Shown piece after piece: positions 1 through 50,024 of a DNA stretch of 50,024 nt. The number at the start of each line of letters is the position of its first letter. Position 1 is the first letter of the stretch. The DNA is from Vampirovibrio sp. (lineage in GTDB: Bacteria; Cyanobacteriota; Vampirovibrionia; Vampirovibrionales; Vampirovibrionaceae): contig JAHQWC010000055.1 of NCBI GenBank assembly GCA_019634025.1, positions 1-50,024 of the forward strand, in the 5' to 3' direction. Both the position numbers and the translations under genes were made by a program. The notes under the pieces are model-generated. The model had not been told where the DNA came from. It saw only the letters and a program-made list of their open reading frames with translations, and ran no database searches.

Positions 1-19
1 ATAAGGATTTCATCCAAAT

Positions 20-892
20 ATGAATGATCAACAACAAAACAACAATAATACCGGGCTTGTTCTTGAAGCATGGAAACAAACCATTTCTGTGCAAATGCAT
101 TTTAACGACGTTGAAATGAAAATTCGAGGTGGGGCTATAACACTAACTGTTGCATTACTAAGTGTTGCTGGTGTGATCGCCAAATTGAATGCTACAGCAA
201 AAATTGAGATTTTCGGAATTGAAACACCATTAACACATCTTCTTCTTTATTTCGCTTTTTCTGGCTGGCTTTTATTCTATTTTATGGAGCGCTTTTGGTA
301 TCACAAACTTTTATATGGCGCTGTCAGGCATGGAAAAATACTAGAAAATTCTTTACAACAAGCCATACCCAATATTAGCTTGACTAAGTTAATAGGCGAT
401 GAAAGCCCGATACGAATAAGAATACCTTTTATACACTGCGATATACACTCAAAACAAAAAATTGATCTCTATTACTGGGGCATACCTTCTTATCTACTTG
501 TGATACTAAAAATTGTTTTGAGTTACGGCTTAATAGAGAGTCTTATAGCAATTTTTCTACTGGGAATAATTTGGCTCCTGCCATTCTGCTGGATGGCTCA
601 ATGGGAAAATTCCAAAAAAGACACTGTTAAAGCCAAAGTAGGTACGATTAAAAAGTTTATAACCGTTTTTTATCTTATCGCACTGGCAGTCTCTACATTT
701 GCATTTCTCAACAACCCGTTAAAACAACACGATATGGGCGTGTCAGAGAATAGTTCTAAAGAGAATTTCCATGAAAATATCTCGGGAGAACCCACACAAA
801 ATTGTAATCCGACTTTTATTTATAACGGAACTCCTAACAACCAAAATGCCAAGAAGAAGATATCTGATACCGCTCCAGATTCGAACTGGTGA
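20..892 (+). CDS. AT-rich multi-pass membrane protein of unknown function
   Basis: A 290-residue protein that I do not recognise. Hydrophobic segments lie near residues 38-56, 70-88, 152-168, 170-192 and 212-231, with a hydrophilic Asn/Gln-rich start (residues 3-10) and a polar tail. An AAGGAT ribosome-binding site sits just before the ATG. The gene is visibly richer in A and T than the rest of the window, with many AAA, AAT and ATA codons, which suggests transfer. Its last nine or so codons are read through a tRNA-Thr 3' fragment on the opposite strand (866-907), as often seen where an element has inserted beside a tRNA. It is the first gene of the window, so its upstream context is unknown. 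The reading frame is secure; the function is not known. Confidence 0.7.
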   Translation: MNDQQQNNNNTGLVLEAWKQTISVQMHFNDVEMKIRGGAITLTVALLSVAGVIAKLNATAKIEIFGIETPLTHLLLYFAFSGWLLFYFMERFWYHKLLYGAVRHGKILENSLQQAIPNISLTKLIGDESPIRIRIPFIHCDIHSKQKIDLYYWGIPSYLLVILKIVLSYGLIESLIAIFLLGIIWLLPFCWMAQWENSKKDTVKAKVGTIKKFITVFYLIALAVSTFAFLNNPLKQHDMGVSENSSKENFHENISGEPTQNCNPTFIYNGTPNNQNAKKKISDTAPDSNW

Positions 893-907
893 CCTACGGT
901 TTACAAA
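866..907 (-). other. tRNA-Thr 3' fragment (possible attachment-site remnant)
   Basis: Read on the minus strand, this stretch gives an anticodon loop TTTGTAA (anticodon UGU, Thr), the stem half ACCGT, the variable AGGTC, and a T-arm ACCAG-TTCGAAT-CTGGA, followed by GCGGTAT. The part from the anticodon through the T-arm matches the layout of the intact tRNA-Thr at 1297-1372. The D-arm, the 5' acceptor strand and a proper CCA end are missing. A 3' half without a 5' half is typical of the att duplicate left by a tRNA-targeting integrase. No integrase is in view, so the integration reading is inference. Confidence 0.5.
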
Positions 908-1296
908 TTCTTACCCGGTTAATTATTTTATCGCTCAGCGTTGCATTCCCATCCAACCCAATTACAGTCCCCATTAGAACCGGAAGAGTTAAATTCCGTG
1001 CATTGGGTACTTTGAAAATTAAATAAACCTCTTGTCTAAAACCGCATCACCCGGCTCATCGGCAAAAGTGAAACCAATACCAATCCTGGATTCTAGACCA
1101 TGTCCCAAACATAGGGCATGCCAAGACCCAGTCAGGATAAGCAAAACCGCGCCTTCATGTCCCATGCCCCAAAAATGGGCGCAAACCGACAAAGCGAAAA
1201 GCCAATCCTAGCATACGTTTCACCTCACCATGCCCCAAAAACAACGTTTTTTAAACGGGACATTTTGGGCGCTCCCACAACGCTCTATATAAAAAT
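908..1296. other. Intergenic stretch with short CATGYCCC/GGGCATG-type repeats
   Basis: I see no convincing gene here. From about 1096 to 1274 there are three loose copies of a motif of the form ATGTCCCA or ATGCCCCA followed within 10-40 bases by GGGCATG or TGGGCG; the first copy (about 1100-1121) is nearly palindromic. They may be terminators or a decayed repeat. Short open frames in this stretch have no ribosome-binding site and a biased composition, so I do not call them. Confidence 0.4.
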
Positions 1297-1372
<76 letters not shown>

Positions 1373-1408
1373 GTATGCCATGGCGAGTCATCAGGAGACA
1401 CCGAAAAA

Positions 1409-1414
1409 ATTATA
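1409..1414 (-). promoter_or_regulatory. -10 element of the tRNA-Thr promoter
   Basis: A perfect TATAAT on the minus strand lies 36 nt before the mature 5' end of tRNA-Thr, placing transcription start roughly 29 nt upstream of the tRNA. No good -35 hexamer is visible at the right distance (the sequence there is close to TGCCGT), so recognition may rely on the -10. Confidence 0.45.
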
Positions 1415-1450
1415 CCTAAAAGAACACGCCACGGCACACCCACCTACAGG

Positions 1451-1482
1451 CAGACCGGCCTATAATTCACAGACCGGTCTGT
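1451..1482. promoter_or_regulatory. Palindromic operator-like site flanking a TATAAT box
   Basis: ACAGACCGGTCTGT at 1469-1482 is a perfect 14-bp palindrome. A second, imperfect copy, CAGACCGGCCTA, starts at 1451, 19 bp earlier. A perfect TATAAT (plus strand, 1461-1466) sits between them. AGACC/GGTCT dyads are typical of TetR-family operators, which is knowledge of the family and not proof here. No good -35 is seen and no gene follows on the plus strand until 2253, so this may be a relic control region. Confidence 0.4.
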
Positions 1483-1796
1483 CGTGTCCTCTCCCCAACC
1501 TCGAGTGGTTGCCCAAGGGATTGTTGATGTGTCGTTTCTTCAGGATCGAGAGAGGGTCGCCTTTTTCCAGGTAAAGCACAAAATAAAACGCAAACCTCAG
1601 GGGTTGATATTCTCGTGACCAATTCCTGCACGGCAAACCGAATAAAGCCCGGCATTCTTCAGGCACAACAAATCTATGGCGATGTAATCCTCGTCAGCAC
1701 TTAAAAACGGTAACACTCACAGCACTATTAGTCGTACAGAAGTACATCTCACTCATTCCCACATCCCCCAATTTTCAAACACCCTAAAACAACTTA
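1483..1796. other. Intergenic stretch, nothing recognised
   Basis: No gene, RNA or repeat that I can support. Open frames on both strands here are short, lack ribosome-binding sites and resemble no family I know. The stretch separates the TATAAT/palindrome site from the inverted-repeat element. Confidence 0.3.
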
Positions 1797-1943
1797 GCAG
1801 AACTCACGCAGAATGTGCTCTGACGACTCAGATACGAGGAACGAGCAGCGTAAAGCAAGGAGCGTACCAGCAGTACGTGACGCTGCTGCGCAGCACAGTA
1901 ACGAAGTAGATGCGAGTCAGAGTGCATTCTGCGTAAGTTCTGC
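1797..1943. repeat. 147-nt MITE-like inverted-repeat element, copy 1
   Basis: The left end GCAGAACTCACGCAGAATGT and following CTCTGAC are matched by the reverse complement of the right end (GTCAGAGTGCATT...GTTCTGC), giving terminal inverted repeats of about 28 bp with four mismatches. The core contains AGATACGAGGAACGAGCAG and a GC-rich inner hairpin (about 1870-1897). A shorter relative with the same ACGCAGAAT ends and the same AGATACGA-AACGAGCAG core is at 35424-35513. No transposase is encoded. It behaves like a non-autonomous mobile or REP-type element. Confidence 0.75.
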
Positions 1944-1974
1944 AAAAAAAAGACCTCTTTATAAATAAAGAGGC
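1944..1974 (-). terminator. Intrinsic terminator of the candidate small RNA
   Basis: On the minus strand a hairpin with stem CCTCTTTAT/ATAAAGAGG (9 bp as drawn, in practice 8 bp with a 4-nt loop) is followed after two bases by eight T residues. It abuts exactly the edge of the inverted-repeat element at 1943. Confidence 0.7.
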
Positions 1975-2101
1975 CGATCCAATTCTCAGGTTGGGTGTGA
2001 GGGGAAAACTTGTTATTTGAGGGCGGTTAGCTGTATTACTAACCGTGGTTAGTATGATACTCGACTCAGAAAATGGTGCAAGTACCTGTGTCCAAAACAC
2101 A
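1944..2101 (-). ncRNA. Candidate small RNA of about 158 nt
   Basis: A minus-strand promoter (2108-2136) and an intrinsic terminator (1944-1974) bracket about 158 nt without a credible reading frame. The predicted transcript contains a perfect 7-bp hairpin CGGTTAG/CTAACCG with an 8-nt loop (around 2022-2045). An open frame spanning 1828-2226 on this strand runs through both promoter and terminator, so I do not believe it. The RNA does not show hallmarks of tmRNA, RNase P RNA or SRP RNA that I could recognise; 6S RNA cannot be excluded by eye. It is divergent from coaBC. Confidence 0.4.
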
Positions 2102-2107
2102 CTAACT

Positions 2108-2136
2108 ATTTTACAAAACTTAACTAAATGAGGCAA
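2108..2136 (-). promoter_or_regulatory. Sigma70-like promoter of the candidate small RNA
   Basis: Minus strand: -35 TTGCCT (2131-2136), 17-nt spacer, -10 TAAAAT (2108-2113). Four of six and five of six matches to consensus at ideal spacing, pointing to a start near 2101. Confidence 0.5.
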
Positions 2137-2252
2137 CTCCCACAAATGTAGCGCCATTCTAGGTATTTCGGATCCCTGACCCGGTGCCGGTTTTGGGAAT
2201 ATCATTTTTGTAGTAATTTTACCCACATACCAAACAATTCAGGGGCACAATC

Positions 2253-3518
2253 ATGCGGTTTGATAACAAAACCATTGTGATCGGCATTTGCGGAGGCATC
2301 GCTGCTTATAAGGTGTGCGATCTCATTCGCGAGCTCTACCGTAAAGGAGCAGAGCGGGTCATTCCCATCTTGACCCCCAACGCCACGCAGTTTGTCACAC
2401 CCTTAACCCTGCAATCGCTGAGCCGACAAGCGGTATACACCGATGGCCTGGCTGTCACCGAAGACGGCACCCCGGTCCACATCGCCATGGCCCAGCAGGC
2501 AGACGCATTATTGATTTTACCCGCCACCGCCAACACCCTGGCCAAACTGGCCGGCGGGCTCGCCGATGAACTGGTGACCACCACGTTTATGACCTTTACC
2601 GGCAAACCCGTGGTCATTGCCCCGGCCATGAACACCCGGATGTGGGATCACCCGTTAACTCAACAACACTGCCGGACCTTAAAAAGCCTGGAAAACGTCT
2701 CTTTTGTAGACCCTACCGCCGGAGACCTGGCCTGTGGCGAAACCGGCGCGGGCCACCTGGCAGACATGGACAGTATTTTAATAGGCCTTTACCAACAACT
2801 ACACCCCCAAAAAGGCTTACTCCAAGGCATAAAAGCCACCATCACCGCCGGCGGCACCAAAGAACCCCTGGACCCCGTCCGGCTCCTCACCAATCAAAGC
2901 TCCGGCAAAATGGGCATCGCCCTGGCCGATGAGCTCTATGCCATGGGCGCCCAGGTAAACCTCGTCACCACTGTCACTAATTATCAGGATAAGCCCCTAA
3001 GCCGACCCTATACGGTACACCCCGTCAGCCGGGTCCGAGAGATGGCGGATTGCCTGGATACCCTATTTGAAGAGACCGACCTCCTGATTATGGCCGCCGC
3101 CGTCTCAGACTTTCAGCCGGAAGCCATCGCCACTGAAAAGATCAAAAAGGTACCCGGCCAACCCCTACACCTAACCTTAACCCCCACTCAAGACATCTTG
3201 GCAGGGTTAGGCCAGCGCAAGCAACCCCACCAAACCATCATCGGTTTTGCCGCAGAAACCCAGGATCTCTTAAACAACGCCGAGGCCAAACTCAAAGAAA
3301 AACACGCCGACGCCATCGTCGCCAACGACATCAGCCAACCCGACATCGGCATGAACGCCCCAGACAATGAAGTCACCATCCTCTTTGCCAATGAGCCACC
3401 CGTAAGGCTGGGAAAAGCGCCCAAAGAGATGATTGCACGTCAAATTTTGATTACCTTGGCAGAAAAGCTGGACGGACTAAATGCAAAGCGCAGCAAAGCA
3501 ACGCTATCTGTAGGATAA
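2253..3518 (+). CDS. coaBC: Bifunctional CoaBC: PPC synthetase / PPC decarboxylase
   Basis: Two consecutive steps of coenzyme A synthesis: CTP-dependent joining of 4'-phosphopantothenate with cysteine, then FMN-dependent decarboxylation to 4'-phosphopantetheine. The N-terminal flavoprotein domain (about residues 5-180) shows GGIAAYK (14-20), the active-site His77 in VHIAMA, the PAMNTRMW motif (124-131) and Cys161 in GDLACGETGAG. The CoaB domain (about 190-405) has TAGGTKEPLDPVR (198-210), the SSGKMG loop (216-221), AAAVSDF (281-287) and KIKK (296-299). The length of 421 residues is normal. It stands alone on the plus strand with AGGGGC before the ATG. Confidence 0.96.
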   Translation: MRFDNKTIVIGICGGIAAYKVCDLIRELYRKGAERVIPILTPNATQFVTPLTLQSLSRQAVYTDGLAVTEDGTPVHIAMAQQADALLILPATANTLAKLAGGLADELVTTTFMTFTGKPVVIAPAMNTRMWDHPLTQQHCRTLKSLENVSFVDPTAGDLACGETGAGHLADMDSILIGLYQQLHPQKGLLQGIKATITAGGTKEPLDPVRLLTNQSSGKMGIALADELYAMGAQVNLVTTVTNYQDKPLSRPYTVHPVSRVREMADCLDTLFEETDLLIMAAAVSDFQPEAIATEKIKKVPGQPLHLTLTPTQDILAGLGQRKQPHQTIIGFAAETQDLLNNAEAKLKEKHADAIVANDISQPDIGMNAPDNEVTILFANEPPVRLGKAPKEMIARQILITLAEKLDGLNAKRSKATLSVG

Positions 3519-3562
3519 AACTTCTTGTGAAGTCCAGTTGGTAACCTCACCATTCACTGATA

Positions 3563-3611
3563 GTGTGTCATTCCCGCGAAGGCGGGAATCCATTGCCAGT
3601 ACTTGAGAATA
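3563..3611. repeat. Dispersed hairpin repeat (CCCGCGAAGGCGGG type), copy 1
   Basis: Contains the perfect hairpin ATTCCCGC-GAAG-GCGGGAAT (3570-3589, stem 8 bp), followed by CCATTG-CAG-ACTTGA. The same sequence with a few changes recurs at 18472-18520. This resembles a hairpin repeat seen in many bacterial genomes. It lies between the converging coaBC and mqnD genes, where it may also aid termination. Confidence 0.75.
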
Positions 3612-3726
3612 AGTGTTGTCACCGGTTTTTAGGCTAAGGCAAAAAGTTCATTGTCAATTGGCCCTAGCCATTCAAGTTTATCAGCAGCAAACAGATGCCC
3701 GTCAGATGCATTTCCCAAGCAGCTTT

Positions 3727-4590
3727 TTAGGCCGTAGCACCTGCTGGCGTCTCTACCCGAATAAACTCGGGAATAATTTTTTCTTTCAAAACACCGGCGC
3801 CTTGGCCCATCCACAGCATCAGCTTGATGGCCTTTTTAATCTCATCATCCATGTTCAAGGTCATGTCATTCACATACATACCCACAAACTTATCGGCTTT
3901 TTTCCGGTCCAGATCCCGGGCAAACTGCATGGCGTAATCTAAGGCTTCTTCGCGGTGGGCTAAGCCGTATTCAACACTCCGTTTCAGGACACGGCCAATT
4001 TTCTGAATCATCTCCGGCCCCAAATCCTTGCGGATGGCGTTCCCACCCAGGGGCAGGGTCAAATTAGTGGTCTCAAACCACCATTCACCTAGGTCTACCA
4101 CTTTAAACAGATTCTCTTCAGCGTAGGTGAGCTGGCCTTCGTGGATAATCAAACCGGCTTCATATTCGCCAGCATGGACCTTTTCCATAATCTCATCAAA
4201 AGGCACCACTTCGGTTTTGACGTTAGGCTCCCAAATTTTCAGGGCCAGATAGGCAGAGGTCATCTCACCCGGCACCGCCACGGTTACCTCAGCTATATCG
4301 TCTTTGGTCATGGGTTTTTTGGAAATCAGCACCGGGCCATATTTATCGCCAATACTAGAGCCGCAGGTCAAAATGGCGTATTTGTCTTTCAGGTGCGCAT
4401 AGGCGTGAAAGGAGATGGCCGTCAGTTCATAGGTACCTTTCAACGCCTCCTGGTTCAGGGTTTCAATATCAGTGAGGTGATGACTAAACGTCAGACCCTC
4501 GGTATCCACCTTGTCGTTGGCCAAGGCATAAAACATAAAAGCATCATCAGAATCCGGGCTGTGCGCCACACGAATAACAGGGGTCGTCAT
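3727..4590 (-). CDS. mqnD: 1,4-dihydroxy-6-naphthoate synthase MqnD
   Basis: Last specific head-group step of the futalosine route: it converts the cyclic MqnC product to 1,4-dihydroxy-6-naphthoate. It has the MqnA/MqnD fold, related to periplasmic-binding proteins but cytosolic, with no signal peptide. The N-terminal HSPDSDDAFMFYAL (10-23) and IIHEGQLTY (148-156) are characteristic; His150 matches the family's catalytic histidine. The length of 287 residues is normal. It is separated from mqnA and mqnE (16-18 kb). It is alone on the minus strand with pth 104 nt upstream. MqnA is the main alternative, but a separate MqnA exists at 16127 and the IHEG motif favours MqnD. Confidence 0.88.
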   Translation of the reverse strand: MTTPVIRVAHSPDSDDAFMFYALANDKVDTEGLTFSHHLTDIETLNQEALKGTYELTAISFHAYAHLKDKYAILTCGSSIGDKYGPVLISKKPMTKDDIAEVTVAVPGEMTSAYLALKIWEPNVKTEVVPFDEIMEKVHAGEYEAGLIIHEGQLTYAEENLFKVVDLGEWWFETTNLTLPLGGNAIRKDLGPEMIQKIGRVLKRSVEYGLAHREEALDYAMQFARDLDRKKADKFVGMYVNDMTLNMDDEIKKAIKLMLWMGQGAGVLKEKIIPEFIRVETPAGATA

Positions 4591-4694
4591 AAAACCAATC
4601 TCCTCAATGACAGGGGCCGATATTTCTAGGATACTCCATCACCCCCGGCAACGAAAGCCAATGTGACAAGATTTTACCGGAATGGACGCAAACC

Positions 4695-5378
4695 TTAAGA
4701 ATTCGGCGGCAAATCGCCTACAGGATCAGACGGTACTTCAGGCGCGGTATCAGTCCCGTTGTAGCGGGTCATAGCCGTTTCCAAGTCGGTACTAACCAAC
4801 GCCTCAACGGCGCCCACTGCATTGTCCAGAGCCTTATCCAAAATAGGCTGCTCGTCTTTTGAAAATTTGGACAACACATGGCCCACCATGGCCCGACGAT
4901 CCCCGGGGTGACCAATGCCAATACGAAGCCGGGCAAATTCTTGATTACCTCGCAAATGCTGGATAATGGATTTCATCCCATTCTGCCCCCCGGCGCTCCC
5001 CTGCCCCCGTAATCGAAGCTTACCCAACGGCAAAGCGGCATCGTCATAGATGACCAAGAGACGCTCGGGAGAAACCTTATAAAAATGCATCAATTTCCCT
5101 ACGGCTTCACCAGAAAGGTTCATATAAGTCAGGGGCTGGGCCAAAATCACCGGTAATCGCCCCGCAGGATAAGTAGACGTATCCAAATACTGCCCTTTCC
5201 CCACCATGGCCTTAAATTTATTTTCCTGCTTCCCATCAATCTGCCAGCGCTCACTCAGGCGTTGAATCAGGTGAAATCCCACATTGTGACGGGTTTCTGC
5301 ATATTCTGACCCAGGATTCCCTAGCCCAACAATAAGCCAGGGCCCAGAAGCAGGTGAAATAGGGGAAGTTTGAGACAT
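4695..5378 (-). CDS. pth: Peptidyl-tRNA hydrolase
   Basis: Releases tRNA from peptidyl-tRNA that has dropped off the ribosome. A cytosolic monomer. Visible family motifs are VGLGNPG (17-23, Asn21), TRHNVGF (29-35, catalytic His31), YDDAALPLG (central catalytic Asp) and SAGGQNGMKSI (substrate-binding Asn). The 227-residue length includes short extra N- and C-terminal tails rich in Ser, Pro and Asp. It is divergent from tlyA, with 63 nt between the two start codons, so the two may share a control region. Confidence 0.95.
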   Translation of the reverse strand: MSQTSPISPASGPWLIVGLGNPGSEYAETRHNVGFHLIQRLSERWQIDGKQENKFKAMVGKGQYLDTSTYPAGRLPVILAQPLTYMNLSGEAVGKLMHFYKVSPERLLVIYDDAALPLGKLRLRGQGSAGGQNGMKSIIQHLRGNQEFARLRIGIGHPGDRRAMVGHVLSKFSKDEQPILDKALDNAVGAVEALVSTDLETAMTRYNGTDTAPEVPSDPVGDLPPNS

Positions 5379-5441
5379 AAGTGAAAGAGAAGCCTTTTAT
5401 GCGTATGATTCATTATTGTACTCGTTTCAAGGACATAACCG

Positions 5442-6296
5442 GTGAGTAAGAAAGAACGGCTAGATCAAATCCTGGTGAGCCAAGGGCTATGTGACTCCAG
5501 AGCCAAAGCTCAGGGCTTAATTATGGGCGGCAAGGTAAAAATAGATGGCGTTCGAGTGGATAAACCCGGCGCCTCGGTTGATCTGGAAAAAGTCCTCTCT
5601 GGAAAACTGACCCTTGAAGTAGACAGTGGCCCAGCCTATGTAAGCCGGGGTGGTCTAAAACTGAAAAAGGCCCTGGAAACCTTTGACTTAACCGTTACAA
5701 ATCGAATCTGTATGGATGTTGGGGCTTCTACGGGTGGATTTACAGATTGTTTGCTTCAACACGGCGCTACCAGAGTCATTTCTGTTGATGTAGGACATGG
5801 ACAACTAGACTGGAAGCTCCGCCAAGACCAGCGCGTAAGGGTTCTGGAAAAAACCAACATCCGCCATTTAACCCCAGAAGACTTAAACCAACCGGATATT
5901 TCCCTAACGGTGATGGATGTGTCGTTTATCTCCCTGAAAAAAACCCTTCCCACAGCAGCCATGCTGATGAATCTGACAGATGAGACCCCCAGTACAGAGA
6001 TTATCGCGCTGATAAAACCTCAATTTGAGTACAAGGACTATATAAAGCCTGGAGGCGGGAAAAAATTTGATGGCGTGGTGAAAGACACCGAAGAACACCG
6101 GCAAATATTAACGGGGCTGTTAAATGATCTGACTGAGCTAATGCCGGGTTGGAATTGGCTGGGATTAGTGGATTCTGAGACACCAGGCCCCAAAGGCAAC
6201 CGAGAGTTCTTGTTATACGGAGTGTTTGGCGAAAAAAACCAAGATATTCCAACCATTGAAGACCTAATCCGCCAGGCACTCCCCAAAGCTCTTTAG
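5442..6296 (+). CDS. tlyA: TlyA-family 2'-O-methyltransferase (S4 + FtsJ domains)
   Basis: TlyA proteins methylate the 2'-OH of cytidines in 16S and, in some species, 23S rRNA using S-adenosylmethionine. The N-terminal S4 RNA-binding domain covers about residues 3-60 (RLDQILVSQGLCDSRAKAQG). The FtsJ-like domain (about 65-250) starts with YVSRGGLKL and carries the SAM motif MDVGASTGGFTDCLL. The length of 284 residues fits the family. The start is GTG with AAGGA eight bases upstream. Bacteria with this gene are often called hemolysin A homologues, but methylation is the supported role. Which rRNA position is modified cannot be told here. Confidence 0.9.
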   Translation: MSKKERLDQILVSQGLCDSRAKAQGLIMGGKVKIDGVRVDKPGASVDLEKVLSGKLTLEVDSGPAYVSRGGLKLKKALETFDLTVTNRICMDVGASTGGFTDCLLQHGATRVISVDVGHGQLDWKLRQDQRVRVLEKTNIRHLTPEDLNQPDISLTVMDVSFISLKKTLPTAAMLMNLTDETPSTEIIALIKPQFEYKDYIKPGGGKKFDGVVKDTEEHRQILTGLLNDLTELMPGWNWLGLVDSETPGPKGNREFLLYGVFGEKNQDIPTIEDLIRQALPKAL

Positions 6297-6409
6297 CAGC
6301 ATAGGCTTTCAAATATAAAGATTTATGAATAAGCCACCTAAAGTTTCCTGTTGAGATGTCGATATTCTAATTATTGGTGAGATTACAAACGGAATTGGAA
6401 CATCGTCTT

Positions 6410-6547
6410 ATGCGACCAAACAGACAAACCCAACCAAAAGTCTTGGTAAAAGCAGCCGTCTTGAAAAAAGACGCCGCCCAAACAAAGTTTTTACTCGGCG
6501 CCGCCCTCACTCTTGGGCTCTACTACGCCGCTCTCCTAGTCATCTAG
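6410..6547 (+). CDS. Small single-pass membrane protein (45 aa), unknown
   Basis: A short gene with ATG at 6410, TAG at 6545 and GGAA nine bases before the start. The product begins with a basic stretch (MRPNRQTQPKVLVKAAVLKK) and ends with one clear membrane helix (about residues 26-45: KFLLGAALTLGLYYAALLVI), the pattern of an N-in, C-out tail-anchored peptide. It has its own intrinsic terminator at 6594-6618. I know no family for it. The hydrophobic segment, the ribosome-binding site and the dedicated terminator make it more than a chance frame. Confidence 0.65.
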   Translation: MRPNRQTQPKVLVKAAVLKKDAAQTKFLLGAALTLGLYYAALLVI

Positions 6548-6593
6548 GAACTTAAGTTTCTCTCATCTTCTCTTATTTCTCTACTTCAAACAC

Positions 6594-6618
6594 ATCGGCA
6601 ACTTGTTTGCCGATTTTT
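6594..6618 (+). terminator. Intrinsic terminator after the 45-aa membrane peptide
   Basis: Stem ATCGGCAA/TTGCCGAT (8 bp) with loop CTTGT, followed directly by a run of T (6614-6618). It isolates the small gene at 6410 from gcvT. Confidence 0.8.
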
Positions 6619-6727
6619 CATTTGGAAAATACTGGGGAATTAAAGGACGGTTTGTTCCAACAAGAGCTTCTAATGGATAGGTATTGATAAAGTACATTGA
6701 CATTAACTTCCCGGTGAGAAACAATCG

Positions 6728-7888
6728 GTGATTATGTCATCCGTTCTTGCACAAAAACAGACGCCGCTTCACGGCAACCACGTGAACCGCCAAGCCAAAA
6801 TGGTGGATTTTTCCGGGTGGGATATGCCGCTGCAATTCGGCAAAGTCATTGAAGAGCACCATGCCGTACGAAATGCTGCCGGGCTGTTCGATATTTCCCA
6901 TATGGGGCTGGTCACCGTAACCGGACCTGACCGAGACACAGTCCGTCAGTTCTTGGACACCCTGGTGCCACAAAATTTGCAAAAGCTGGTGCCGGGCAAA
7001 GCCATTTACACCCAGTTTTTAAATGAAGCCGGCGGCATTATTGATGACTTGATTGTGTACGAACTCCCAGAACAAAGCCCGTTTGACGAATTTGAGCAGT
7101 TTATGGTGATCTGCAATGCCGGAAATACCGACACAGACATTGCTTGGATGAAGCGCCATGCACCCGATAATGTTTCAGTTCATTTTGTCTCGAATAGATA
7201 CTCCCTGGTGGCCCTTCAAGGACCAAAGTTTCAACAGGTCCTGGCAGAGTGCGGCCTGAATGCTGAACAATTACCGAAGCGATTTTGGATCAACGCTGCA
7301 GAGCTTGCCTTACCTGGTTCAAATACTCCTGAATCAGTGTTACTCGCCCGAACCGGGTATACCGGAGAAGACGGGGTGGAGATCATTGTAAAATCCCAGG
7401 CAGTAAACCACCTTTGGGACGGACTTTTAAACGCCGGACAAGCATTGGGGATTTACCCTGTAGGCTTAGCCGCACGAGATACCTTACGTTTAGAAGCAGC
7501 CTTACCCCTTCACGGACACGACATTTCAGAAAACGACTCTCCATTAGAAGCAGACCTCGCCTGGTCGGTCAAAATGGAAAAGCCCACACCCTTTATCGGC
7601 CAAGAGGCGTTGAGAACTCAATTAGACAAAGGGTTGGCCAAAAAACTAGTGTGCTTCCAGTTGGTCAAAAAAACCATCCCGCGCCAACACGACACCATCT
7701 TATTGAACGGCGAACCCGTGGGAGAAGTGACCAGCGGGTCTATTTCACCCATTTTAAATTTACCCATTGGTATGGGGTACATCAACGCCTCAGTATCAGC
7801 CAAGCCCGGTGATATAATACAAATCGACATCCGCAATAAACCGGTAGATGCGGAGATAGTAGAGAAGCCTTTTTACAAAAAAGCGTGA
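6728..7888 (+). CDS. gcvT: Glycine cleavage system T protein (aminomethyltransferase)
   Basis: Transfers the methylene carbon from the aminomethyl-lipoyl arm of H protein to tetrahydrofolate and releases ammonia. Family features: FSGWDMPLQF (28-37), FDISHMG (54-60), GGIIDDLIVY (102-111) with the catalytic Asp at 106/107, and TGYTGEDGVEI before the C-terminal barrel. The length of 386 residues is slightly long. The GTG at 6728 has GGTGAG nine bases upstream; an ATG two codons later is the alternative start. First gene of a complete gcvT-H-PA-PB cluster. I saw no glycine riboswitch upstream. Confidence 0.96.
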   Translation: MIMSSVLAQKQTPLHGNHVNRQAKMVDFSGWDMPLQFGKVIEEHHAVRNAAGLFDISHMGLVTVTGPDRDTVRQFLDTLVPQNLQKLVPGKAIYTQFLNEAGGIIDDLIVYELPEQSPFDEFEQFMVICNAGNTDTDIAWMKRHAPDNVSVHFVSNRYSLVALQGPKFQQVLAECGLNAEQLPKRFWINAAELALPGSNTPESVLLARTGYTGEDGVEIIVKSQAVNHLWDGLLNAGQALGIYPVGLAARDTLRLEAALPLHGHDISENDSPLEADLAWSVKMEKPTPFIGQEALRTQLDKGLAKKLVCFQLVKKTIPRQHDTILLNGEPVGEVTSGSISPILNLPIGMGYINASVSAKPGDIIQIDIRNKPVDAEIVEKPFYKKA

Positions 7889-7909
7889 GGAATAGAGGAA
7901 GCAGCAGCC

Positions 7910-8317
7910 ATGGCCACGGTGGACACAGCAGTCATCCCATCAGACGTAAAACTGATTGAAACCCACGAATACATTTTGCCCGACGAAGACCGAGCCCGCA
8001 TTGGCATTAGCCATTTTGCAGCCGAACAGCTCGGCGACATTGTCTATGTAGACTTGCCTGAACTGGGACAAGAGCTGGACAAAGGGGAAACCTTCGGCTC
8101 CATTGAATCTGTGAAGGCAGCCTCTGATTTATATTTACCCGTAGGCGGCAAAATTATGGCCGTAAACACCCGACTAGAAGATGAACCTGATTTGGTGAAT
8201 GACGACCCTTATGGGGACGGGTGGATCATTGAAATTTCTGTGGCCAAGCCGGAGGAAATGCAAACCTTGATGGCGCCTGCAGATTACACCAAGTTTGTCG
8301 AAGAATCTGATTCCTAA
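7910..8317 (+). CDS. gcvH: Glycine cleavage system H protein
   Basis: Lipoylated carrier that shuttles the aminomethyl group between the P, T and L proteins. The lipoyl lysine is Lys69 in the ESVKAASD motif, inside a standard H-protein hybrid fold (YILPDEDRARIGI near the start, GDIVYVDLPELGQEL, and NDDPYGDGWII near the end). The length of 135 residues is normal. It starts 21 nt after gcvT with GAGGAA upstream. The P subunits follow 115 nt later. Confidence 0.96.
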   Translation: MATVDTAVIPSDVKLIETHEYILPDEDRARIGISHFAAEQLGDIVYVDLPELGQELDKGETFGSIESVKAASDLYLPVGGKIMAVNTRLEDEPDLVNDDPYGDGWIIEISVAKPEEMQTLMAPADYTKFVEESDS

Positions 8318-8432
8318 ATACTGCTAGTCGCGCTGGCCTGTTTAGGCCATAATATTGCCTGCCTGCAACAGATTGCTGTTATCAAGGTTGTGGGTGATGC
8401 TGTACTACAGAGAAGAATGAGACGACACACCC

Positions 8433-9839
8433 ATGAGTCAGCCATCCCATCATAACTTTTTACCCCACACCGCCGAAGACCGGCTTGAAATGCTAAAAGC
8501 CATTGGTGTCAAAACCACCGCTGAACTATTTAATGATATTCCAGAAAGCTTACGGCAACCTAAAACCTACACTGCGCTGCCTGCCCAAGGGCAAAGTGAG
8601 CTGGAACTTCAGCAAACCATGCAAACGTATGCTGAAGGCAATACCGGCCACCAAATGGCCAGCTTTTTAGGCGGCGGGGCCTATCATCGTTTCATTCCCT
8701 CTGCAGTAAACACCATTGCAAGCCGCTCTGAGTTTTACACTGCTTATACCCCGTACCAACCGGAAGTTAGCCAGGGAACCCTACAAACCATTTATGAATT
8801 TCAGACCATGATTGCTGAACTGGCCGGGCTGGATGTTGCCAATGCCTCTGTGTATGACGGCGGCAACGCCGTAGCCGAAGCCGCCTTTATGGCAGTGCGC
8901 ATCACCAAACGCAAACAAATCTGGATTACCCACAGCGTAAACCCAGAGTACGGACAAATCTTAAACACATACGCCAAAGGCTTAGGTGAGGTGACTGTTA
9001 AGGATGTATGGGCAGACAAGCTGCCTACGGATGGCACCGACGACCTGGCCTGTGTCATTGTCCAATACCCCAATTACTTTGGGAATATTTTGGATCTTCA
9101 AGCCCTGTCGGCTTTTTGCCAACAACACGGCGCGCTCTTAATCGTCTCCGCAGATCCAGTAAGTTTGGGATTACTGGAAGCCCCCGGCAACCTGGGCGCC
9201 GATATTGTGGTGGGAGACATTCAACCTCTGGGAAACAACCTCTCATTTGGAGGCCCCTACGGAGGCTATATGGCCACCCGACAAAAATACACCCGCCAGC
9301 TCCCCGGCAGAGTCGTGGGCCGGGCCAAGGATAAATCGGGCAAAACCTGCTATACCTTAACCCTGCAAACCCGCGAGCAACATATTCGCCGGGAAAAAGC
9401 CACCAGCAACATTTGCACCAATCAGGCGTTAAATGTCCTGAAGTCAACAGTTTACCTCACGTTAATGGGCCCAGGCGGGCTCAAACAAGTAGCCAACATC
9501 TCGTTACAACGCGCCCATGCCTTAGCCAAAGGCTTAACCGATATTGAAGGGGTGTCTTTCACCTTCCCTGAGCAACCTTTTTGTTCTGAATTTGCCGTAA
9601 CCCTGCCCGTACCGGCGCACGAAGTGTTGGTTCACTTGGAAACCCAAGGCATTCTTGGTGGCATTCCGTTGGGTGTGGCGTATCCAGAATTACAAAACAG
9701 CCTGCTGATTTCTGTCACCGAAATGAATTCACCCGAAGAAATTCAACGTTATATGGAGGCCGTAGACCGTTTTTTGTCCTTTCGGATGCAACCTGCAGTA
9801 AAAAAGATGGAAGCTGAGTTGGAGGTATGTGAACGATGA
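8433..9839 (+). CDS. gcvPA: Glycine dehydrogenase (decarboxylating) subunit 1
   Basis: The alpha half of a split P protein, which decarboxylates glycine and loads the remainder on GcvH. Residues 1-60 carry the start typical of the subunit (HTAEDRLEMLKAIGVKT), then the FLGGGAYHRFIP motif (about 79-90) and TAYTPYQPEVSQGTLQ (about 109-124). It lacks the PLP lysine, which lies in subunit 2. The length of 468 residues is normal. Its stop overlaps the gcvPB start by four bases, so the two halves are probably translated together and form an alpha2beta2 enzyme. Confidence 0.95.
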   Translation: MSQPSHHNFLPHTAEDRLEMLKAIGVKTTAELFNDIPESLRQPKTYTALPAQGQSELELQQTMQTYAEGNTGHQMASFLGGGAYHRFIPSAVNTIASRSEFYTAYTPYQPEVSQGTLQTIYEFQTMIAELAGLDVANASVYDGGNAVAEAAFMAVRITKRKQIWITHSVNPEYGQILNTYAKGLGEVTVKDVWADKLPTDGTDDLACVIVQYPNYFGNILDLQALSAFCQQHGALLIVSADPVSLGLLEAPGNLGADIVVGDIQPLGNNLSFGGPYGGYMATRQKYTRQLPGRVVGRAKDKSGKTCYTLTLQTREQHIRREKATSNICTNQALNVLKSTVYLTLMGPGGLKQVANISLQRAHALAKGLTDIEGVSFTFPEQPFCSEFAVTLPVPAHEVLVHLETQGILGGIPLGVAYPELQNSLLISVTEMNSPEEIQRYMEAVDRFLSFRMQPAVKKMEAELEVCER

Positions 9840-11350
9840 GTGCCCAACAAACCCAATCGATTGAACATACCGACGTTTTAGAACGGTCTATTTTCCATAA
9901 GTCCAGCCCCGGAAGATGGGGTGTGACACTGCCGGAAGTCGGTGTGGCTGAATCTGACGTACAAACCCTCTTACCAGAGGCCTTTGTCCGCAAGCAATCC
10001 CCTCGCTTACCGGAAGTCTCTCAACTAGAAGCCGTCCGGCATTTTGTACGGCTGTCGCAACTCAACCATTGTATTGATACCGGATTTTATCCCCTGGGCT
10101 CTTGCACCATGAAGTACAACCCCAAGGTCTGCGACCTGTACGGGCAACTTCAAGGGTTTACCAACTTGCACCCCAAAACCCCGGCTCACCTTAGCCAGGG
10201 ATCTTTAAAGCTGGTTTATACTCTCCAACAGCTTTTAGCAGACATTACCGGATTTGATCAGGTCAGCCTGCAGCCTGCAGCCGGCGCTCAGGGCGAGCTG
10301 GTAGGCATGATGATGATCAAGGCCTATTTTGAAAAAACTGGTCAGACCCAACGCACTGAGGTGATTATTCCGGATTCCGCCCACGGCACCAACCCGGCCT
10401 CTGCTGCCATGTGCGGGTTTAAAGTGGTGGAGCTAAGAACCTCACAAACCGGTGGATTGGTCAGCGCAGAAAAAATTAAAAGCCTGCTGTCAGACAAAAC
10501 CGCAGCAGTAATGCTGACTAACCCCAATACTGCTGGGCTGTTTGAAACCGAAATTTTAGAAATCACCCAGGCCGTCCACGATGCAGGGGGGCTCATGTAC
10601 TATGATGGCGCCAACCTCAACGCTGTTGTGGGCCAGGTTCGCCCGGCAGAGATGGGCTTCGATGTCATGCACATCAACACCCACAAAACCTTTGCCACCC
10701 CCCACGGCGGCGGCGGCCCCGGTAGCGGCCCGGTAGCCGTAAATAAAATTTTGGAGCCGTTTTTACCGACACCTATCGTGGCCTTTGATGACGACCGTTA
10801 TTATCTCCAGACCGATCGGCCGGATTCCATCGGCCGGGTAAAAGTATTTAACGGCAACTTTGAAATGATGGCCCGATCCCTGACCTATATCTTGGCGTAT
10901 GGGGCTGAAGGCCTGGAGCAACTCAGTAAAGACGCCGTCCTCAACGCCAACTACCTGAAAGAAAAACTTCGGGACGACTATCATCTGGCCTACGATCGGG
11001 TATGTAAGCACGAGTTTGTCCTCACCAGCCATAAGCAAAAAGAGCAACACCCGGAACTCAACCAGATGAACACCATGTCCATCGTCAAACGGCTCATGGA
11101 TTATGGCTTCCACCCCCCAACGGTTTACTTCCCTCTCATCGTCCACGAGGCCATGATGATTGAGCCCACGGAAACCGAATCCAAAGAAACCCTGGACCGG
11201 TTTATTGAGGCCATGAAAACCATTGCCAAAGAATGCCAGGACACCCCGGAGATGATTTTAAATGCGCCGCATACCACCCCAATTCAACGGGTAGATGAAA
11301 CCACCGCCGCCCGGAATCCTGACTTGAACTACTTTTCAGCAAATAATTAA
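9836..11350 (+). CDS. gcvPB: Glycine dehydrogenase (decarboxylating) subunit 2
   Basis: The PLP-binding half of the split P protein. Key features are YPLGSCTMKYNPK (85-97), LQPAAGAQGE (145-154), DSAHGTNPAS (180-189) and the Schiff-base lysine Lys284 in INTHKTFATPHGGGGPG (280-296). The length of 504 residues is typical of subunit 2. It overlaps gcvPA by four bases. The L protein (lipoamide dehydrogenase) and lipoylation genes are not in this window. The split form is common in Cyanobacteria relatives, Firmicutes and Archaea. Confidence 0.96.
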   Translation: MSAQQTQSIEHTDVLERSIFHKSSPGRWGVTLPEVGVAESDVQTLLPEAFVRKQSPRLPEVSQLEAVRHFVRLSQLNHCIDTGFYPLGSCTMKYNPKVCDLYGQLQGFTNLHPKTPAHLSQGSLKLVYTLQQLLADITGFDQVSLQPAAGAQGELVGMMMIKAYFEKTGQTQRTEVIIPDSAHGTNPASAAMCGFKVVELRTSQTGGLVSAEKIKSLLSDKTAAVMLTNPNTAGLFETEILEITQAVHDAGGLMYYDGANLNAVVGQVRPAEMGFDVMHINTHKTFATPHGGGGPGSGPVAVNKILEPFLPTPIVAFDDDRYYLQTDRPDSIGRVKVFNGNFEMMARSLTYILAYGAEGLEQLSKDAVLNANYLKEKLRDDYHLAYDRVCKHEFVLTSHKQKEQHPELNQMNTMSIVKRLMDYGFHPPTVYFPLIVHEAMMIEPTETESKETLDRFIEAMKTIAKECQDTPEMILNAPHTTPIQRVDETTAARNPDLNYFSANN

Positions 11351-11359
11351 CCGCATTTT

Positions 11360-11389
11360 TTGGCATTTTTACGGGATTTCCTCTACAAT
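11360..11389 (+). promoter_or_regulatory. Sigma70-like promoter of the TPR gene
   Basis: -35 TTGGCA (11360-11365), 18-nt spacer, -10 TACAAT (11384-11389), each five of six matches to consensus. Expected start near 11396, giving a short leader before the TPR gene. Confidence 0.6.
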
Positions 11390-11433
11390 CCAGATATATT
11401 CTGTTGCCGAATGACACAAATCTGGGGAGGTTC

Positions 11434-13611
11434 ATGGGATCGATGCCAAACGGATCTAACTTTCTACACACACAAGACTCAACATGGTTCACCCGGTTCA
11501 ATAAGATGTTTGTCTACGGAATCAGTTTTGTACTGCTTGCAAACACAGTGCCTGTCTCCGATACCCATGCTGCTGTCCCTGCATCCGTGGATCATTTTCG
11601 GATGGCGGACACCCTACAGCAACAAGGACACACTGAAAAAGCCTTAGCCGAACTCCGTAAAGCCACCACCACGGATCCAGATGATTATTTAAACTACGTC
11701 AAAATGGCCGGGGTCCTGGCAGAACTGGGCCGCTACCGTGAGGCCATCAGCGCCTATGAAACCTCTATTCGCCTGGACTCTCAAGATCCCATGATTTTCT
11801 TCAGTATTGGCGCACTGGCGGAACAGTTGGGTAACTTTGAAAAAGCAGAATCTGCTTATTTAGCTGGCCTGCGGAAAAACCCACAGTATGTTTATGGCCA
11901 TAAAAACCTGGCTCGGGTCCAAACCCAACTGGGCAAGGTGAATGAAGCCATCCCCAACTATCAAAAATTTCTGGCCAACTACACCAAGCAATATGACGCC
12001 CGCAGAGATTTAGCAAATCTGCTACTCTACGCTAACCGCGAAGAAGAAGCGGCTCGGGAATATCGGCGGTTAAAGCATGAAGATCCCAAACGGTTCTCTG
12101 AACATCTAAACTTCGCCCGGGCCCTTACCCGATCTAACTCTGCAGAGTTAGCCCTACAAGAGCTACAACAAGCAATGTTAAAAGAAGGCGACAACGCCGA
12201 TCTGCTGGAAGCTTCGGCCAACGCCCACGAAGCGCTAGGACAAACGTCATCCGCCGTTCAAAAATACCGTCAGGCATTGTCTCAAAACCCGGAAAAAGTT
12301 GAAATTCACCTGAAGCTTGCCGATTTACACCTGCAAAAAAAGCAGCCGGATCAGGCTATTGAAGCCTACCAGGCATACTTAAACAAAAAGCCAGATGATA
12401 CTCAGGTTCGCCACGCACTGGCAAATACTTACCTGGCGCAAAAGCAGTATCCAAAAGCCATTACAACTTACAAACAGGTTCTACAACAGTTGGCAACCGT
12501 TCCCTCTCCTCAAGCTGGTATGGCGGATCCGGTTCAGCAAGCCAAAACCCAGGAAAAAGTGGTGGAAGTCACCAAACAGCTGGCCTATGCCTACCAAGTA
12601 AATGGCTCTTTAGATGACGCGATTCAACTGTATGAAGCGCTGCTGAAAGACACCGCCTCCAAAGGCCAAACCCCGGATCCACAAATCAAAAACAACTTGG
12701 CCATCGCGTATCATAAGGCCGGCAAACTCGATAAAGCCGTGGCCCTTTACCAGCAAACCTTACAGGCCAAGCCCAATGACCCGGCATTGCGCAATGATCT
12801 GACCAGCGCCCTGATGGCCTTGGGAGATAAGTATTACACCGAAAAGGAATACCTTCAGGCCGAAAAATACTACCTCCACGCCCTTTCCATTGCCCCAGAC
12901 TCTAATGTGGCTCCCCGATTGGGTCTAGCCAATGTGTATTATATTTTGCAGAAGGCGGACTCGGCCTATACCCCACGGGCAGTTGAAGCCTATGAACGCG
13001 TCCTGGTACAGGATCCGCAAAACGTGTTGGCCCGGTTGTACCGCGCCCGGTTAAACCTGCTGCACCGCGAATACCAGTCAGCCCTGCCACAGCTCCAACA
13101 GTTGGCAGTCAACCACCCCAAAAACCTGGAAGTTCAACTCTCTTTGGGCGAAGCCTACGCCTCCCTGGGCGATCCAGCCCTGGCCGCCCTCACCTATGAA
13201 AAAGCTTTAAAACTCGATCCCAAAAACATCCGCCTGCACTTGGCGGCAGGGGATGCCTGGCAACAGTTAGGCGACTTTGCCAAAGCCCAAAAATCTTATG
13301 AACAGGCGCGTCTGCTGGCTCCAAAAAATCACATCGTCCTCTACAACCTGGGCGTCGTCTACCAACGCCAGGAAAAACTAAAAGAAGCCGAACAAGCCTA
13401 CCAGCAAGCCTTTGCCCAAAACAACACCTTCCTGGAAGCTTTGTTTGCACTGGCGACGGTTCAAGAAAAACAACAACGATTTCAAGAAGCACTGGGGACG
13501 TATCAGCAATACGCCCAAAAAGCAGCCGGACAATCTTCCTCTTCATCCAATGCAGACTATCTCAAGCAAGCAGAAAGTCGGATTTCCTTATTGAAGCAGA
13601 AAATGCCCTAG
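11434..13611 (+). CDS. Exported tetratricopeptide-repeat protein
   Basis: About 725 residues, nearly all TPR units after an N-terminal hydrophobic export signal (MFVYGISFVLLANTVPVSDTHA). Repeats show the usual pattern of Gly, Tyr, Ala and Pro, for example AYLAGLRKNPQYVYGHKNLA, and continue to about 20 residues before the end. Such solenoids bind other proteins, probably outside the inner membrane here. Start choice: GGGGAGG lies three bases before the ATG at 11434 and 12 before the next ATG at 11443; an upstream TTG is also open. A promoter precedes it. The specific partner is unknown. Confidence 0.85.
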   Translation: MGSMPNGSNFLHTQDSTWFTRFNKMFVYGISFVLLANTVPVSDTHAAVPASVDHFRMADTLQQQGHTEKALAELRKATTTDPDDYLNYVKMAGVLAELGRYREAISAYETSIRLDSQDPMIFFSIGALAEQLGNFEKAESAYLAGLRKNPQYVYGHKNLARVQTQLGKVNEAIPNYQKFLANYTKQYDARRDLANLLLYANREEEAAREYRRLKHEDPKRFSEHLNFARALTRSNSAELALQELQQAMLKEGDNADLLEASANAHEALGQTSSAVQKYRQALSQNPEKVEIHLKLADLHLQKKQPDQAIEAYQAYLNKKPDDTQVRHALANTYLAQKQYPKAITTYKQVLQQLATVPSPQAGMADPVQQAKTQEKVVEVTKQLAYAYQVNGSLDDAIQLYEALLKDTASKGQTPDPQIKNNLAIAYHKAGKLDKAVALYQQTLQAKPNDPALRNDLTSALMALGDKYYTEKEYLQAEKYYLHALSIAPDSNVAPRLGLANVYYILQKADSAYTPRAVEAYERVLVQDPQNVLARLYRARLNLLHREYQSALPQLQQLAVNHPKNLEVQLSLGEAYASLGDPALAALTYEKALKLDPKNIRLHLAAGDAWQQLGDFAKAQKSYEQARLLAPKNHIVLYNLGVVYQRQEKLKEAEQAYQQAFAQNNTFLEALFALATVQEKQQRFQEALGTYQQYAQKAAGQSSSSSNADYLKQAESRISLLKQKMP

Positions 13612-13620
13612 GAACGCTGG

Positions 13621-14067
13621 TTAAATAACTCTAAGCGTAATAATCGCCGTTACTGCCCCCAAAATCCCCCCAACCACCACTTCGGTGGGCGTATGACCCA
13701 ACAGCTCTCGCAACCGTTCCGGCAGTTTCTCGGGGTGGTGCGTATAAAAATCTTCCGAGATCTGATTCAAGATCCCCGCCATTCGACCCGCTGCCCGGCG
13801 AACGCCGGCAGCATCATACATCACCACCACCGCAACAGACAGCGCCACGGCAAACATCACAGACTCATACCCTTTCAATTCCCCCACACTAATGGCCATA
13901 GCCATCATAAAGGCGCTGTGGCTGCTGGGCATCCCCCCTGTCTCTACCATCAGCTTATAGTTCAGGGTTTTGTGAAAAATATAATGGGTCACCACCTTAA
14001 AGGCCTGAGCAATAAACATCGCGATTCCGGCGGAGATGAGAACCTCAATACCATTTCCTTCAACCAT
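13621..14067 (-). CDS. Divergent PAP2-family membrane protein (DUF212 type)
   Basis: A 148-residue membrane protein resembling the small divergent PAP2 (acid phosphatase/vanadium haloperoxidase-related) family. Visible features are a GGMPSSHSAFMMA motif (44-56), the signature of the family, then VVMYDAAGVRRAAG (80-93) and four to five hydrophobic helices. Substrate unknown; lipid or polyprenyl phosphates are possible. It starts two bases after the ispA stop, so it is the last gene of the mqnA-rsgA-ispA series, which fits a role near isoprenoid phosphates (inference). It converges with the TPR gene, with only nine bases between. Confidence 0.85.
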   Translation of the reverse strand: MVEGNGIEVLISAGIAMFIAQAFKVVTHYIFHKTLNYKLMVETGGMPSSHSAFMMAMAISVGELKGYESVMFAVALSVAVVVMYDAAGVRRAAGRMAGILNQISEDFYTHHPEKLPERLRELLGHTPTEVVVGGILGAVTAIITLRVI

Positions 14068-14069
14068 GA

Positions 14070-15047
14070 CTAGTGAATCCGCCTTTGAATAAACCGTGCC
14101 AGATCATTTAAGGCGCTGGTGTCTTCTAAACCAAGTTGATCTAACGTCGCCATAGCTTCCTGCACCAGATCTTCGGCCAGCGTCACTGTTTTAGACACCC
14201 CATAAAAATCGGGATACGTGGCCTTTTTCTGAATCAAATCCTTCCCGGCGGTCTTCCCCAAGGTGTCTGAGGTAGATTGAACATCCAACAGATCATCCAC
14301 AATCTGGAACGCCAGCCCCAAGGTCTTTCCAAAGCGTTGGAACCCCTCCACCACAGCTGCATCCGCCCCGGCCAACCTGACGCCAGCCACGGCAGAAAAA
14401 GTGAAGAGAGCGCCGGTCTTATAGGTGTGAATATATTCCAGCACCGCCTCATCGTACGGCTGGCCTTCATACAAAATATCCACCAACTGCCCGTTCACCA
14501 AACCATGGATTCCAGCCACATCGGAGAGATCGCTCACTAAATCCAACAAGCTCTGGGCGGTCACCTGATCTGACAGCGGCGTGTGTTTGGTCATCAGCCC
14601 AAACGCCATCCCCAACAATGCATCACCTGTCAGCAACGCCGTGGCTTCATCAAACGCTTTATGCAAGGTGGGCTGGCCTCGACGCAAATCATCATTGTCC
14701 ATACAGGGCAAATCATCATGGATCAGGCTAAAAGCATGGATAATCTCTACAGCACAGGCTGTGGGCAAAGCGGTTTCCATGTTTCCCCCACAGGCGCGGC
14801 AGCTTTCCAAAATCAACACCGGCCGCATGCGTTTACCACCCTTCAAGGTGCTATACCGGATGGCTTCCCACAACCGTTCTGTCCCTTTTACAGGGGCTTC
14901 ACCGTGTTTGCGGCTGGATTCTGTTTCCAACAACCGAGCTAAGCCCGCCTGAAAATAAGCCAGGGTTTCAGAGAATCTTGTGTCATAGGGAACAGCCTCT
15001 GCTGTGTGATATCCCTTACTATGTTCTATCATCGGTTGGGCGTTCAT
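14070..15047 (-). CDS. ispA: Polyprenyl diphosphate synthase (farnesyl/geranylgeranyl type)
   Basis: Condenses isopentenyl diphosphate with allylic diphosphates to make C15-C20 prenyl chains for menaquinone tails, undecaprenol and other isoprenoids. The first Asp-rich motif is DDLPCMDNDD (111-120, with CMD as in IspA-type enzymes), the second is QIVDDLLD (248-255), and GGKRMRP (70-76) binds IPP. The ATG at 15047 gives 325 residues and leaves a 7-nt gap after rsgA; a TTG 12 codons earlier would overlap rsgA. Chain length cannot be fixed by eye. Confidence 0.92.
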   Translation of the reverse strand: MNAQPMIEHSKGYHTAEAVPYDTRFSETLAYFQAGLARLLETESSRKHGEAPVKGTERLWEAIRYSTLKGGKRMRPVLILESCRACGGNMETALPTACAVEIIHAFSLIHDDLPCMDNDDLRRGQPTLHKAFDEATALLTGDALLGMAFGLMTKHTPLSDQVTAQSLLDLVSDLSDVAGIHGLVNGQLVDILYEGQPYDEAVLEYIHTYKTGALFTFSAVAGVRLAGADAAVVEGFQRFGKTLGLAFQIVDDLLDVQSTSDTLGKTAGKDLIQKKATYPDFYGVSKTVTLAEDLVQEAMATLDQLGLEDTSALNDLARFIQRRIH

Positions 15048-15054
15048 TGGGGCA

Positions 15055-16185
15055 TTATAGCGAGTCCGGCGGCTCTTCAGCAAGAACCTGGTCCATATCG
15101 GCAGAAACCTGCTGCCTACGGGTACGGCGCGAAGCCTCCCGGTCCTTGCCTTTTAACCGCAAAATCTCTACAGGCGTTTGGCCCCGACGGTGCAGGGTCT
15201 TAGATCCATAATCTTCTTTTTGGCTAGTCTGCTGAACAGTCCGTTTATAACTGCGGGCCTCCTCAATCATCGCCAGGTAGCTTTGGTACCGGCTCTCATC
15301 CAAGGCTTCTATATTTGCCAACACCGCACAACCCGATTCATCGATATGTAAGCAATCTGAAAACTCACAGGCTTCACGGTACGGAGCAAACTCTCGGTAA
15401 GCTGCTTCAATAGCATTAGGCAGAACCGTATCAAACTTTAGCTGGCTAAACCCCGGCGTATCGGCAATCACCGTATCTGTGGCCACTGTTAAAAGCTCTA
15501 CATGACGGGTGGTGTGTTGCCCTCGACCCAGGGCTTCAGACACCGGTTTTATTTTCAGATCTAGCGACGGATTCACGGCATTCAGTAAAGAGGACTTCCC
15601 CGCCCCACTTAACCCAGCCAGCACGGACATTTTGCCCTTAATTTCAGACAGAAGAGGAGCAAAGGATTCCGGTTGGTAAACAGAGGTGTTGAAGACACGG
15701 TAACCTAAATGATCACTGTAGCACTGGTGAATAGGGTTCAATTGCTCAGGAGAAGCCGCCAAGTCAGTTTTGCTAAGGCAAATAACCGGTTCAATTCCGG
15801 CAATGGCAACCTGAGTCAGATACCGGTCCAGCTGCGCACCGTCAAAGTCCGGCTCTTGAAATGGGTGTACAATAACTACCCGGTCTACATTGGCAATTTT
15901 AGGGCGCTCCAGCCGATTTTGCCGGGGCAGTACCGATTGAATCCGGCCGGTGTTGTTTTGCGGATCCAACGCATCCAACGTCACCCGGTCCCCGACCAAT
16001 ACTTCGGTTCGCTCTTTTTTTAAGAGGCCCCGCAAAGAACATTCATAAAGAGGGCACTCATCCAAAACGTCACCCTGTTGATTACCCGCAGCGTCCTTGT
16101 CCAGATCCAGCGCAACGTAGTAAAAATTAGAATGGGATCGCTGAACTCGTCCTTGAGAAGGTGTAGGAATCACGTTCTGATCCAT
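15055..16185 (-). CDS. rsgA: Ribosome small-subunit-dependent GTPase RsgA
   Basis: A late assembly factor of the 30S subunit. Circularly permuted GTPase motifs occur in the expected order: SKTD (138-141, in place of NKxD), GLSGAGKS (191-198), the TTRH switch (225-228) and DTPG (242-245). An OB-fold precedes them and a C-terminal zinc site follows (Cys273, Cys278, His280, Cys286). The length of 376 residues is slightly long. Its start lies 59 bases inside mqnA in another frame, an unusually long overlap, but GRVQRSHSNFYYV (12-24) is needed for the OB-fold, so a later start is unlikely. Confidence 0.94.
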   Translation of the reverse strand: MDQNVIPTPSQGRVQRSHSNFYYVALDLDKDAAGNQQGDVLDECPLYECSLRGLLKKERTEVLVGDRVTLDALDPQNNTGRIQSVLPRQNRLERPKIANVDRVVIVHPFQEPDFDGAQLDRYLTQVAIAGIEPVICLSKTDLAASPEQLNPIHQCYSDHLGYRVFNTSVYQPESFAPLLSEIKGKMSVLAGLSGAGKSSLLNAVNPSLDLKIKPVSEALGRGQHTTRHVELLTVATDTVIADTPGFSQLKFDTVLPNAIEAAYREFAPYREACEFSDCLHIDESGCAVLANIEALDESRYQSYLAMIEEARSYKRTVQQTSQKEDYGSKTLHRRGQTPVEILRLKGKDREASRRTRRQQVSADMDQVLAEEPPDSL

Positions 16186-17005
16186 TAGACAAGGTATCCA
16201 ATTGTTGTATCACTTGAGAAAATAGGGTGAGTGAGCTTTGATGCGCTTGGGTCCAGCCAAAATCCAGAGAGCGCGTGAAATAGCGTCGAAGTGTCGCCGG
16301 TGATATTTTACACCGATCCTCCGCCAGCCGCACCGCTTCTTCTAGGTGAGTACCGTCTGCAAAGAAAGCTTCGCGACTCTCACACAAGCGCTGGGTAACC
16401 TGTTGCAGGGTTTCAGCATTTGTCTGTGCCCAATCTTTTTGAGCCACCCACACCGCAAACACAAAAGGCAAACCGGTTTGCCGGAACCACAGGTCCGCTA
16501 AATCATAACAGTAATACCCTTCCTCCGGCAAAACATCCGCCATCATCAAAGCATGATCCCCAATAATTAAAGCATTTCCGGAAGATTCCAGTGCTGCCGC
16601 ATAATCGCCGGCAACATAGGATTTAAACCAAGGCCGAAAATCCACTTTCACAGACTGCTGTAGAAGGTGGGCCAGCAAAGCAATAGAGGTTTCTGAATCA
16701 TCCGGCACCATAATGGCAGGTAAGTCCAACAGGGTATGATTCATGGGATTTTTAGAGACAAACAACACACTTTCCACCGCCCCAGGAGAACTCACCGACA
16801 ACCCCGGCACCAAGAGGAGTTGGCGTTGGTGCCGCAAATAATGGGCGCTGGAGACGGGCGAGATTTCCAATTTACCCGCCGCCACAAACTGATTCAACGA
16901 TGCCGGAGATGCATACACTAAAGATTCCAGTTCGTTCGGCTGAAACAAATGATAAATGGGCAGGGTATTAATAAAAGAAATGGCGCCAATAGAAACCGGT
17001 CTCAC
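16127..17005 (-). CDS. mqnA: Chorismate dehydratase MqnA
   Basis: First enzyme of the futalosine menaquinone pathway: dehydrates chorismate to 3-[(1-carboxyvinyl)oxy]benzoate. The N-terminus VSIGAISFINTLPIYH (4-19) and ISPVSSAHYLRH (49-60) are typical of MqnA, as is the region SSPGAVESVLFVSK (77-90) and the C-terminal GWTQAHQSSL. The length of 292 residues is normal and it is cytosolic. It lies after mqnE on the same strand, separated by a palindromic repeat, and its 3' end overlaps rsgA by 59 bases. Confidence 0.9.
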   Translation of the reverse strand: MRPVSIGAISFINTLPIYHLFQPNELESLVYASPASLNQFVAAGKLEISPVSSAHYLRHQRQLLLVPGLSVSSPGAVESVLFVSKNPMNHTLLDLPAIMVPDDSETSIALLAHLLQQSVKVDFRPWFKSYVAGDYAAALESSGNALIIGDHALMMADVLPEEGYYCYDLADLWFRQTGLPFVFAVWVAQKDWAQTNAETLQQVTQRLCESREAFFADGTHLEEAVRLAEDRCKISPATLRRYFTRSLDFGWTQAHQSSLTLFSQVIQQLDTLSNGSERDSYTFSRTSSAIPF

Positions 17006-17044
17006 GTTTTCAGGCTCCTCTCACCTCAGAATGTATAGGACCTG

Positions 17045-17142
17045 CGTCGTCCTGAACGGAGTGAAGGATCCCCTGCGGGACAGAGGTCCAACGTGATCCC
17101 GCAGGGGGTCCTTCGTTTCGCTCCGCTACACTCAGGACGACG
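17045..17142. repeat. 98-nt palindromic repeat (CGTCGTCCTGA type)
   Basis: The left arm CGTCGTCCTGAACGGAGTG followed by AAGGATCCCCTGCGGGA is the inverted repeat of the right arm ending CACTCAGGACGACG, with a small insertion in the right arm. It resembles a repeat seen in many bacterial genomes. It sits in the mqnE-mqnA gap, so its hairpin could affect how much transcript reaches mqnA. Confidence 0.75.
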
Positions 17143-17169
17143 ATGGCTTCAAGCACTCGCGGCATTTCT

Positions 17170-18342
17170 TCAATCAATCTTATCTGGGCGTGGGTATACG
17201 TTTAAAATCTGGTACGTCGTATCCCGTTCTACTGGGGTTTTCCCAGCCTTCCAAATCATGGTCAGCAGATCCTGCTTAGTCATATGCTCGGCGCTTTCGG
17301 TGCCGGCCGCATGGGCAATTTTTTCTTCTACCACCGTTCCGTCCACATCATCCACCCCAAAGTTCAGCCCGACTTGGGACAGTTTCTCACCAATGTGAAT
17401 CCAGAATGCTTTGAGGTGAGGCACGTTATCTAAAATTAATCGGCTCACGGCAAAGTTCTTCAGATTCTCCACACCAGTCTGGGCATGAGCCGGATCAATT
17501 TTATTGCCTTCGTAATAGCAGTTCAGGGGAATAAAGCACATAAACCCACCGGTTAAATCCTGCTGATCCCGAAGGGCCAAGGCATGATCAATCCGCTCCT
17601 GATAAGTTTCTCCCAGGCCAGCAAGTAAGGTGGCATTGCTTTTCAGACCCAATTTGTGGGCTTTTCCGTGGATATCCAGCCACTGTTCTCCGGTAATTTT
17701 GCTGGGGCAAACCTCTTCACGCACTCTTGGCGCAAACACCTCAGCCCCACCACCGGGCAGAGATTGCAGACCGGCATCTTTGAGGGTCAAAATGGTTTCT
17801 TCCACCGTAATGCCCGCCAGTTTTGCAAAATAATCCAGCTCCACTGCCGTCAGCCCTTTAATGTGGACATGGGGAAAGTGCTTTTTCAGGGCTTTAAACA
17901 GATCCACGTAATACTCCAAACCTTGCTCAGGATACAGGCCCGACACAATGTGGAATTCCGACAAGGTGTCCTTGGCAGAATACTGATTCACGTGATCCAC
18001 CACGTCATCCACCGACATGGCATAGGCAAATGGGGATTTCTCTCCTTTTTTGTAGGAGCAAAACTTGCAGTTCAGTTCGCAAATATTGGTGGGGTTAATG
18101 TGGAAGTTATGCACCCAATACACATAATCCCGGTTTTCCACAGGCGTCCTTAAAATTCTGGCGGTATCCGCCAAAATACCCACAGACAATAGATCATCAC
18201 ACTCATACACCTCAATAGCCTCATCCCGGCTAATCCGTTGACCTTCCAACACCTTGGCGTAAATGTGCTTTAACGGGTTTGAGGGGCGCGTAATATACTG
18301 CTCTTTTAACCCATCCAACCGATCTACCACTGTGGCTGCCAT
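17170..18342 (-). CDS. mqnE: Aminofutalosine synthase MqnE (radical SAM)
   Basis: Joins the MqnA product to SAM-derived adenosine to form aminofutalosine. The CxxxCxxC cluster motif is CELNCKFC (88-95). MqnE-type features: HIVSGLYPEQGLEYY, LPGGGAEVF, KLGLKSNATLLAGLGET and QDLTGGFMCFIPL; MqnC proteins usually read TTATM in place of SNAT. The start at 18342 is chosen for AGGAGG seven bases upstream; an ATG nine codons earlier has none. The product is about 390 residues and cytosolic. MqnC is the main alternative. MqnB and MqnC are not in this window. Confidence 0.88.
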   Translation of the reverse strand: MAATVVDRLDGLKEQYITRPSNPLKHIYAKVLEGQRISRDEAIEVYECDDLLSVGILADTARILRTPVENRDYVYWVHNFHINPTNICELNCKFCSYKKGEKSPFAYAMSVDDVVDHVNQYSAKDTLSEFHIVSGLYPEQGLEYYVDLFKALKKHFPHVHIKGLTAVELDYFAKLAGITVEETILTLKDAGLQSLPGGGAEVFAPRVREEVCPSKITGEQWLDIHGKAHKLGLKSNATLLAGLGETYQERIDHALALRDQQDLTGGFMCFIPLNCYYEGNKIDPAHAQTGVENLKNFAVSRLILDNVPHLKAFWIHIGEKLSQVGLNFGVDDVDGTVVEEKIAHAAGTESAEHMTKQDLLTMIWKAGKTPVERDTTYQILNVYPRPDKID

Positions 18343-18471
18343 CGCCGTGCCTCCTACATGTATTATCATTCTCCAGCTATCTGCTTATACTGTCGTACAA
18401 ACAGACCCCGCCAGCAAGAAGGGCCTTTTTATTAGGGGGATATGCACATTTAGATCTCAAAAGTTTTGCCC

Positions 18472-18520
18472 GTGTGTCATTCCCGCGAAGGCGGGAATCC
18501 ATTGACAGCACTTGATAATA
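18472..18520. repeat. Dispersed hairpin repeat (CCCGCGAAGGCGGG type), copy 2
   Basis: Same sequence as 3563-3611 apart from a few changes: TGTGTCATTCCCGCGAAGGC, the rest of the 8-bp hairpin (18479-18498) and CCATTGACAGCACTTGA. Non-coding, between divergent genes. Confidence 0.75.
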
Positions 18521-18628
18521 GCTGACCCTGTACGAGCACAGGAATACTACCCAACCTCCTTGACATCCACCCAAAGCCGGTTACCCTCTCTACAAAGATA
18601 CGCAACACCATTCGACATCCACAAAAAA

Positions 18629-18682
18629 AGATCCCAATGATCCCAAATTAAATTTTCTAAGGGGATCTCAAAGATCCCAAAT
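18629..18682. repeat. GATC-rich repeat, two units
   Basis: Two pairs of GATCCCA or GATCTCA, nine bases apart within each pair and 34 bases between pairs (18630, 18639; 18664, 18673). The second pair forms a hairpin GGGATCT-CAA-AGATCCC. On the minus strand it reads TTTGGGATCTTTG..., matching the three tandem units at 48336-48420. Confidence 0.7.
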
Positions 18683-18896
18683 AAAAAATGAACAAACAGG
18701 AACTTCCCACCATCATTCACCGTCTAAACGGATACGGCATCAGTACGGCATTGGAAAGACGAAGACCCGGTCATCGTGTTAAAATTCATTAAGGAATTCA
18801 GAGGTTGTTGCACCTCTCTTCTCGGTTTTGTTTTTAACTGAATAACTTACCGAGATTAAAAGGTCAGGCATTTACCCAGGGAAGGACCCAACATCC

Positions 18897-19937
18897 GTGA
18901 CATTCACTGTTTTAAACAGGAACAAGTCTCACCAAGCCAGACACATATTAATGGCGGGTAGTTTAACCGTTGCTTTGGCCTTAAGTGGCTTGACACCAAT
19001 GGCCTTTGCCAAAACGCCCCGGCTTGCCACTAAAGACTTTCTACCCCCAATCGCCTCTATTAACGGCAAGGTAGAAGCCATCATTCCAGAAGTCGGCGAA
19101 GCGTCAGACCCGGAATCTTTATTAGAACCTGTATCCCTGGCTGCTGTGAGTTCCCCGGTGCTGAAAACTACCCCCAAGGTAGAAACCCTCAAAAACGATC
19201 TTAGCGCCCGGATGAACAGCGACGAATTCCAGACCATCCTCAGCCTACAACACGCTCAGGATGCCGAAGACCTGAAAAACCTGTGGGACGCCACCGTAGA
19301 ACGTAACCCAGTCATCCGGTTTTCGCTGGAAAAATTGGCCACCCCCCCGGATCTCCATACGTCTAAGTCCAGCATGTTCTTAAAAAAGACGCTGAACATG
19401 ATGATTATGAGTGCCGCCATGGGATCCTCACTTCTACCCGGTGCCGGTGGGGCATACCGCCAGATGGGCGTGATGGCTGGTGGGGACGCCGTGCAAAACC
19501 TGGTCAGTGGTAAAACCCGACCTCAAGGTGATTTTCTAACCACTACTGAGCAAATCCAGCTGGCTGGCCTCATCGATGAACTGCAAGGCAAGCTGTACCA
19601 GAGCTACCATGACTATAAAAACTCTTTACAGCTCATTACCGCCGCTCACCAAAAGACGGTGGAGAGCAATAAACTGTATTCCAAAGCCTTGGCCAGTAAA
19701 AACGAAACTGCCTGTGTCGCCGCCGGATCCGCTTATTATAAAGCCCTCCTAAACGAAACCCGTCTGCGCCAAGAAGCGATGAAGCAACGTATCCAATTAG
19801 AACGCCTGGCAGGTATCGAGCCCGTCCAGCAACTCGCACTGGCTGTGGATGTCCCGGACCAGACTGCCGATAGCTCAACACCCGATACAGCAGGCTTACT
19901 CCTAGATAAGGCCATTACCGATGAAACAGATGAGTAA
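18897..19937 (+). CDS. Secreted protein with TolC-like helical pattern, paralogue A
   Basis: A 346-residue exported protein: basic start, hydrophobic core and AFA-KT cleavage site give a signal peptide of about 38 residues. From about residue 120 it has LWDATVERNPVIRFSLEKLA, then a Gly/Met-rich hydrophobic middle, then long helices with LQGKLYQSYHDYKNSL and a final arginine/glutamine-rich helix ending LERLAGIEPV. This order resembles half of an outer-membrane efflux (TolC) hairpin unit. The next gene encodes a clear paralogue. The GTG start has AAGGA ten bases upstream. Function unknown; envelope location is inferred. Confidence 0.8.
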   Translation: MTFTVLNRNKSHQARHILMAGSLTVALALSGLTPMAFAKTPRLATKDFLPPIASINGKVEAIIPEVGEASDPESLLEPVSLAAVSSPVLKTTPKVETLKNDLSARMNSDEFQTILSLQHAQDAEDLKNLWDATVERNPVIRFSLEKLATPPDLHTSKSSMFLKKTLNMMIMSAAMGSSLLPGAGGAYRQMGVMAGGDAVQNLVSGKTRPQGDFLTTTEQIQLAGLIDELQGKLYQSYHDYKNSLQLITAAHQKTVESNKLYSKALASKNETACVAAGSAYYKALLNETRLRQEAMKQRIQLERLAGIEPVQQLALAVDVPDQTADSSTPDTAGLLLDKAITDETDE

Positions 19938-20898
19938 ATTTTCTAAACAATTCGCCGTAGGCCTTTTTATGCTGGCATTCTCTGTAACAGTCATCCCGTC
20001 TGCAGGCGCCTTTGGCCTGTTCGGCAAAAAACAGCCAGATGACTCTGCTAAAGTGGAAGAGGCCATCGAAGAATCCTCCGAAAGCTTTACCCTGGAAGAC
20101 GATAACGCGGCACAAACTGAAACCCAGACCACCGCTGTTGAAACCCCGGATCTCGATACCCTCTCGCCAGAGGCGCGCCAAGAACTGGTTAAGCTTTCAG
20201 AAGCCATCCAACAAGAACACCACACCATCGCCAATGAACTGCGAGATGGGGAAGACGACACCGTAAAAGACATTGCCCTGCTGTGGCAAGCCGCTGTAGA
20301 AAAAAGCGGCACCATCCGCTATGCCATTGAGAACTTATCACGCCGCGATGGAACCGCCCAAGGAATGCAAGGGGAAAGCTTCAGCAAGCGTCTGCTTAAA
20401 AGCGCCGCCAAAGTTGGTGGGATGGGTGCCTCCATTTGGACCCAAACACCCACAGGCCTGTTTGGCAGCAGTATGGTAGATGAAATGCTGCGGGGAGACC
20501 CTAATGTTTCAGCCATGACCCGAGTCACCGACGCTGATATGGTCATCTTGGCCAAAGAGGTAGAATCCCTCCAAGCCCAAGTCATTGAAAGCTATTACGA
20601 TTACCGTCACGCCCGCGAACGGTGGGAATTGGCCCAACAGGCAGAACAATCCATCACCGGCTTTTATGACAATCTCACTAAAAAGGTGGATTCTGGAGAC
20701 GTCGCTGCTGTTGCCATGCAACCCGTCGTAGACTCTTTATACGAAAACATTGTCCTAGAAGCCCTGACGGAAAAACAGGCATTTATCAGCAGCCGTAACG
20801 CGCTTGGCGTTTTGGTGGGCGTTGATGCGCTTCAGGCTTTGGAAGAAATCCACGAAAAAGAAAAAACCGCCTTCATGTCGGCTGAATCTGCTTCTTAA
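19921..20898 (+). CDS. Secreted protein with TolC-like helical pattern, paralogue B
   Basis: A 325-residue exported protein with a signal peptide (residues 1-30, cleavage after AGA). After an acidic linker (35-80) it repeats the architecture of its neighbour: LLWQAAVEKSGTIRYAIENL matches LWDATVERNPVIRFSLEKLA, LQAQVIESYYDYRHARERWE matches LQGKLYQSYHDYKNSLQLI, and the last helix ends NALGVLVGVDALQALEE. It overlaps the upstream paralogue by 17 bases, with AAGG nine bases before its ATG, so the pair is co-translated. The two may form a hetero-oligomer (inference). No beta-strand insertion typical of full TolC is evident. Confidence 0.8.
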   Translation: MKQMSKFSKQFAVGLFMLAFSVTVIPSAGAFGLFGKKQPDDSAKVEEAIEESSESFTLEDDNAAQTETQTTAVETPDLDTLSPEARQELVKLSEAIQQEHHTIANELRDGEDDTVKDIALLWQAAVEKSGTIRYAIENLSRRDGTAQGMQGESFSKRLLKSAAKVGGMGASIWTQTPTGLFGSSMVDEMLRGDPNVSAMTRVTDADMVILAKEVESLQAQVIESYYDYRHARERWELAQQAEQSITGFYDNLTKKVDSGDVAAVAMQPVVDSLYENIVLEALTEKQAFISSRNALGVLVGVDALQALEEIHEKEKTAFMSAESAS

Positions 20899-20936
20899 GT
20901 CTTAAATATATTATTCCAGTCTGAATATCAAAACCT

Positions 20937-20964
20937 AAAAGACGACGGTTACCCGTCGTCTTTT
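20937..20964. terminator. Bidirectional intrinsic terminator
   Basis: Stem AAAAGACGACGG/CCGTCGTCTTTT, 12 perfect pairs with loop TTAC. The A and T flanks make it work on both strands. It lies between the converging secreted-paralogue pair and rpsP. Confidence 0.9.
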
Positions 20965-20987
20965 AAAAAGATTCATATGAACCTAGC

Positions 20988-21407
20988 CTATTCGGCAGGG
21001 GCTTCCTCAGCTTCAGCAGCAGGGGCTGCTGCTTCTACTGCGGCAGGCTCTTCAGTTTTAGGTTCTTCGGCAGCTGCAGGAGCAGCTTCCTCAGCAGGTT
21101 TATCTTCATCTGCTTTGGCTTTGGCCTTTTTAGACAAACGTTCCTTGCGAACCAGCTCCAGGCGAATCAATTCACCGGATTCTGGGGCTTTATCGATGAG
21201 CCATTTCACTTTATCTGAAGGCTGAGCGCCTTTAGAGACCCAATCCAGGGCCTGAGTCTTGTTCAGTTTCAAATCTTTTGTCAGGGGATTGTAGTACCCC
21301 AGTTCTTCAATAGGCGCACAATCCCGGCGAGCGCGGATATCCGTCACCACAATCCGGTAAAATGGACGCTTTTTCCGTCCCAGGCGCTTCAAGCGAATCT
21401 TAACCAT
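20988..21407 (-). CDS. rpsP: 30S ribosomal protein S16 with long acidic tail
   Basis: Core S16 sequence in residues 1-80: [20 protein letters not shown], then [10 protein letters not shown]. The ATG at 21407 is the family start; an in-frame GTG six codons earlier adds residues that S16 lacks. After about residue 85 comes a 50-residue tail made almost only of Ala, Glu, Pro and Lys, unusual in length (S16 is normally about 80-90 residues; this is 139). The tail is probably disordered. Monocistronic here, with a promoter-like palindromic region upstream and a shared terminator downstream. Confidence 0.95.
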
Positions 21408-21436
21408 AAAAGACTTTATCTCCACATTGTCAAAGG

Positions 21437-21477
21437 GTTGGCTATTCTTTGTATCACAAAGCCAACTACCATGACAA
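21437..21477 (-). promoter_or_regulatory. Promoter of rpsP overlapping a palindrome
   Basis: Minus strand: -35 TTGTCA (21472-21477), 18-nt spacer, -10 TACAAA (21448-21453). The -10 and spacer are covered by a dyad GTTGG-CTATT-CTTTGT-ATC-ACAAAG-CCAAC (21437-21466), which could be an operator. The -10 is only four of six. Confidence 0.35.
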
Positions 21478-21497
21478 GATTGATATTATTAAGAAAT

Positions 21498-21511
21498 GAC
21501 GCAGGTGCGTC
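21498..21511 (-). terminator. Weak hairpin at the end of the respiratory operon
   Basis: GACGCA-GG-TGCGTC (6-bp stem) overlaps the last stop codon of the operon and is followed on the minus strand by ATTTCTTAAT. The stem is short and the T tract is interrupted, so this is tentative. Confidence 0.35.
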
Positions 21512-21885
21512 TATTTATTTTTTTGAACCAAATATATCGTACCCAGCAAGGCGGTTCCCAACAACAGTACCGTCAAAGTGGGACCTACTGATATAGCCGA
21601 AGGATTAGCTATATAGATGAGAGCCACTGCTGCAACAATATAAATACCGATAAATCGAGGCACTAAAAACGTCACGGCCAAAGCACCCAAAAAAGCCAAG
21701 ATAATGGCAAGTCCAAATATAGGTAGCTCTACCACACCGCTTAATACTAACGGCAATGACACCATAACCACAAACAAAGACCCAAAGAGGATAACCCCCC
21801 AAAATTCATGGAAAAACCACTTGGCTGTCGCCTCAGGGTCGCGGACGCCTTCTTCTTCACTTTCGTGGTGGGCCATCATCATCAT
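21511..21885 (-). CDS. Small multi-pass membrane protein of the respiratory operon
   Basis: A 124-residue protein, last gene of the operon. After a His/Glu-rich start (MMMMAHHESEEEG) it has four hydrophobic segments, about residues 27-50, 52-70, 72-92 and 97-118. I know no family. The start could be any of four consecutive ATGs; AAGGAG lies 13 bases before the first. Its place beside two other small membrane proteins and the cytochrome b genes suggests an accessory or assembly subunit of the complex (inference). No haem or metal motif is visible beyond the N-terminal His pair. Confidence 0.7.
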   Translation of the reverse strand: MMMMAHHESEEEGVRDPEATAKWFFHEFWGVILFGSLFVVMVSLPLVLSGVVELPIFGLAIILAFLGALAVTFLVPRFIGIYIVAAVALIYIANPSAISVGPTLTVLLLGTALLGTIYLVQKNK

Positions 21886-21916
21886 CAGTCGCTCTGAACT
21901 CCTTAGTTAATAGCTG

Positions 21917-22045
21917 TTACGCCTCAGCTACCATACCAAACGAGGCAATGGTCAGTAACAGTAAAAAATAAATCAGAAAAAACCACAGGTTTTTAAAAAA
22001 CATCTCAACTTCATATTGCTTCTTAACCGGCTTTTGACGAACCAT
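21917..22045 (-). CDS. 42-residue single-pass membrane protein of the respiratory operon
   Basis: A short gene with an excellent AAGGAG ribosome-binding site seven bases before its ATG. The product starts basic (MVRQKPVKKQYEVEM) and continues into one membrane helix (FFKNLWFFLIYFLLLLTIAS) with a short end. It sits 19 bases after the MvhD-type gene and 31 bases before the 124-residue protein, all on one strand. Cytochrome complexes often carry one-helix subunits of this size, such as the Pet small subunits of b6f, but I see no match in sequence and infer the role from place and shape only. Confidence 0.75.
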   Translation of the reverse strand: MVRQKPVKKQYEVEMFFKNLWFFLIYFLLLLTIASFGMVAEA

Positions 22046-22064
22046 AATCTATCTCCTTCCGGCC

Positions 22065-22514
22065 TTAGCTAGATGCTTCTACAGCTTGACTTGCGGAACC
22101 AGTGGCGGCATCCGACGAATCAATGGTTTTTAAGTATTCCTGAAAATCGCCCACCATTTCCTGCAGCTTCTCGTATTCCAGCACAGATAGCCAATAGGCT
22201 TGAATACGTCGCTGATCGGTACTGGGTTTTATTTTCGGCATCCGGGTGCCCAGCAGGCGTTCCCGCAAAAACTTGTTGCCTTCCCGGTAATGGCAGTCTC
22301 CAATCCGGCAGCCACAGGCAAAGGTCCCGTCTGCACCATTTTTCAAGGCCGTTTCCAGCATAATGGGCTGAATCATCCCACTACAAGGCACCTTGATAAT
22401 CTGAACATTGGGATCATCTTTCAAGCAACCTTTTTCATCCAACTGATCCTTCAGCTCGACGCTCCGTTCACAGACCAGTCCGATGATTTTCTCTTTGTTT
22501 TCTGTTGAAGTCAT
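22065..22514 (-). CDS. MvhD/FlpD-type hydrogenase iron-sulfur subunit homologue
   Basis: A 149-residue protein of the methyl-viologen hydrogenase delta-subunit family, which passes electrons between an iron-sulfur partner and heterodisulfide-reductase-like flavoproteins. The signature is present: VPCSGMI (42-48), LKNGADG (57-63), FACGCRIGDCHY (65-76) and GNKFLRERL (79-87). Cys15, Cys44, Cys67, Cys69 and Cys74 could hold a [2Fe-2S] centre. No hydrogenase or HdrA gene is in the window. It follows the cytochrome b-ferredoxin fusion by 35 bases, so its likely partner is that protein's Fe-S domain. AAGGAA precedes the ATG. Confidence 0.85.
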   Translation of the reverse strand: MTSTENKEKIIGLVCERSVELKDQLDEKGCLKDDPNVQIIKVPCSGMIQPIMLETALKNGADGTFACGCRIGDCHYREGNKFLRERLLGTRMPKIKPSTDQRRIQAYWLSVLEYEKLQEMVGDFQEYLKTIDSSDAATGSASQAVEASS

Positions 22515-22549
22515 ATGCTTGTCTTCCTTAAATGCGTCTTGGCTGAAGT

Positions 22550-23674
22550 TTATGAGGACGTCGTCGCCAGCGCGACTTTAATTTCTTCCAATACATCCGC
22601 TGATTCTCGACGGGGAATTTCAATGGCCTTAAAAGCACAGGCGCCTACACATAAACCGCAGTTAGAACACCGTCCGGCATCCACCACGGCTAAACGTTTA
22701 AAGCGAGTGTCATCATCCCGGTCCACCATCTCAATAGCTTCATAAGGGCAGTCATGGTAGCACAGGGAACATCCGGTACAGTTCTCAAACTTCACATGGG
22801 CAAACTGACCGCGCAAGGTCTTTTTATGCAGATAGGGTAGCCACAGCAGGGCGACAATCACACCCAAGGTCAACGCCCATACCCAACCGGCATCCCATCC
22901 TTTTACCGCTAGCCATTGGGGCCACATATACAACAGATCAAAGGAAATGGATTGAGAGAAAGCAGCCCTGTTCGGATCAGCGCCCAACTCTACCGGGAAG
23001 AACCCGCAAATCATAAATAAACCGCCCAGCAACAGCAGGTATAACGGCGCCGGAGCATCGGTGACCGGGCGGGTAATCCGCAGGTAATGCATCCATAAAA
23101 AGAACATCAACAACCCAGGAATCGCCAAGTGCAAAAACAGCAACCGGGTCAGGGTAAAGTCCACCATCTTGCCGCCGGGCATAAAAAACTCGGCCAATCC
23201 GGCCCCCACTAAGGGCAAGGCTCCCAGCAGGTTCACCGTCATGCTGGTCAGGTTCACCGCTTCCTGGTCCCAAATCAACAGGTAGCCGGTTAAACCCACC
23301 AGAAAGGTGATGGTTAACAAAATCACGCCGGTGAGCCACGGAATAATCCGGTATTCTCGATACCGATCCGTAAACCACACGCGCAACATGTGCAGCAACA
23401 CAAAAATCATCATGCCATCCGCTGCATAACGGTGGATACTACGAAATGCGTTTCCAAACGGAATCTGCTCGGTAATATATTTTACCGACGGATACGCCTT
23501 TGTCATGGTGGGCACGTAGTAGGCAAACAGGAGCAAGCCGGAAATAAACAGCGTCCAGATGAAAAAGTTCGGCAAGGCGCCATGGTAATAGAACGGATTG
23601 TATTTTTGAGAAAAGACCTTGTTCAAGCCTTTCTCAATCCACAGGGTAAAGGTTTGTAGCCGTTCCGTATACAT
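22550..23674 (-). CDS. Cytochrome b (N-terminal type) fused to two [4Fe-4S] clusters
   Basis: 374 residues. Residues 1-285 are a cytochrome b N-domain with extra membrane helices; both haem pairs are present, His81/His182 and His95/His196, each pair in equivalent helices and spaced 14 residues apart. Residues 290-355 are a bacterial ferredoxin with CxxCxxCxxxCP (Cys299, 302, 305, 309) and CxxCxxCxxxCA (Cys336, 339, 342, 346). There is no subunit-IV part and no PEWY motif. The clusters should lie on the cytoplasmic side, able to reach the MvhD-type protein encoded next. Proposed role: transmembrane electron transfer between quinone or haem and low-potential Fe-S carriers (inference). Confidence 0.9.
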   Translation of the reverse strand: MYTERLQTFTLWIEKGLNKVFSQKYNPFYYHGALPNFFIWTLFISGLLLFAYYVPTMTKAYPSVKYITEQIPFGNAFRSIHRYAADGMMIFVLLHMLRVWFTDRYREYRIIPWLTGVILLTITFLVGLTGYLLIWDQEAVNLTSMTVNLLGALPLVGAGLAEFFMPGGKMVDFTLTRLLFLHLAIPGLLMFFLWMHYLRITRPVTDAPAPLYLLLLGGLFMICGFFPVELGADPNRAAFSQSISFDLLYMWPQWLAVKGWDAGWVWALTLGVIVALLWLPYLHKKTLRGQFAHVKFENCTGCSLCYHDCPYEAIEMVDRDDDTRFKRLAVVDAGRCSNCGLCVGACAFKAIEIPRRESADVLEEIKVALATTSS

Positions 23675-23706
23675 ATCTTACCGTTCCTCGTTTATAACTA
23701 TTGGGC

Positions 23707-24321
23707 TTACGATTTTTTCTGCCGGTCTGGCGCACGAGTCGCCAGCTCTTCTTCATGCCCCAGACTGATATAGGCAATGGCTGTCACCACAAAGATCAGA
23801 CCAATTCCCAAAAAGTAAGGCTTCAGCCCGGTAGAGATCATTTGCCGAACCGCTTCGGCATTATTCATCTGCTCAAGGGTCAGGTTAATGTTCCCTTCAC
23901 CACAGATCATCACCAGCATACCAAATAAGCCGGAGGCGAACACCAGGATTAACAGGACAACTTCTTTCATGGCAGATCCTTTTGCGGCAGATTCTAAGCG
24001 GGAAACCTCAACCTTAGTGGTCTTCCCCTCAACATCGCCATTCAGTTTCCGGTAAAGCGCCTCAAAGGGACCAAACTCCCGCTGAATCTTCCCTTTAATC
24101 TTCTCTTTAACATACCCGTCAAACATCAACACCAAAAACGTCACTGCTAAAAAGGCAATGGCACCTAACAAAGCCAACCCGTTCATATCTGTTGGCGTCA
24201 CGGTAAACGTTTTAAACGTCTGAAAGAAAAGCGACAGACCATAGGTAGAGAGTCCAAAGACCACCCACCATAAAAGGCTGTTCATGCCAGAGAAAGATTT
24301 TTTGTCCATCATACTCTTCAT
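23707..24321 (-). CDS. Membrane protein of the respiratory operon, unknown family
   Basis: A 204-residue protein with four hydrophobic helices, about residues 15-33, 47-67, 122-143 and 168-188, and a charged cytoplasm-like stretch between helices 2 and 3 (GYVKEKIKGKIQREFGPFEA). No haem or metal motif is seen. Its ATG overlaps the cytochrome b stop by four bases (ATGA), and the cytochrome b-ferredoxin gene follows after 32 bases, so it is tightly coupled to both cytochromes b. It may bridge them (inference from place only). I recognise no family. Confidence 0.75.
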   Translation of the reverse strand: MKSMMDKKSFSGMNSLLWWVVFGLSTYGLSLFFQTFKTFTVTPTDMNGLALLGAIAFLAVTFLVLMFDGYVKEKIKGKIQREFGPFEALYRKLNGDVEGKTTKVEVSRLESAAKGSAMKEVVLLILVFASGLFGMLVMICGEGNINLTLEQMNNAEAVRQMISTGLKPYFLGIGLIFVVTAIAYISLGHEEELATRAPDRQKKS

Positions 24322-25778
24322 GCGCCAGCCTCCGCCATTTCCTGACGGGTTTTGCGCCGAGAGTCAACCATAATTAAGATTTCAGCAAGCACTACCTGAC
24401 CAATAGAGAAGGCCGCCCACAGCATACTCCAATATAGGTTCGCCGGGTTCCAACCTTCTGGCAGAGCACCACCACTAAAGCTATTAAACCAAACCATAAG
24501 CCAGTCTGCTGCAAAGACATGCCAGAAAAAGAGGTACCAAACCCCAAACAAGGCACAACCATACACCCAGGCACGTAGTGGAAGCTGCTGCTGGTATTGG
24601 CCCCAATGCCAGAACTGACCAATCCCCATAAAGAGGATCATATGGCCAAACCAAAACGGCGGATCTGTCTCAATATTGGATTTATTCATCACAATCATGG
24701 CCGAGAACACCAAAAACTCAACGGCGGCGGCAATCCCCACCATGGTAAAAATAGGCCGTTTCCACATGTTCCGCTCTTCGCCCCAATCCAGAAAAGCCAA
24801 ACCAATGGTAATTACCGGAATCCCTACGGTCCAAATTGTAGCCCAATAGGGATCCATATACCGAAGCATCTGATACAACGCCAGGAAGTACCAATCCGAC
24901 AGAATCGGCAACGGTGTCACCTCAGGGTTTGCCCGAGACCCTGTCTCCGCCGGAATCATAATGGCGGTAATCAATACCATGCCCAACATAATCAAAATGG
25001 CAGGCATCCGCAGGTTCAACCGCTTAAACCGGTTTTTGTAGAAGTACAATTCCGTCACTACCAGCAGGATCAGCGAAATCGTAAAGTGCAACGAATAAAA
25101 CCGGGTCATCGTCGCCTGCCCAATAGAGCTGCCCCCCAGTAAAATCTGAGAGGTGGTCATCCCCTGGTGGGTATAATCGCCAATCATTTTTGTTACCGCG
25201 CCAATGGCGTTGGGTAAAAACCAGGTGTTTTCCACCACAATACCTTCCCACGGCCAGTACCAGTATTTCGGGGTAATATCCAGGTACATCGGGAAGGTGG
25301 CAAAAATCTTGGTGGCCCAAAATGCCCGCTGGTTCCAGATCAACAGATAGCCCGTTAACCCGGAGTACATCGCTGCAAGTAGCAGAATAATAGACAATAC
25401 AAAGGTAAACTCACCTTTGTTCTTGTATTCGGCGTTAAAGTACATCCGATACACCCTTAACGTGGCGGCAATAATCATGCCGTCCCCCGCATATTTATGC
25501 AACCCTCTGAGGATCATTCCCAGTTTGTTTTCTGAAAAGCTGATAATGGAGTCAAAAGCTTGAGAGGTAGTCGGCAAATAAATGGCTACCAGAATCACAC
25601 CGCTGATAATGACCACCATCCAATACAGATAGTAAATACCCCCTAATTGGTACCAGGGAGACTCTTTTTGCAGGTCTGCCTTGGTCTCGTCAAAAAAATC
25701 AATCTTCGCCAACCGGTCCTGGACAAATTTCCAGCCGTCGGCAGGCGCTTGCTTTAATTGAGAAATGACACCTGCCAT
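24318..25778 (-). CDS. Cytochrome b of a bc-type complex, lacking one haem ligand pair
   Basis: 486 residues, covering both the four-helix b domain and a fused subunit-IV-like part, with an extra C-terminal membrane region. In helix B His94 is present (LRGLHKYAGDG), but 14 residues later there is Arg108 instead of His. In helix D His231 is present (FYSLHFTIS), but position 245 is Tyr. So only one bis-His haem (the bL-type pair) can form in the usual way. The Qo motif reads SDWY (PILSDWYFL) in place of PEWY. The codons are unambiguous on both helices. It directly abuts the Rieske gene (no gap) and is followed by the 204-residue membrane protein. Confidence 0.93.
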   Translation of the reverse strand: MAGVISQLKQAPADGWKFVQDRLAKIDFFDETKADLQKESPWYQLGGIYYLYWMVVIISGVILVAIYLPTTSQAFDSIISFSENKLGMILRGLHKYAGDGMIIAATLRVYRMYFNAEYKNKGEFTFVLSIILLLAAMYSGLTGYLLIWNQRAFWATKIFATFPMYLDITPKYWYWPWEGIVVENTWFLPNAIGAVTKMIGDYTHQGMTTSQILLGGSSIGQATMTRFYSLHFTISLILLVVTELYFYKNRFKRLNLRMPAILIMLGMVLITAIMIPAETGSRANPEVTPLPILSDWYFLALYQMLRYMDPYWATIWTVGIPVITIGLAFLDWGEERNMWKRPIFTMVGIAAAVEFLVFSAMIVMNKSNIETDPPFWFGHMILFMGIGQFWHWGQYQQQLPLRAWVYGCALFGVWYLFFWHVFAADWLMVWFNSFSGGALPEGWNPANLYWSMLWAAFSIGQVVLAEILIMVDSRRKTRQEMAEAGA

Positions 25779-26444
25779 CTAGGAAATCCCTCCTGCCTCA
25801 ACTTTGGTCACCACCAGCTTATTTGCAGCGGTGTCCACATCCATTTCAAAAATCCGAGGTGGCCGTGGCGCAGGGCCACTAACAACAGCGCCACGAATGT
25901 CACCGAGATCCGTTCCGGTTGCGCCTTCCTGCAGAGGATCAAACACACTGAAGTGGCACGGACATGCAAACAGCGGGTTTTTGGCTAACGGATAGTTATA
26001 ATCCACCGCTTTCGCCGGATCCGTTAAAAAGTTGAACACACAGCCCATGTGTGGACAAATGCGACTCACAGCATGAAAGACTTTTTCGCCACCCTCATCT
26101 GGCAGCCGAACCACGAACCCTGGAATATTAATAGCTTGGAAGCCTTTAAACGTATACTCTCTGCTTTTCTGGCCAAAGGTAAACGTTTGGTAAGACCACG
26201 GTGTCGGAAAATCATCCAGCGAGAACACAATGTCCCGTTCCCGAACCGGTAAATCCGGATTACTAAAGAGGCCACCGCCCCCTTTCCATTCTAAAGGACT
26301 GCCTTTAAAGCTAAATTTGGTCAACGTCTCGCCAATAGGCCCGGCACTGGGCCGCAGATAGCGTACCAGCGGAGAGATAAACAGGCCAATGGCGCCCAAC
26401 AACGGCAGGCCAAACAATATTTTCAAAAACGCTCGGCGATCCAT
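25779..26444 (-). CDS. Rieske [2Fe-2S] protein
   Basis: A 221-residue Rieske protein with an N-terminal membrane anchor and a DRRAFLK start suggesting Tat export. Cluster ligands are in CPHMGC (Cys130, His132, Cys135) and CPCHFS (Cys161, Cys163, His164), both complete, including the disulfide cysteines. It takes one electron from quinol at the Qo site and passes it to cytochrome c, here probably the dihaem lipoprotein encoded just before it. Spacing is three bases from that gene and none to cytochrome b. A long linker (35-70) and insert before the cluster resemble bc complexes of Cyanobacteria relatives. Confidence 0.94.
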   Translation of the reverse strand: MDRRAFLKILFGLPLLGAIGLFISPLVRYLRPSAGPIGETLTKFSFKGSPLEWKGGGGLFSNPDLPVRERDIVFSLDDFPTPWSYQTFTFGQKSREYTFKGFQAINIPGFVVRLPDEGGEKVFHAVSRICPHMGCVFNFLTDPAKAVDYNYPLAKNPLFACPCHFSVFDPLQEGATGTDLGDIRGAVVSGPAPRPPRIFEMDVDTAANKLVVTKVEAGGIS

Positions 26445-26447
26445 GGC

Positions 26448-27551
26448 TTAGTGTCCTCCCTCGCTGACTTCTTCAGAAGGTGCAGCTGGTTTTGGAGCCG
26501 CACCAGCGTTCCGAGGTGTTACCGGCGGAATCAAAGGATGTACGCCTTCAGGCCTGGGCAATGCCACTCCGGCAGGGATTTCATCATCCGGCGACAAGTC
26601 GTTGTTGTAGGATAACGACCGTACATGCCGAATCAACATCCAGATCATTTTATCGTCATATTTAAAGTTTTTCTGCTTATCTTCATTTCCCAGCCATGCC
26701 GGCATGCCAGAAGGGTAAATCCCTTCACTCACATATTTGAATAACTGGGCATCCGTCCGGTTATACATCCGGGCATAATGATCCTTCAGGTTCGCTGGCG
26801 GCGGCTTAAAGATACCTCCGTGAACTTTAATAGACTCTGCGCCTTCATGTTTAGGCATACCCGTATGCAACGGGCCATCCGCAAAACCACGTTTTCCATG
26901 GCACACGGCACAGTTCTGACCAAACACTGCCGCCACATCTACAGGTTCACCAGCCAAATTGTCATACTTCATATCCCCGTTACCGGCTAAGTGACGTGCA
27001 TAAAAAGCTGCTTCCCACCGCTGGTCTCGGGTCAATTTATCCCGTAAAGGACCAGCAGGGTGAACCTGCGCCAACAGATCCAAACGGCCATTCTTTTCAG
27101 AAACAACCATCTCTTCCGGTTTTTTACCCGTGGTCAAAAACAGATACACATCAATCGGCGTGGTATAGGCCAATACTTTTTGCTTATCTTGCTGCTGCCA
27201 GTAGCCAGCAGCGTGACAGGAAAGACAGTTATTCTCATAGACACTCTTCCCATTCGTCAAAGACGGTGGGGCAGACGGAAAGGCAAAATCTTCTTCAGAA
27301 ATCCGCTCATCAAACACCGGCTCGGACAGAAGACTCGTATTGTCTTTAATTTCTTCTTTAGCACAACCCGTCACTGTTAGTGCAACAGCAGCAGATAACA
27401 ACCCTAATGAAAAAACGCGTCTGGCCGACTTCAAAACAGACAAAACGCCGGAAAAACGAGAGAATCCCTTTTCCTCAATATTTGCGTTTGTTTTGTTGTT
27501 GGCGTCCATATCCATAGAAATCATTGTCCCTGTTGAATCATTAGTAACCAT
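26448..27551 (-). CDS. Dihaem cytochrome c lipoprotein
   Basis: A 367-residue precursor. After a cytoplasmic stretch, residues 44-62 form a lipoprotein signal with lipobox LTVTGC (Cys63). Two haem sites follow: CLSCH (109-113) and CAVCH (214-218), each in a cytochrome c domain, and a Pro/Ala-rich tail. It probably carries electrons from the Rieske centre to the cbb3 oxidase and takes the place of CcoP. The ORF start overlaps the preceding small gene by 11 bases; ATGs at codons 10 and 13 are alternatives, the last with AGGGA upstream. Confidence 0.9.
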   Translation of the reverse strand: MVTNDSTGTMISMDMDANNKTNANIEEKGFSRFSGVLSVLKSARRVFSLGLLSAAVALTVTGCAKEEIKDNTSLLSEPVFDERISEEDFAFPSAPPSLTNGKSVYENNCLSCHAAGYWQQQDKQKVLAYTTPIDVYLFLTTGKKPEEMVVSEKNGRLDLLAQVHPAGPLRDKLTRDQRWEAAFYARHLAGNGDMKYDNLAGEPVDVAAVFGQNCAVCHGKRGFADGPLHTGMPKHEGAESIKVHGGIFKPPPANLKDHYARMYNRTDAQLFKYVSEGIYPSGMPAWLGNEDKQKNFKYDDKMIWMLIRHVRSLSYNNDLSPDDEIPAGVALPRPEGVHPLIPPVTPRNAGAAPKPAAPSEEVSEGGH

Positions 27552-27753
27552 AAAACTTAATCCAAGACACCGAGGCCCACAGAATAATCAGGGTAAAGAA
27601 CAACCACAAGAACCAAGGTACCTGGTGCTCTCCGACTTCAAATTCGGCATATTCGTCTCCATCAGGTCGATCAGTCGCCGAACTTTCTGAAGCAGCATTT
27701 TCCGAAGTTACAGACTCCGACTGAGGCGTTGTGGTTTCTTCAGCGTCTACCAT
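27541..27753 (-). CDS. Small membrane protein resembling the CcoP N-terminal anchor
   Basis: 70 residues: an acidic Ser/Glu-rich start (1-35), then EVGEHQVPWFLWLFFTLIIL and a tail WIKFYGY. The pattern of short acidic run, Pro, Trp and one helix resembles the FixP/CcoP N-terminal anchor of cbb3 oxidases, which normally precedes two cytochrome c domains in one protein. Here a dihaem cytochrome c follows as a separate gene, overlapping by 11 bases, so CcoP may be split into two parts. CcoQ is another possibility. It is three bases after the CcoS-like gene. Confidence 0.7.
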   Translation of the reverse strand: MVDAEETTTPQSESVTSENAASESSATDRPDGDEYAEFEVGEHQVPWFLWLFFTLIILWASVSWIKFYGY

Positions 27754-27756
27754 AAT

Positions 27757-27927
27757 CTAGTCTTCATCCTTTAGCATTGCATACTTTGCCTGTTCCAAGT
27801 TCTCCAACCGGCCCGTGCCGGACGCCCAAAACAGAGCGATTACCGCCATCAGAAAAAACAATCCGCAGATAAAGAAGGCGGCAATGTAGCCGGGACCAAT
27901 TCCACCAGAAAGACAACTCGGGCACAT
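27757..27927 (-). CDS. ccoS: CcoS-like cbb3 oxidase assembly peptide
   Basis: 56 residues. A membrane helix (about 12-36: PGYIAAFFICGLFFLMAVIA) runs into LFWASGTGRLENLE, close to the FWA-x-x-x-GQFDDLE signature of CcoS, and ends in an acidic LKDED. CcoS is needed for haem and copper insertion into the cbb3 oxidase. The N-terminal CPSC pair is unusual and could bind copper (inference). The ATG shares one base with the ccoO stop (TAATG), and the next gene begins three bases after its stop, so it is translationally coupled within the operon. Confidence 0.7.
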   Translation of the reverse strand: MCPSCLSGGIGPGYIAAFFICGLFFLMAVIALFWASGTGRLENLEQAKYAMLKDED

Positions 27928-28895
27928 TAGTGAGGTCGTCCTCCGCCGTATTGATACGCGCCATGATCGGCGCCCAGGTTTTCAATATATTTGTAGTTAT
28001 CATCCAGCTTATTGGGATCATCCAATTGGCTAAATTCCGTCACCTCTACCTCACCGGCAGCAGCGCTACCGTCGTTTGGCAAGGTTTTCAAGAAAGCGAC
28101 CAGATACAACATATCTTCATCGCTCAACGATTTTTTCCACCGGGGCATGCGAGTCCCAGCCACACCTTCAGCAACCCGCCAATACCACATATCGTTGGAA
28201 TAGGCGGCATAGTAAGGCCGGGTAAAATTGGCCGGTTTTTTCGCCATGGTAGCGCTTACAGGACCATTACCTTTGCCCTGCACCCCGTGGCACACAGCAC
28301 AATTTTGCATATAGATCCCGCGACCCGCATTGGCGGCGGCAGAAGAATCCACATCCACCAATTCACTAATCACGTGATATTTATCGCGATATTCTTGCGG
28401 CCCGTTAATCCAGTGCGGTTGTTTCCGTTTTGCACCCAGAGTTTGCAGATAGGCAATCAAGTCACTCATATCATCATGACTCAGATAACTAAAGGAGGGC
28501 ATAATGGATCCCGGCTTCACGGCGCGAGGGTTCACATGGTGCGCCCAATGCCAAGAATCGGGGTACTTACCACCGATGTTAGACAAATCCGGACCCGTCC
28601 GCTCCGTGCCTAAAACGTGAGGCGTTTCATGTACATAATCCCCAGCAGCCACCATCTCGCCGGTTTCACGATCTTGATACCGGACAAACTGGGTGTGGCA
28701 GTAAAAGCAACCTTCCCGCCGATAAACATTCCGCCCCCGCAACACGGCAGGATCTTCCTGCTCGTAGTTGGTAGCCACCTCACTGGCTTCGGGCTGAAAC
28801 TTCAGGTAGGGCAAGTACACCGTCACCACAATAATGGTTACAAATACCAGGGCGATATAGGCGCCGGCCACTAAATAATTAAGTCGTTTTTCCAT
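27927..28895 (-). CDS. ccoO: cbb3 oxidase subunit II (CcoO) fused to a cytochrome c domain
   Basis: 322 residues: one N-terminal membrane helix (7-28), the CcoO/FixO monohaem domain with EGCFYCHTQFVR (Cys63, Cys66, His67) and typical YPDSWHWAHHVNPR and PGSIMPSF, then a second cytochrome c domain with CAVCH (199-203) and a RMPRW Met ligand region near residue 251. Normal CcoO is about 200-240 residues with one haem, so the extra domain is a fusion that supplies a haem usually found in CcoP. Follows ccoN by 32 bases and shares one base with ccoS. Confidence 0.93.
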   Translation of the reverse strand: MEKRLNYLVAGAYIALVFVTIIVVTVYLPYLKFQPEASEVATNYEQEDPAVLRGRNVYRREGCFYCHTQFVRYQDRETGEMVAAGDYVHETPHVLGTERTGPDLSNIGGKYPDSWHWAHHVNPRAVKPGSIMPSFSYLSHDDMSDLIAYLQTLGAKRKQPHWINGPQEYRDKYHVISELVDVDSSAAANAGRGIYMQNCAVCHGVQGKGNGPVSATMAKKPANFTRPYYAAYSNDMWYWRVAEGVAGTRMPRWKKSLSDEDMLYLVAFLKTLPNDGSAAAGEVEVTEFSQLDDPNKLDDNYKYIENLGADHGAYQYGGGRPH

Positions 28896-28927
28896 AAGCC
28901 GCTAACTCAGAGGTGCTCCCTACTCTT

Positions 28928-30325
28928 CTATACGTAAGCCATCCCGGTGGGGGAAGCTGGGATCGGTTCATAATTTTTGGAGAATACCGTTTTGTAGATG
29001 TTGAACATAAACAAGATTTGACCCAGGACAATCATCACACCGGATAAAAACCGAACAAACATGTAAGGCTCTAATTCCATGCCCCACTGATCCACCGGCA
29101 AGGCAAAGTGCCATCCGGCAGCCTGTACCAGCCCGGCAATGGTCAAGGCCAGCATCATGATGATCCATCCCAAGAAACTCAGCCAGAAGTGCCACACCGC
29201 CAGCTGCTTACTAAAGACCTTGCGTCCGGTGACCTTGGGAATAATGTAGTAAACCGCCGCAAAAACAATAAAGGAGAACGTCGCCAACAACGCCATGTGC
29301 GCGTGCCCCACCACCCAGTTACTGAAGTGAATATACCAGTTGATTCCCCGCGTTGCCTGAAACGGACCCTGAATACAGGTGAGCAAATACCCCAGCCCTG
29401 AGGCCATGACAAAGCGAAGCGGCACATGATCGGCCGCCAAAGACCATTTACCCTTCATGGTCATAAAAAAGTTGGTCAATACGGTAAACACCGGCACCAA
29501 CAAAAACACACTAGAAATAACCGCGATGGCTTTCAACCATTCCGGCACGGGTGATTGCAAAATATGGTGCGTTCCGGTCGGCGCATAAAACATTCCAATG
29601 GTCCAAAATCCAATCATAGACAAGGTATGACTGTACAACGGATTTCCAGTAAATCGAGGGATCAGGTAGTACAGAATCCCAACGCCACCCACGGTAAACC
29701 ACATACCCAAAATATTGTGACCATAAAACCAACCGGCAATGGCATCATTCAACCCGTCAAACTGCACAAACGCCCGGTTCCCAACCACATACACAATAGG
29801 AAACCAAAATAACGCGCCCAAAATGTACCACAGGGTCACGTACCATTTTTTCTCAGGGCCGGACAACACGGTTTTATAAACGTTAATCCCAGTCAAAATT
29901 AACCCGGCTAACACCATCCAGTCAAAAATGCCTTGTAGCTCTGCGTACTCTCTGGCTTCGGTGTAACCATTCATAATAGAGAGCGCGCCCAGACCCACCA
30001 GCAGGTTCCACACCACCATGGTCACATTGCCTAAGCGTTCAGACCAAAGCCGCTTACTACCGGACAGCACTGTTCCCAAAAAGAACATACAGCCCACATA
30101 ACCCATGGACAGCCAACCAATAAGAACCCCATGAGTATGGACCGGCCGTAACCGGCCAAAGGATAACTGCGGCACTTCATGGATCAAATCCGGCCAGGTC
30201 ATTAACGCGCCGGCGGTTAGACCAATCGTGGTTCCAAACACCAACCAGAAAATCGCAGAAATTAAAAAGTTCCGACTCGCACTAAATGGCTCGTCACTAA
30301 AAACAGCGTTCAAAAATCTATTCAT
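28928..30325 (-). CDS. ccoN: cbb3-type cytochrome c oxidase subunit I (CcoN)
   Basis: The 465-residue catalytic subunit of a C-family haem-copper oxidase, an oxygen reductase of high affinity. Twelve or so membrane helices. Low-spin haem ligands His65 (PVHTHGV) and His343; CuB ligands His203 (FYGHNILG) and His253/His254 (GTHHILQSPVPEW); high-spin haem ligand His341 in GHAHMAL. First gene of the respiratory operon, which continues with ccoO and the bc-type genes. No clear ribosome-binding site is seen before the ATG, and I could not fix the promoter in the 275 bases upstream. Confidence 0.96.
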   Translation of the reverse strand: MNRFLNAVFSDEPFSASRNFLISAIFWLVFGTTIGLTAGALMTWPDLIHEVPQLSFGRLRPVHTHGVLIGWLSMGYVGCMFFLGTVLSGSKRLWSERLGNVTMVVWNLLVGLGALSIMNGYTEAREYAELQGIFDWMVLAGLILTGINVYKTVLSGPEKKWYVTLWYILGALFWFPIVYVVGNRAFVQFDGLNDAIAGWFYGHNILGMWFTVGGVGILYYLIPRFTGNPLYSHTLSMIGFWTIGMFYAPTGTHHILQSPVPEWLKAIAVISSVFLLVPVFTVLTNFFMTMKGKWSLAADHVPLRFVMASGLGYLLTCIQGPFQATRGINWYIHFSNWVVGHAHMALLATFSFIVFAAVYYIIPKVTGRKVFSKQLAVWHFWLSFLGWIIMMLALTIAGLVQAAGWHFALPVDQWGMELEPYMFVRFLSGVMIVLGQILFMFNIYKTVFSKNYEPIPASPTGMAYV

Positions 30326-30600
30326 TAGCGGTGAAAATGCCCTGCCCGTTCAAAACCAACAAACCAAACTTGCACTCTCCATGGTAGATGGCCGTATAAA
30401 ATGCGCTATCCGAAAAAAGAAAAACTGTATCCACAGAATAACACAATTTCTGCAAGTCTCTCCTCAGTATAGCGATGATGGAAACAGATGGAAAATGTGA
30501 AATCGCAACTCTGAATGTAAACTTCCCTAGCAATAATTTTTAACTCCCGGTTTTATTAGGTCGTAAGGAATTCTAGCCGGTTAGTTTTAGGGATAGGTTT

Positions 30601-31329
30601 ATGCAAATTATCGCGCCATCAAAAATTACAGTATCCAATCCATTAACCCTTCACACCTTCAAACCCCTGGTTCGTTTCTCTCAACAAACTGAACCGCCTG
30701 CTTCTAATAAAAAGCCTGAGTTTGCAGATTTACTGGAAGAAAAATGGGCCGTCTTCAAACAAATTCTTGACGCCAAAGATGCCTTCCTCGCCGGGGGCAA
30801 AATTCTGTGGGCCTACCCCCAGTGGCATCAAACCTTTATTCAAGCAGAAAAAGCAATTCACATAAAACCCACAAACAAGCCGGACGGGATTGAAGACTCT
30901 CCCTCCACTGCCTCCCTACAAAACAGCCTGGATCTGATTCATTTTGACCATTTTATGGATACTTTCTCTTTGGCTGCTGCCAGAACCTTGGAAATCCTCC
31001 ATAACATTCGGATTCGAAAAGCGGCTCCACATCCAGCTCCCATCCTCTCTGGCGGATCTCAACCTGTTCCCCCAGCCAGCCACACTTTATACACCACCCT
31101 CCTTACCGAATATCCTGGCCTCCTCACCATCATCCATTCTCCAGGCAACCTGAGCATTTCTCAAAAGGTTCTCGAAACCCATCCTACTTTAACCGGCGAA
31201 GAAAAAGCCCGCCACCTCACCCAACTCCAAACTGCCCAACCCCAGCTCCTTGGTTTGCCGCCGGAAAATCTAATCCAGATTGCAGACCGATTGATCAACG
31301 GTCAAGAGTGGTCCGACATTCTAAACTAG
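30601..31329 (+). CDS. Hypothetical protein
   Basis: 242 residues, rich in Pro, His, Leu and Gln, with no signal peptide, membrane helix or motif that I recognise. The middle (about 40-75) and end (about 195-240: TGEEKARHLTQLQTAQPQLL) look helical; a Pro/Ser-rich stretch lies around 130-160. It starts with ATG after GGGATAGG and stands alone: the respiratory operon diverges upstream, and the ABC ATPase follows 58 bases after its stop (to the ATG chosen there). Probably cytosolic and lineage-specific. Confidence 0.6.
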   Translation: MQIIAPSKITVSNPLTLHTFKPLVRFSQQTEPPASNKKPEFADLLEEKWAVFKQILDAKDAFLAGGKILWAYPQWHQTFIQAEKAIHIKPTNKPDGIEDSPSTASLQNSLDLIHFDHFMDTFSLAAARTLEILHNIRIRKAAPHPAPILSGGSQPVPPASHTLYTTLLTEYPGLLTIIHSPGNLSISQKVLETHPTLTGEEKARHLTQLQTAQPQLLGLPPENLIQIADRLINGQEWSDILN

Positions 31330-31375
31330 CAGCCCTATTGTGAAAATAGGGACACCCTCAAAGCCTGCCATCCCT

Positions 31376-31381
31376 TATAAT
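31376..31381 (+). promoter_or_regulatory. TATAAT box immediately before the ABC ATPase start
   Basis: A perfect TATAAT ends six bases before the ATG at 31388. Transcription would start at or next to the ATG, giving a leaderless message. No matching -35 is visible 16-18 bases upstream, which weakens the call. Confidence 0.35.
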
Positions 31382-31387
31382 GGAGTG

Positions 31388-32350
31388 ATGGCAGAACCTC
31401 TGATCCAAATTAAAAACCTTACCGTCCGGTTTCCCACCGAACAAGGCGACGCATTTGCCGTCAACCACCTGTCTCTTAACATCCCTCAGGGCAATGTGCT
31501 GGGCTTGGTGGGTGAATCTGGGTGCGGCAAAAGTCTCACCGGCCTCTCCATTCTGCGCTTGGTTCCGCCACCCGGCATGGTGGATGCAGAGACTTTAAAG
31601 TTTAAGGATCAAAACCTTTTGGATCTGGCGCCGGACGAGATGCGAAAGATCCGCGGCTCCCAAATCGCCCTCATCCCTCAAGATCCTCTCACATCTTTAA
31701 ACCCCGTCTACACCATTGGCGATCAGATTATTGAAGTCCTGCAACTTCACAAAGGCCTCAATAAAGAAGACGCAACGAAAAGAACCATCGAGCTTCTGGA
31801 TAGGGTCCGCATCCCCAACGCCAAAGACCGCATTCACGAATATCCTCACCAGTTTTCCGGCGGCATGCGTCAACGGGTCATGATCGCCATGGCCCTCAGT
31901 TGCGAACCTCAGTTGCTCATTGCCGATGAACCCACCACGGCTCTGGATGTTACCGTTCAAGCTCAAATCCTGGCGTTGATGCGAGAAATTCAACAAGAAA
32001 ATGGCACGGCAATCATGCTCATTACTCACGATCTGGGAGTCGTGGCCGAAATGTGCGATCACGTTGCGGTGATGTACGCCGGCCGCATTGTAGAAGAAGC
32101 CCCGGTTCGAGATCTATTTAAAGATCCCAAACACCCTTACACCCAGGGACTATTAAACTCTCTCCCCACTATGACTCGCACCCGACTGGAGCCCATCGAC
32201 GGCCAGCCACCCATGATCACTGAAATTCCTCAAGGCTGCTCTTTTGAACCTCGTTGCAAAGACCGTCTCGCCACGTGTACAGAAAGTTTTCCCACTCCCG
32301 TCAAAATCACTCCGGATCATCCGGTAAGCTGCTATTTATACAACAAATAG
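31388..32350 (+). CDS. Oligopeptide/dipeptide-type ABC transporter ATPase (OppD/DppD family)
   Basis: About 320 residues powering import of peptides or similar solutes through a membrane permease pair. Motifs are complete: Walker A GESGCGKS, Q-loop ALIPQDPLTSLNP, signature FSGGMRQRV, Walker B LLIADEPTTALD, H-loop ITHDLGVV, and the C-terminal oligo_HPY region GCSFEPRCKDRLATC. No permease or binding-protein gene lies next to it, so the rest of the transporter is elsewhere. The start at 31388 (MAEPLIQI) is chosen over a GTG 16 codons upstream, because the family usually begins a few residues before the first strand. Confidence 0.92.
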   Translation: MAEPLIQIKNLTVRFPTEQGDAFAVNHLSLNIPQGNVLGLVGESGCGKSLTGLSILRLVPPPGMVDAETLKFKDQNLLDLAPDEMRKIRGSQIALIPQDPLTSLNPVYTIGDQIIEVLQLHKGLNKEDATKRTIELLDRVRIPNAKDRIHEYPHQFSGGMRQRVMIAMALSCEPQLLIADEPTTALDVTVQAQILALMREIQQENGTAIMLITHDLGVVAEMCDHVAVMYAGRIVEEAPVRDLFKDPKHPYTQGLLNSLPTMTRTRLEPIDGQPPMITEIPQGCSFEPRCKDRLATCTESFPTPVKITPDHPVSCYLYNK

Positions 32351-32417
32351 CCCTCAAGAGTTTCTTCTATTCCGCAAGAAGTATTGTCACTGCGAAGCAA
32401 ACTCCGTGATCATTTCT

Positions 32418-32840
32418 TCACGATGAAAGAGAAAACGCTCCAGGCAGTAAATCTTTAACCGGAACAATCTTCAGTTCCCCTGGTTTTTCAGAGCAGAAAT
32501 GAACAACTGCAGCATTCGGGTGCATCAACTCCACCATCACCTGTCGACAGGCGCCACATGGGGTCACTGCATGATTTGTTGGCTTCGCTGCCCAAACCGC
32601 CAGAGCGGTAATGTCCTGCTTGGCAGCATTCCCGGCCATCATAGCATTCATCAACGCAACTCGCTCAGCACACACTGTTAACCCGTAGCTGGCATTCTCT
32701 ATGTTGGCGCCCATATGCAACCTACCCGATTTACTCATCACAGCTGCCCCCACCGGAAAATTACTGTAAGGCGCATACGACTGTCTTGCTACAGTCTCCG
32801 CTTCCTTTATCAGCAGTTCAGCTTGCTCTGTAGACAACAA
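32418..32840 (-). CDS. cdd: Cytidine deaminase
   Basis: Hydrolytic deamination of cytidine and deoxycytidine to uridine forms, in pyrimidine salvage. A 140-residue, homotetrameric-type enzyme. The zinc and catalytic residues are Cys57 and Glu59 in the CAER motif, and Cys95 and Cys98 in PCGAC. GANIENASYG (44-53) binds the nucleoside. Cytosolic. It begins four bases after the S41 protease stop on the same strand, so the two are co-transcribed. Confidence 0.95.
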   Translation of the reverse strand: MLSTEQAELLIKEAETVARQSYAPYSNFPVGAAVMSKSGRLHMGANIENASYGLTVCAERVALMNAMMAGNAAKQDITALAVWAAKPTNHAVTPCGACRQVMVELMHPNAAVVHFCSEKPGELKIVPVKDLLPGAFSLSS

Positions 32841-32844
32841 CGCC

Positions 32845-34131
32845 TCAAGCCCCCGGTTTTGCCAGCATCCTAGACTGCGAAGATAAAACCTCTATCGCCT
32901 TATCCAATTGTAGATCCCTATTTTTCAACACATCCTGACGCTTAAGTTTCACCGCATAGTCTGGGCGTATCCCTTTTTTATCAATATCTGTGCCTTTTGG
33001 TGTGTAGTATTTAGAAATGGTGATATTAATCCCAGAGCCATCAGACAGGTGATTAATTTTCTGCACCAGGCCTTTACCAAACGTTTTAGCCCCCACCAAC
33101 TTGGCTCGGCGATTATCTTTCAAGGCCCCACTTAAAATCTCGCTGGCGCTGGCGCTACTGCCGTCAATTAAAACGATCATCGGTTTTAAATACCGAGGAG
33201 GGTTCTCCGATTGAAACGCACGGGTTTCAGCTTTGCGATCCACAATAGACACTATTTTTTGACCCGGCTGCAAAAACAGATCGGCAATATCCACCGCATT
33301 ATTCAATAGTCCTCCATAGTTCCCGCGCAAATCCAGAATCAACGCTTTTTTGCTTTTTTCTTTTTCCAACGCCTCTACCATTTCCTTAAACGCATTCTCA
33401 CTAATAAAGCTGTTTAAGCGAATATAGCCAATCTGCGGATTTTTTAGCTTTTGGGTAAATACCGATTGAATCTTAATTTCGGCTCGGCGAATAGTCACCG
33501 GAAACATTTTTTCTTCCCGCTTAATGGTCAATGCCACCGGCGTTCCCTCTGGCCCTCGTATTTTATCTGCAGCCTCTTCTACCGTCATTCCGGCCGTGGG
33601 TTCATTATCAATATGGGTGATCATATCACCAGGCTCCAAGCCGGCTTCCTCAGCCGGGGATCCTTTTAAAGGGGTCACCACAATCAGTTTGTTATCTCGT
33701 ACAAAAATCTGAATGCCCACCCCGAACAATCGAGAATCAATACTCAAGGTCTGCTCACTCATATCTCGAGGCTTTAAAAACCGGGTATAATCATCGTCCA
33801 AGCTCGCCAACATAGACTGGATACCAACATAAGCATCATCTTTGTCACGAAGATCACCCTTATACGCTTCTTTCCACCGGTACCAATCCTGCCCGTTAAA
33901 CGTCGTATCGACATATTCTTCCAACACCACCCGCCAAGCTTCTTCATAAAGACCGTGGGCTTGTCCGCTCTCCATCGTTTGTTGCTGCCCTTGCCCAGAC
34001 AGCTCATCGCGACCACCACCAAACAAGCCACAACCCGACAGCACAGCACCTGCTATAAAAACAAGCAACAGTGCTATTGCGCCGACTCTAATCCTGGAGC
34101 AAACATCGGCAAATTGAAGTTGAAAAGGCAT
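32845..34131 (-). CDS. S41-family C-terminal processing protease, lipoprotein
   Basis: A CtpA/Prc-like periplasmic serine protease that trims the C-termini of exported proteins. The N-terminal signal ends in a lipobox VLSGC, so it should be lipid-anchored. A PDZ domain follows (GVGIQIFVRDNKLIVVTPLK through EPGDMITHIDNEP), then the catalytic domain: RGNYGGLLNNAVDIAD, the nucleophile region DGSSASASEIL and the lysine in KTFGKGLVQ. Ser-Lys dyad residues are both present. About 428 residues from the ATG at 34131; an upstream TTG eight codons earlier is also open. No clear ribosome-binding site. Confidence 0.92.
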   Translation of the reverse strand: MPFQLQFADVCSRIRVGAIALLLVFIAGAVLSGCGLFGGGRDELSGQGQQQTMESGQAHGLYEEAWRVVLEEYVDTTFNGQDWYRWKEAYKGDLRDKDDAYVGIQSMLASLDDDYTRFLKPRDMSEQTLSIDSRLFGVGIQIFVRDNKLIVVTPLKGSPAEEAGLEPGDMITHIDNEPTAGMTVEEAADKIRGPEGTPVALTIKREEKMFPVTIRRAEIKIQSVFTQKLKNPQIGYIRLNSFISENAFKEMVEALEKEKSKKALILDLRGNYGGLLNNAVDIADLFLQPGQKIVSIVDRKAETRAFQSENPPRYLKPMIVLIDGSSASASEILSGALKDNRRAKLVGAKTFGKGLVQKINHLSDGSGINITISKYYTPKGTDIDKKGIRPDYAVKLKRQDVLKNRDLQLDKAIEVLSSQSRMLAKPGA

Positions 34132-34166
34132 AATATGGCGTTGTAAAAATAACAACTGCTTATAAG

Positions 34167-35333
34167 CTAGTCATCTAAATCGTCAACACCAGGTGTTTTA
34201 GAAGAGGTGTTGGACAGGATAAACAGATCGATAATTTCCGACAACTCGTTGGCTTTGCCTTGGTAGTATTTAATGTCGGATTCTAGTTTCCGGATGACGG
34301 TTTTATATTCTTCAATCTTCTTGATGTTTGCCCGCACAGCATCCAGCATTTCAGACTGAGCAGACTGAGCTTCGGACAATACATCCTCCATGGAAATACC
34401 CATGGCTTCCATGGTTAGCCGGATAATCTGGGCGCCGGTTTGCTTGGTCACGCCTTCCGGCAGGTCCATCACCAACCGAATCAAAGTTTGAACGTTGGTG
34501 GTAAACTCGGTTTCCAGTTCGGGGTTTTTATCCACTAATGCTTCTACTGGTGGCAAAGCGGCACTTCTGCCGGCATCCGATCCACCCAAACTTGCATAGG
34601 GAGACTGTCCAAGGGCTACACCTGAAGCAGCGCCCGATTCTCTGCGATCATCATCACCCACCGACGGGGGTTTTGAGAGATCTTTATACCCGGTTAAATC
34701 TTCCATGGTTCCTCCCGATGTAATTTCAAACGTACTTTCATCTATATCTTTGGCATCTAACTTTTCTGCATCAAACGTATTTGCAAATGTATTTAAGCTA
34801 TTTTGATGTTCAACCGTAACCGTCTCTATACCCAAGGATTCTTGACCGACGGACGGGTAATATCCTGCCGACGGATCCCGATCCGTATGTGCAGTAAACA
34901 CTGGAGCCACCTCTTGGCCCTGGGATTGACCCACCGGTAGTGTATCACCAAAAGTTGATTTTGTCTCACCATTCTTTGAAAAATCCAACGAATGGAGAAC
35001 CGATCCAGGATCGGGCAATGGTTCATCTAAAGCAGATGAAGGGTTCAACGCCATGGGAGTTGGCTGAGAATCATCCATACCTTCTGTTTTTGAGGGCTGG
35101 CTATATTTTTGAAGATCAGATAGGCCCTCCCCCAGATCAACGCTATCATCATGCGTTCTGCTAGATTTGGGTATGGAAAACTCGACAGGTTCAGGAGAGA
35201 GTAAATAAGCTTCCCGATCCTTAACCTTTTTGGCGTTCACAGAAAGTTTCAAGACCTGAGCCATTTTCTTTTGCAAGCGGTCCTGCTGATTATTTCCAGC
35301 ATCCGTTTCGGCATTTGTATAATTACGCGTCAA
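34167..35333 (-). CDS. Hypothetical protein with disordered body and C-terminal coiled coil
   Basis: 388 residues. Residues 1-45 are basic and helical; about 50-260 are low in complexity, rich in Ser, Asp, Pro and Gly, and probably disordered. A folded part (about 270-325: FTTNVQTLIRLVMDLPEGVT and GISMEDVLSEAQSAQSEM) leads into a coiled coil (about 325-370: IKKIEEYKTVIRKLESDIKYYQGK). No signal peptide or membrane helix. The shape suggests a cytosolic adaptor or structural protein. It is the gene upstream of the S41 protease, on the same strand, 35 bases away. No family recognised. Confidence 0.7.
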   Translation of the reverse strand: MTRNYTNAETDAGNNQQDRLQKKMAQVLKLSVNAKKVKDREAYLLSPEPVEFSIPKSSRTHDDSVDLGEGLSDLQKYSQPSKTEGMDDSQPTPMALNPSSALDEPLPDPGSVLHSLDFSKNGETKSTFGDTLPVGQSQGQEVAPVFTAHTDRDPSAGYYPSVGQESLGIETVTVEHQNSLNTFANTFDAEKLDAKDIDESTFEITSGGTMEDLTGYKDLSKPPSVGDDDRRESGAASGVALGQSPYASLGGSDAGRSAALPPVEALVDKNPELETEFTTNVQTLIRLVMDLPEGVTKQTGAQIIRLTMEAMGISMEDVLSEAQSAQSEMLDAVRANIKKIEEYKTVIRKLESDIKYYQGKANELSEIIDLFILSNTSSKTPGVDDLDD

Positions 35334-35423
35334 AAACCCTATAATCCTTCACCAAACAACATTTCTATTTTACCATCAACCGAATCTGCAACAGAGCAAC
35401 AGAATAGATTTCAAGGCGTCACT

Positions 35424-35513
35424 CGATAGGACCTACGCAGAATATGCCCTGGCAACATAGATACGACAAACGAGCAGATATGAGTCAGGGTGCATTCTGC
35501 GTAGGTCCTATCG
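35424..35513. repeat. 90-nt MITE-like inverted-repeat element, copy 2
   Basis: Left end CGATAGGACCTACGCAGAAT, then ATGCCCTGGC, is matched by the reverse complement of the right end (GTCAGGGTGCATT...GTCCTATCG) with only four mismatches in 30. It shares ACGCAGAATRTGCYCTGRC, AGATACGA-AACGAGCAG and GAGTCAGRGTGCATTCTGCG with copy 1 at 1797-1943 but lacks that copy's inner GC-rich hairpin. Confidence 0.75.
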
Positions 35514-35576
35514 CTATAAATCTGATAAAATGGCCTTAACCATTGGAAATTTCGGTTACAGGACTGATTAAAATTC

Positions 35577-36794
35577 ATGACAACCTCGTCTCAAAAAGTC
35601 ATCCGGGACGTCACCCTTATTCTTCCAAACTGCAAGCTAACCCAGCAGTCTGTGTTAATTGAAAACGATCAAATTCTGGATATCGTCGATGATCCGGCAG
35701 CCAGTGCTCCCACGCACTGGGAAACACCCGAGGTCATCTCTGGGAAGGGTGGGTATCTAACGCCTGGATTGATTGATTTACAGATCAACGGCGGCTTTGG
35801 CATCAATTTTGGCAACGCCGGTCTCAAAGAAATCCAAACCGTCCTGCAAAAATTACCCAAGCATGGCGTCACCCGAATTCTCCCCACCCTCATTACTGCT
35901 CCTGTGCTGGATATGGCAAAAGCCGTCAGTAACCTGGAACAGCTGATCCATATGCACAAGCCGACCCATGCTCAAATTATGGGCTTACATTTGGAAGGCC
36001 CCATGCTCAATCCCCAACTTCATGGTGCGCATCCTATCGAGCATATTTTAAAAGATAGCTCTATGGAAAATGACCTGCAGGTTTTACTTTCCCCCAATCT
36101 AAAGCTTGTGACGCTTGCACCAGAGACGGATCCCCAAGGCAGTATGATTCGATCCTTAACCCAACGGAAAGTAAAAGTCCTGGCCGGGCATAGCAATGCG
36201 ACTGAATCAGATATTACCGACGCCATAAAATCCGGCTTATGCGGGGTCACTCATCTGTATAACGCCATGCGCCCTTTCCACCACCGAGATCCCGGCATCA
36301 TCGGCGCAACCCTGACCCAGGATTCTTTATATGCAAACATCATTGCTGATGGTGTCCACGTACACCCAACCGCTTTGGAAATCCTGCTGCGATGTAAGCA
36401 TTTCAGCAAAATCAATCTGGTCAGCGACGCCATGCCCCTAGCCGGACTGGAAACTGGAAGCGAACAATTTTTTGGCGGCAAACAGGTCATTCATCAAGGT
36501 CATCAAGCCATCAATAGCCAAGGCGCCATGGCAGGTAGCACCTGCTTTTTAGATGACTGCATTCGCAACATAGTGAACTGGAAGCTACTTCCTTTTGAAA
36601 AAGCTGTGGCGCTGGCCGGCATGAACCCCGCAGAATTTTTAGGACAGGGAAACACCTTGGGGAAAATTGCCAAAGGCCACATTGCGGACTTGGTCCTGTG
36701 GGACAAAGACGCTTTGACGGTCCAGGCCACCTGGATCGGCGGTCACCTCGCTTATGCCGATCAAACTGTTGACGCCAAAATTCCCGTAAGCTAA
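35577..36794 (+). CDS. nagA: N-acetylglucosamine-6-phosphate deacetylase
   Basis: Removes the acetyl group from GlcNAc-6-phosphate, in amino-sugar recycling. A 405-residue amidohydrolase TIM barrel. Motifs: TPGLIDLQINGGFGINF (metal region), GLHLEGPMLNPQ (Glu ligand), GHSNAT and VTHLYNAMRPFHHRDPG (His ligands), LVSDAMPLAG (catalytic Asp) and AGSTCFLDDCIRN. The usual HGGG-type loop reads QINGG. Cytosolic. The MITE-like element ends 63 bases upstream, so it may lie within the control region. No nagB neighbour is seen. Confidence 0.93.
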   Translation: MTTSSQKVIRDVTLILPNCKLTQQSVLIENDQILDIVDDPAASAPTHWETPEVISGKGGYLTPGLIDLQINGGFGINFGNAGLKEIQTVLQKLPKHGVTRILPTLITAPVLDMAKAVSNLEQLIHMHKPTHAQIMGLHLEGPMLNPQLHGAHPIEHILKDSSMENDLQVLLSPNLKLVTLAPETDPQGSMIRSLTQRKVKVLAGHSNATESDITDAIKSGLCGVTHLYNAMRPFHHRDPGIIGATLTQDSLYANIIADGVHVHPTALEILLRCKHFSKINLVSDAMPLAGLETGSEQFFGGKQVIHQGHQAINSQGAMAGSTCFLDDCIRNIVNWKLLPFEKAVALAGMNPAEFLGQGNTLGKIAKGHIADLVLWDKDALTVQATWIGGHLAYADQTVDAKIPVS

Positions 36795-36806
36795 CTCGAC
36801 AAGCCT

Positions 36807-37541
36807 TTAATCGTTTCCAAAAGCGATAGACACTGGCTTATCACATGACGCCAGTGCTGTTTTCAACAGTTTGCAAGAAGGACATACCCCACACTGAATC
36901 TCGGATCCTTCGTAGCAACTCCAGATTTTTTCCAACGGCACCCCAAGCCGCACGCCTTCTTGAATAATTTCGGCTTTCGTTAACTCCCCCACTGGTGTTT
37001 CAACCTGTACATTAACCAGCGTTGAATAAGACAACGATTGATTCACATAGTCTCGGTACTCCTGAGTGTTATCCGGAAACCCTTGCGCCTCATCCACATT
37101 AGCCCCAAACAAAATGATCTTGGCGCTATAGGCCTCTGCAATGGCAGCCCCAATATTTAAAAAAACGCCATTACGGTTCGGCACCCATACTTTGGCTGTT
37201 TCTGTATAAGCAGGATCAATGTTATGACTTGAGGGTAAACCCAGCAAACTCGAATCTTCCAATAGTTCAGATTGTGGAAAGGCCGATTGTTTAGGCTTTA
37301 ATGCCTTCGGCAATAGTTCTGCCAGCCAAGGTAAATGTATCACTCGCTGGGAAATCGCGTAATGCGAGGCAACAGCTTGTGAGGCTTTCAATTCTTGTGG
37401 CCAGGCCCGCTGACCATAATGAAACGTCAGCATCAATTTCACATCATAAATTTCAAGGCCTTTGGCCAACGCCACCACAGAATCCAGCCCACCGGATACC
37501 AACGCTATGGCCGTTTCCATTGATGTTTCATTGCCTCCCAT
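36807..37541 (-). CDS. queC: 7-cyano-7-deazaguanine synthase QueC
   Basis: ATP-dependent conversion of 7-carboxy-7-deazaguanine to preQ0 for queuosine in tRNA. The PP-loop SGGLDS is at 16-21 in the long form. The zinc site is near the end: SCYEGSEIQCGVCPSCKLL. The length of 244 residues is normal. The start may be the ATG seven codons in (37520), with GGGAGG 13 bases upstream. Cytosolic. It works with QueE, encoded 6 kb away at 43047; queD and queF are not in view. It converges with nagA, with 12 bases between stops. Confidence 0.94.
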   Translation of the reverse strand: MGGNETSMETAIALVSGGLDSVVALAKGLEIYDVKLMLTFHYGQRAWPQELKASQAVASHYAISQRVIHLPWLAELLPKALKPKQSAFPQSELLEDSSLLGLPSSHNIDPAYTETAKVWVPNRNGVFLNIGAAIAEAYSAKIILFGANVDEAQGFPDNTQEYRDYVNQSLSYSTLVNVQVETPVGELTKAEIIQEGVRLGVPLEKIWSCYEGSEIQCGVCPSCKLLKTALASCDKPVSIAFGND

Positions 37542-37553
37542 TAAAACACCCTG

Positions 37554-38606
37554 TTACGGAATATAAGATTCCAACTCATCCCGAACGAACTTCGGCAAAT
37601 TTTCAAGCTTTAACAAATCCCGGATGGCCTCTTCACCGCCCAACCGAAACACAGCATCCACCGCCGCCAAAGCAACATCATCCGCCGTATCAAAAACGGA
37701 TTCCCGCACATAGGGCAAGCACTCTTCTTCACCAGATTGTGCCAACGCATGCACTGCCGTTAATCGAATAGACGGCGCTTCATCCGAAAGTGCAGCAATT
37801 AAACTATCCGTAGCCTTGCGGCTCCCGGCACTGCCAATGCGGCCAATGGCTTCAATAATGTATTCCTTAAACACGTTAAATTTATCCCGAATCCCCCGCT
37901 TAGATTCCAAGGCGTCAATCAACGGCTCCAACGCTCGAATATCCCCTAACATGCCCAGAGCTTTGGCAGCAGATTCTTTTATATAAAGTGATTTTTCCCA
38001 CTCATCGTTTAACAGATTCACCAGCGGCGCTACAGCATGGTCGTCTCCCAGTTGGCCCAAACTTTCCGTGGCGGCCAGGCGCAGCCGGTAATTTTCAGAT
38101 TTGTCATTCAACAACGTCATCAAGGGCTCCATCGCCCGGTTATCTCCAATGCGGCCCAAGGAACGAACCGCTGATATTCGAAGCCTTAACACCTCATCAG
38201 AACTCGGAGGCTCAATATTAGAAGCATCAGAACCAGAAGAATCTACACCCTCAAAAAATCGAACCTCGTTGGTCTTCCCTTTTGAAGGGATGGCAATGTC
38301 CAAAATCTGAGGAACAGCTCCGTACGCCCGAATTCGTCCCAATACCCCCACACAGTGGCCCAACACTTTAGGGTGAGTCTCATTCTTCAAGCATTCACTT
38401 AAACAGTGTATCCAACGTAAGTTCATTTCACCGTCAGACGCCTCTTGAATAAAATCACCCAGCCGACTAATGGCATGAATTTTGGCATCCACCACTTCCT
38501 GCGTGTCAGTCGTCAACGCAATACACGCCATTAATTCTTCAGGGCTATGAGACTGTTCAACCATATGAAGTGGGGTTGAGAGAGTGTCTGACTTTTGAAG
38601 TGACAT
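37554..38606 (-). CDS. HEAT-repeat protein
   Basis: About 350 residues, mostly HEAT (PBS-lyase type) repeats from about residue 115 on: LRISAVRSLGRIGDNRAMEP, LRLAATESLGQLGDDHAVAP, IKESAAKALGMLGDIRALEP and IRLTAVHALAQSGEEECLP. The first 110 residues are a helical region with SHSPEELMACIAL. Such solenoids bind proteins; some act as phycobilin lyases in Cyanobacteria, but nothing here points to that. The ATG at 38606 is chosen for GAGAGG ten bases upstream. It sits 12 bases before queC on the same strand, so the two share a transcript. Confidence 0.85.
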   Translation of the reverse strand: MSLQKSDTLSTPLHMVEQSHSPEELMACIALTTDTQEVVDAKIHAISRLGDFIQEASDGEMNLRWIHCLSECLKNETHPKVLGHCVGVLGRIRAYGAVPQILDIAIPSKGKTNEVRFFEGVDSSGSDASNIEPPSSDEVLRLRISAVRSLGRIGDNRAMEPLMTLLNDKSENYRLRLAATESLGQLGDDHAVAPLVNLLNDEWEKSLYIKESAAKALGMLGDIRALEPLIDALESKRGIRDKFNVFKEYIIEAIGRIGSAGSRKATDSLIAALSDEAPSIRLTAVHALAQSGEEECLPYVRESVFDTADDVALAAVDAVFRLGGEEAIRDLLKLENLPKFVRDELESYIP

Positions 38607-39028
38607 GCTCGTCGTACCTCTCACACCTAATCATTCTGTCGGCAGCAATCGCTTTGCCGGGAGGGCCACATAGATTCTATTATCCAACAAAAACGCAAAG
38701 CAATATTTCTTAAACATTGCTAAAAAGCTAAAAAGTTCGGCGTTTACAAATTGCAGCCATTCATCACTCGCGGTTGGAACCTGAATTGGATTAGCTTTAG
38801 TATACAAAAATAGTTATAAATATGAAACTACATTTAACTACTGTAAACCAATGTTAAGCTTTTCTGTTTTTTCCCGAATCCGCTGTTTTAGTAGGGATCC
38901 CTGGCAAAAAAGCATTAACAAATTGTTACAAACCCCCTTGACTCTCGCGCCATTCTATAGAAACCTACTATCTATCAGGCGTGAACATTGATAGTTTGTG
39001 GGTATTTCATAGAGGAGTTAGAGTACAA
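38607..39028. other. 422-nt AT-rich intergenic region between divergent genes
   Basis: No gene seen. It should hold the promoters of the HEAT-repeat gene (minus) and the Cys-rich small gene (plus). A TTGACT at 38938 and TATAGA at 38956 are present on the plus strand but only 12 bases apart, so they are not a normal sigma70 pair. The stretch 38680-38880 is clearly AT-rich. Confidence 0.3.
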
Positions 39029-39250
39029 ATGAATGAACTCGCGGAAGTCGACAACTTAGTTGTCGGAACCTTTAAACGCTGGAGCGCGTCCGCCGTCGAG
39101 TGCTACCTGAGAGAGGCAAACTGCGACGGTTGTTACTATAAAAACTTTTTCTCAGATCGTCCTTATGACTGCAAAATGTACTTGGCCGTGGATCAGCTAC
39201 GCCAAACCATTGGCGAGCCAAGCAACAATCTAATTTCCAAGCACTCATAA
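39029..39250 (+). CDS. Small Cys-rich protein (73 aa), unknown
   Basis: A 73-residue protein with four cysteines in ECYLREANCDGCYYKNFF and YDCKMYLAVDQL (spacing C-x6-C-x2-C-x12-C), which could bind zinc or an Fe-S cluster. The start at 39029 is chosen for GAGGAG ten bases upstream; an open frame begins 16 codons earlier without a site. The fold may be a small DNA- or RNA-binding domain, since the C-terminal part looks like a helix followed by a short tail (inference). It stands alone. I do not know a named family. Confidence 0.75.
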   Translation: MNELAEVDNLVVGTFKRWSASAVECYLREANCDGCYYKNFFSDRPYDCKMYLAVDQLRQTIGEPSNNLISKHS

Positions 39251-39282
39251 GACAGCTGTTACTGAGACAACAACATACTCTT

Positions 39283-39328
39283 AAATATCCCTGCCAGCTC
39301 CTACAAAGGTTTTGAGGCAGGGATATTT
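39283..39328 (+). terminator. Long hairpin after the Cys-rich gene
   Basis: Stem AAATATCCCTGCC/GGCAGGGATATTT, 13 perfect pairs around a 20-nt loop. No T run follows, so it may be a processing or stability element rather than a strong terminator. Confidence 0.5.
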
Positions 39329-39470
39329 ATATGTGGCAAATAATTAGAACATCATCAACACAAAATAAACCGTCTGGAAAAACCGCTTCCCAACGTAAGC
39401 CATAAACGTGCTAACATCATCCCATTACGAGCCATAAATATGAAAAAAAGCTGTAAGGGAGTCTATTATT

Positions 39471-39974
39471 ATGATGCGCTTAGCATTGGTAGTCTTTATT
39501 TTTGCACTGTTGTTCGTGCTTCCCATCCGTCTTGCCTCTAAAAACCTCATGAAAGTAGCCTTTCTTCTATGGTTTGCTGGCGGATTATCCCTACTAACTC
39601 TGGGAGTCACCCGGCTGCTGGATGTTGCCGCACCCGGTGAAATGGGGCTTCTGCCAATGGCCGCCATGATTGTTGGCGCCGTTATCATTGGTTACGGCAA
39701 AGGCAAGTTTGTGTTGTCCAAAACCTCATCCAAAAACATTGAGCGGCTCCAAGAATTTTCGGAGCCTCAAAAGCTTTCCAATGTATACAGCACTCGTAGC
39801 TGGGTCATCATCGCTATTATGTTTGCTCTCAGCGCCTCTTTAACCCTGTTTGGCGTCGATACTTTCTGGCGTGGCGGCGTAAATCTGGCCATCGGCTTAG
39901 CGCTTCTTATCAGCAGCCTTCGCTATTTGTCGGCTATTACGGCAGACCCTATGAAATCTTTTCAAGCCTTGTAG
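39471..39974 (+). CDS. Five-helix membrane protein, unknown
   Basis: 167 residues with hydrophobic segments at about 1-20, 28-48, 59-79, 110-130 and 134-152. Between helices 3 and 4 is a polar stretch (SKTSSKNIERLQEFSEPQKL). No motif recognised. AAGGGA lies eleven bases before the ATG. It converges with the metallopeptidase gene, with one base between the stops. Confidence 0.7.
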   Translation: MMRLALVVFIFALLFVLPIRLASKNLMKVAFLLWFAGGLSLLTLGVTRLLDVAAPGEMGLLPMAAMIVGAVIIGYGKGKFVLSKTSSKNIERLQEFSEPQKLSNVYSTRSWVIIAIMFALSASLTLFGVDTFWRGGVNLAIGLALLISSLRYLSAITADPMKSFQAL

Positions 39975-39975
39975 G

Positions 39976-40659
39976 CTAGGAAAATAGTTTGAGCTGTAAC
40001 CGTTCTAAGACTGAAGGGGTCGAACTTTTGGGTAGCTTTGGCGTTTCAACTAAAGTTGGGTTCGCTGCTTTTACCTGAGCGTCTTCATCCACCTTCATCC
40101 GGTGGAACGCCTTAATGATCTTAGACTGCTGCTGATAGTTCGGCACAAACTGCGCCACCAAACCCCAAAAATGGCTGTCATGACTGGGTTCGTAAAAATG
40201 GGCCAGCTCATGGATAACCAAATACCGGAGCGCAGCCTCTGGTACGTCTGACAGACAGTATTTGGAAATCGTCATCACCCCCGTTTTTAAATTGACTTGG
40301 GCCAACCGAGTATAACGAGCCCGGCCAATCCGCACCCTTTTTAAAGGCGCCTTAAAGGTTTCTGCGTTGAGAGACGCAACATAATCCGATATTAGAGCAG
40401 GTGTGTTCAGCGTAACGGTTGATGCCTCGGGTAGATCCGACAACACGCTGGCCTCTTTTTCCACGTGTGCCCATACTCGTTGCACCAAGGTCTTGGTGGC
40501 ATCCACTTTCTCGGTTACCGGCCAACGCAGGGGAATACTGACATGGATTTCGCCATGTTTATGCCGGGCATTAGCCCGTCGCAGTTTGGGCTTCTCGGTA
40601 ATTTTAACCGCGAGAGGCCTTAGTTGCTCTTCCAGAGAGGTTCGCCAGTTCTTTTTCAA
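39976..40659 (-). CDS. YgjP/WLM-type zinc metallopeptidase
   Basis: A 227-residue protein with the zinc motif VIHELAHFYEPSHDSHFWGL (HExxH plus a downstream His), typical of YgjP-like M48-related peptidases often found beside housekeeping genes. No signal or membrane helix, so cytosolic. The start is a TTG at 40659, supported by AAGGGA eight bases upstream; it lies 56 bases inside ribF in another frame, a long overlap. Substrates of the family are poorly known. Confidence 0.85.
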   Translation of the reverse strand: MKKNWRTSLEEQLRPLAVKITEKPKLRRANARHKHGEIHVSIPLRWPVTEKVDATKTLVQRVWAHVEKEASVLSDLPEASTVTLNTPALISDYVASLNAETFKAPLKRVRIGRARYTRLAQVNLKTGVMTISKYCLSDVPEAALRYLVIHELAHFYEPSHDSHFWGLVAQFVPNYQQQSKIIKAFHRMKVDEDAQVKAANPTLVETPKLPKSSTPSVLERLQLKLFS

Positions 40660-41587
40660 AGTGTTGTTCCCTTACCACTGCAATATCCTGATGAATTTGC
40701 GCCACCAGGTCATCCACAGATGAAAATGTCTGCTCGTCACGGATTCGTTGGCAAAACCAAAATCGTAACGGCTCACCGTAAAAAGATTGTCCATGATAAT
40801 CCAGCACATGCACCTCTACCCTCGGAGACATCATCTCCCCAAAGGTCGGCGCCAGCCCTACATTGCACACGGCAGGATACACCGTGCCTTCCACCTCGGC
40901 AGCTCCACCGTAAGTGCCTTCACCGGGTAGCAGGCGTTGAGTATCCATTGCCAAGTTTGCTGTAGGAAACCCAATGGTTTGACCCCGCTGGGTTCCTTTT
41001 TCAACAATTCCTGAAACAGAATATGGCCTGCCCAGCAGTTGATTTGCCTGATCCAAATCTCCATACGCCAACAGTTTTCGAATAACGGTACTGCTCACAA
41101 TCTGCTCGTCTGCCCGCACCGGATCTATTACCTGAACATCTATCCCATGATCCTCACCAAAAGCCTTGAGAAGGCTTACATCTCCCTGACGGCCTTGGCC
41201 AAACCGATAATCATAGCCAACAGATACGCCTTTCACATGCAAGTAATCCTGCAAAATCCGAGTCATAAAATCCGCAGCAGGCAGCGTCATCAACGCTTCG
41301 TTAAATTCCAGAATCAACGCCTCATCAAACCCCATGGTTTTAAAGGTCTCTAAGCGCTCTTCCAACGTAGAAAGCAACCGGGTTGGCGTTTGAGATAGCA
41401 GGGTTTGGGGATGATTGGCAAACCCAAACACCACGCTCTTGGCATTCAACTCCTTGCTCTGGCGCAAAGCACCTTCCAAAATAATCCGGTGGCCCAGATG
41501 AATCCCGTCAAACATCCCCATGGCACATACAGACGGCTCGGATTGGGAATTCGGTAAAAATGGGTAAGCGGCTCGGATAATTTTCAT
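40604..41587 (-). CDS. ribF: Bifunctional riboflavin kinase / FAD synthetase
   Basis: Makes FMN from riboflavin and FAD from FMN. The N-terminal nucleotidyltransferase domain has GMFDGIHLGH (24-33) and a GYDYRFGQGRQGD motif. The C-terminal kinase domain has GRPYSVSGIVEKGTQRGQTI followed by GFPTANL. The length of 327 residues is normal. The ATG at 41587 abuts the open frame of the divergent methyltransferase. The metallopeptidase start overlaps its 3' end by 56 bases. Confidence 0.95.
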   Translation of the reverse strand: MKIIRAAYPFLPNSQSEPSVCAMGMFDGIHLGHRIILEGALRQSKELNAKSVVFGFANHPQTLLSQTPTRLLSTLEERLETFKTMGFDEALILEFNEALMTLPAADFMTRILQDYLHVKGVSVGYDYRFGQGRQGDVSLLKAFGEDHGIDVQVIDPVRADEQIVSSTVIRKLLAYGDLDQANQLLGRPYSVSGIVEKGTQRGQTIGFPTANLAMDTQRLLPGEGTYGGAAEVEGTVYPAVCNVGLAPTFGEMMSPRVEVHVLDYHGQSFYGEPLRFWFCQRIRDEQTFSSVDDLVAQIHQDIAVVREQHFEKELANLSGRATKASRG

Positions 41588-41729
41588 GATGATTTCAAAA
41601 CTAGATACAGATCAAAGCGTGGATTTGGTACCTATTATACTCTCAACCGCTGACTGTTCCAGTAAAAAGCCAAAATACATTACACAAGGGAAGTGGTCAG
41701 GCTCAAACGCCGTCTATGATGCAGTCATG

Positions 41730-42608
41730 AGCAAATCACCTAAGAAAAACCAGCCTGCTAACGCCCCACAGAAACCGCCTAAAACCCTTCCCTATAGTGA
41801 TATTGAGTTAAGTAACTGGCGGGATTACCCCGACGTAGAGACGGGATCCTTGTGGATGTTCAATAGTCGGGATCGCCAAAACGGTCACCAGTTGGATTAC
41901 CACGGCAATTGTGTGCCTCAAATACTTACCCAGCTGTTAACGCGCTACACCAAAAAAGACGACGTTGTTCTGGACCTGTTTTTAGGCTCCGGCACCTCAG
42001 CCATTGAAGCCGCCAATATGGGGCGTCGGGAGATTGGGGTAGAGCTGAAGCCTGAAATGGCAGAATATGTCAGAGAAAAGCTAAAAGAGCAGGGTAAAGA
42101 TGACTTGGTAGAAGTCATTAACGGGGATAGCGCCAATCACGGGTGGACCGGTAAGGCGATTCGGCGAAGTTTAAAAAAGTTCACACAAGATCAAGCCCAG
42201 TTTCTATTTTTACATCCACCCTACGCAGATATCATCAAATTCTCCGAAGCCGAAGCCGATCTGTCCAACACCGGATCGACTGAAGCCTTTTTAGACCAGT
42301 TTGAAGAGGTCTGCCGTCTGGGCTATGAATTTTTGGAACCAGGCCGCTACGCCGCCTTAGTGATTGGGGATAAATACACCGATGGAGAGTGGATTCCCTT
42401 GGGATTCTACTGCATGGATCGGATGAACCGGGCCGGATTCACCACCAAGTCCATTATCGTCAAAAACGTCTCCGGCAACGAAAAAGCCAAAGGCCGCACC
42501 AGTAACCTATGGCGCTACCGTGCCTTAGCCGGCGGGTTTTATATCTTTAAACATGAATACGTGATGATCTTTGAAAAACGTCCGAGTAAGCGGAAGTCTT
42601 CAAAGTAA
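41730..42608 (+). CDS. SAM-dependent DNA methyltransferase (N4/N6 type), solitary
   Basis: About 292 residues from the ATG at 41730. SAM motif I is DLFLGSGTSAIEA and motif IV is HPPY (LHPPYADIIKFS), a variant of the (D/N)PPY catalytic motif of N4-cytosine and N6-adenine methyltransferases. The order IV after I suits the beta/gamma type. An upstream ATG at 41586 would add 48 residues without resemblance to the family and overlap the ribF start. No restriction endonuclease or helicase gene is adjacent, so it is orphan. A TRM11-like RNA methyltransferase is an alternative. Confidence 0.8.
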   Translation, partial: SKSPKKNQPANAPQKPPKTLPYSDIELSNWRDYPDVETGSLWMFNSRDRQNGHQLDYHGNCVPQILTQLLTRYTKKDDVVLDLFLGSGTSAIEAANMGRREIGVELKPEMAEYVREKLKEQGKDDLVEVINGDSANHGWTGKAIRRSLKKFTQDQAQFLFLHPPYADIIKFSEAEADLSNTGSTEAFLDQFEEVCRLGYEFLEPGRYAALVIGDKYTDGEWIPLGFYCMDRMNRAGFTTKSIIVKNVSGNEKAKGRTSNLWRYRALAGGFYIFKHEYVMIFEKRPSKRKSSK

Positions 42609-42610
42609 AT

Positions 42611-42738
42611 CGTCATTGCGAGGACCAACGGGACGTGGCAATCTTGCTCCGGGACAAAGACAAGCTTTGCTCCCTTTGCACTAACGTGATCCCGCTACAA
42701 GATTGCCACGACTCGCTGCCACTCGTCTCGCAATGACG
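42611..42738. repeat. 128-nt inverted-repeat element (CGTCATTGCGAG type)
   Basis: Terminal inverted repeats CGTCATTGCGAG and GGCAATCTTG at 42611-42654 pair with CAAGATTGCC and CTCGCAATGACG at 42698-42738. This matches a palindromic repeat type known in many bacteria. It fills the gap between the methyltransferase stop and the stop of the small gene at 42739. Confidence 0.8.
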
Positions 42739-42963
42739 TTACTCCGTTGGCTGTACATCCGGCCCACTCACCGATGGCCCAATAGCCCTGGGGTTATCTG
42801 CACGCTTGAACGTGGGATCAAACATCACCACGCAGGTCACGGCAATGGCGCACAGGGTAACAAAGGTTAAAAACACCCCGGCATAGGTAATAATGGCAAA
42901 CCGGTTGGCGCGCTTGATCTCTGATTCCTTGTGGAATAATGCCGTATCGGAAGGGGCCGTCAT
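42739..42963 (-). CDS. Small single-pass membrane protein, unknown
   Basis: 74 residues: a charged start (SEIKRANR), one membrane helix (about 24-47: IITYAGVFLTFVTLCAIAVT) and a polar tail with Pro, Asp and Ser. The ribosome-binding site is weak. Its stop codon overlaps the end of the inverted-repeat element. It lies 83 bases upstream of nothing but intergenic sequence from queE, on the same strand, so co-transcription is possible. Function unknown. Confidence 0.55.
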   Translation of the reverse strand: MTAPSDTALFHKESEIKRANRFAIITYAGVFLTFVTLCAIAVTCVVMFDPTFKRADNPRAIGPSVSGPDVQPTE

Positions 42964-43046
42964 ATAAACCTGTCTCTCTGGTTAGCCTAGGTAACAATGA
43001 CAAGATTATACCAAAACCCGAGTTCCAAAAGGATGGCAGAAATAGG

Positions 43047-43883
43047 TCATAACACATTCAGCATTTTGTGCGTCTGCGGAATCACCCGAACATCTTGAAA
43101 TACCTTTGTTAACAGGGTTTCAATCTCAACCATCCGACGATGATCCAGGGTAACGGTGTTATCCGTCAGGCAGGTTTCAGGCTGCAAAATAATCGGCGTC
43201 TTTCGATTGGTCACAATATCGGCCACCGTGTGAATTTCTTCATCAGTAGTGGTGGCGTTAAACACCAGTTTGATAAACACCTGTGTTTCGAGGCGGCTAG
43301 CCGCCAATTGATAGAACCGGCGGTGATCTTCTAGCCGTTGCGGCTCGCCGGTGGTGGAGGGAAGCTTAATATCCATTGCAATCATATCGGTATGATTCAG
43401 CACTGAGACTAGGTTTTCGGGTTGAGTTCCGCTAGTTTCGAGGTAGGTTTGGGTAAATCGCCGGACCTGGGGAAAGAGCTCTTTTAAAAACAGGTGATAC
43501 AACAGTGGTTCGCCGCCGGTAAAGCTAATGCTGTGGTGAGGGGCGGTTTGATATAAGTCGTTTAGAACCGTCAACAAGCTGTCTATTGAAAGTGGGTTTT
43601 CCAGATGCTTAAACTCAGAAGATCCAGGGTTTGTTTCAACCTGGCACTGTCCACTGGGAGTCGTCATGGGGGTATCGCAGTAGTGACACTTAAGGTGGCA
43701 ATGGGCAAACCGGATAAAGATTTGCCGTTTCCCCACGTACACGCCTTCTCCCTGGATAGAGGAGAACACTTCCTGCACCGGAGCTTCCAAAGGACGAAGG
43801 GCTTCAGGAGGGAGAGCAGAAGATGTGGGATCAGAGGAAACCATCAAACGGTACCAGAGTTGAGGGGTAGGGTGAGTATGCAT
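43047..43883 (-). CDS. queE: 7-carboxy-7-deazaguanine synthase QueE (radical SAM)
   Basis: Radical SAM ring contraction of 6-carboxytetrahydropterin to 7-carboxy-7-deazaguanine, one step before QueC. FSSIQGEGVYVGKRQIFIR (40-58) is the family signature and the cluster cysteines are in CHLKCHYC (Cys62, Cys66, Cys69), the CxxxCxxC form. FTGGEPLLY follows. 278 residues from the first ATG; a second ATG at codon 14 would fit equally and no ribosome-binding site decides. Cytosolic. Confidence 0.93.
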   Translation of the reverse strand: MHTHPTPQLWYRLMVSSDPTSSALPPEALRPLEAPVQEVFSSIQGEGVYVGKRQIFIRFAHCHLKCHYCDTPMTTPSGQCQVETNPGSSEFKHLENPLSIDSLLTVLNDLYQTAPHHSISFTGGEPLLYHLFLKELFPQVRRFTQTYLETSGTQPENLVSVLNHTDMIAMDIKLPSTTGEPQRLEDHRRFYQLAASRLETQVFIKLVFNATTTDEEIHTVADIVTNRKTPIILQPETCLTDNTVTLDHRRMVEIETLLTKVFQDVRVIPQTHKMLNVL

Positions 43884-44111
43884 ATGTTGCGAAGCAGGGG
43901 AATCCCACTACATTCATAATCGTATACCACAGTTCATGGGTGAAAGCATGCTCGGATGTTGAAGTCACCGGGTTTGTGGACAGGACCCTTTTTATACGAA
44001 GCACTAAAGGTTCTAGATTCTGTGCCGATAACTTGATTAATGGATTTTTTTCCAACTGCTGTGAGGAAGAAGCTTAATTAGGCTTTTCAATTAGACAAGC
44101 GAGACGATACG

Positions 44112-44441
44112 ATGGGTTTAGCTGCCAGCCAGGCAAGATTTTTACTGCTGACCGCCAGAAAAAGCGATTTGGAGCTTACCGGACAGCAAATTAACCAATC
44201 GCGGTTACAGATTGCCAACATTACCAACCAGTTGTTTACCGTTGCCTCTAACCTGGAGCCGGATTCGGCGGAGTCCATCCAGATTCAGCTCCGGATCAAC
44301 GCCCTGCAAAGTCTGGATCAAGGCTTGGAGCTACAACTCCGGCGGGTAGACTCTCAGCAGGAAGCGGTGCAGACCGAAATTGATGCGGTCCAAAAGGTTA
44401 TCAACAAAAACATCGATCTGACGTTTAAGACCTTCGCCTAA
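44112..44441 (+). CDS. Small helical protein of MGLAASQAR type, unknown
   Basis: 109 residues, almost all helical, with heptad-like patterns (TGQQINQSRLQIANITNQLF and QLRRVDSQQEAVQTEIDAVQ). The start MGLAASQARFLLLTARKSDL is a pattern I associate with short proteins of Vampirovibrionia, often without a known role. No signal, membrane helix or cysteine. It may form a coiled-coil dimer. GAGACG precedes the ATG weakly. A hairpin follows the stop at 44440. Confidence 0.75.
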   Translation: MGLAASQARFLLLTARKSDLELTGQQINQSRLQIANITNQLFTVASNLEPDSAESIQIQLRINALQSLDQGLELQLRRVDSQQEAVQTEIDAVQKVINKNIDLTFKTFA

Positions 44442-44457
44442 CACGCACCTGCGTGTT
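44440..44457. terminator. Hairpin after the MGLAASQAR gene
   Basis: AACACGCA/TGCGTGTT, 8 pairs with a 2-base loop, overlapping the stop codon; a second hairpin AGGGGC/GCCCCT (44463-44477) follows. No T run, so termination is uncertain. Confidence 0.4.
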
Positions 44458-44562
44458 CATCGAGGGGCTCTGCCCCTTCGGCAATAAGGGATCTTCTCAT
44501 TCTAATTACTATTTCTCAGCTGTTTCCTTCTTGCCTACCCCGGTTTCACCATGGCAATCAAT

Positions 44563-45003
44563 TTATGAGGCAGGCAAGAGCCTTGGCAGTTGTGACCATT
44601 CCCGATCTACCCAGGCAGCGGTGGACTGTGCCCATGACGTATGTCCGGCTTGCTGGAGAAACTCTTCTTCTTCCTCAATGAGTAAAAGCGCTCGGGTCAC
44701 TTTCACATACTCGGGGGATTCCAGCCGTTCCATGGTCACGGCCACATCCCCACAGTGGGTACAACACCGTGATGCCGGAACCACCCGACGCAAAAAATAC
44801 TGACCGTCCCGGATTTGATGACACCCACTGCACCGCAACCGCACCCAGGTCAACACCACCCCACGGCCACAATCCGGGCAAAATGCCTTGCCTTCGCATA
44901 AAGGGGTTTTAAAATGCCCGCACCCAAACAGGGGTTTTAAAACCTTTAAGGTATGGTCCAGCACCTGGGTAAACCTTTCTGTTTTGTAGACTACGTCGAA
45001 CAT
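44563..45003 (-). CDS. Zinc-ribbon protein, unknown
   Basis: 146 residues with three CxxC knuckles in a row: CPDC, CSGC and a CCTHC group, plus GCGH earlier, enough for one or two zinc ribbons. An acidic helix (LLLIEEEEEFLQQAGHTS) and a Trp-rich end follow. No signal or membrane helix. It diverges from comF, with 104 bases between starts. The name of a family is not clear to me; nucleic-acid binding is possible but unproven. Confidence 0.7.
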   Translation of the reverse strand: MFDVVYKTERFTQVLDHTLKVLKPLFGCGHFKTPLCEGKAFCPDCGRGVVLTWVRLRCSGCHQIRDGQYFLRRVVPASRCCTHCGDVAVTMERLESPEYVKVTRALLLIEEEEEFLQQAGHTSWAQSTAAWVDREWSQLPRLLPAS

Positions 45004-45078
45004 GAAAAAACGCTTTTCCTCTACTCACCGCTAAATCACTCTGTTTTTTCTCTATTCATACCGTATTGATGTTTGGGA

Positions 45079-45107
45079 CGAAAACAACATTTTGTTAAGA
45101 TTAAGCA
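45079..45107 (+). promoter_or_regulatory. Promoter of comF, close to the start codon
   Basis: -35 TTGGGA, 17-nt spacer, -10 TAAGAT, which ends six bases before the comF ATG at 45108. The transcript may begin at or next to the ATG. Both hexamers are four of six. Confidence 0.35.
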
Positions 45108-45821
45108 ATGATTGTTCTCTCAGGTGTTGTTGAAAAACTCAAACGTTCCCTGCAAAACGAAATGTGCAGCGGGTGCGGCGTTGCACTAAAGCCTCCGGCG
45201 CTATATTGCCCGCCATGCACCCAACGGTTTGGCATCCGAAAACCGGAGCCGTTATGTATATTGGGAGAAAGCCCAGTGTATACGGCCTGCCAATTTAACC
45301 TGCCCCTCAAAAAATGGCTGTATCCCTATAAGTTTGAACACCAAACCCACTATAAAGGGCCTTTGGCGGATTTATGGATTCAGTATTGGCAGAGCCTCTT
45401 GGAAAAACAGCCGACCCTCATAAAGCCACCGGTGTATGTCGTGCCCATTCCACCCCGTCAGAACAATCCACACCATCGTCCCCACTTAGGCCCTTTGGCC
45501 AAAACGTTTGCTGCCATGTTCGGGTACCCTTATGTACCCCACGGTTTAGACTGGCAGCGGGAAACCGAAGCCCAACACACCTTAGCCCATAAACGGCAAC
45601 GGTGGCAAAATATGGCCGGCAGCTTGGCTACTGGGTATCCGGCAGGATTTAAACAAGATGAATTCTCGCCTACTATTTTGCTATTGGATGATATTAAGAC
45701 CACTGGCGCCACGTTGTTTGAGGCCACCCAAGCCTTTCAACGAAACCAAAGGTTCCAAGAGACAGGCGGAAAGTGTGTTGGCCTCACGCTATGTCATTTA
45801 CCCTTAGCGTTCCATAAATAA
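45108..45821 (+). CDS. comF: ComF-family phosphoribosyltransferase-like protein
   Basis: 237 residues. An N-terminal zinc finger (MCSGCGVALKPPALYCPPC) is followed by a type I phosphoribosyltransferase fold with the PRPP loop ILLLDDIKTTGATL and the AQHTLAHKRQRWQN region typical of ComF. The family is needed for DNA uptake in competent bacteria but is found widely, and its exact activity is unsettled. Cytosolic. No clear ribosome-binding site before the ATG, in line with a promoter that would give a very short leader. Confidence 0.9.
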   Translation: MIVLSGVVEKLKRSLQNEMCSGCGVALKPPALYCPPCTQRFGIRKPEPLCILGESPVYTACQFNLPLKKWLYPYKFEHQTHYKGPLADLWIQYWQSLLEKQPTLIKPPVYVVPIPPRQNNPHHRPHLGPLAKTFAAMFGYPYVPHGLDWQRETEAQHTLAHKRQRWQNMAGSLATGYPAGFKQDEFSPTILLLDDIKTTGATLFEATQAFQRNQRFQETGGKCVGLTLCHLPLAFHK

Positions 45822-45876
45822 TTCATATTTAGTTAATAACTCAAATTATTTCTCTCCTGGTTGTGTTATAACAATG

Positions 45877-45894
45877 AGACCTCCTCCGAGGTCT
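45877..45894 (+). promoter_or_regulatory. Hairpin in the hom leader
   Basis: AGACCTC-CTCC-GAGGTCT, 7 perfect pairs with a 4-base loop, 37 bases before the hom ATG. A TATAAC lies just upstream (45867-45872). No T run and no leader peptide with Thr or Met codons is evident, so attenuation is not supported; it may be an operator or a stability element. Confidence 0.35.
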
Positions 45895-45931
45895 ATTCCT
45901 CACCTGGTAAGAAAGCGATATAGGCGCGTCT

Positions 45932-47245
45932 ATGGAAACGATGCTCGATAAAAGCAACACAACCCCAACCACCGGTGTAAACACAGTTCACCTAGGCATG
46001 GTGGGTTTTGGCACCGTGGGAACCGGTGTGTACAAAGTATTGGAACGCCACCCGGAATTGGTGTTTGAGAAGATTGCCGTGCGCGATACTCAAAAAGCCC
46101 GGCAGGTTGAGGGATTGAATGCTGATTTGATTACCGCCGATCCCTTTGAGGTGGTGCGGGACGCTTCTGTTCAGGTGGTGATTGAGGTGATGGGCGGGGT
46201 GGATATCGCTAAGAATCTGATTACCGAAGCCTTACAAAACGGCAAGCATGTGATTACCGCCAACAAAGAATTGATTGCCAAGCACGGCGCAGAGTTGTTG
46301 GCATTGGCCAACAAAAAGAACGTCCGGCTGTTGTTTGAAGGCGCTGTGGCTGGGGGTATCCCCATTATTATGCCGCTGAAACTCTCTTTGGCCGCCAACC
46401 AGGTGGAAGTGATGGCCGGTATTTTGAACGGCACCACTAACTATATTTTGACCAAGATGAGCCAGGAAGGCTGGGATTTTGAAACCGCGCTAAAAACCGC
46501 CCAGGAAAAAGGGTTTGCTGAAGCCGATCCCACCAATGATGTGGATGGGTTTGATGCTGCGTACAAAATCGCCATTCTCTCTTCCATCGCCTTCAACCAA
46601 TCGGTAAACCCAGAGGATGTACATTGTGAAGGTATCCGCAGCATTACTGCTGAAGATATTCAAACCGCAGATAAGTTAGGGTACGTGATTAAGCTCATCG
46701 CCCTTGCGAAAAAGAGTGCTGACTCTAACCCAGATATCCGGGTGCATCCCATGTTGGTTTCCAAACATCATCCGTTGGCCAATGTGGAAAACGAATATAA
46801 CGCCCTGTGGGTGTTGGGCGATGCTGTGGGAGATGTGATGTTTTACGGCAAGGGCGCCGGAGAACTGCCCACCGCCAGCGCCGTATGCGCCGATATTTTG
46901 GCGGTATGCCGAGGCTTGCTAAAAGGCAACGATCCCATTCCTTCGATGACCTTTGAATACCAGGGATCCACCCCCCTTTCTTCTATTGAGAATACCACCA
47001 ACCGGTATTACATTCAGGTGAATACTGCCGATACCCCAGGGGTCATTGGGAACTTGGGCCAGGCCTGCGGCAAGCATGGCGTGAGTTTGGATTCGGTGAT
47101 GCAGCAGGGAACCCATGCAGATGGCAATGCCTGCATTGTACTGCTGACCCACGAGGTGACTGAAGGAGAGATGCAGGCCGCCTTAAAAGACATTGAAGCC
47201 CAGCCAACGACTCAGTCTATTGGCGCCATGATCCGGGTGCTGTAA
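45932..47245 (+). CDS. hom: Homoserine dehydrogenase
   Basis: NAD(P)H-dependent reduction of aspartate semialdehyde to homoserine, at the branch to threonine and methionine. The nucleotide-binding start is GMVGFGTVGTGVYKVL; the catalytic region includes NKELIAKHG, FEGAVAGGIPI and NGTTNYILTKM; GFAEADPTNDVDGFDAAYK is the family signature. The C-terminal ACT domain (IQVNTADTPGVIGNLGQACG) allows threonine feedback. 437 residues, normal. It is followed by thrC after 15 bases. Confidence 0.96.
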   Translation: METMLDKSNTTPTTGVNTVHLGMVGFGTVGTGVYKVLERHPELVFEKIAVRDTQKARQVEGLNADLITADPFEVVRDASVQVVIEVMGGVDIAKNLITEALQNGKHVITANKELIAKHGAELLALANKKNVRLLFEGAVAGGIPIIMPLKLSLAANQVEVMAGILNGTTNYILTKMSQEGWDFETALKTAQEKGFAEADPTNDVDGFDAAYKIAILSSIAFNQSVNPEDVHCEGIRSITAEDIQTADKLGYVIKLIALAKKSADSNPDIRVHPMLVSKHHPLANVENEYNALWVLGDAVGDVMFYGKGAGELPTASAVCADILAVCRGLLKGNDPIPSMTFEYQGSTPLSSIENTTNRYYIQVNTADTPGVIGNLGQACGKHGVSLDSVMQQGTHADGNACIVLLTHEVTEGEMQAALKDIEAQPTTQSIGAMIRVL

Positions 47246-47260
47246 GGGGTAACATAAGAT

Positions 47261-48328
47261 ATGGCAGGCATTCTGGAACGGTATCAAGATTTTTACCCCT
47301 TTGGGTCAGATTACCCTTTTGTCAGCCTGGAAGAAGGCAACACGCCGTTGATTCCGGCACCGGCGGTGGCGTGGCATTTGGGGGAAGCTTACAATTTGCC
47401 CGACGTGAAAGTCTTTTTGAAGTATGAAGGCTTAAATCCCACCGGTAGCTTTAAGGATCGGGGGATGACCTATGCGGTGAGCCAAGCCAAGGTAGACGGG
47501 GCCAAAGCCATTATCTGCGCCAGCACCGGCAACACCAGCGCAGCCGCAGCAGCCTACGGCACCCGGGCTGGGCTGAAAACCCTGGTAATTTTGCCGGAAG
47601 GCAAGGTGGCATTGGGCAAGATGTCGCAGGCTATTTTGTATGGCGCGGCCATTGTAGAGATTGCAGGTAACTTTGATCAGGCGCTGGATATTGTGCGGGC
47701 CCTTGGAGAGAGTGGGAAAGCCACCATTGTGAACTCTATTAACCCGTACCGTATTGACGGCCAGAAGACCGGGGCCTTTGAGATTTGTGACGTGCTGGGT
47801 AAAGCACCTGATTATCACTTTATACCTGTGGGCAACGCCGGAAACATTACCGCATACTGGAAAGGCTACAAAGAGTATGCTGAGCGCGGCATTGTGAGCA
47901 ACCGGCCTAAGATGTTTGGCTATGAAGCCGAAGGTTCGGCGGCCATTGTACAGGGCAAGAAGATTGAGAACCCGGAAACTCTGGCCACGGCTATTCGCAT
48001 TGGCAACCCGGCAAGCTGGGGTCCTGCCGAAGCGGCCCGGGATGAGTCTGGCGGGAAGATTGATTTTGTGACGGATGAAGACACTGTAAGCGCCTACCGG
48101 TTTTTGGCCGGACGCGAAGGCGTGTTTTGCGAGCCTGCCAGCGCGGCCAGTGTGGCCGGGTTGTTTAAGGCTGCCAGCCAGGGATTGGTGGAAGCAGGAT
48201 CGACGGTGGCCTGTGTGTTGACGGGGAACGGATTGAAGGATCCGGACAATGCCATTAAGCACGGCAACGCCCAGTTGGCCAAGCTGCCCGCAGATGCCGG
48301 ACAGGTGGCCGAGTTTTTTGAGCTATAA
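47261..48328 (+). CDS. thrC: Threonine synthase
   Basis: PLP enzyme converting O-phosphohomoserine to threonine. The PLP lysine is in NPTGSFKDRGMTYA. SSTGNTSAAAAAYG (here CASTGNTSAAAAAYG) binds the phosphate and VGNAGNITAYWKGY is the PLP-phosphate loop. 355 residues, the shorter type of threonine synthase. Follows hom directly and should be co-transcribed. kinase thrB is not in the window. The GATC-rich tandem repeat begins eight bases after its stop. Confidence 0.96.
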   Translation: MAGILERYQDFYPFGSDYPFVSLEEGNTPLIPAPAVAWHLGEAYNLPDVKVFLKYEGLNPTGSFKDRGMTYAVSQAKVDGAKAIICASTGNTSAAAAAYGTRAGLKTLVILPEGKVALGKMSQAILYGAAIVEIAGNFDQALDIVRALGESGKATIVNSINPYRIDGQKTGAFEICDVLGKAPDYHFIPVGNAGNITAYWKGYKEYAERGIVSNRPKMFGYEAEGSAAIVQGKKIENPETLATAIRIGNPASWGPAEAARDESGGKIDFVTDEDTVSAYRFLAGREGVFCEPASAASVAGLFKAASQGLVEAGSTVACVLTGNGLKDPDNAIKHGNAQLAKLPADAGQVAEFFEL

Positions 48329-48335
48329 AAATTTA

Positions 48336-48420
48336 TTTGGGATCTTTGGGATCTGATTTAAATCTATTTTGGGATCTTTGGGATCCGATTTAAACCTTTT
48401 TTGGGATCTTTGGGATCTTT
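48336..48420. repeat. Three tandem GATC-rich repeat units of 32 bp
   Basis: TTTGGGATCTTTGGGATC starts at 48336, 48368 and 48400, an exact 32-bp period. The linkers are TGATTTAAATCTAT and CGATTTAAACCTTT. Each unit carries two GATC sites nine bases apart. The same motif occurs on the minus strand at 18629-18682. Confidence 0.85.
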
Positions 48421-48576
48421 TTGAGTGTTCTGTTGATGTTCCCTCCCTATCATTTTATTGGGCTTTTTATTTTAAAGGTAATGCGGTTGGGAAGGCTGTC
48501 AACGCATGGTATTCCTTTAATACGGTTGTTGTAGTATTAGGAGATCTGACTTCTCAAAGGTATTGAATTTTTCCTG

Positions 48577-49983
48577 ATGCAATCTTTGCAATCCATACAG
48601 GGCATGGCCCCAGTCTCTCATCCAACACCTGAAACCCGGTTTGGGGTGGGAGGTCCTGTTTCATCTTCGGTGATGCCGTTTTCGGTAAAGATCAACGAGA
48701 ACCAGCTACTAAACCGGTTTGTTATCGATACATTGGGGTACTCGTCATGGTCGGTGATTATTGCCCGGAATAACTTTGAGCGGCTGGAAAATGCATTGGA
48801 CTGGGCAGGGTGGTTGTCGGCGGGGTTGGTGATTCCGTATGTGGTGGAGCGGGGGGTGAACCGGTTTTACCATTCCAAGTATCTGGCGAAAAAATACGGG
48901 AACGCCGGGATTATCAAGAATGCGGCCAACCGTAATACGCTGCTGTCGATGCCCTTTGAATGGTTAGATAAGGCGAAGCACAGCAACACATTAGCCAGAT
49001 TGACCCAAGGAAAAAGCCGGAAAAAGGCAGAACAGTTTGGGTTGACTCACTTTAAACATTTAACCCCAGACCTGGCCAAGAGCATTTTGTGGGGGAAGTT
49101 GTTGATTGTTTGGATTGACTTACTGTTGTTGGCCAGCAAGAACCAAGGGTATGCCTGGATTAAGAACTGGGTAACGGAAGAATTGTCTGGGCAGAAAGGG
49201 TTTTCAGGCGAGTTTAAGTATGCCAACAAAGAATATTTGGAAAGTCAGAGCGCCGGATACGAAAAAACCAAGGATTTGCGAAAAATTGCGTCGTTAAGTA
49301 TCGGGTTTGGCGGGGCATTGTTGTTTCCGTTGGCGCTGCTAGGCGTGTTGCGGAGCAAGAAAACAAAAGGGGCTATGGGATGGTTAAAAGAGCGGGTGAA
49401 GGCGTTTAATTACACCGACGCCATTTTTATGAGTAAGTGGGTGTTGTTGTCGTCGAACCTGACCAACTGGGCGCCGGCGACGATTTTATCGTCGCGGGAT
49501 AAGCATGAGATGCGGGAGAAGATTACCAGGATGCTGGCGTTTGATTTCTTCTTCTTTTTTGGAGATGACCTGATTTCTGGGGTGGCGGCCAAGGTATTGC
49601 AGCGCAAGCACAAGTTAGACGCGGCGATTGTGCGGAAGGGCAAATGGACCGGCTTGCCGAGGGCTATACCGCTACACGAAGTGTATGCCCAGGTGGAGGA
49701 TAAGACGAGCATGGCTTATAAGCTTGCCCGGCGGAGTTTTTGGATTGGATTGTTGGGCACGGCGGCGGCGTTGGGGGTGACCATGCCGTTGTTGAATTTT
49801 TGGTTTACGAAGAAGAAGGTGATGGCGGAACAGGGGCAGATGAAAGGCGTTTCATCTGCTACTGGCTTTGCCAGAAACCCCATGGGCAAGTATCAGCCGT
49901 TGGTTCGGCGAAGACCTTTAATGATTGAAAACACCGTTTATTTACAAGGTCAAAATATTTCCTATGCGTCATCTGGTAGATAG
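48577..49983 (+). CDS. Large multi-pass membrane protein, unknown
   Basis: 468 residues with hydrophobic segments at about 74-90, 168-186, 240-258, 284-300, 322-338 and 392-410, separated by basic loops (for example KSRKKAEQF and RSKKTKG). The first 40 residues are polar and rich in Pro, Ser and Val, and the tail is basic (RRRPL) with a polar end. No motif recognised. The ATG at 48577 has no clear ribosome-binding site and the ATG at 48604 is an alternative. I take it for a lineage-specific protein; the stop codon is complete, although the contig ends just after it. Confidence 0.7.
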   Translation: MQSLQSIQGMAPVSHPTPETRFGVGGPVSSSVMPFSVKINENQLLNRFVIDTLGYSSWSVIIARNNFERLENALDWAGWLSAGLVIPYVVERGVNRFYHSKYLAKKYGNAGIIKNAANRNTLLSMPFEWLDKAKHSNTLARLTQGKSRKKAEQFGLTHFKHLTPDLAKSILWGKLLIVWIDLLLLASKNQGYAWIKNWVTEELSGQKGFSGEFKYANKEYLESQSAGYEKTKDLRKIASLSIGFGGALLFPLALLGVLRSKKTKGAMGWLKERVKAFNYTDAIFMSKWVLLSSNLTNWAPATILSSRDKHEMREKITRMLAFDFFFFFGDDLISGVAAKVLQRKHKLDAAIVRKGKWTGLPRAIPLHEVYAQVEDKTSMAYKLARRSFWIGLLGTAAALGVTMPLLNFWFTKKKVMAEQGQMKGVSSATGFARNPMGKYQPLVRRRPLMIENTVYLQGQNISYASSGR

Positions 49984-49999
49984 CCAGCAGAGCTGGCAT

Positions 50000-50024
50000 G
50001 GGGGGGGGGGGGGGGGGGGGGGGG
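50000..50024. other. Terminal poly-G run, probable sequencing artefact
   Basis: 25 consecutive G after a GCCAG-CAGAG-CTGGC hairpin (49983-49997). Pure G at a contig end is typical of two-colour Illumina dark-cycle reads, not biology. A terminator for the last gene may have stalled assembly here. Confidence 0.85.

Follow-up and report, generated by a model that had tools for sequence, protein, structure and literature searches.

A conserved respiratory operon of Vampirovibrionales encodes two complementary cytochromes b, one with a ferredoxin/FlpD arm, and a candidate heterodimeric complex III

Complex III normally takes the form of a symmetric homodimer whose Q cycle is closed. The bc1 and b6f complexes have a Rieske protein, the cytochrome b fold, a Qo-type motif and a dihaem cytochrome c in common with the locus described here. 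Unlike them, this locus encodes two complementary cytochromes b, the first of which (cytb1) lacks haem bH, while the second (cytb2) lacks helices G and H and bears cytoplasmic Fe-S clusters. The closest precedent is the proposed NAD(P)-linked Rieske/cytochrome b complexes of Kuenenia stuttgartiensis (Kuste4569-4574 and Kustd1480-1485), for which quinol bifurcation to a soluble acceptor has been proposed (PMC12954380). The shared features are menaquinone, a Rieske Ser accompanied by Tyr or Phe, and a cytochrome b linked to cytoplasmic Fe-S (PMC12954380). In the Kuenenia complexes, a b6-like cytochrome b and subunit IV were modelled as a homodimer; these complexes also contain haem cN and multihaem cytochromes c, and their FAD-containing NAD(P) oxidoreductase subunit has no counterpart in the present operon. 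Unlike Kuenenia, this operon includes two different cytochromes b, one of them without bH, an HdrA2-type ferredoxin/FlpD arm and a cbb3 oxidase, and contains no flavin subunit.

The HdrA2 and HdrABC-MvhD systems share the ferredoxin-FlpD order, but here the arm is attached to a membrane haem protein and the 12 genomes searched lack the HdrA flavin body. The 'Complex III/IV fusion' reported for Melainabacteria/Obscuribacter is probably the same operon. One paper notes petB and petC near a C-family oxidase; its passages concerning the cluster annotate only PetB and PetC and do not mention haem loss, a ferredoxin fusion or FlpD (PMC6349859). The bH ligands have also been lost in the 'deranged' bc1 of acidophilic Acetobacteraceae, but there the Rieske ligands are lost as well, and the passages on it describe no second, Fe-S-armed cytochrome b (PMC10715153). 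In a search of the open-access literature, we found neither a protein combining cytochrome b, ferredoxin and FlpD nor a pair of cytochromes b with complementary haems described.

The window, i.e., the whole stretch of DNA analysed (50,024 nucleotides of contig JAHQWC010000055.1), belongs to a Vampirovibrionales genome (Vampirovibrionia/'Melainabacteria'). All genes of the operon are located on the minus strand in the order ccoN, ccoOP, dihaem cytochrome c, Rieske, cytb1, four-TM protein, cytb2-2[4Fe-4S] and FlpD, and the open reading frames of the last four lie where the sequence-only reading had placed them. That reading made its case dependent on conservation of the order cytb-TM-cytb/fd-MvhD. 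The operon order is preserved in 24 of 24 relatives examined in detail, all of which possess both cytb1 and cytb2, and likewise in 39 named genomes whose flanks are complete, Acidobacteriota and Deinococcota among them; it is common to three phyla. In a phylum sample of 244 genomes, cytb1 and cytb2 co-occur in the same five. Since the gene order is kept in every relative and the same haem-ligand replacements are present in every cytb1 homologue examined, neither is a product of chance.

The route on the p-side to the oxidase is complete within the operon, as had been supposed. It is encoded by the genes of CcoN (28928..30325; Pfam COX1, 1e-78), the catalytic subunit of a cbb3-type (C-family) oxygen reductase and the first gene of the order conserved in the 24 relatives; a fusion of CcoO and CcoP that carries two haem c motifs (27927..28895; Pfam FixO, 5.5e-33, and Cytochrom_C); a dihaem cytochrome c lipoprotein with two CxxCH motifs (26448..27551; Pfam Cytochrome_CBB3 and Cytochrom_C), likely the equivalent of cytochrome c1/f; and a Rieske iron-sulphur protein (25779..26444; Pfam Rieske, 1.6e-5; motif CPCHFSVF). 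The two Cys and two His ligands of the Rieske protein are intact in 44 of 44 sequences. The protein of the window contains the potential-raising Ser together with Phe at the Tyr position, and most relatives have Ser and Tyr.

The gene of cytb1 (24318..25778) encodes a full-length cytochrome b with matches to Pfam Cytochrome_B and Cytochrom_B_C. The p-side bL ligands of the window protein are H94 and H231, and the bH positions are occupied by R108 and Y245. Among the homologues, the bL ligands and the Qo motif SDWY are intact in 47/47 and both bH ligands are missing in 47/47, so the description of this protein as an altered, haem-poor cytochrome b proved correct. The phylogenetic analysis placed cytb1 in one clade (100/99) and canonical cytochromes b in another; cytb2 grouped with proteobacterial fusions and not with cytb1, a topology that excludes a recent duplication of one cytochrome b. 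Both sets of haem ligands and a Qo motif, which a bc complex carries in one cytochrome b chain, are probably combined here only in cytb1 and cytb2 taken together.

The cytb2 protein (22550..23674) consists of a six-TM cytochrome b (Pfam Cytochrome_B, 2e-30) and a 2x[4Fe-4S] domain (Fer4 dicluster) on the cytoplasmic side. As was noted from the sequence, it combines all four haem ligands (H81, H95, H182 and H196 in the window) with two complete CxxCxxC...C motifs comprising eight cluster Cys; the four His and the Fe-S arm are both invariant in 81/81 homologues. Helices A-F are present and helices G and H are missing. A DWxY-like motif, with D246 in 80/81, occurs without a PF00032 match, and given this motif, cytb2 may have a quinol site of its own. 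The cysteine of b6 haem ci is not retained in the alignment. In the AF2 model, the membrane part matches complex III cytochrome b, as revealed by Foldseek, and confidence is low over the ferredoxin domain. In Proteobacteria, cytochrome b, ferredoxin and FlpD constitute one protein, whose model is confident (pLDDT 82.7, pTM 0.79) and has a membrane part likewise resembling complex III cytochrome b. This protein was found without Rieske, which indicates that the module does not need Rieske bifurcation. A Gallionella paralogue possesses [2Fe-2S]-FAD-NAD domains in place of ferredoxin-FlpD, so cytochromes b of this class have been linked on more than one occasion to redox modules of the cytoplasm.

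The gene following cytb2 (22065..22514) encodes a FlpD/MvhD-type [2Fe-2S] protein (Pfam FlpD, PF02662, 1e-24, 87 bits), and the closest solved chain is MvhD of 5odc (6e-19), in agreement with the assignment made previously. Its four Cys are conserved in 51/51 sequences. The canonical NWC motif shows a substitution at its second Cys. The ferredoxin part of cytb2 aligns to HdrA2 positions 571-642 and FlpD to positions 645-774 (NF040770), i.e., they are consecutive pieces of the HdrA2 C-terminal arm (571-774). By this homology, the two together are that arm, with the flavin domain replaced by a cytochrome b.

The [NiFe] hydrogenase is the normal docking partner of MvhD and the classical donor of FlpD. 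No such hydrogenase was found in seven of seven Vampirovibrionales genomes searched, which removes it as a partner in this order. The HdrA flavin body, a thioredoxin-reductase-like FAD domain, gave only short generic FAD-fold matches in 12 genomes, where only the ferredoxin-FlpD arm on the cytochrome b is present. A connection to a flavin-bifurcating HdrA elsewhere in these 12 genomes is therefore rejected, and the link to flavin-based bifurcation suggested earlier is unsupported, with both the flavin domain (12 genomes) and the hydrogenase (the seven Vampirovibrionales among them) absent. The NADH module of complex I is rejected as a partner too: NuoF is absent from 12/12 genomes and NuoD is present, so complex I exists there without this module. 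An NDH-2-like gene was detected in 8 of 12 genomes, including that of the window, and is missing from one closed relative genome. Menaquinone genes occur in 12/12. The operon genes themselves include no soluble partner and no NAD(P)- or flavin-binding subunit.

From the sequence evidence we infer, with a probability of about 0.5, that the genes of this operon specify one respiratory quinol oxidase chain, whose complex III pairs two specialised cytochromes b as a heterodimer and has an Fe-S/FlpD port. Cytb1 would oxidise menaquinol at its Qo site; the first electron would pass through Rieske and the dihaem cytochrome c to cbb3, and the second would reach bL of cytb1 and then cross to bL and bH of cytb2. 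The crossing would be required because the cytb1 subunit has no bH, and would resemble the bL-bL bridge of bc1 dimers. Haem bH of cytb2 would face the two [4Fe-4S] clusters and FlpD on the cytoplasmic side, the arm being a putative electron port to a soluble partner. Of the sequence-only reading, the idea of a redesigned complex III is supported, as are the conserved order, the p-side route to cbb3 and the covalent link of cytochrome b and [4Fe-4S] clusters to an MvhD-type protein. Several relatives, including one with a closed genome, contain the cytb1/cytb2 pair and no third cytochrome b match, and the complex can therefore be their sole complex III. Cytb1 and cytb2 possibly form two separate homodimers. 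Decay of a bc complex, for which the combined loss of bH and Rieske ligands in the deranged bc1 of Acetobacteraceae (PMC10715153) offers a model, is hardly credible here and is rejected in view of the invariance of what remains: the haem loss is complementary, cytb2 is complete, and the Rieske ligands (44/44), bL ligands and Qo motif (47/47) do not vary.

As regards the function of the port, there is a nearly even chance that it is an input gate, passing electrons from a cytoplasmic donor through FlpD, the ferredoxin domain and cytb2 to the menaquinone pool or bH. Such a gate would be comparable to the ferredoxin-plastoquinone reductase activity proposed for b6f. It would suit genomes whose complex I has no NuoF and the closed relative that also lacks the NDH-2-like gene, and the FNR module of the Gallionella paralogue points the same way; however, most of the genomes, that of the window included, do have the NDH-2-like gene, the classical hydrogenase donor is absent in Vampirovibrionales, and the loss of bH from cytb1 is left unexplained. 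This loss fits the forward direction, since it removes one route for dumping the electron into menaquinone. Menaquinol would then be bifurcated between Rieske/cbb3 and, via cytb2, [4Fe-4S] and FlpD, NAD(P)+ or another low-potential carrier, most plausibly NAD(P). This was the principal idea of the sequence-only reading and parallels what has been proposed for Kuenenia. Forward bifurcation is also favoured by the Rieske Ser/Tyr(Phe) pair typical of high-potential proteins: the Ser/Tyr and Ser/Phe proteins of the menaquinone organism Kuenenia have measured potentials of +303 and +335 mV, and a potential down to -475 mV was derived for the bP haem (PMC12954380). Nevertheless, it appears somewhat unlikely. 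The electron would move toward the negative side, and by a rough energy balance a membrane potential of ~160 mV would leave ~-300 mV, which makes the transfer from quinol to NAD(P) borderline and that to ferredoxin unfavourable on an energised membrane. Moreover, cytb2 keeps bH and may reduce menaquinone, and neither an NAD(P)/flavin subunit in the operon nor an HdrA body in the genomes is at hand. It is quite unlikely that the heterodimeric complex is an HdrA-like machine, with the bifurcating flavin replaced by quinone and cytochrome b, in which Qo bifurcation, by way of haems alone and the HdrA2-derived Fe-S arm, reduces a soluble low-potential carrier aerobically.

A role that is neither input nor output, but structural, regulatory or confined to a plain Q cycle, is rather unlikely. 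In the specific form of an ordinary heterodimeric complex III, electrons would run an asymmetric Q cycle from bL of cytb1 through bL and bH of cytb2 to menaquinone at a putative cytb2 Qi site, with the arm as an auxiliary. The operon does have all parts of a III/IV supercomplex, and several relatives yielded no other cytochrome b set, but the invariance of the Fe-S arm (81/81) and FlpD (51/51) indicates strong constraint, and this form is quite unlikely.

The operon occurs in the non-photosynthetic bacteria most closely related to Cyanobacteria, a group for which the beginnings of aerobic respiration are under debate, and in some of its members it appears to be the sole complex III. A conserved asymmetric complex III, if confirmed, would test the need for bL-bL transfer, the relation between quinone and flavin bifurcation, and the exchange of electrons between an aerobic chain and soluble carriers; electrons could then be exchanged between quinol and soluble carriers and would not be confined to the membrane.

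The operon also includes small membrane proteins. The four-TM protein between the cytochromes b (23707..24321), with TM segments derived from hydropathy, matched no family in Pfam or NCBIfam. The four-helix protein proposed for this place exists as a single fusion in the window, but many relatives have two separate small membrane proteins instead. A 42-aa single-TM protein (21917..22045), additional to the genes listed in the sequence-only reading, belongs to the operon: its homologues directly follow flpD in 15 of 15 relatives checked and carry the motif FFxLLLxIASFGxIAE. The last operon gene in the family encodes a 124-aa membrane protein (21511..21885) with no Pfam match, whose homologues adjoin flpD in several relatives.

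The reading frames claimed by the sequence-only reading are present on the minus strand, at the coordinates given there. Family searches assigned the operon products to cbb3 subunit I, a CcoO-CcoP fusion, a dihaem cytochrome c, a Rieske protein, a cytochrome b matching Cytochrome_B and Cytochrom_B_C (cytb1, 24318–25778), a second cytochrome b fused to a dicluster ferredoxin (cytb2-Fd, 22550–23674) and the MvhD-type protein FlpD (22065–22514); the four-TM protein matched no family. Directly 3′ of flpD lies a gene for a 42-aa single-TM protein (21917–22045, minus strand), and each of the 15 relatives checked has a clear homologue of it. The window belongs to a 2.48 Mb genome in 161 contigs, and its closest named homologues are from Vampirovibrio and Vampirovibrionales, followed by Obscuribacterales and Caenarcaniphilales, all of them non-photosynthetic Cyanobacteriota.

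Full-length cytb2-Fd was found in 25 of 39 related genomes, including the window's own, and the order ccoN, ccoOP, cyt c, Rieske, cytb1, small TM gene(s), cytb2-Fd, flpD recurs at 24 of 24 other loci, each examined with 11–20 kb of context, one gene being unlabelled at a few of them where another frame overlapped it or its score was low. The order is complete at 39 of 80 named loci of the GTDB collection, and about 12 more agree with it but are truncated at locus or contig ends; loci in keeping with it include Acidobacteriota and Deinococcota. When 244 genomes were sampled evenly across the phylum, the five with a cytb1 match were exactly the five with a cytb2-Fd match. A lack of conserved gene order had been named beforehand as an argument against the proposed quinol-linked bifurcation module; since the order is the same at the 24 loci and at 39 named ones, it is strongly conserved across relatives and that objection fails.

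The ferredoxin part and FlpD align to consecutive C-terminal segments of NCBIfam HdrA2 (571–642 and 645–774, respectively), and together constitute an HdrA2-type arm. In Proteobacteria, Myxococcota and Spirochaetota, cytochrome b, ferredoxin and FlpD form a single polypeptide, usually adjoining a haem-copper oxidase and an SCO protein without Rieske, and also CtaB in several loci among those examined in full. The AlphaFold2 model of a natural fusion (pLDDT 82.7, pTM 0.79) resembles complex III cytochrome b over ~285 residues of its membrane part. In a Gallionella cytb2 paralogue (L124:3984–5909, plus strand), [2Fe-2S] ferredoxin and FAD/NAD reductase domains replace the arm. These fusions and the paralogue show, therefore, that cytochromes b of the cytb2 class became linked to redox modules of the cytoplasm on more than one occasion and that FlpD belongs with the ferredoxin domain. 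The operon around the Gallionella gene encodes a haem-copper oxidase, SCO and CtaB and lacks Rieske; the gene is followed on the same strand by genes for a conserved membrane-anchored protein of 170 aa that belongs to no known family (L124:5909–6418), which forms the C-terminal extension of cytb-Fd-FlpD in Myxococcota/Spirochaetota loci (L103, L105, L130), and for a divergent 468-aa COX1-like protein with no NCBIfam match (L124:6428–7831). In the solved Hdr-Mvh complex, the C-terminal ferredoxin relays electrons from MvhD to FAD (PMC9012536). In the window operon a haem protein takes the flavin's place.

The gene set noted in the sequence-only reading is real and conserved. Neither the complementary cytochrome b pair nor the HdrA2-type arm appears to have an earlier description in the open literature searched, the closest precedent being the proposed NAD(P)-linked Rieske/cytochrome b complex of Kuenenia stuttgartiensis. 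The phylogenetic analysis placed cytb1 in one clade (100/99) across three phyla, cytb2 with the proteobacterial fusions and canonical cytochromes b in a third group; the tree carries a long-branch warning and leaves the relation of cytb1 to canonical cytochromes b unsettled. The pair is an old cassette; a fresh duplication was rejected as its origin, given the separate placement of its members. No match to a third cytochrome b was found in several relatives, one of them a single-contig genome, so the two-cytochrome-b complex is probably their sole complex III. In the window's genome, another contig (L159:2997–4700) carries an additional Rieske/cytochrome b operon of canonical type, with an IKPEWY motif and four haem ligands.

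In standard cytochrome b topology, bL is close to the positive side and bH to the cytoplasm. In cytb1, the two bL histidines and the SDWY motif of the Qo site are invariant in 47 of 47 sequences, and the bH positions in all 47 are occupied by Arg or Lys and by Tyr, the latter replaced by Arg in two sequences. All 81 cytb2 sequences keep the four histidines and the eight Cys for two [4Fe-4S] clusters, and the Rieske ligands (44/44) and four FlpD Cys (51/51) are likewise kept. In the window's FlpD, CERS stands in place of the canonical CxxC (NWC) motif, so that the [2Fe-2S] cluster has exactly four invariant Cys available. Because the structure model of cytb2-Fd places the ferredoxin domain after helix F, this domain is predicted to be cytoplasmic, adjoining cytb2 bH. 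As cytb1 has no bH ligands, an electron leaving its Qo site would have no bH in its own subunit, and the simplest onward path would cross the dimer into cytb2. The best explanation, proposed here in line with the structural idea of the sequence-only reading, is that the two cytochromes b share one low-potential chain. Cytb2 H31, invariant in the 16 Vampirovibrionia cytb2 sequences aligned, lies beside the site at which b6 has its haem-ci cysteine; Kuenenia models have an extra haem b on a cytochrome b histidine at the dimer interface.

The link to flavin bifurcation is not supported, no HdrA body having been found in the 12 genomes searched. No [NiFe] hydrogenase was found in seven Vampirovibrionales, and no NuoF in 12 of 12 genomes, with NuoD present. 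The complex I operon of the window's genome (L161:7340–15393) lacks NuoE, NuoF and NuoG, as in ferredoxin-dependent complex I, and an NDH-2-like gene occurs in eight of 12 genomes. MqnA/MqnD-type genes, present in 12 of 12 genomes with two such genes in the window, and an MqnC-like gene point to menaquinone; the window's futalosine-pathway genes, including that for the MqnC-like radical SAM protein, lie at 3814–4575, 16208–16993 and 17170–18369 (minus strand). The Rieske residue pair is Ser/Tyr, and Ser/Phe in the window; Kuenenia Rieske proteins with these pairs were measured at +303 and +335 mV, and a bP haem potential as low as −475 mV was derived, with NAD(P) reduction argued to be possible (PMC12954380). 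If these values hold for the window, deducting ~160 mV for moving the electron to the negative side would leave about −300 mV, which would be borderline for NAD(P) and unfavourable for ferredoxin; a quinol-to-ferredoxin route is not endorsed on this estimate. Electron input from a cytoplasmic donor would be downhill, and the direction therefore leans slightly towards input.
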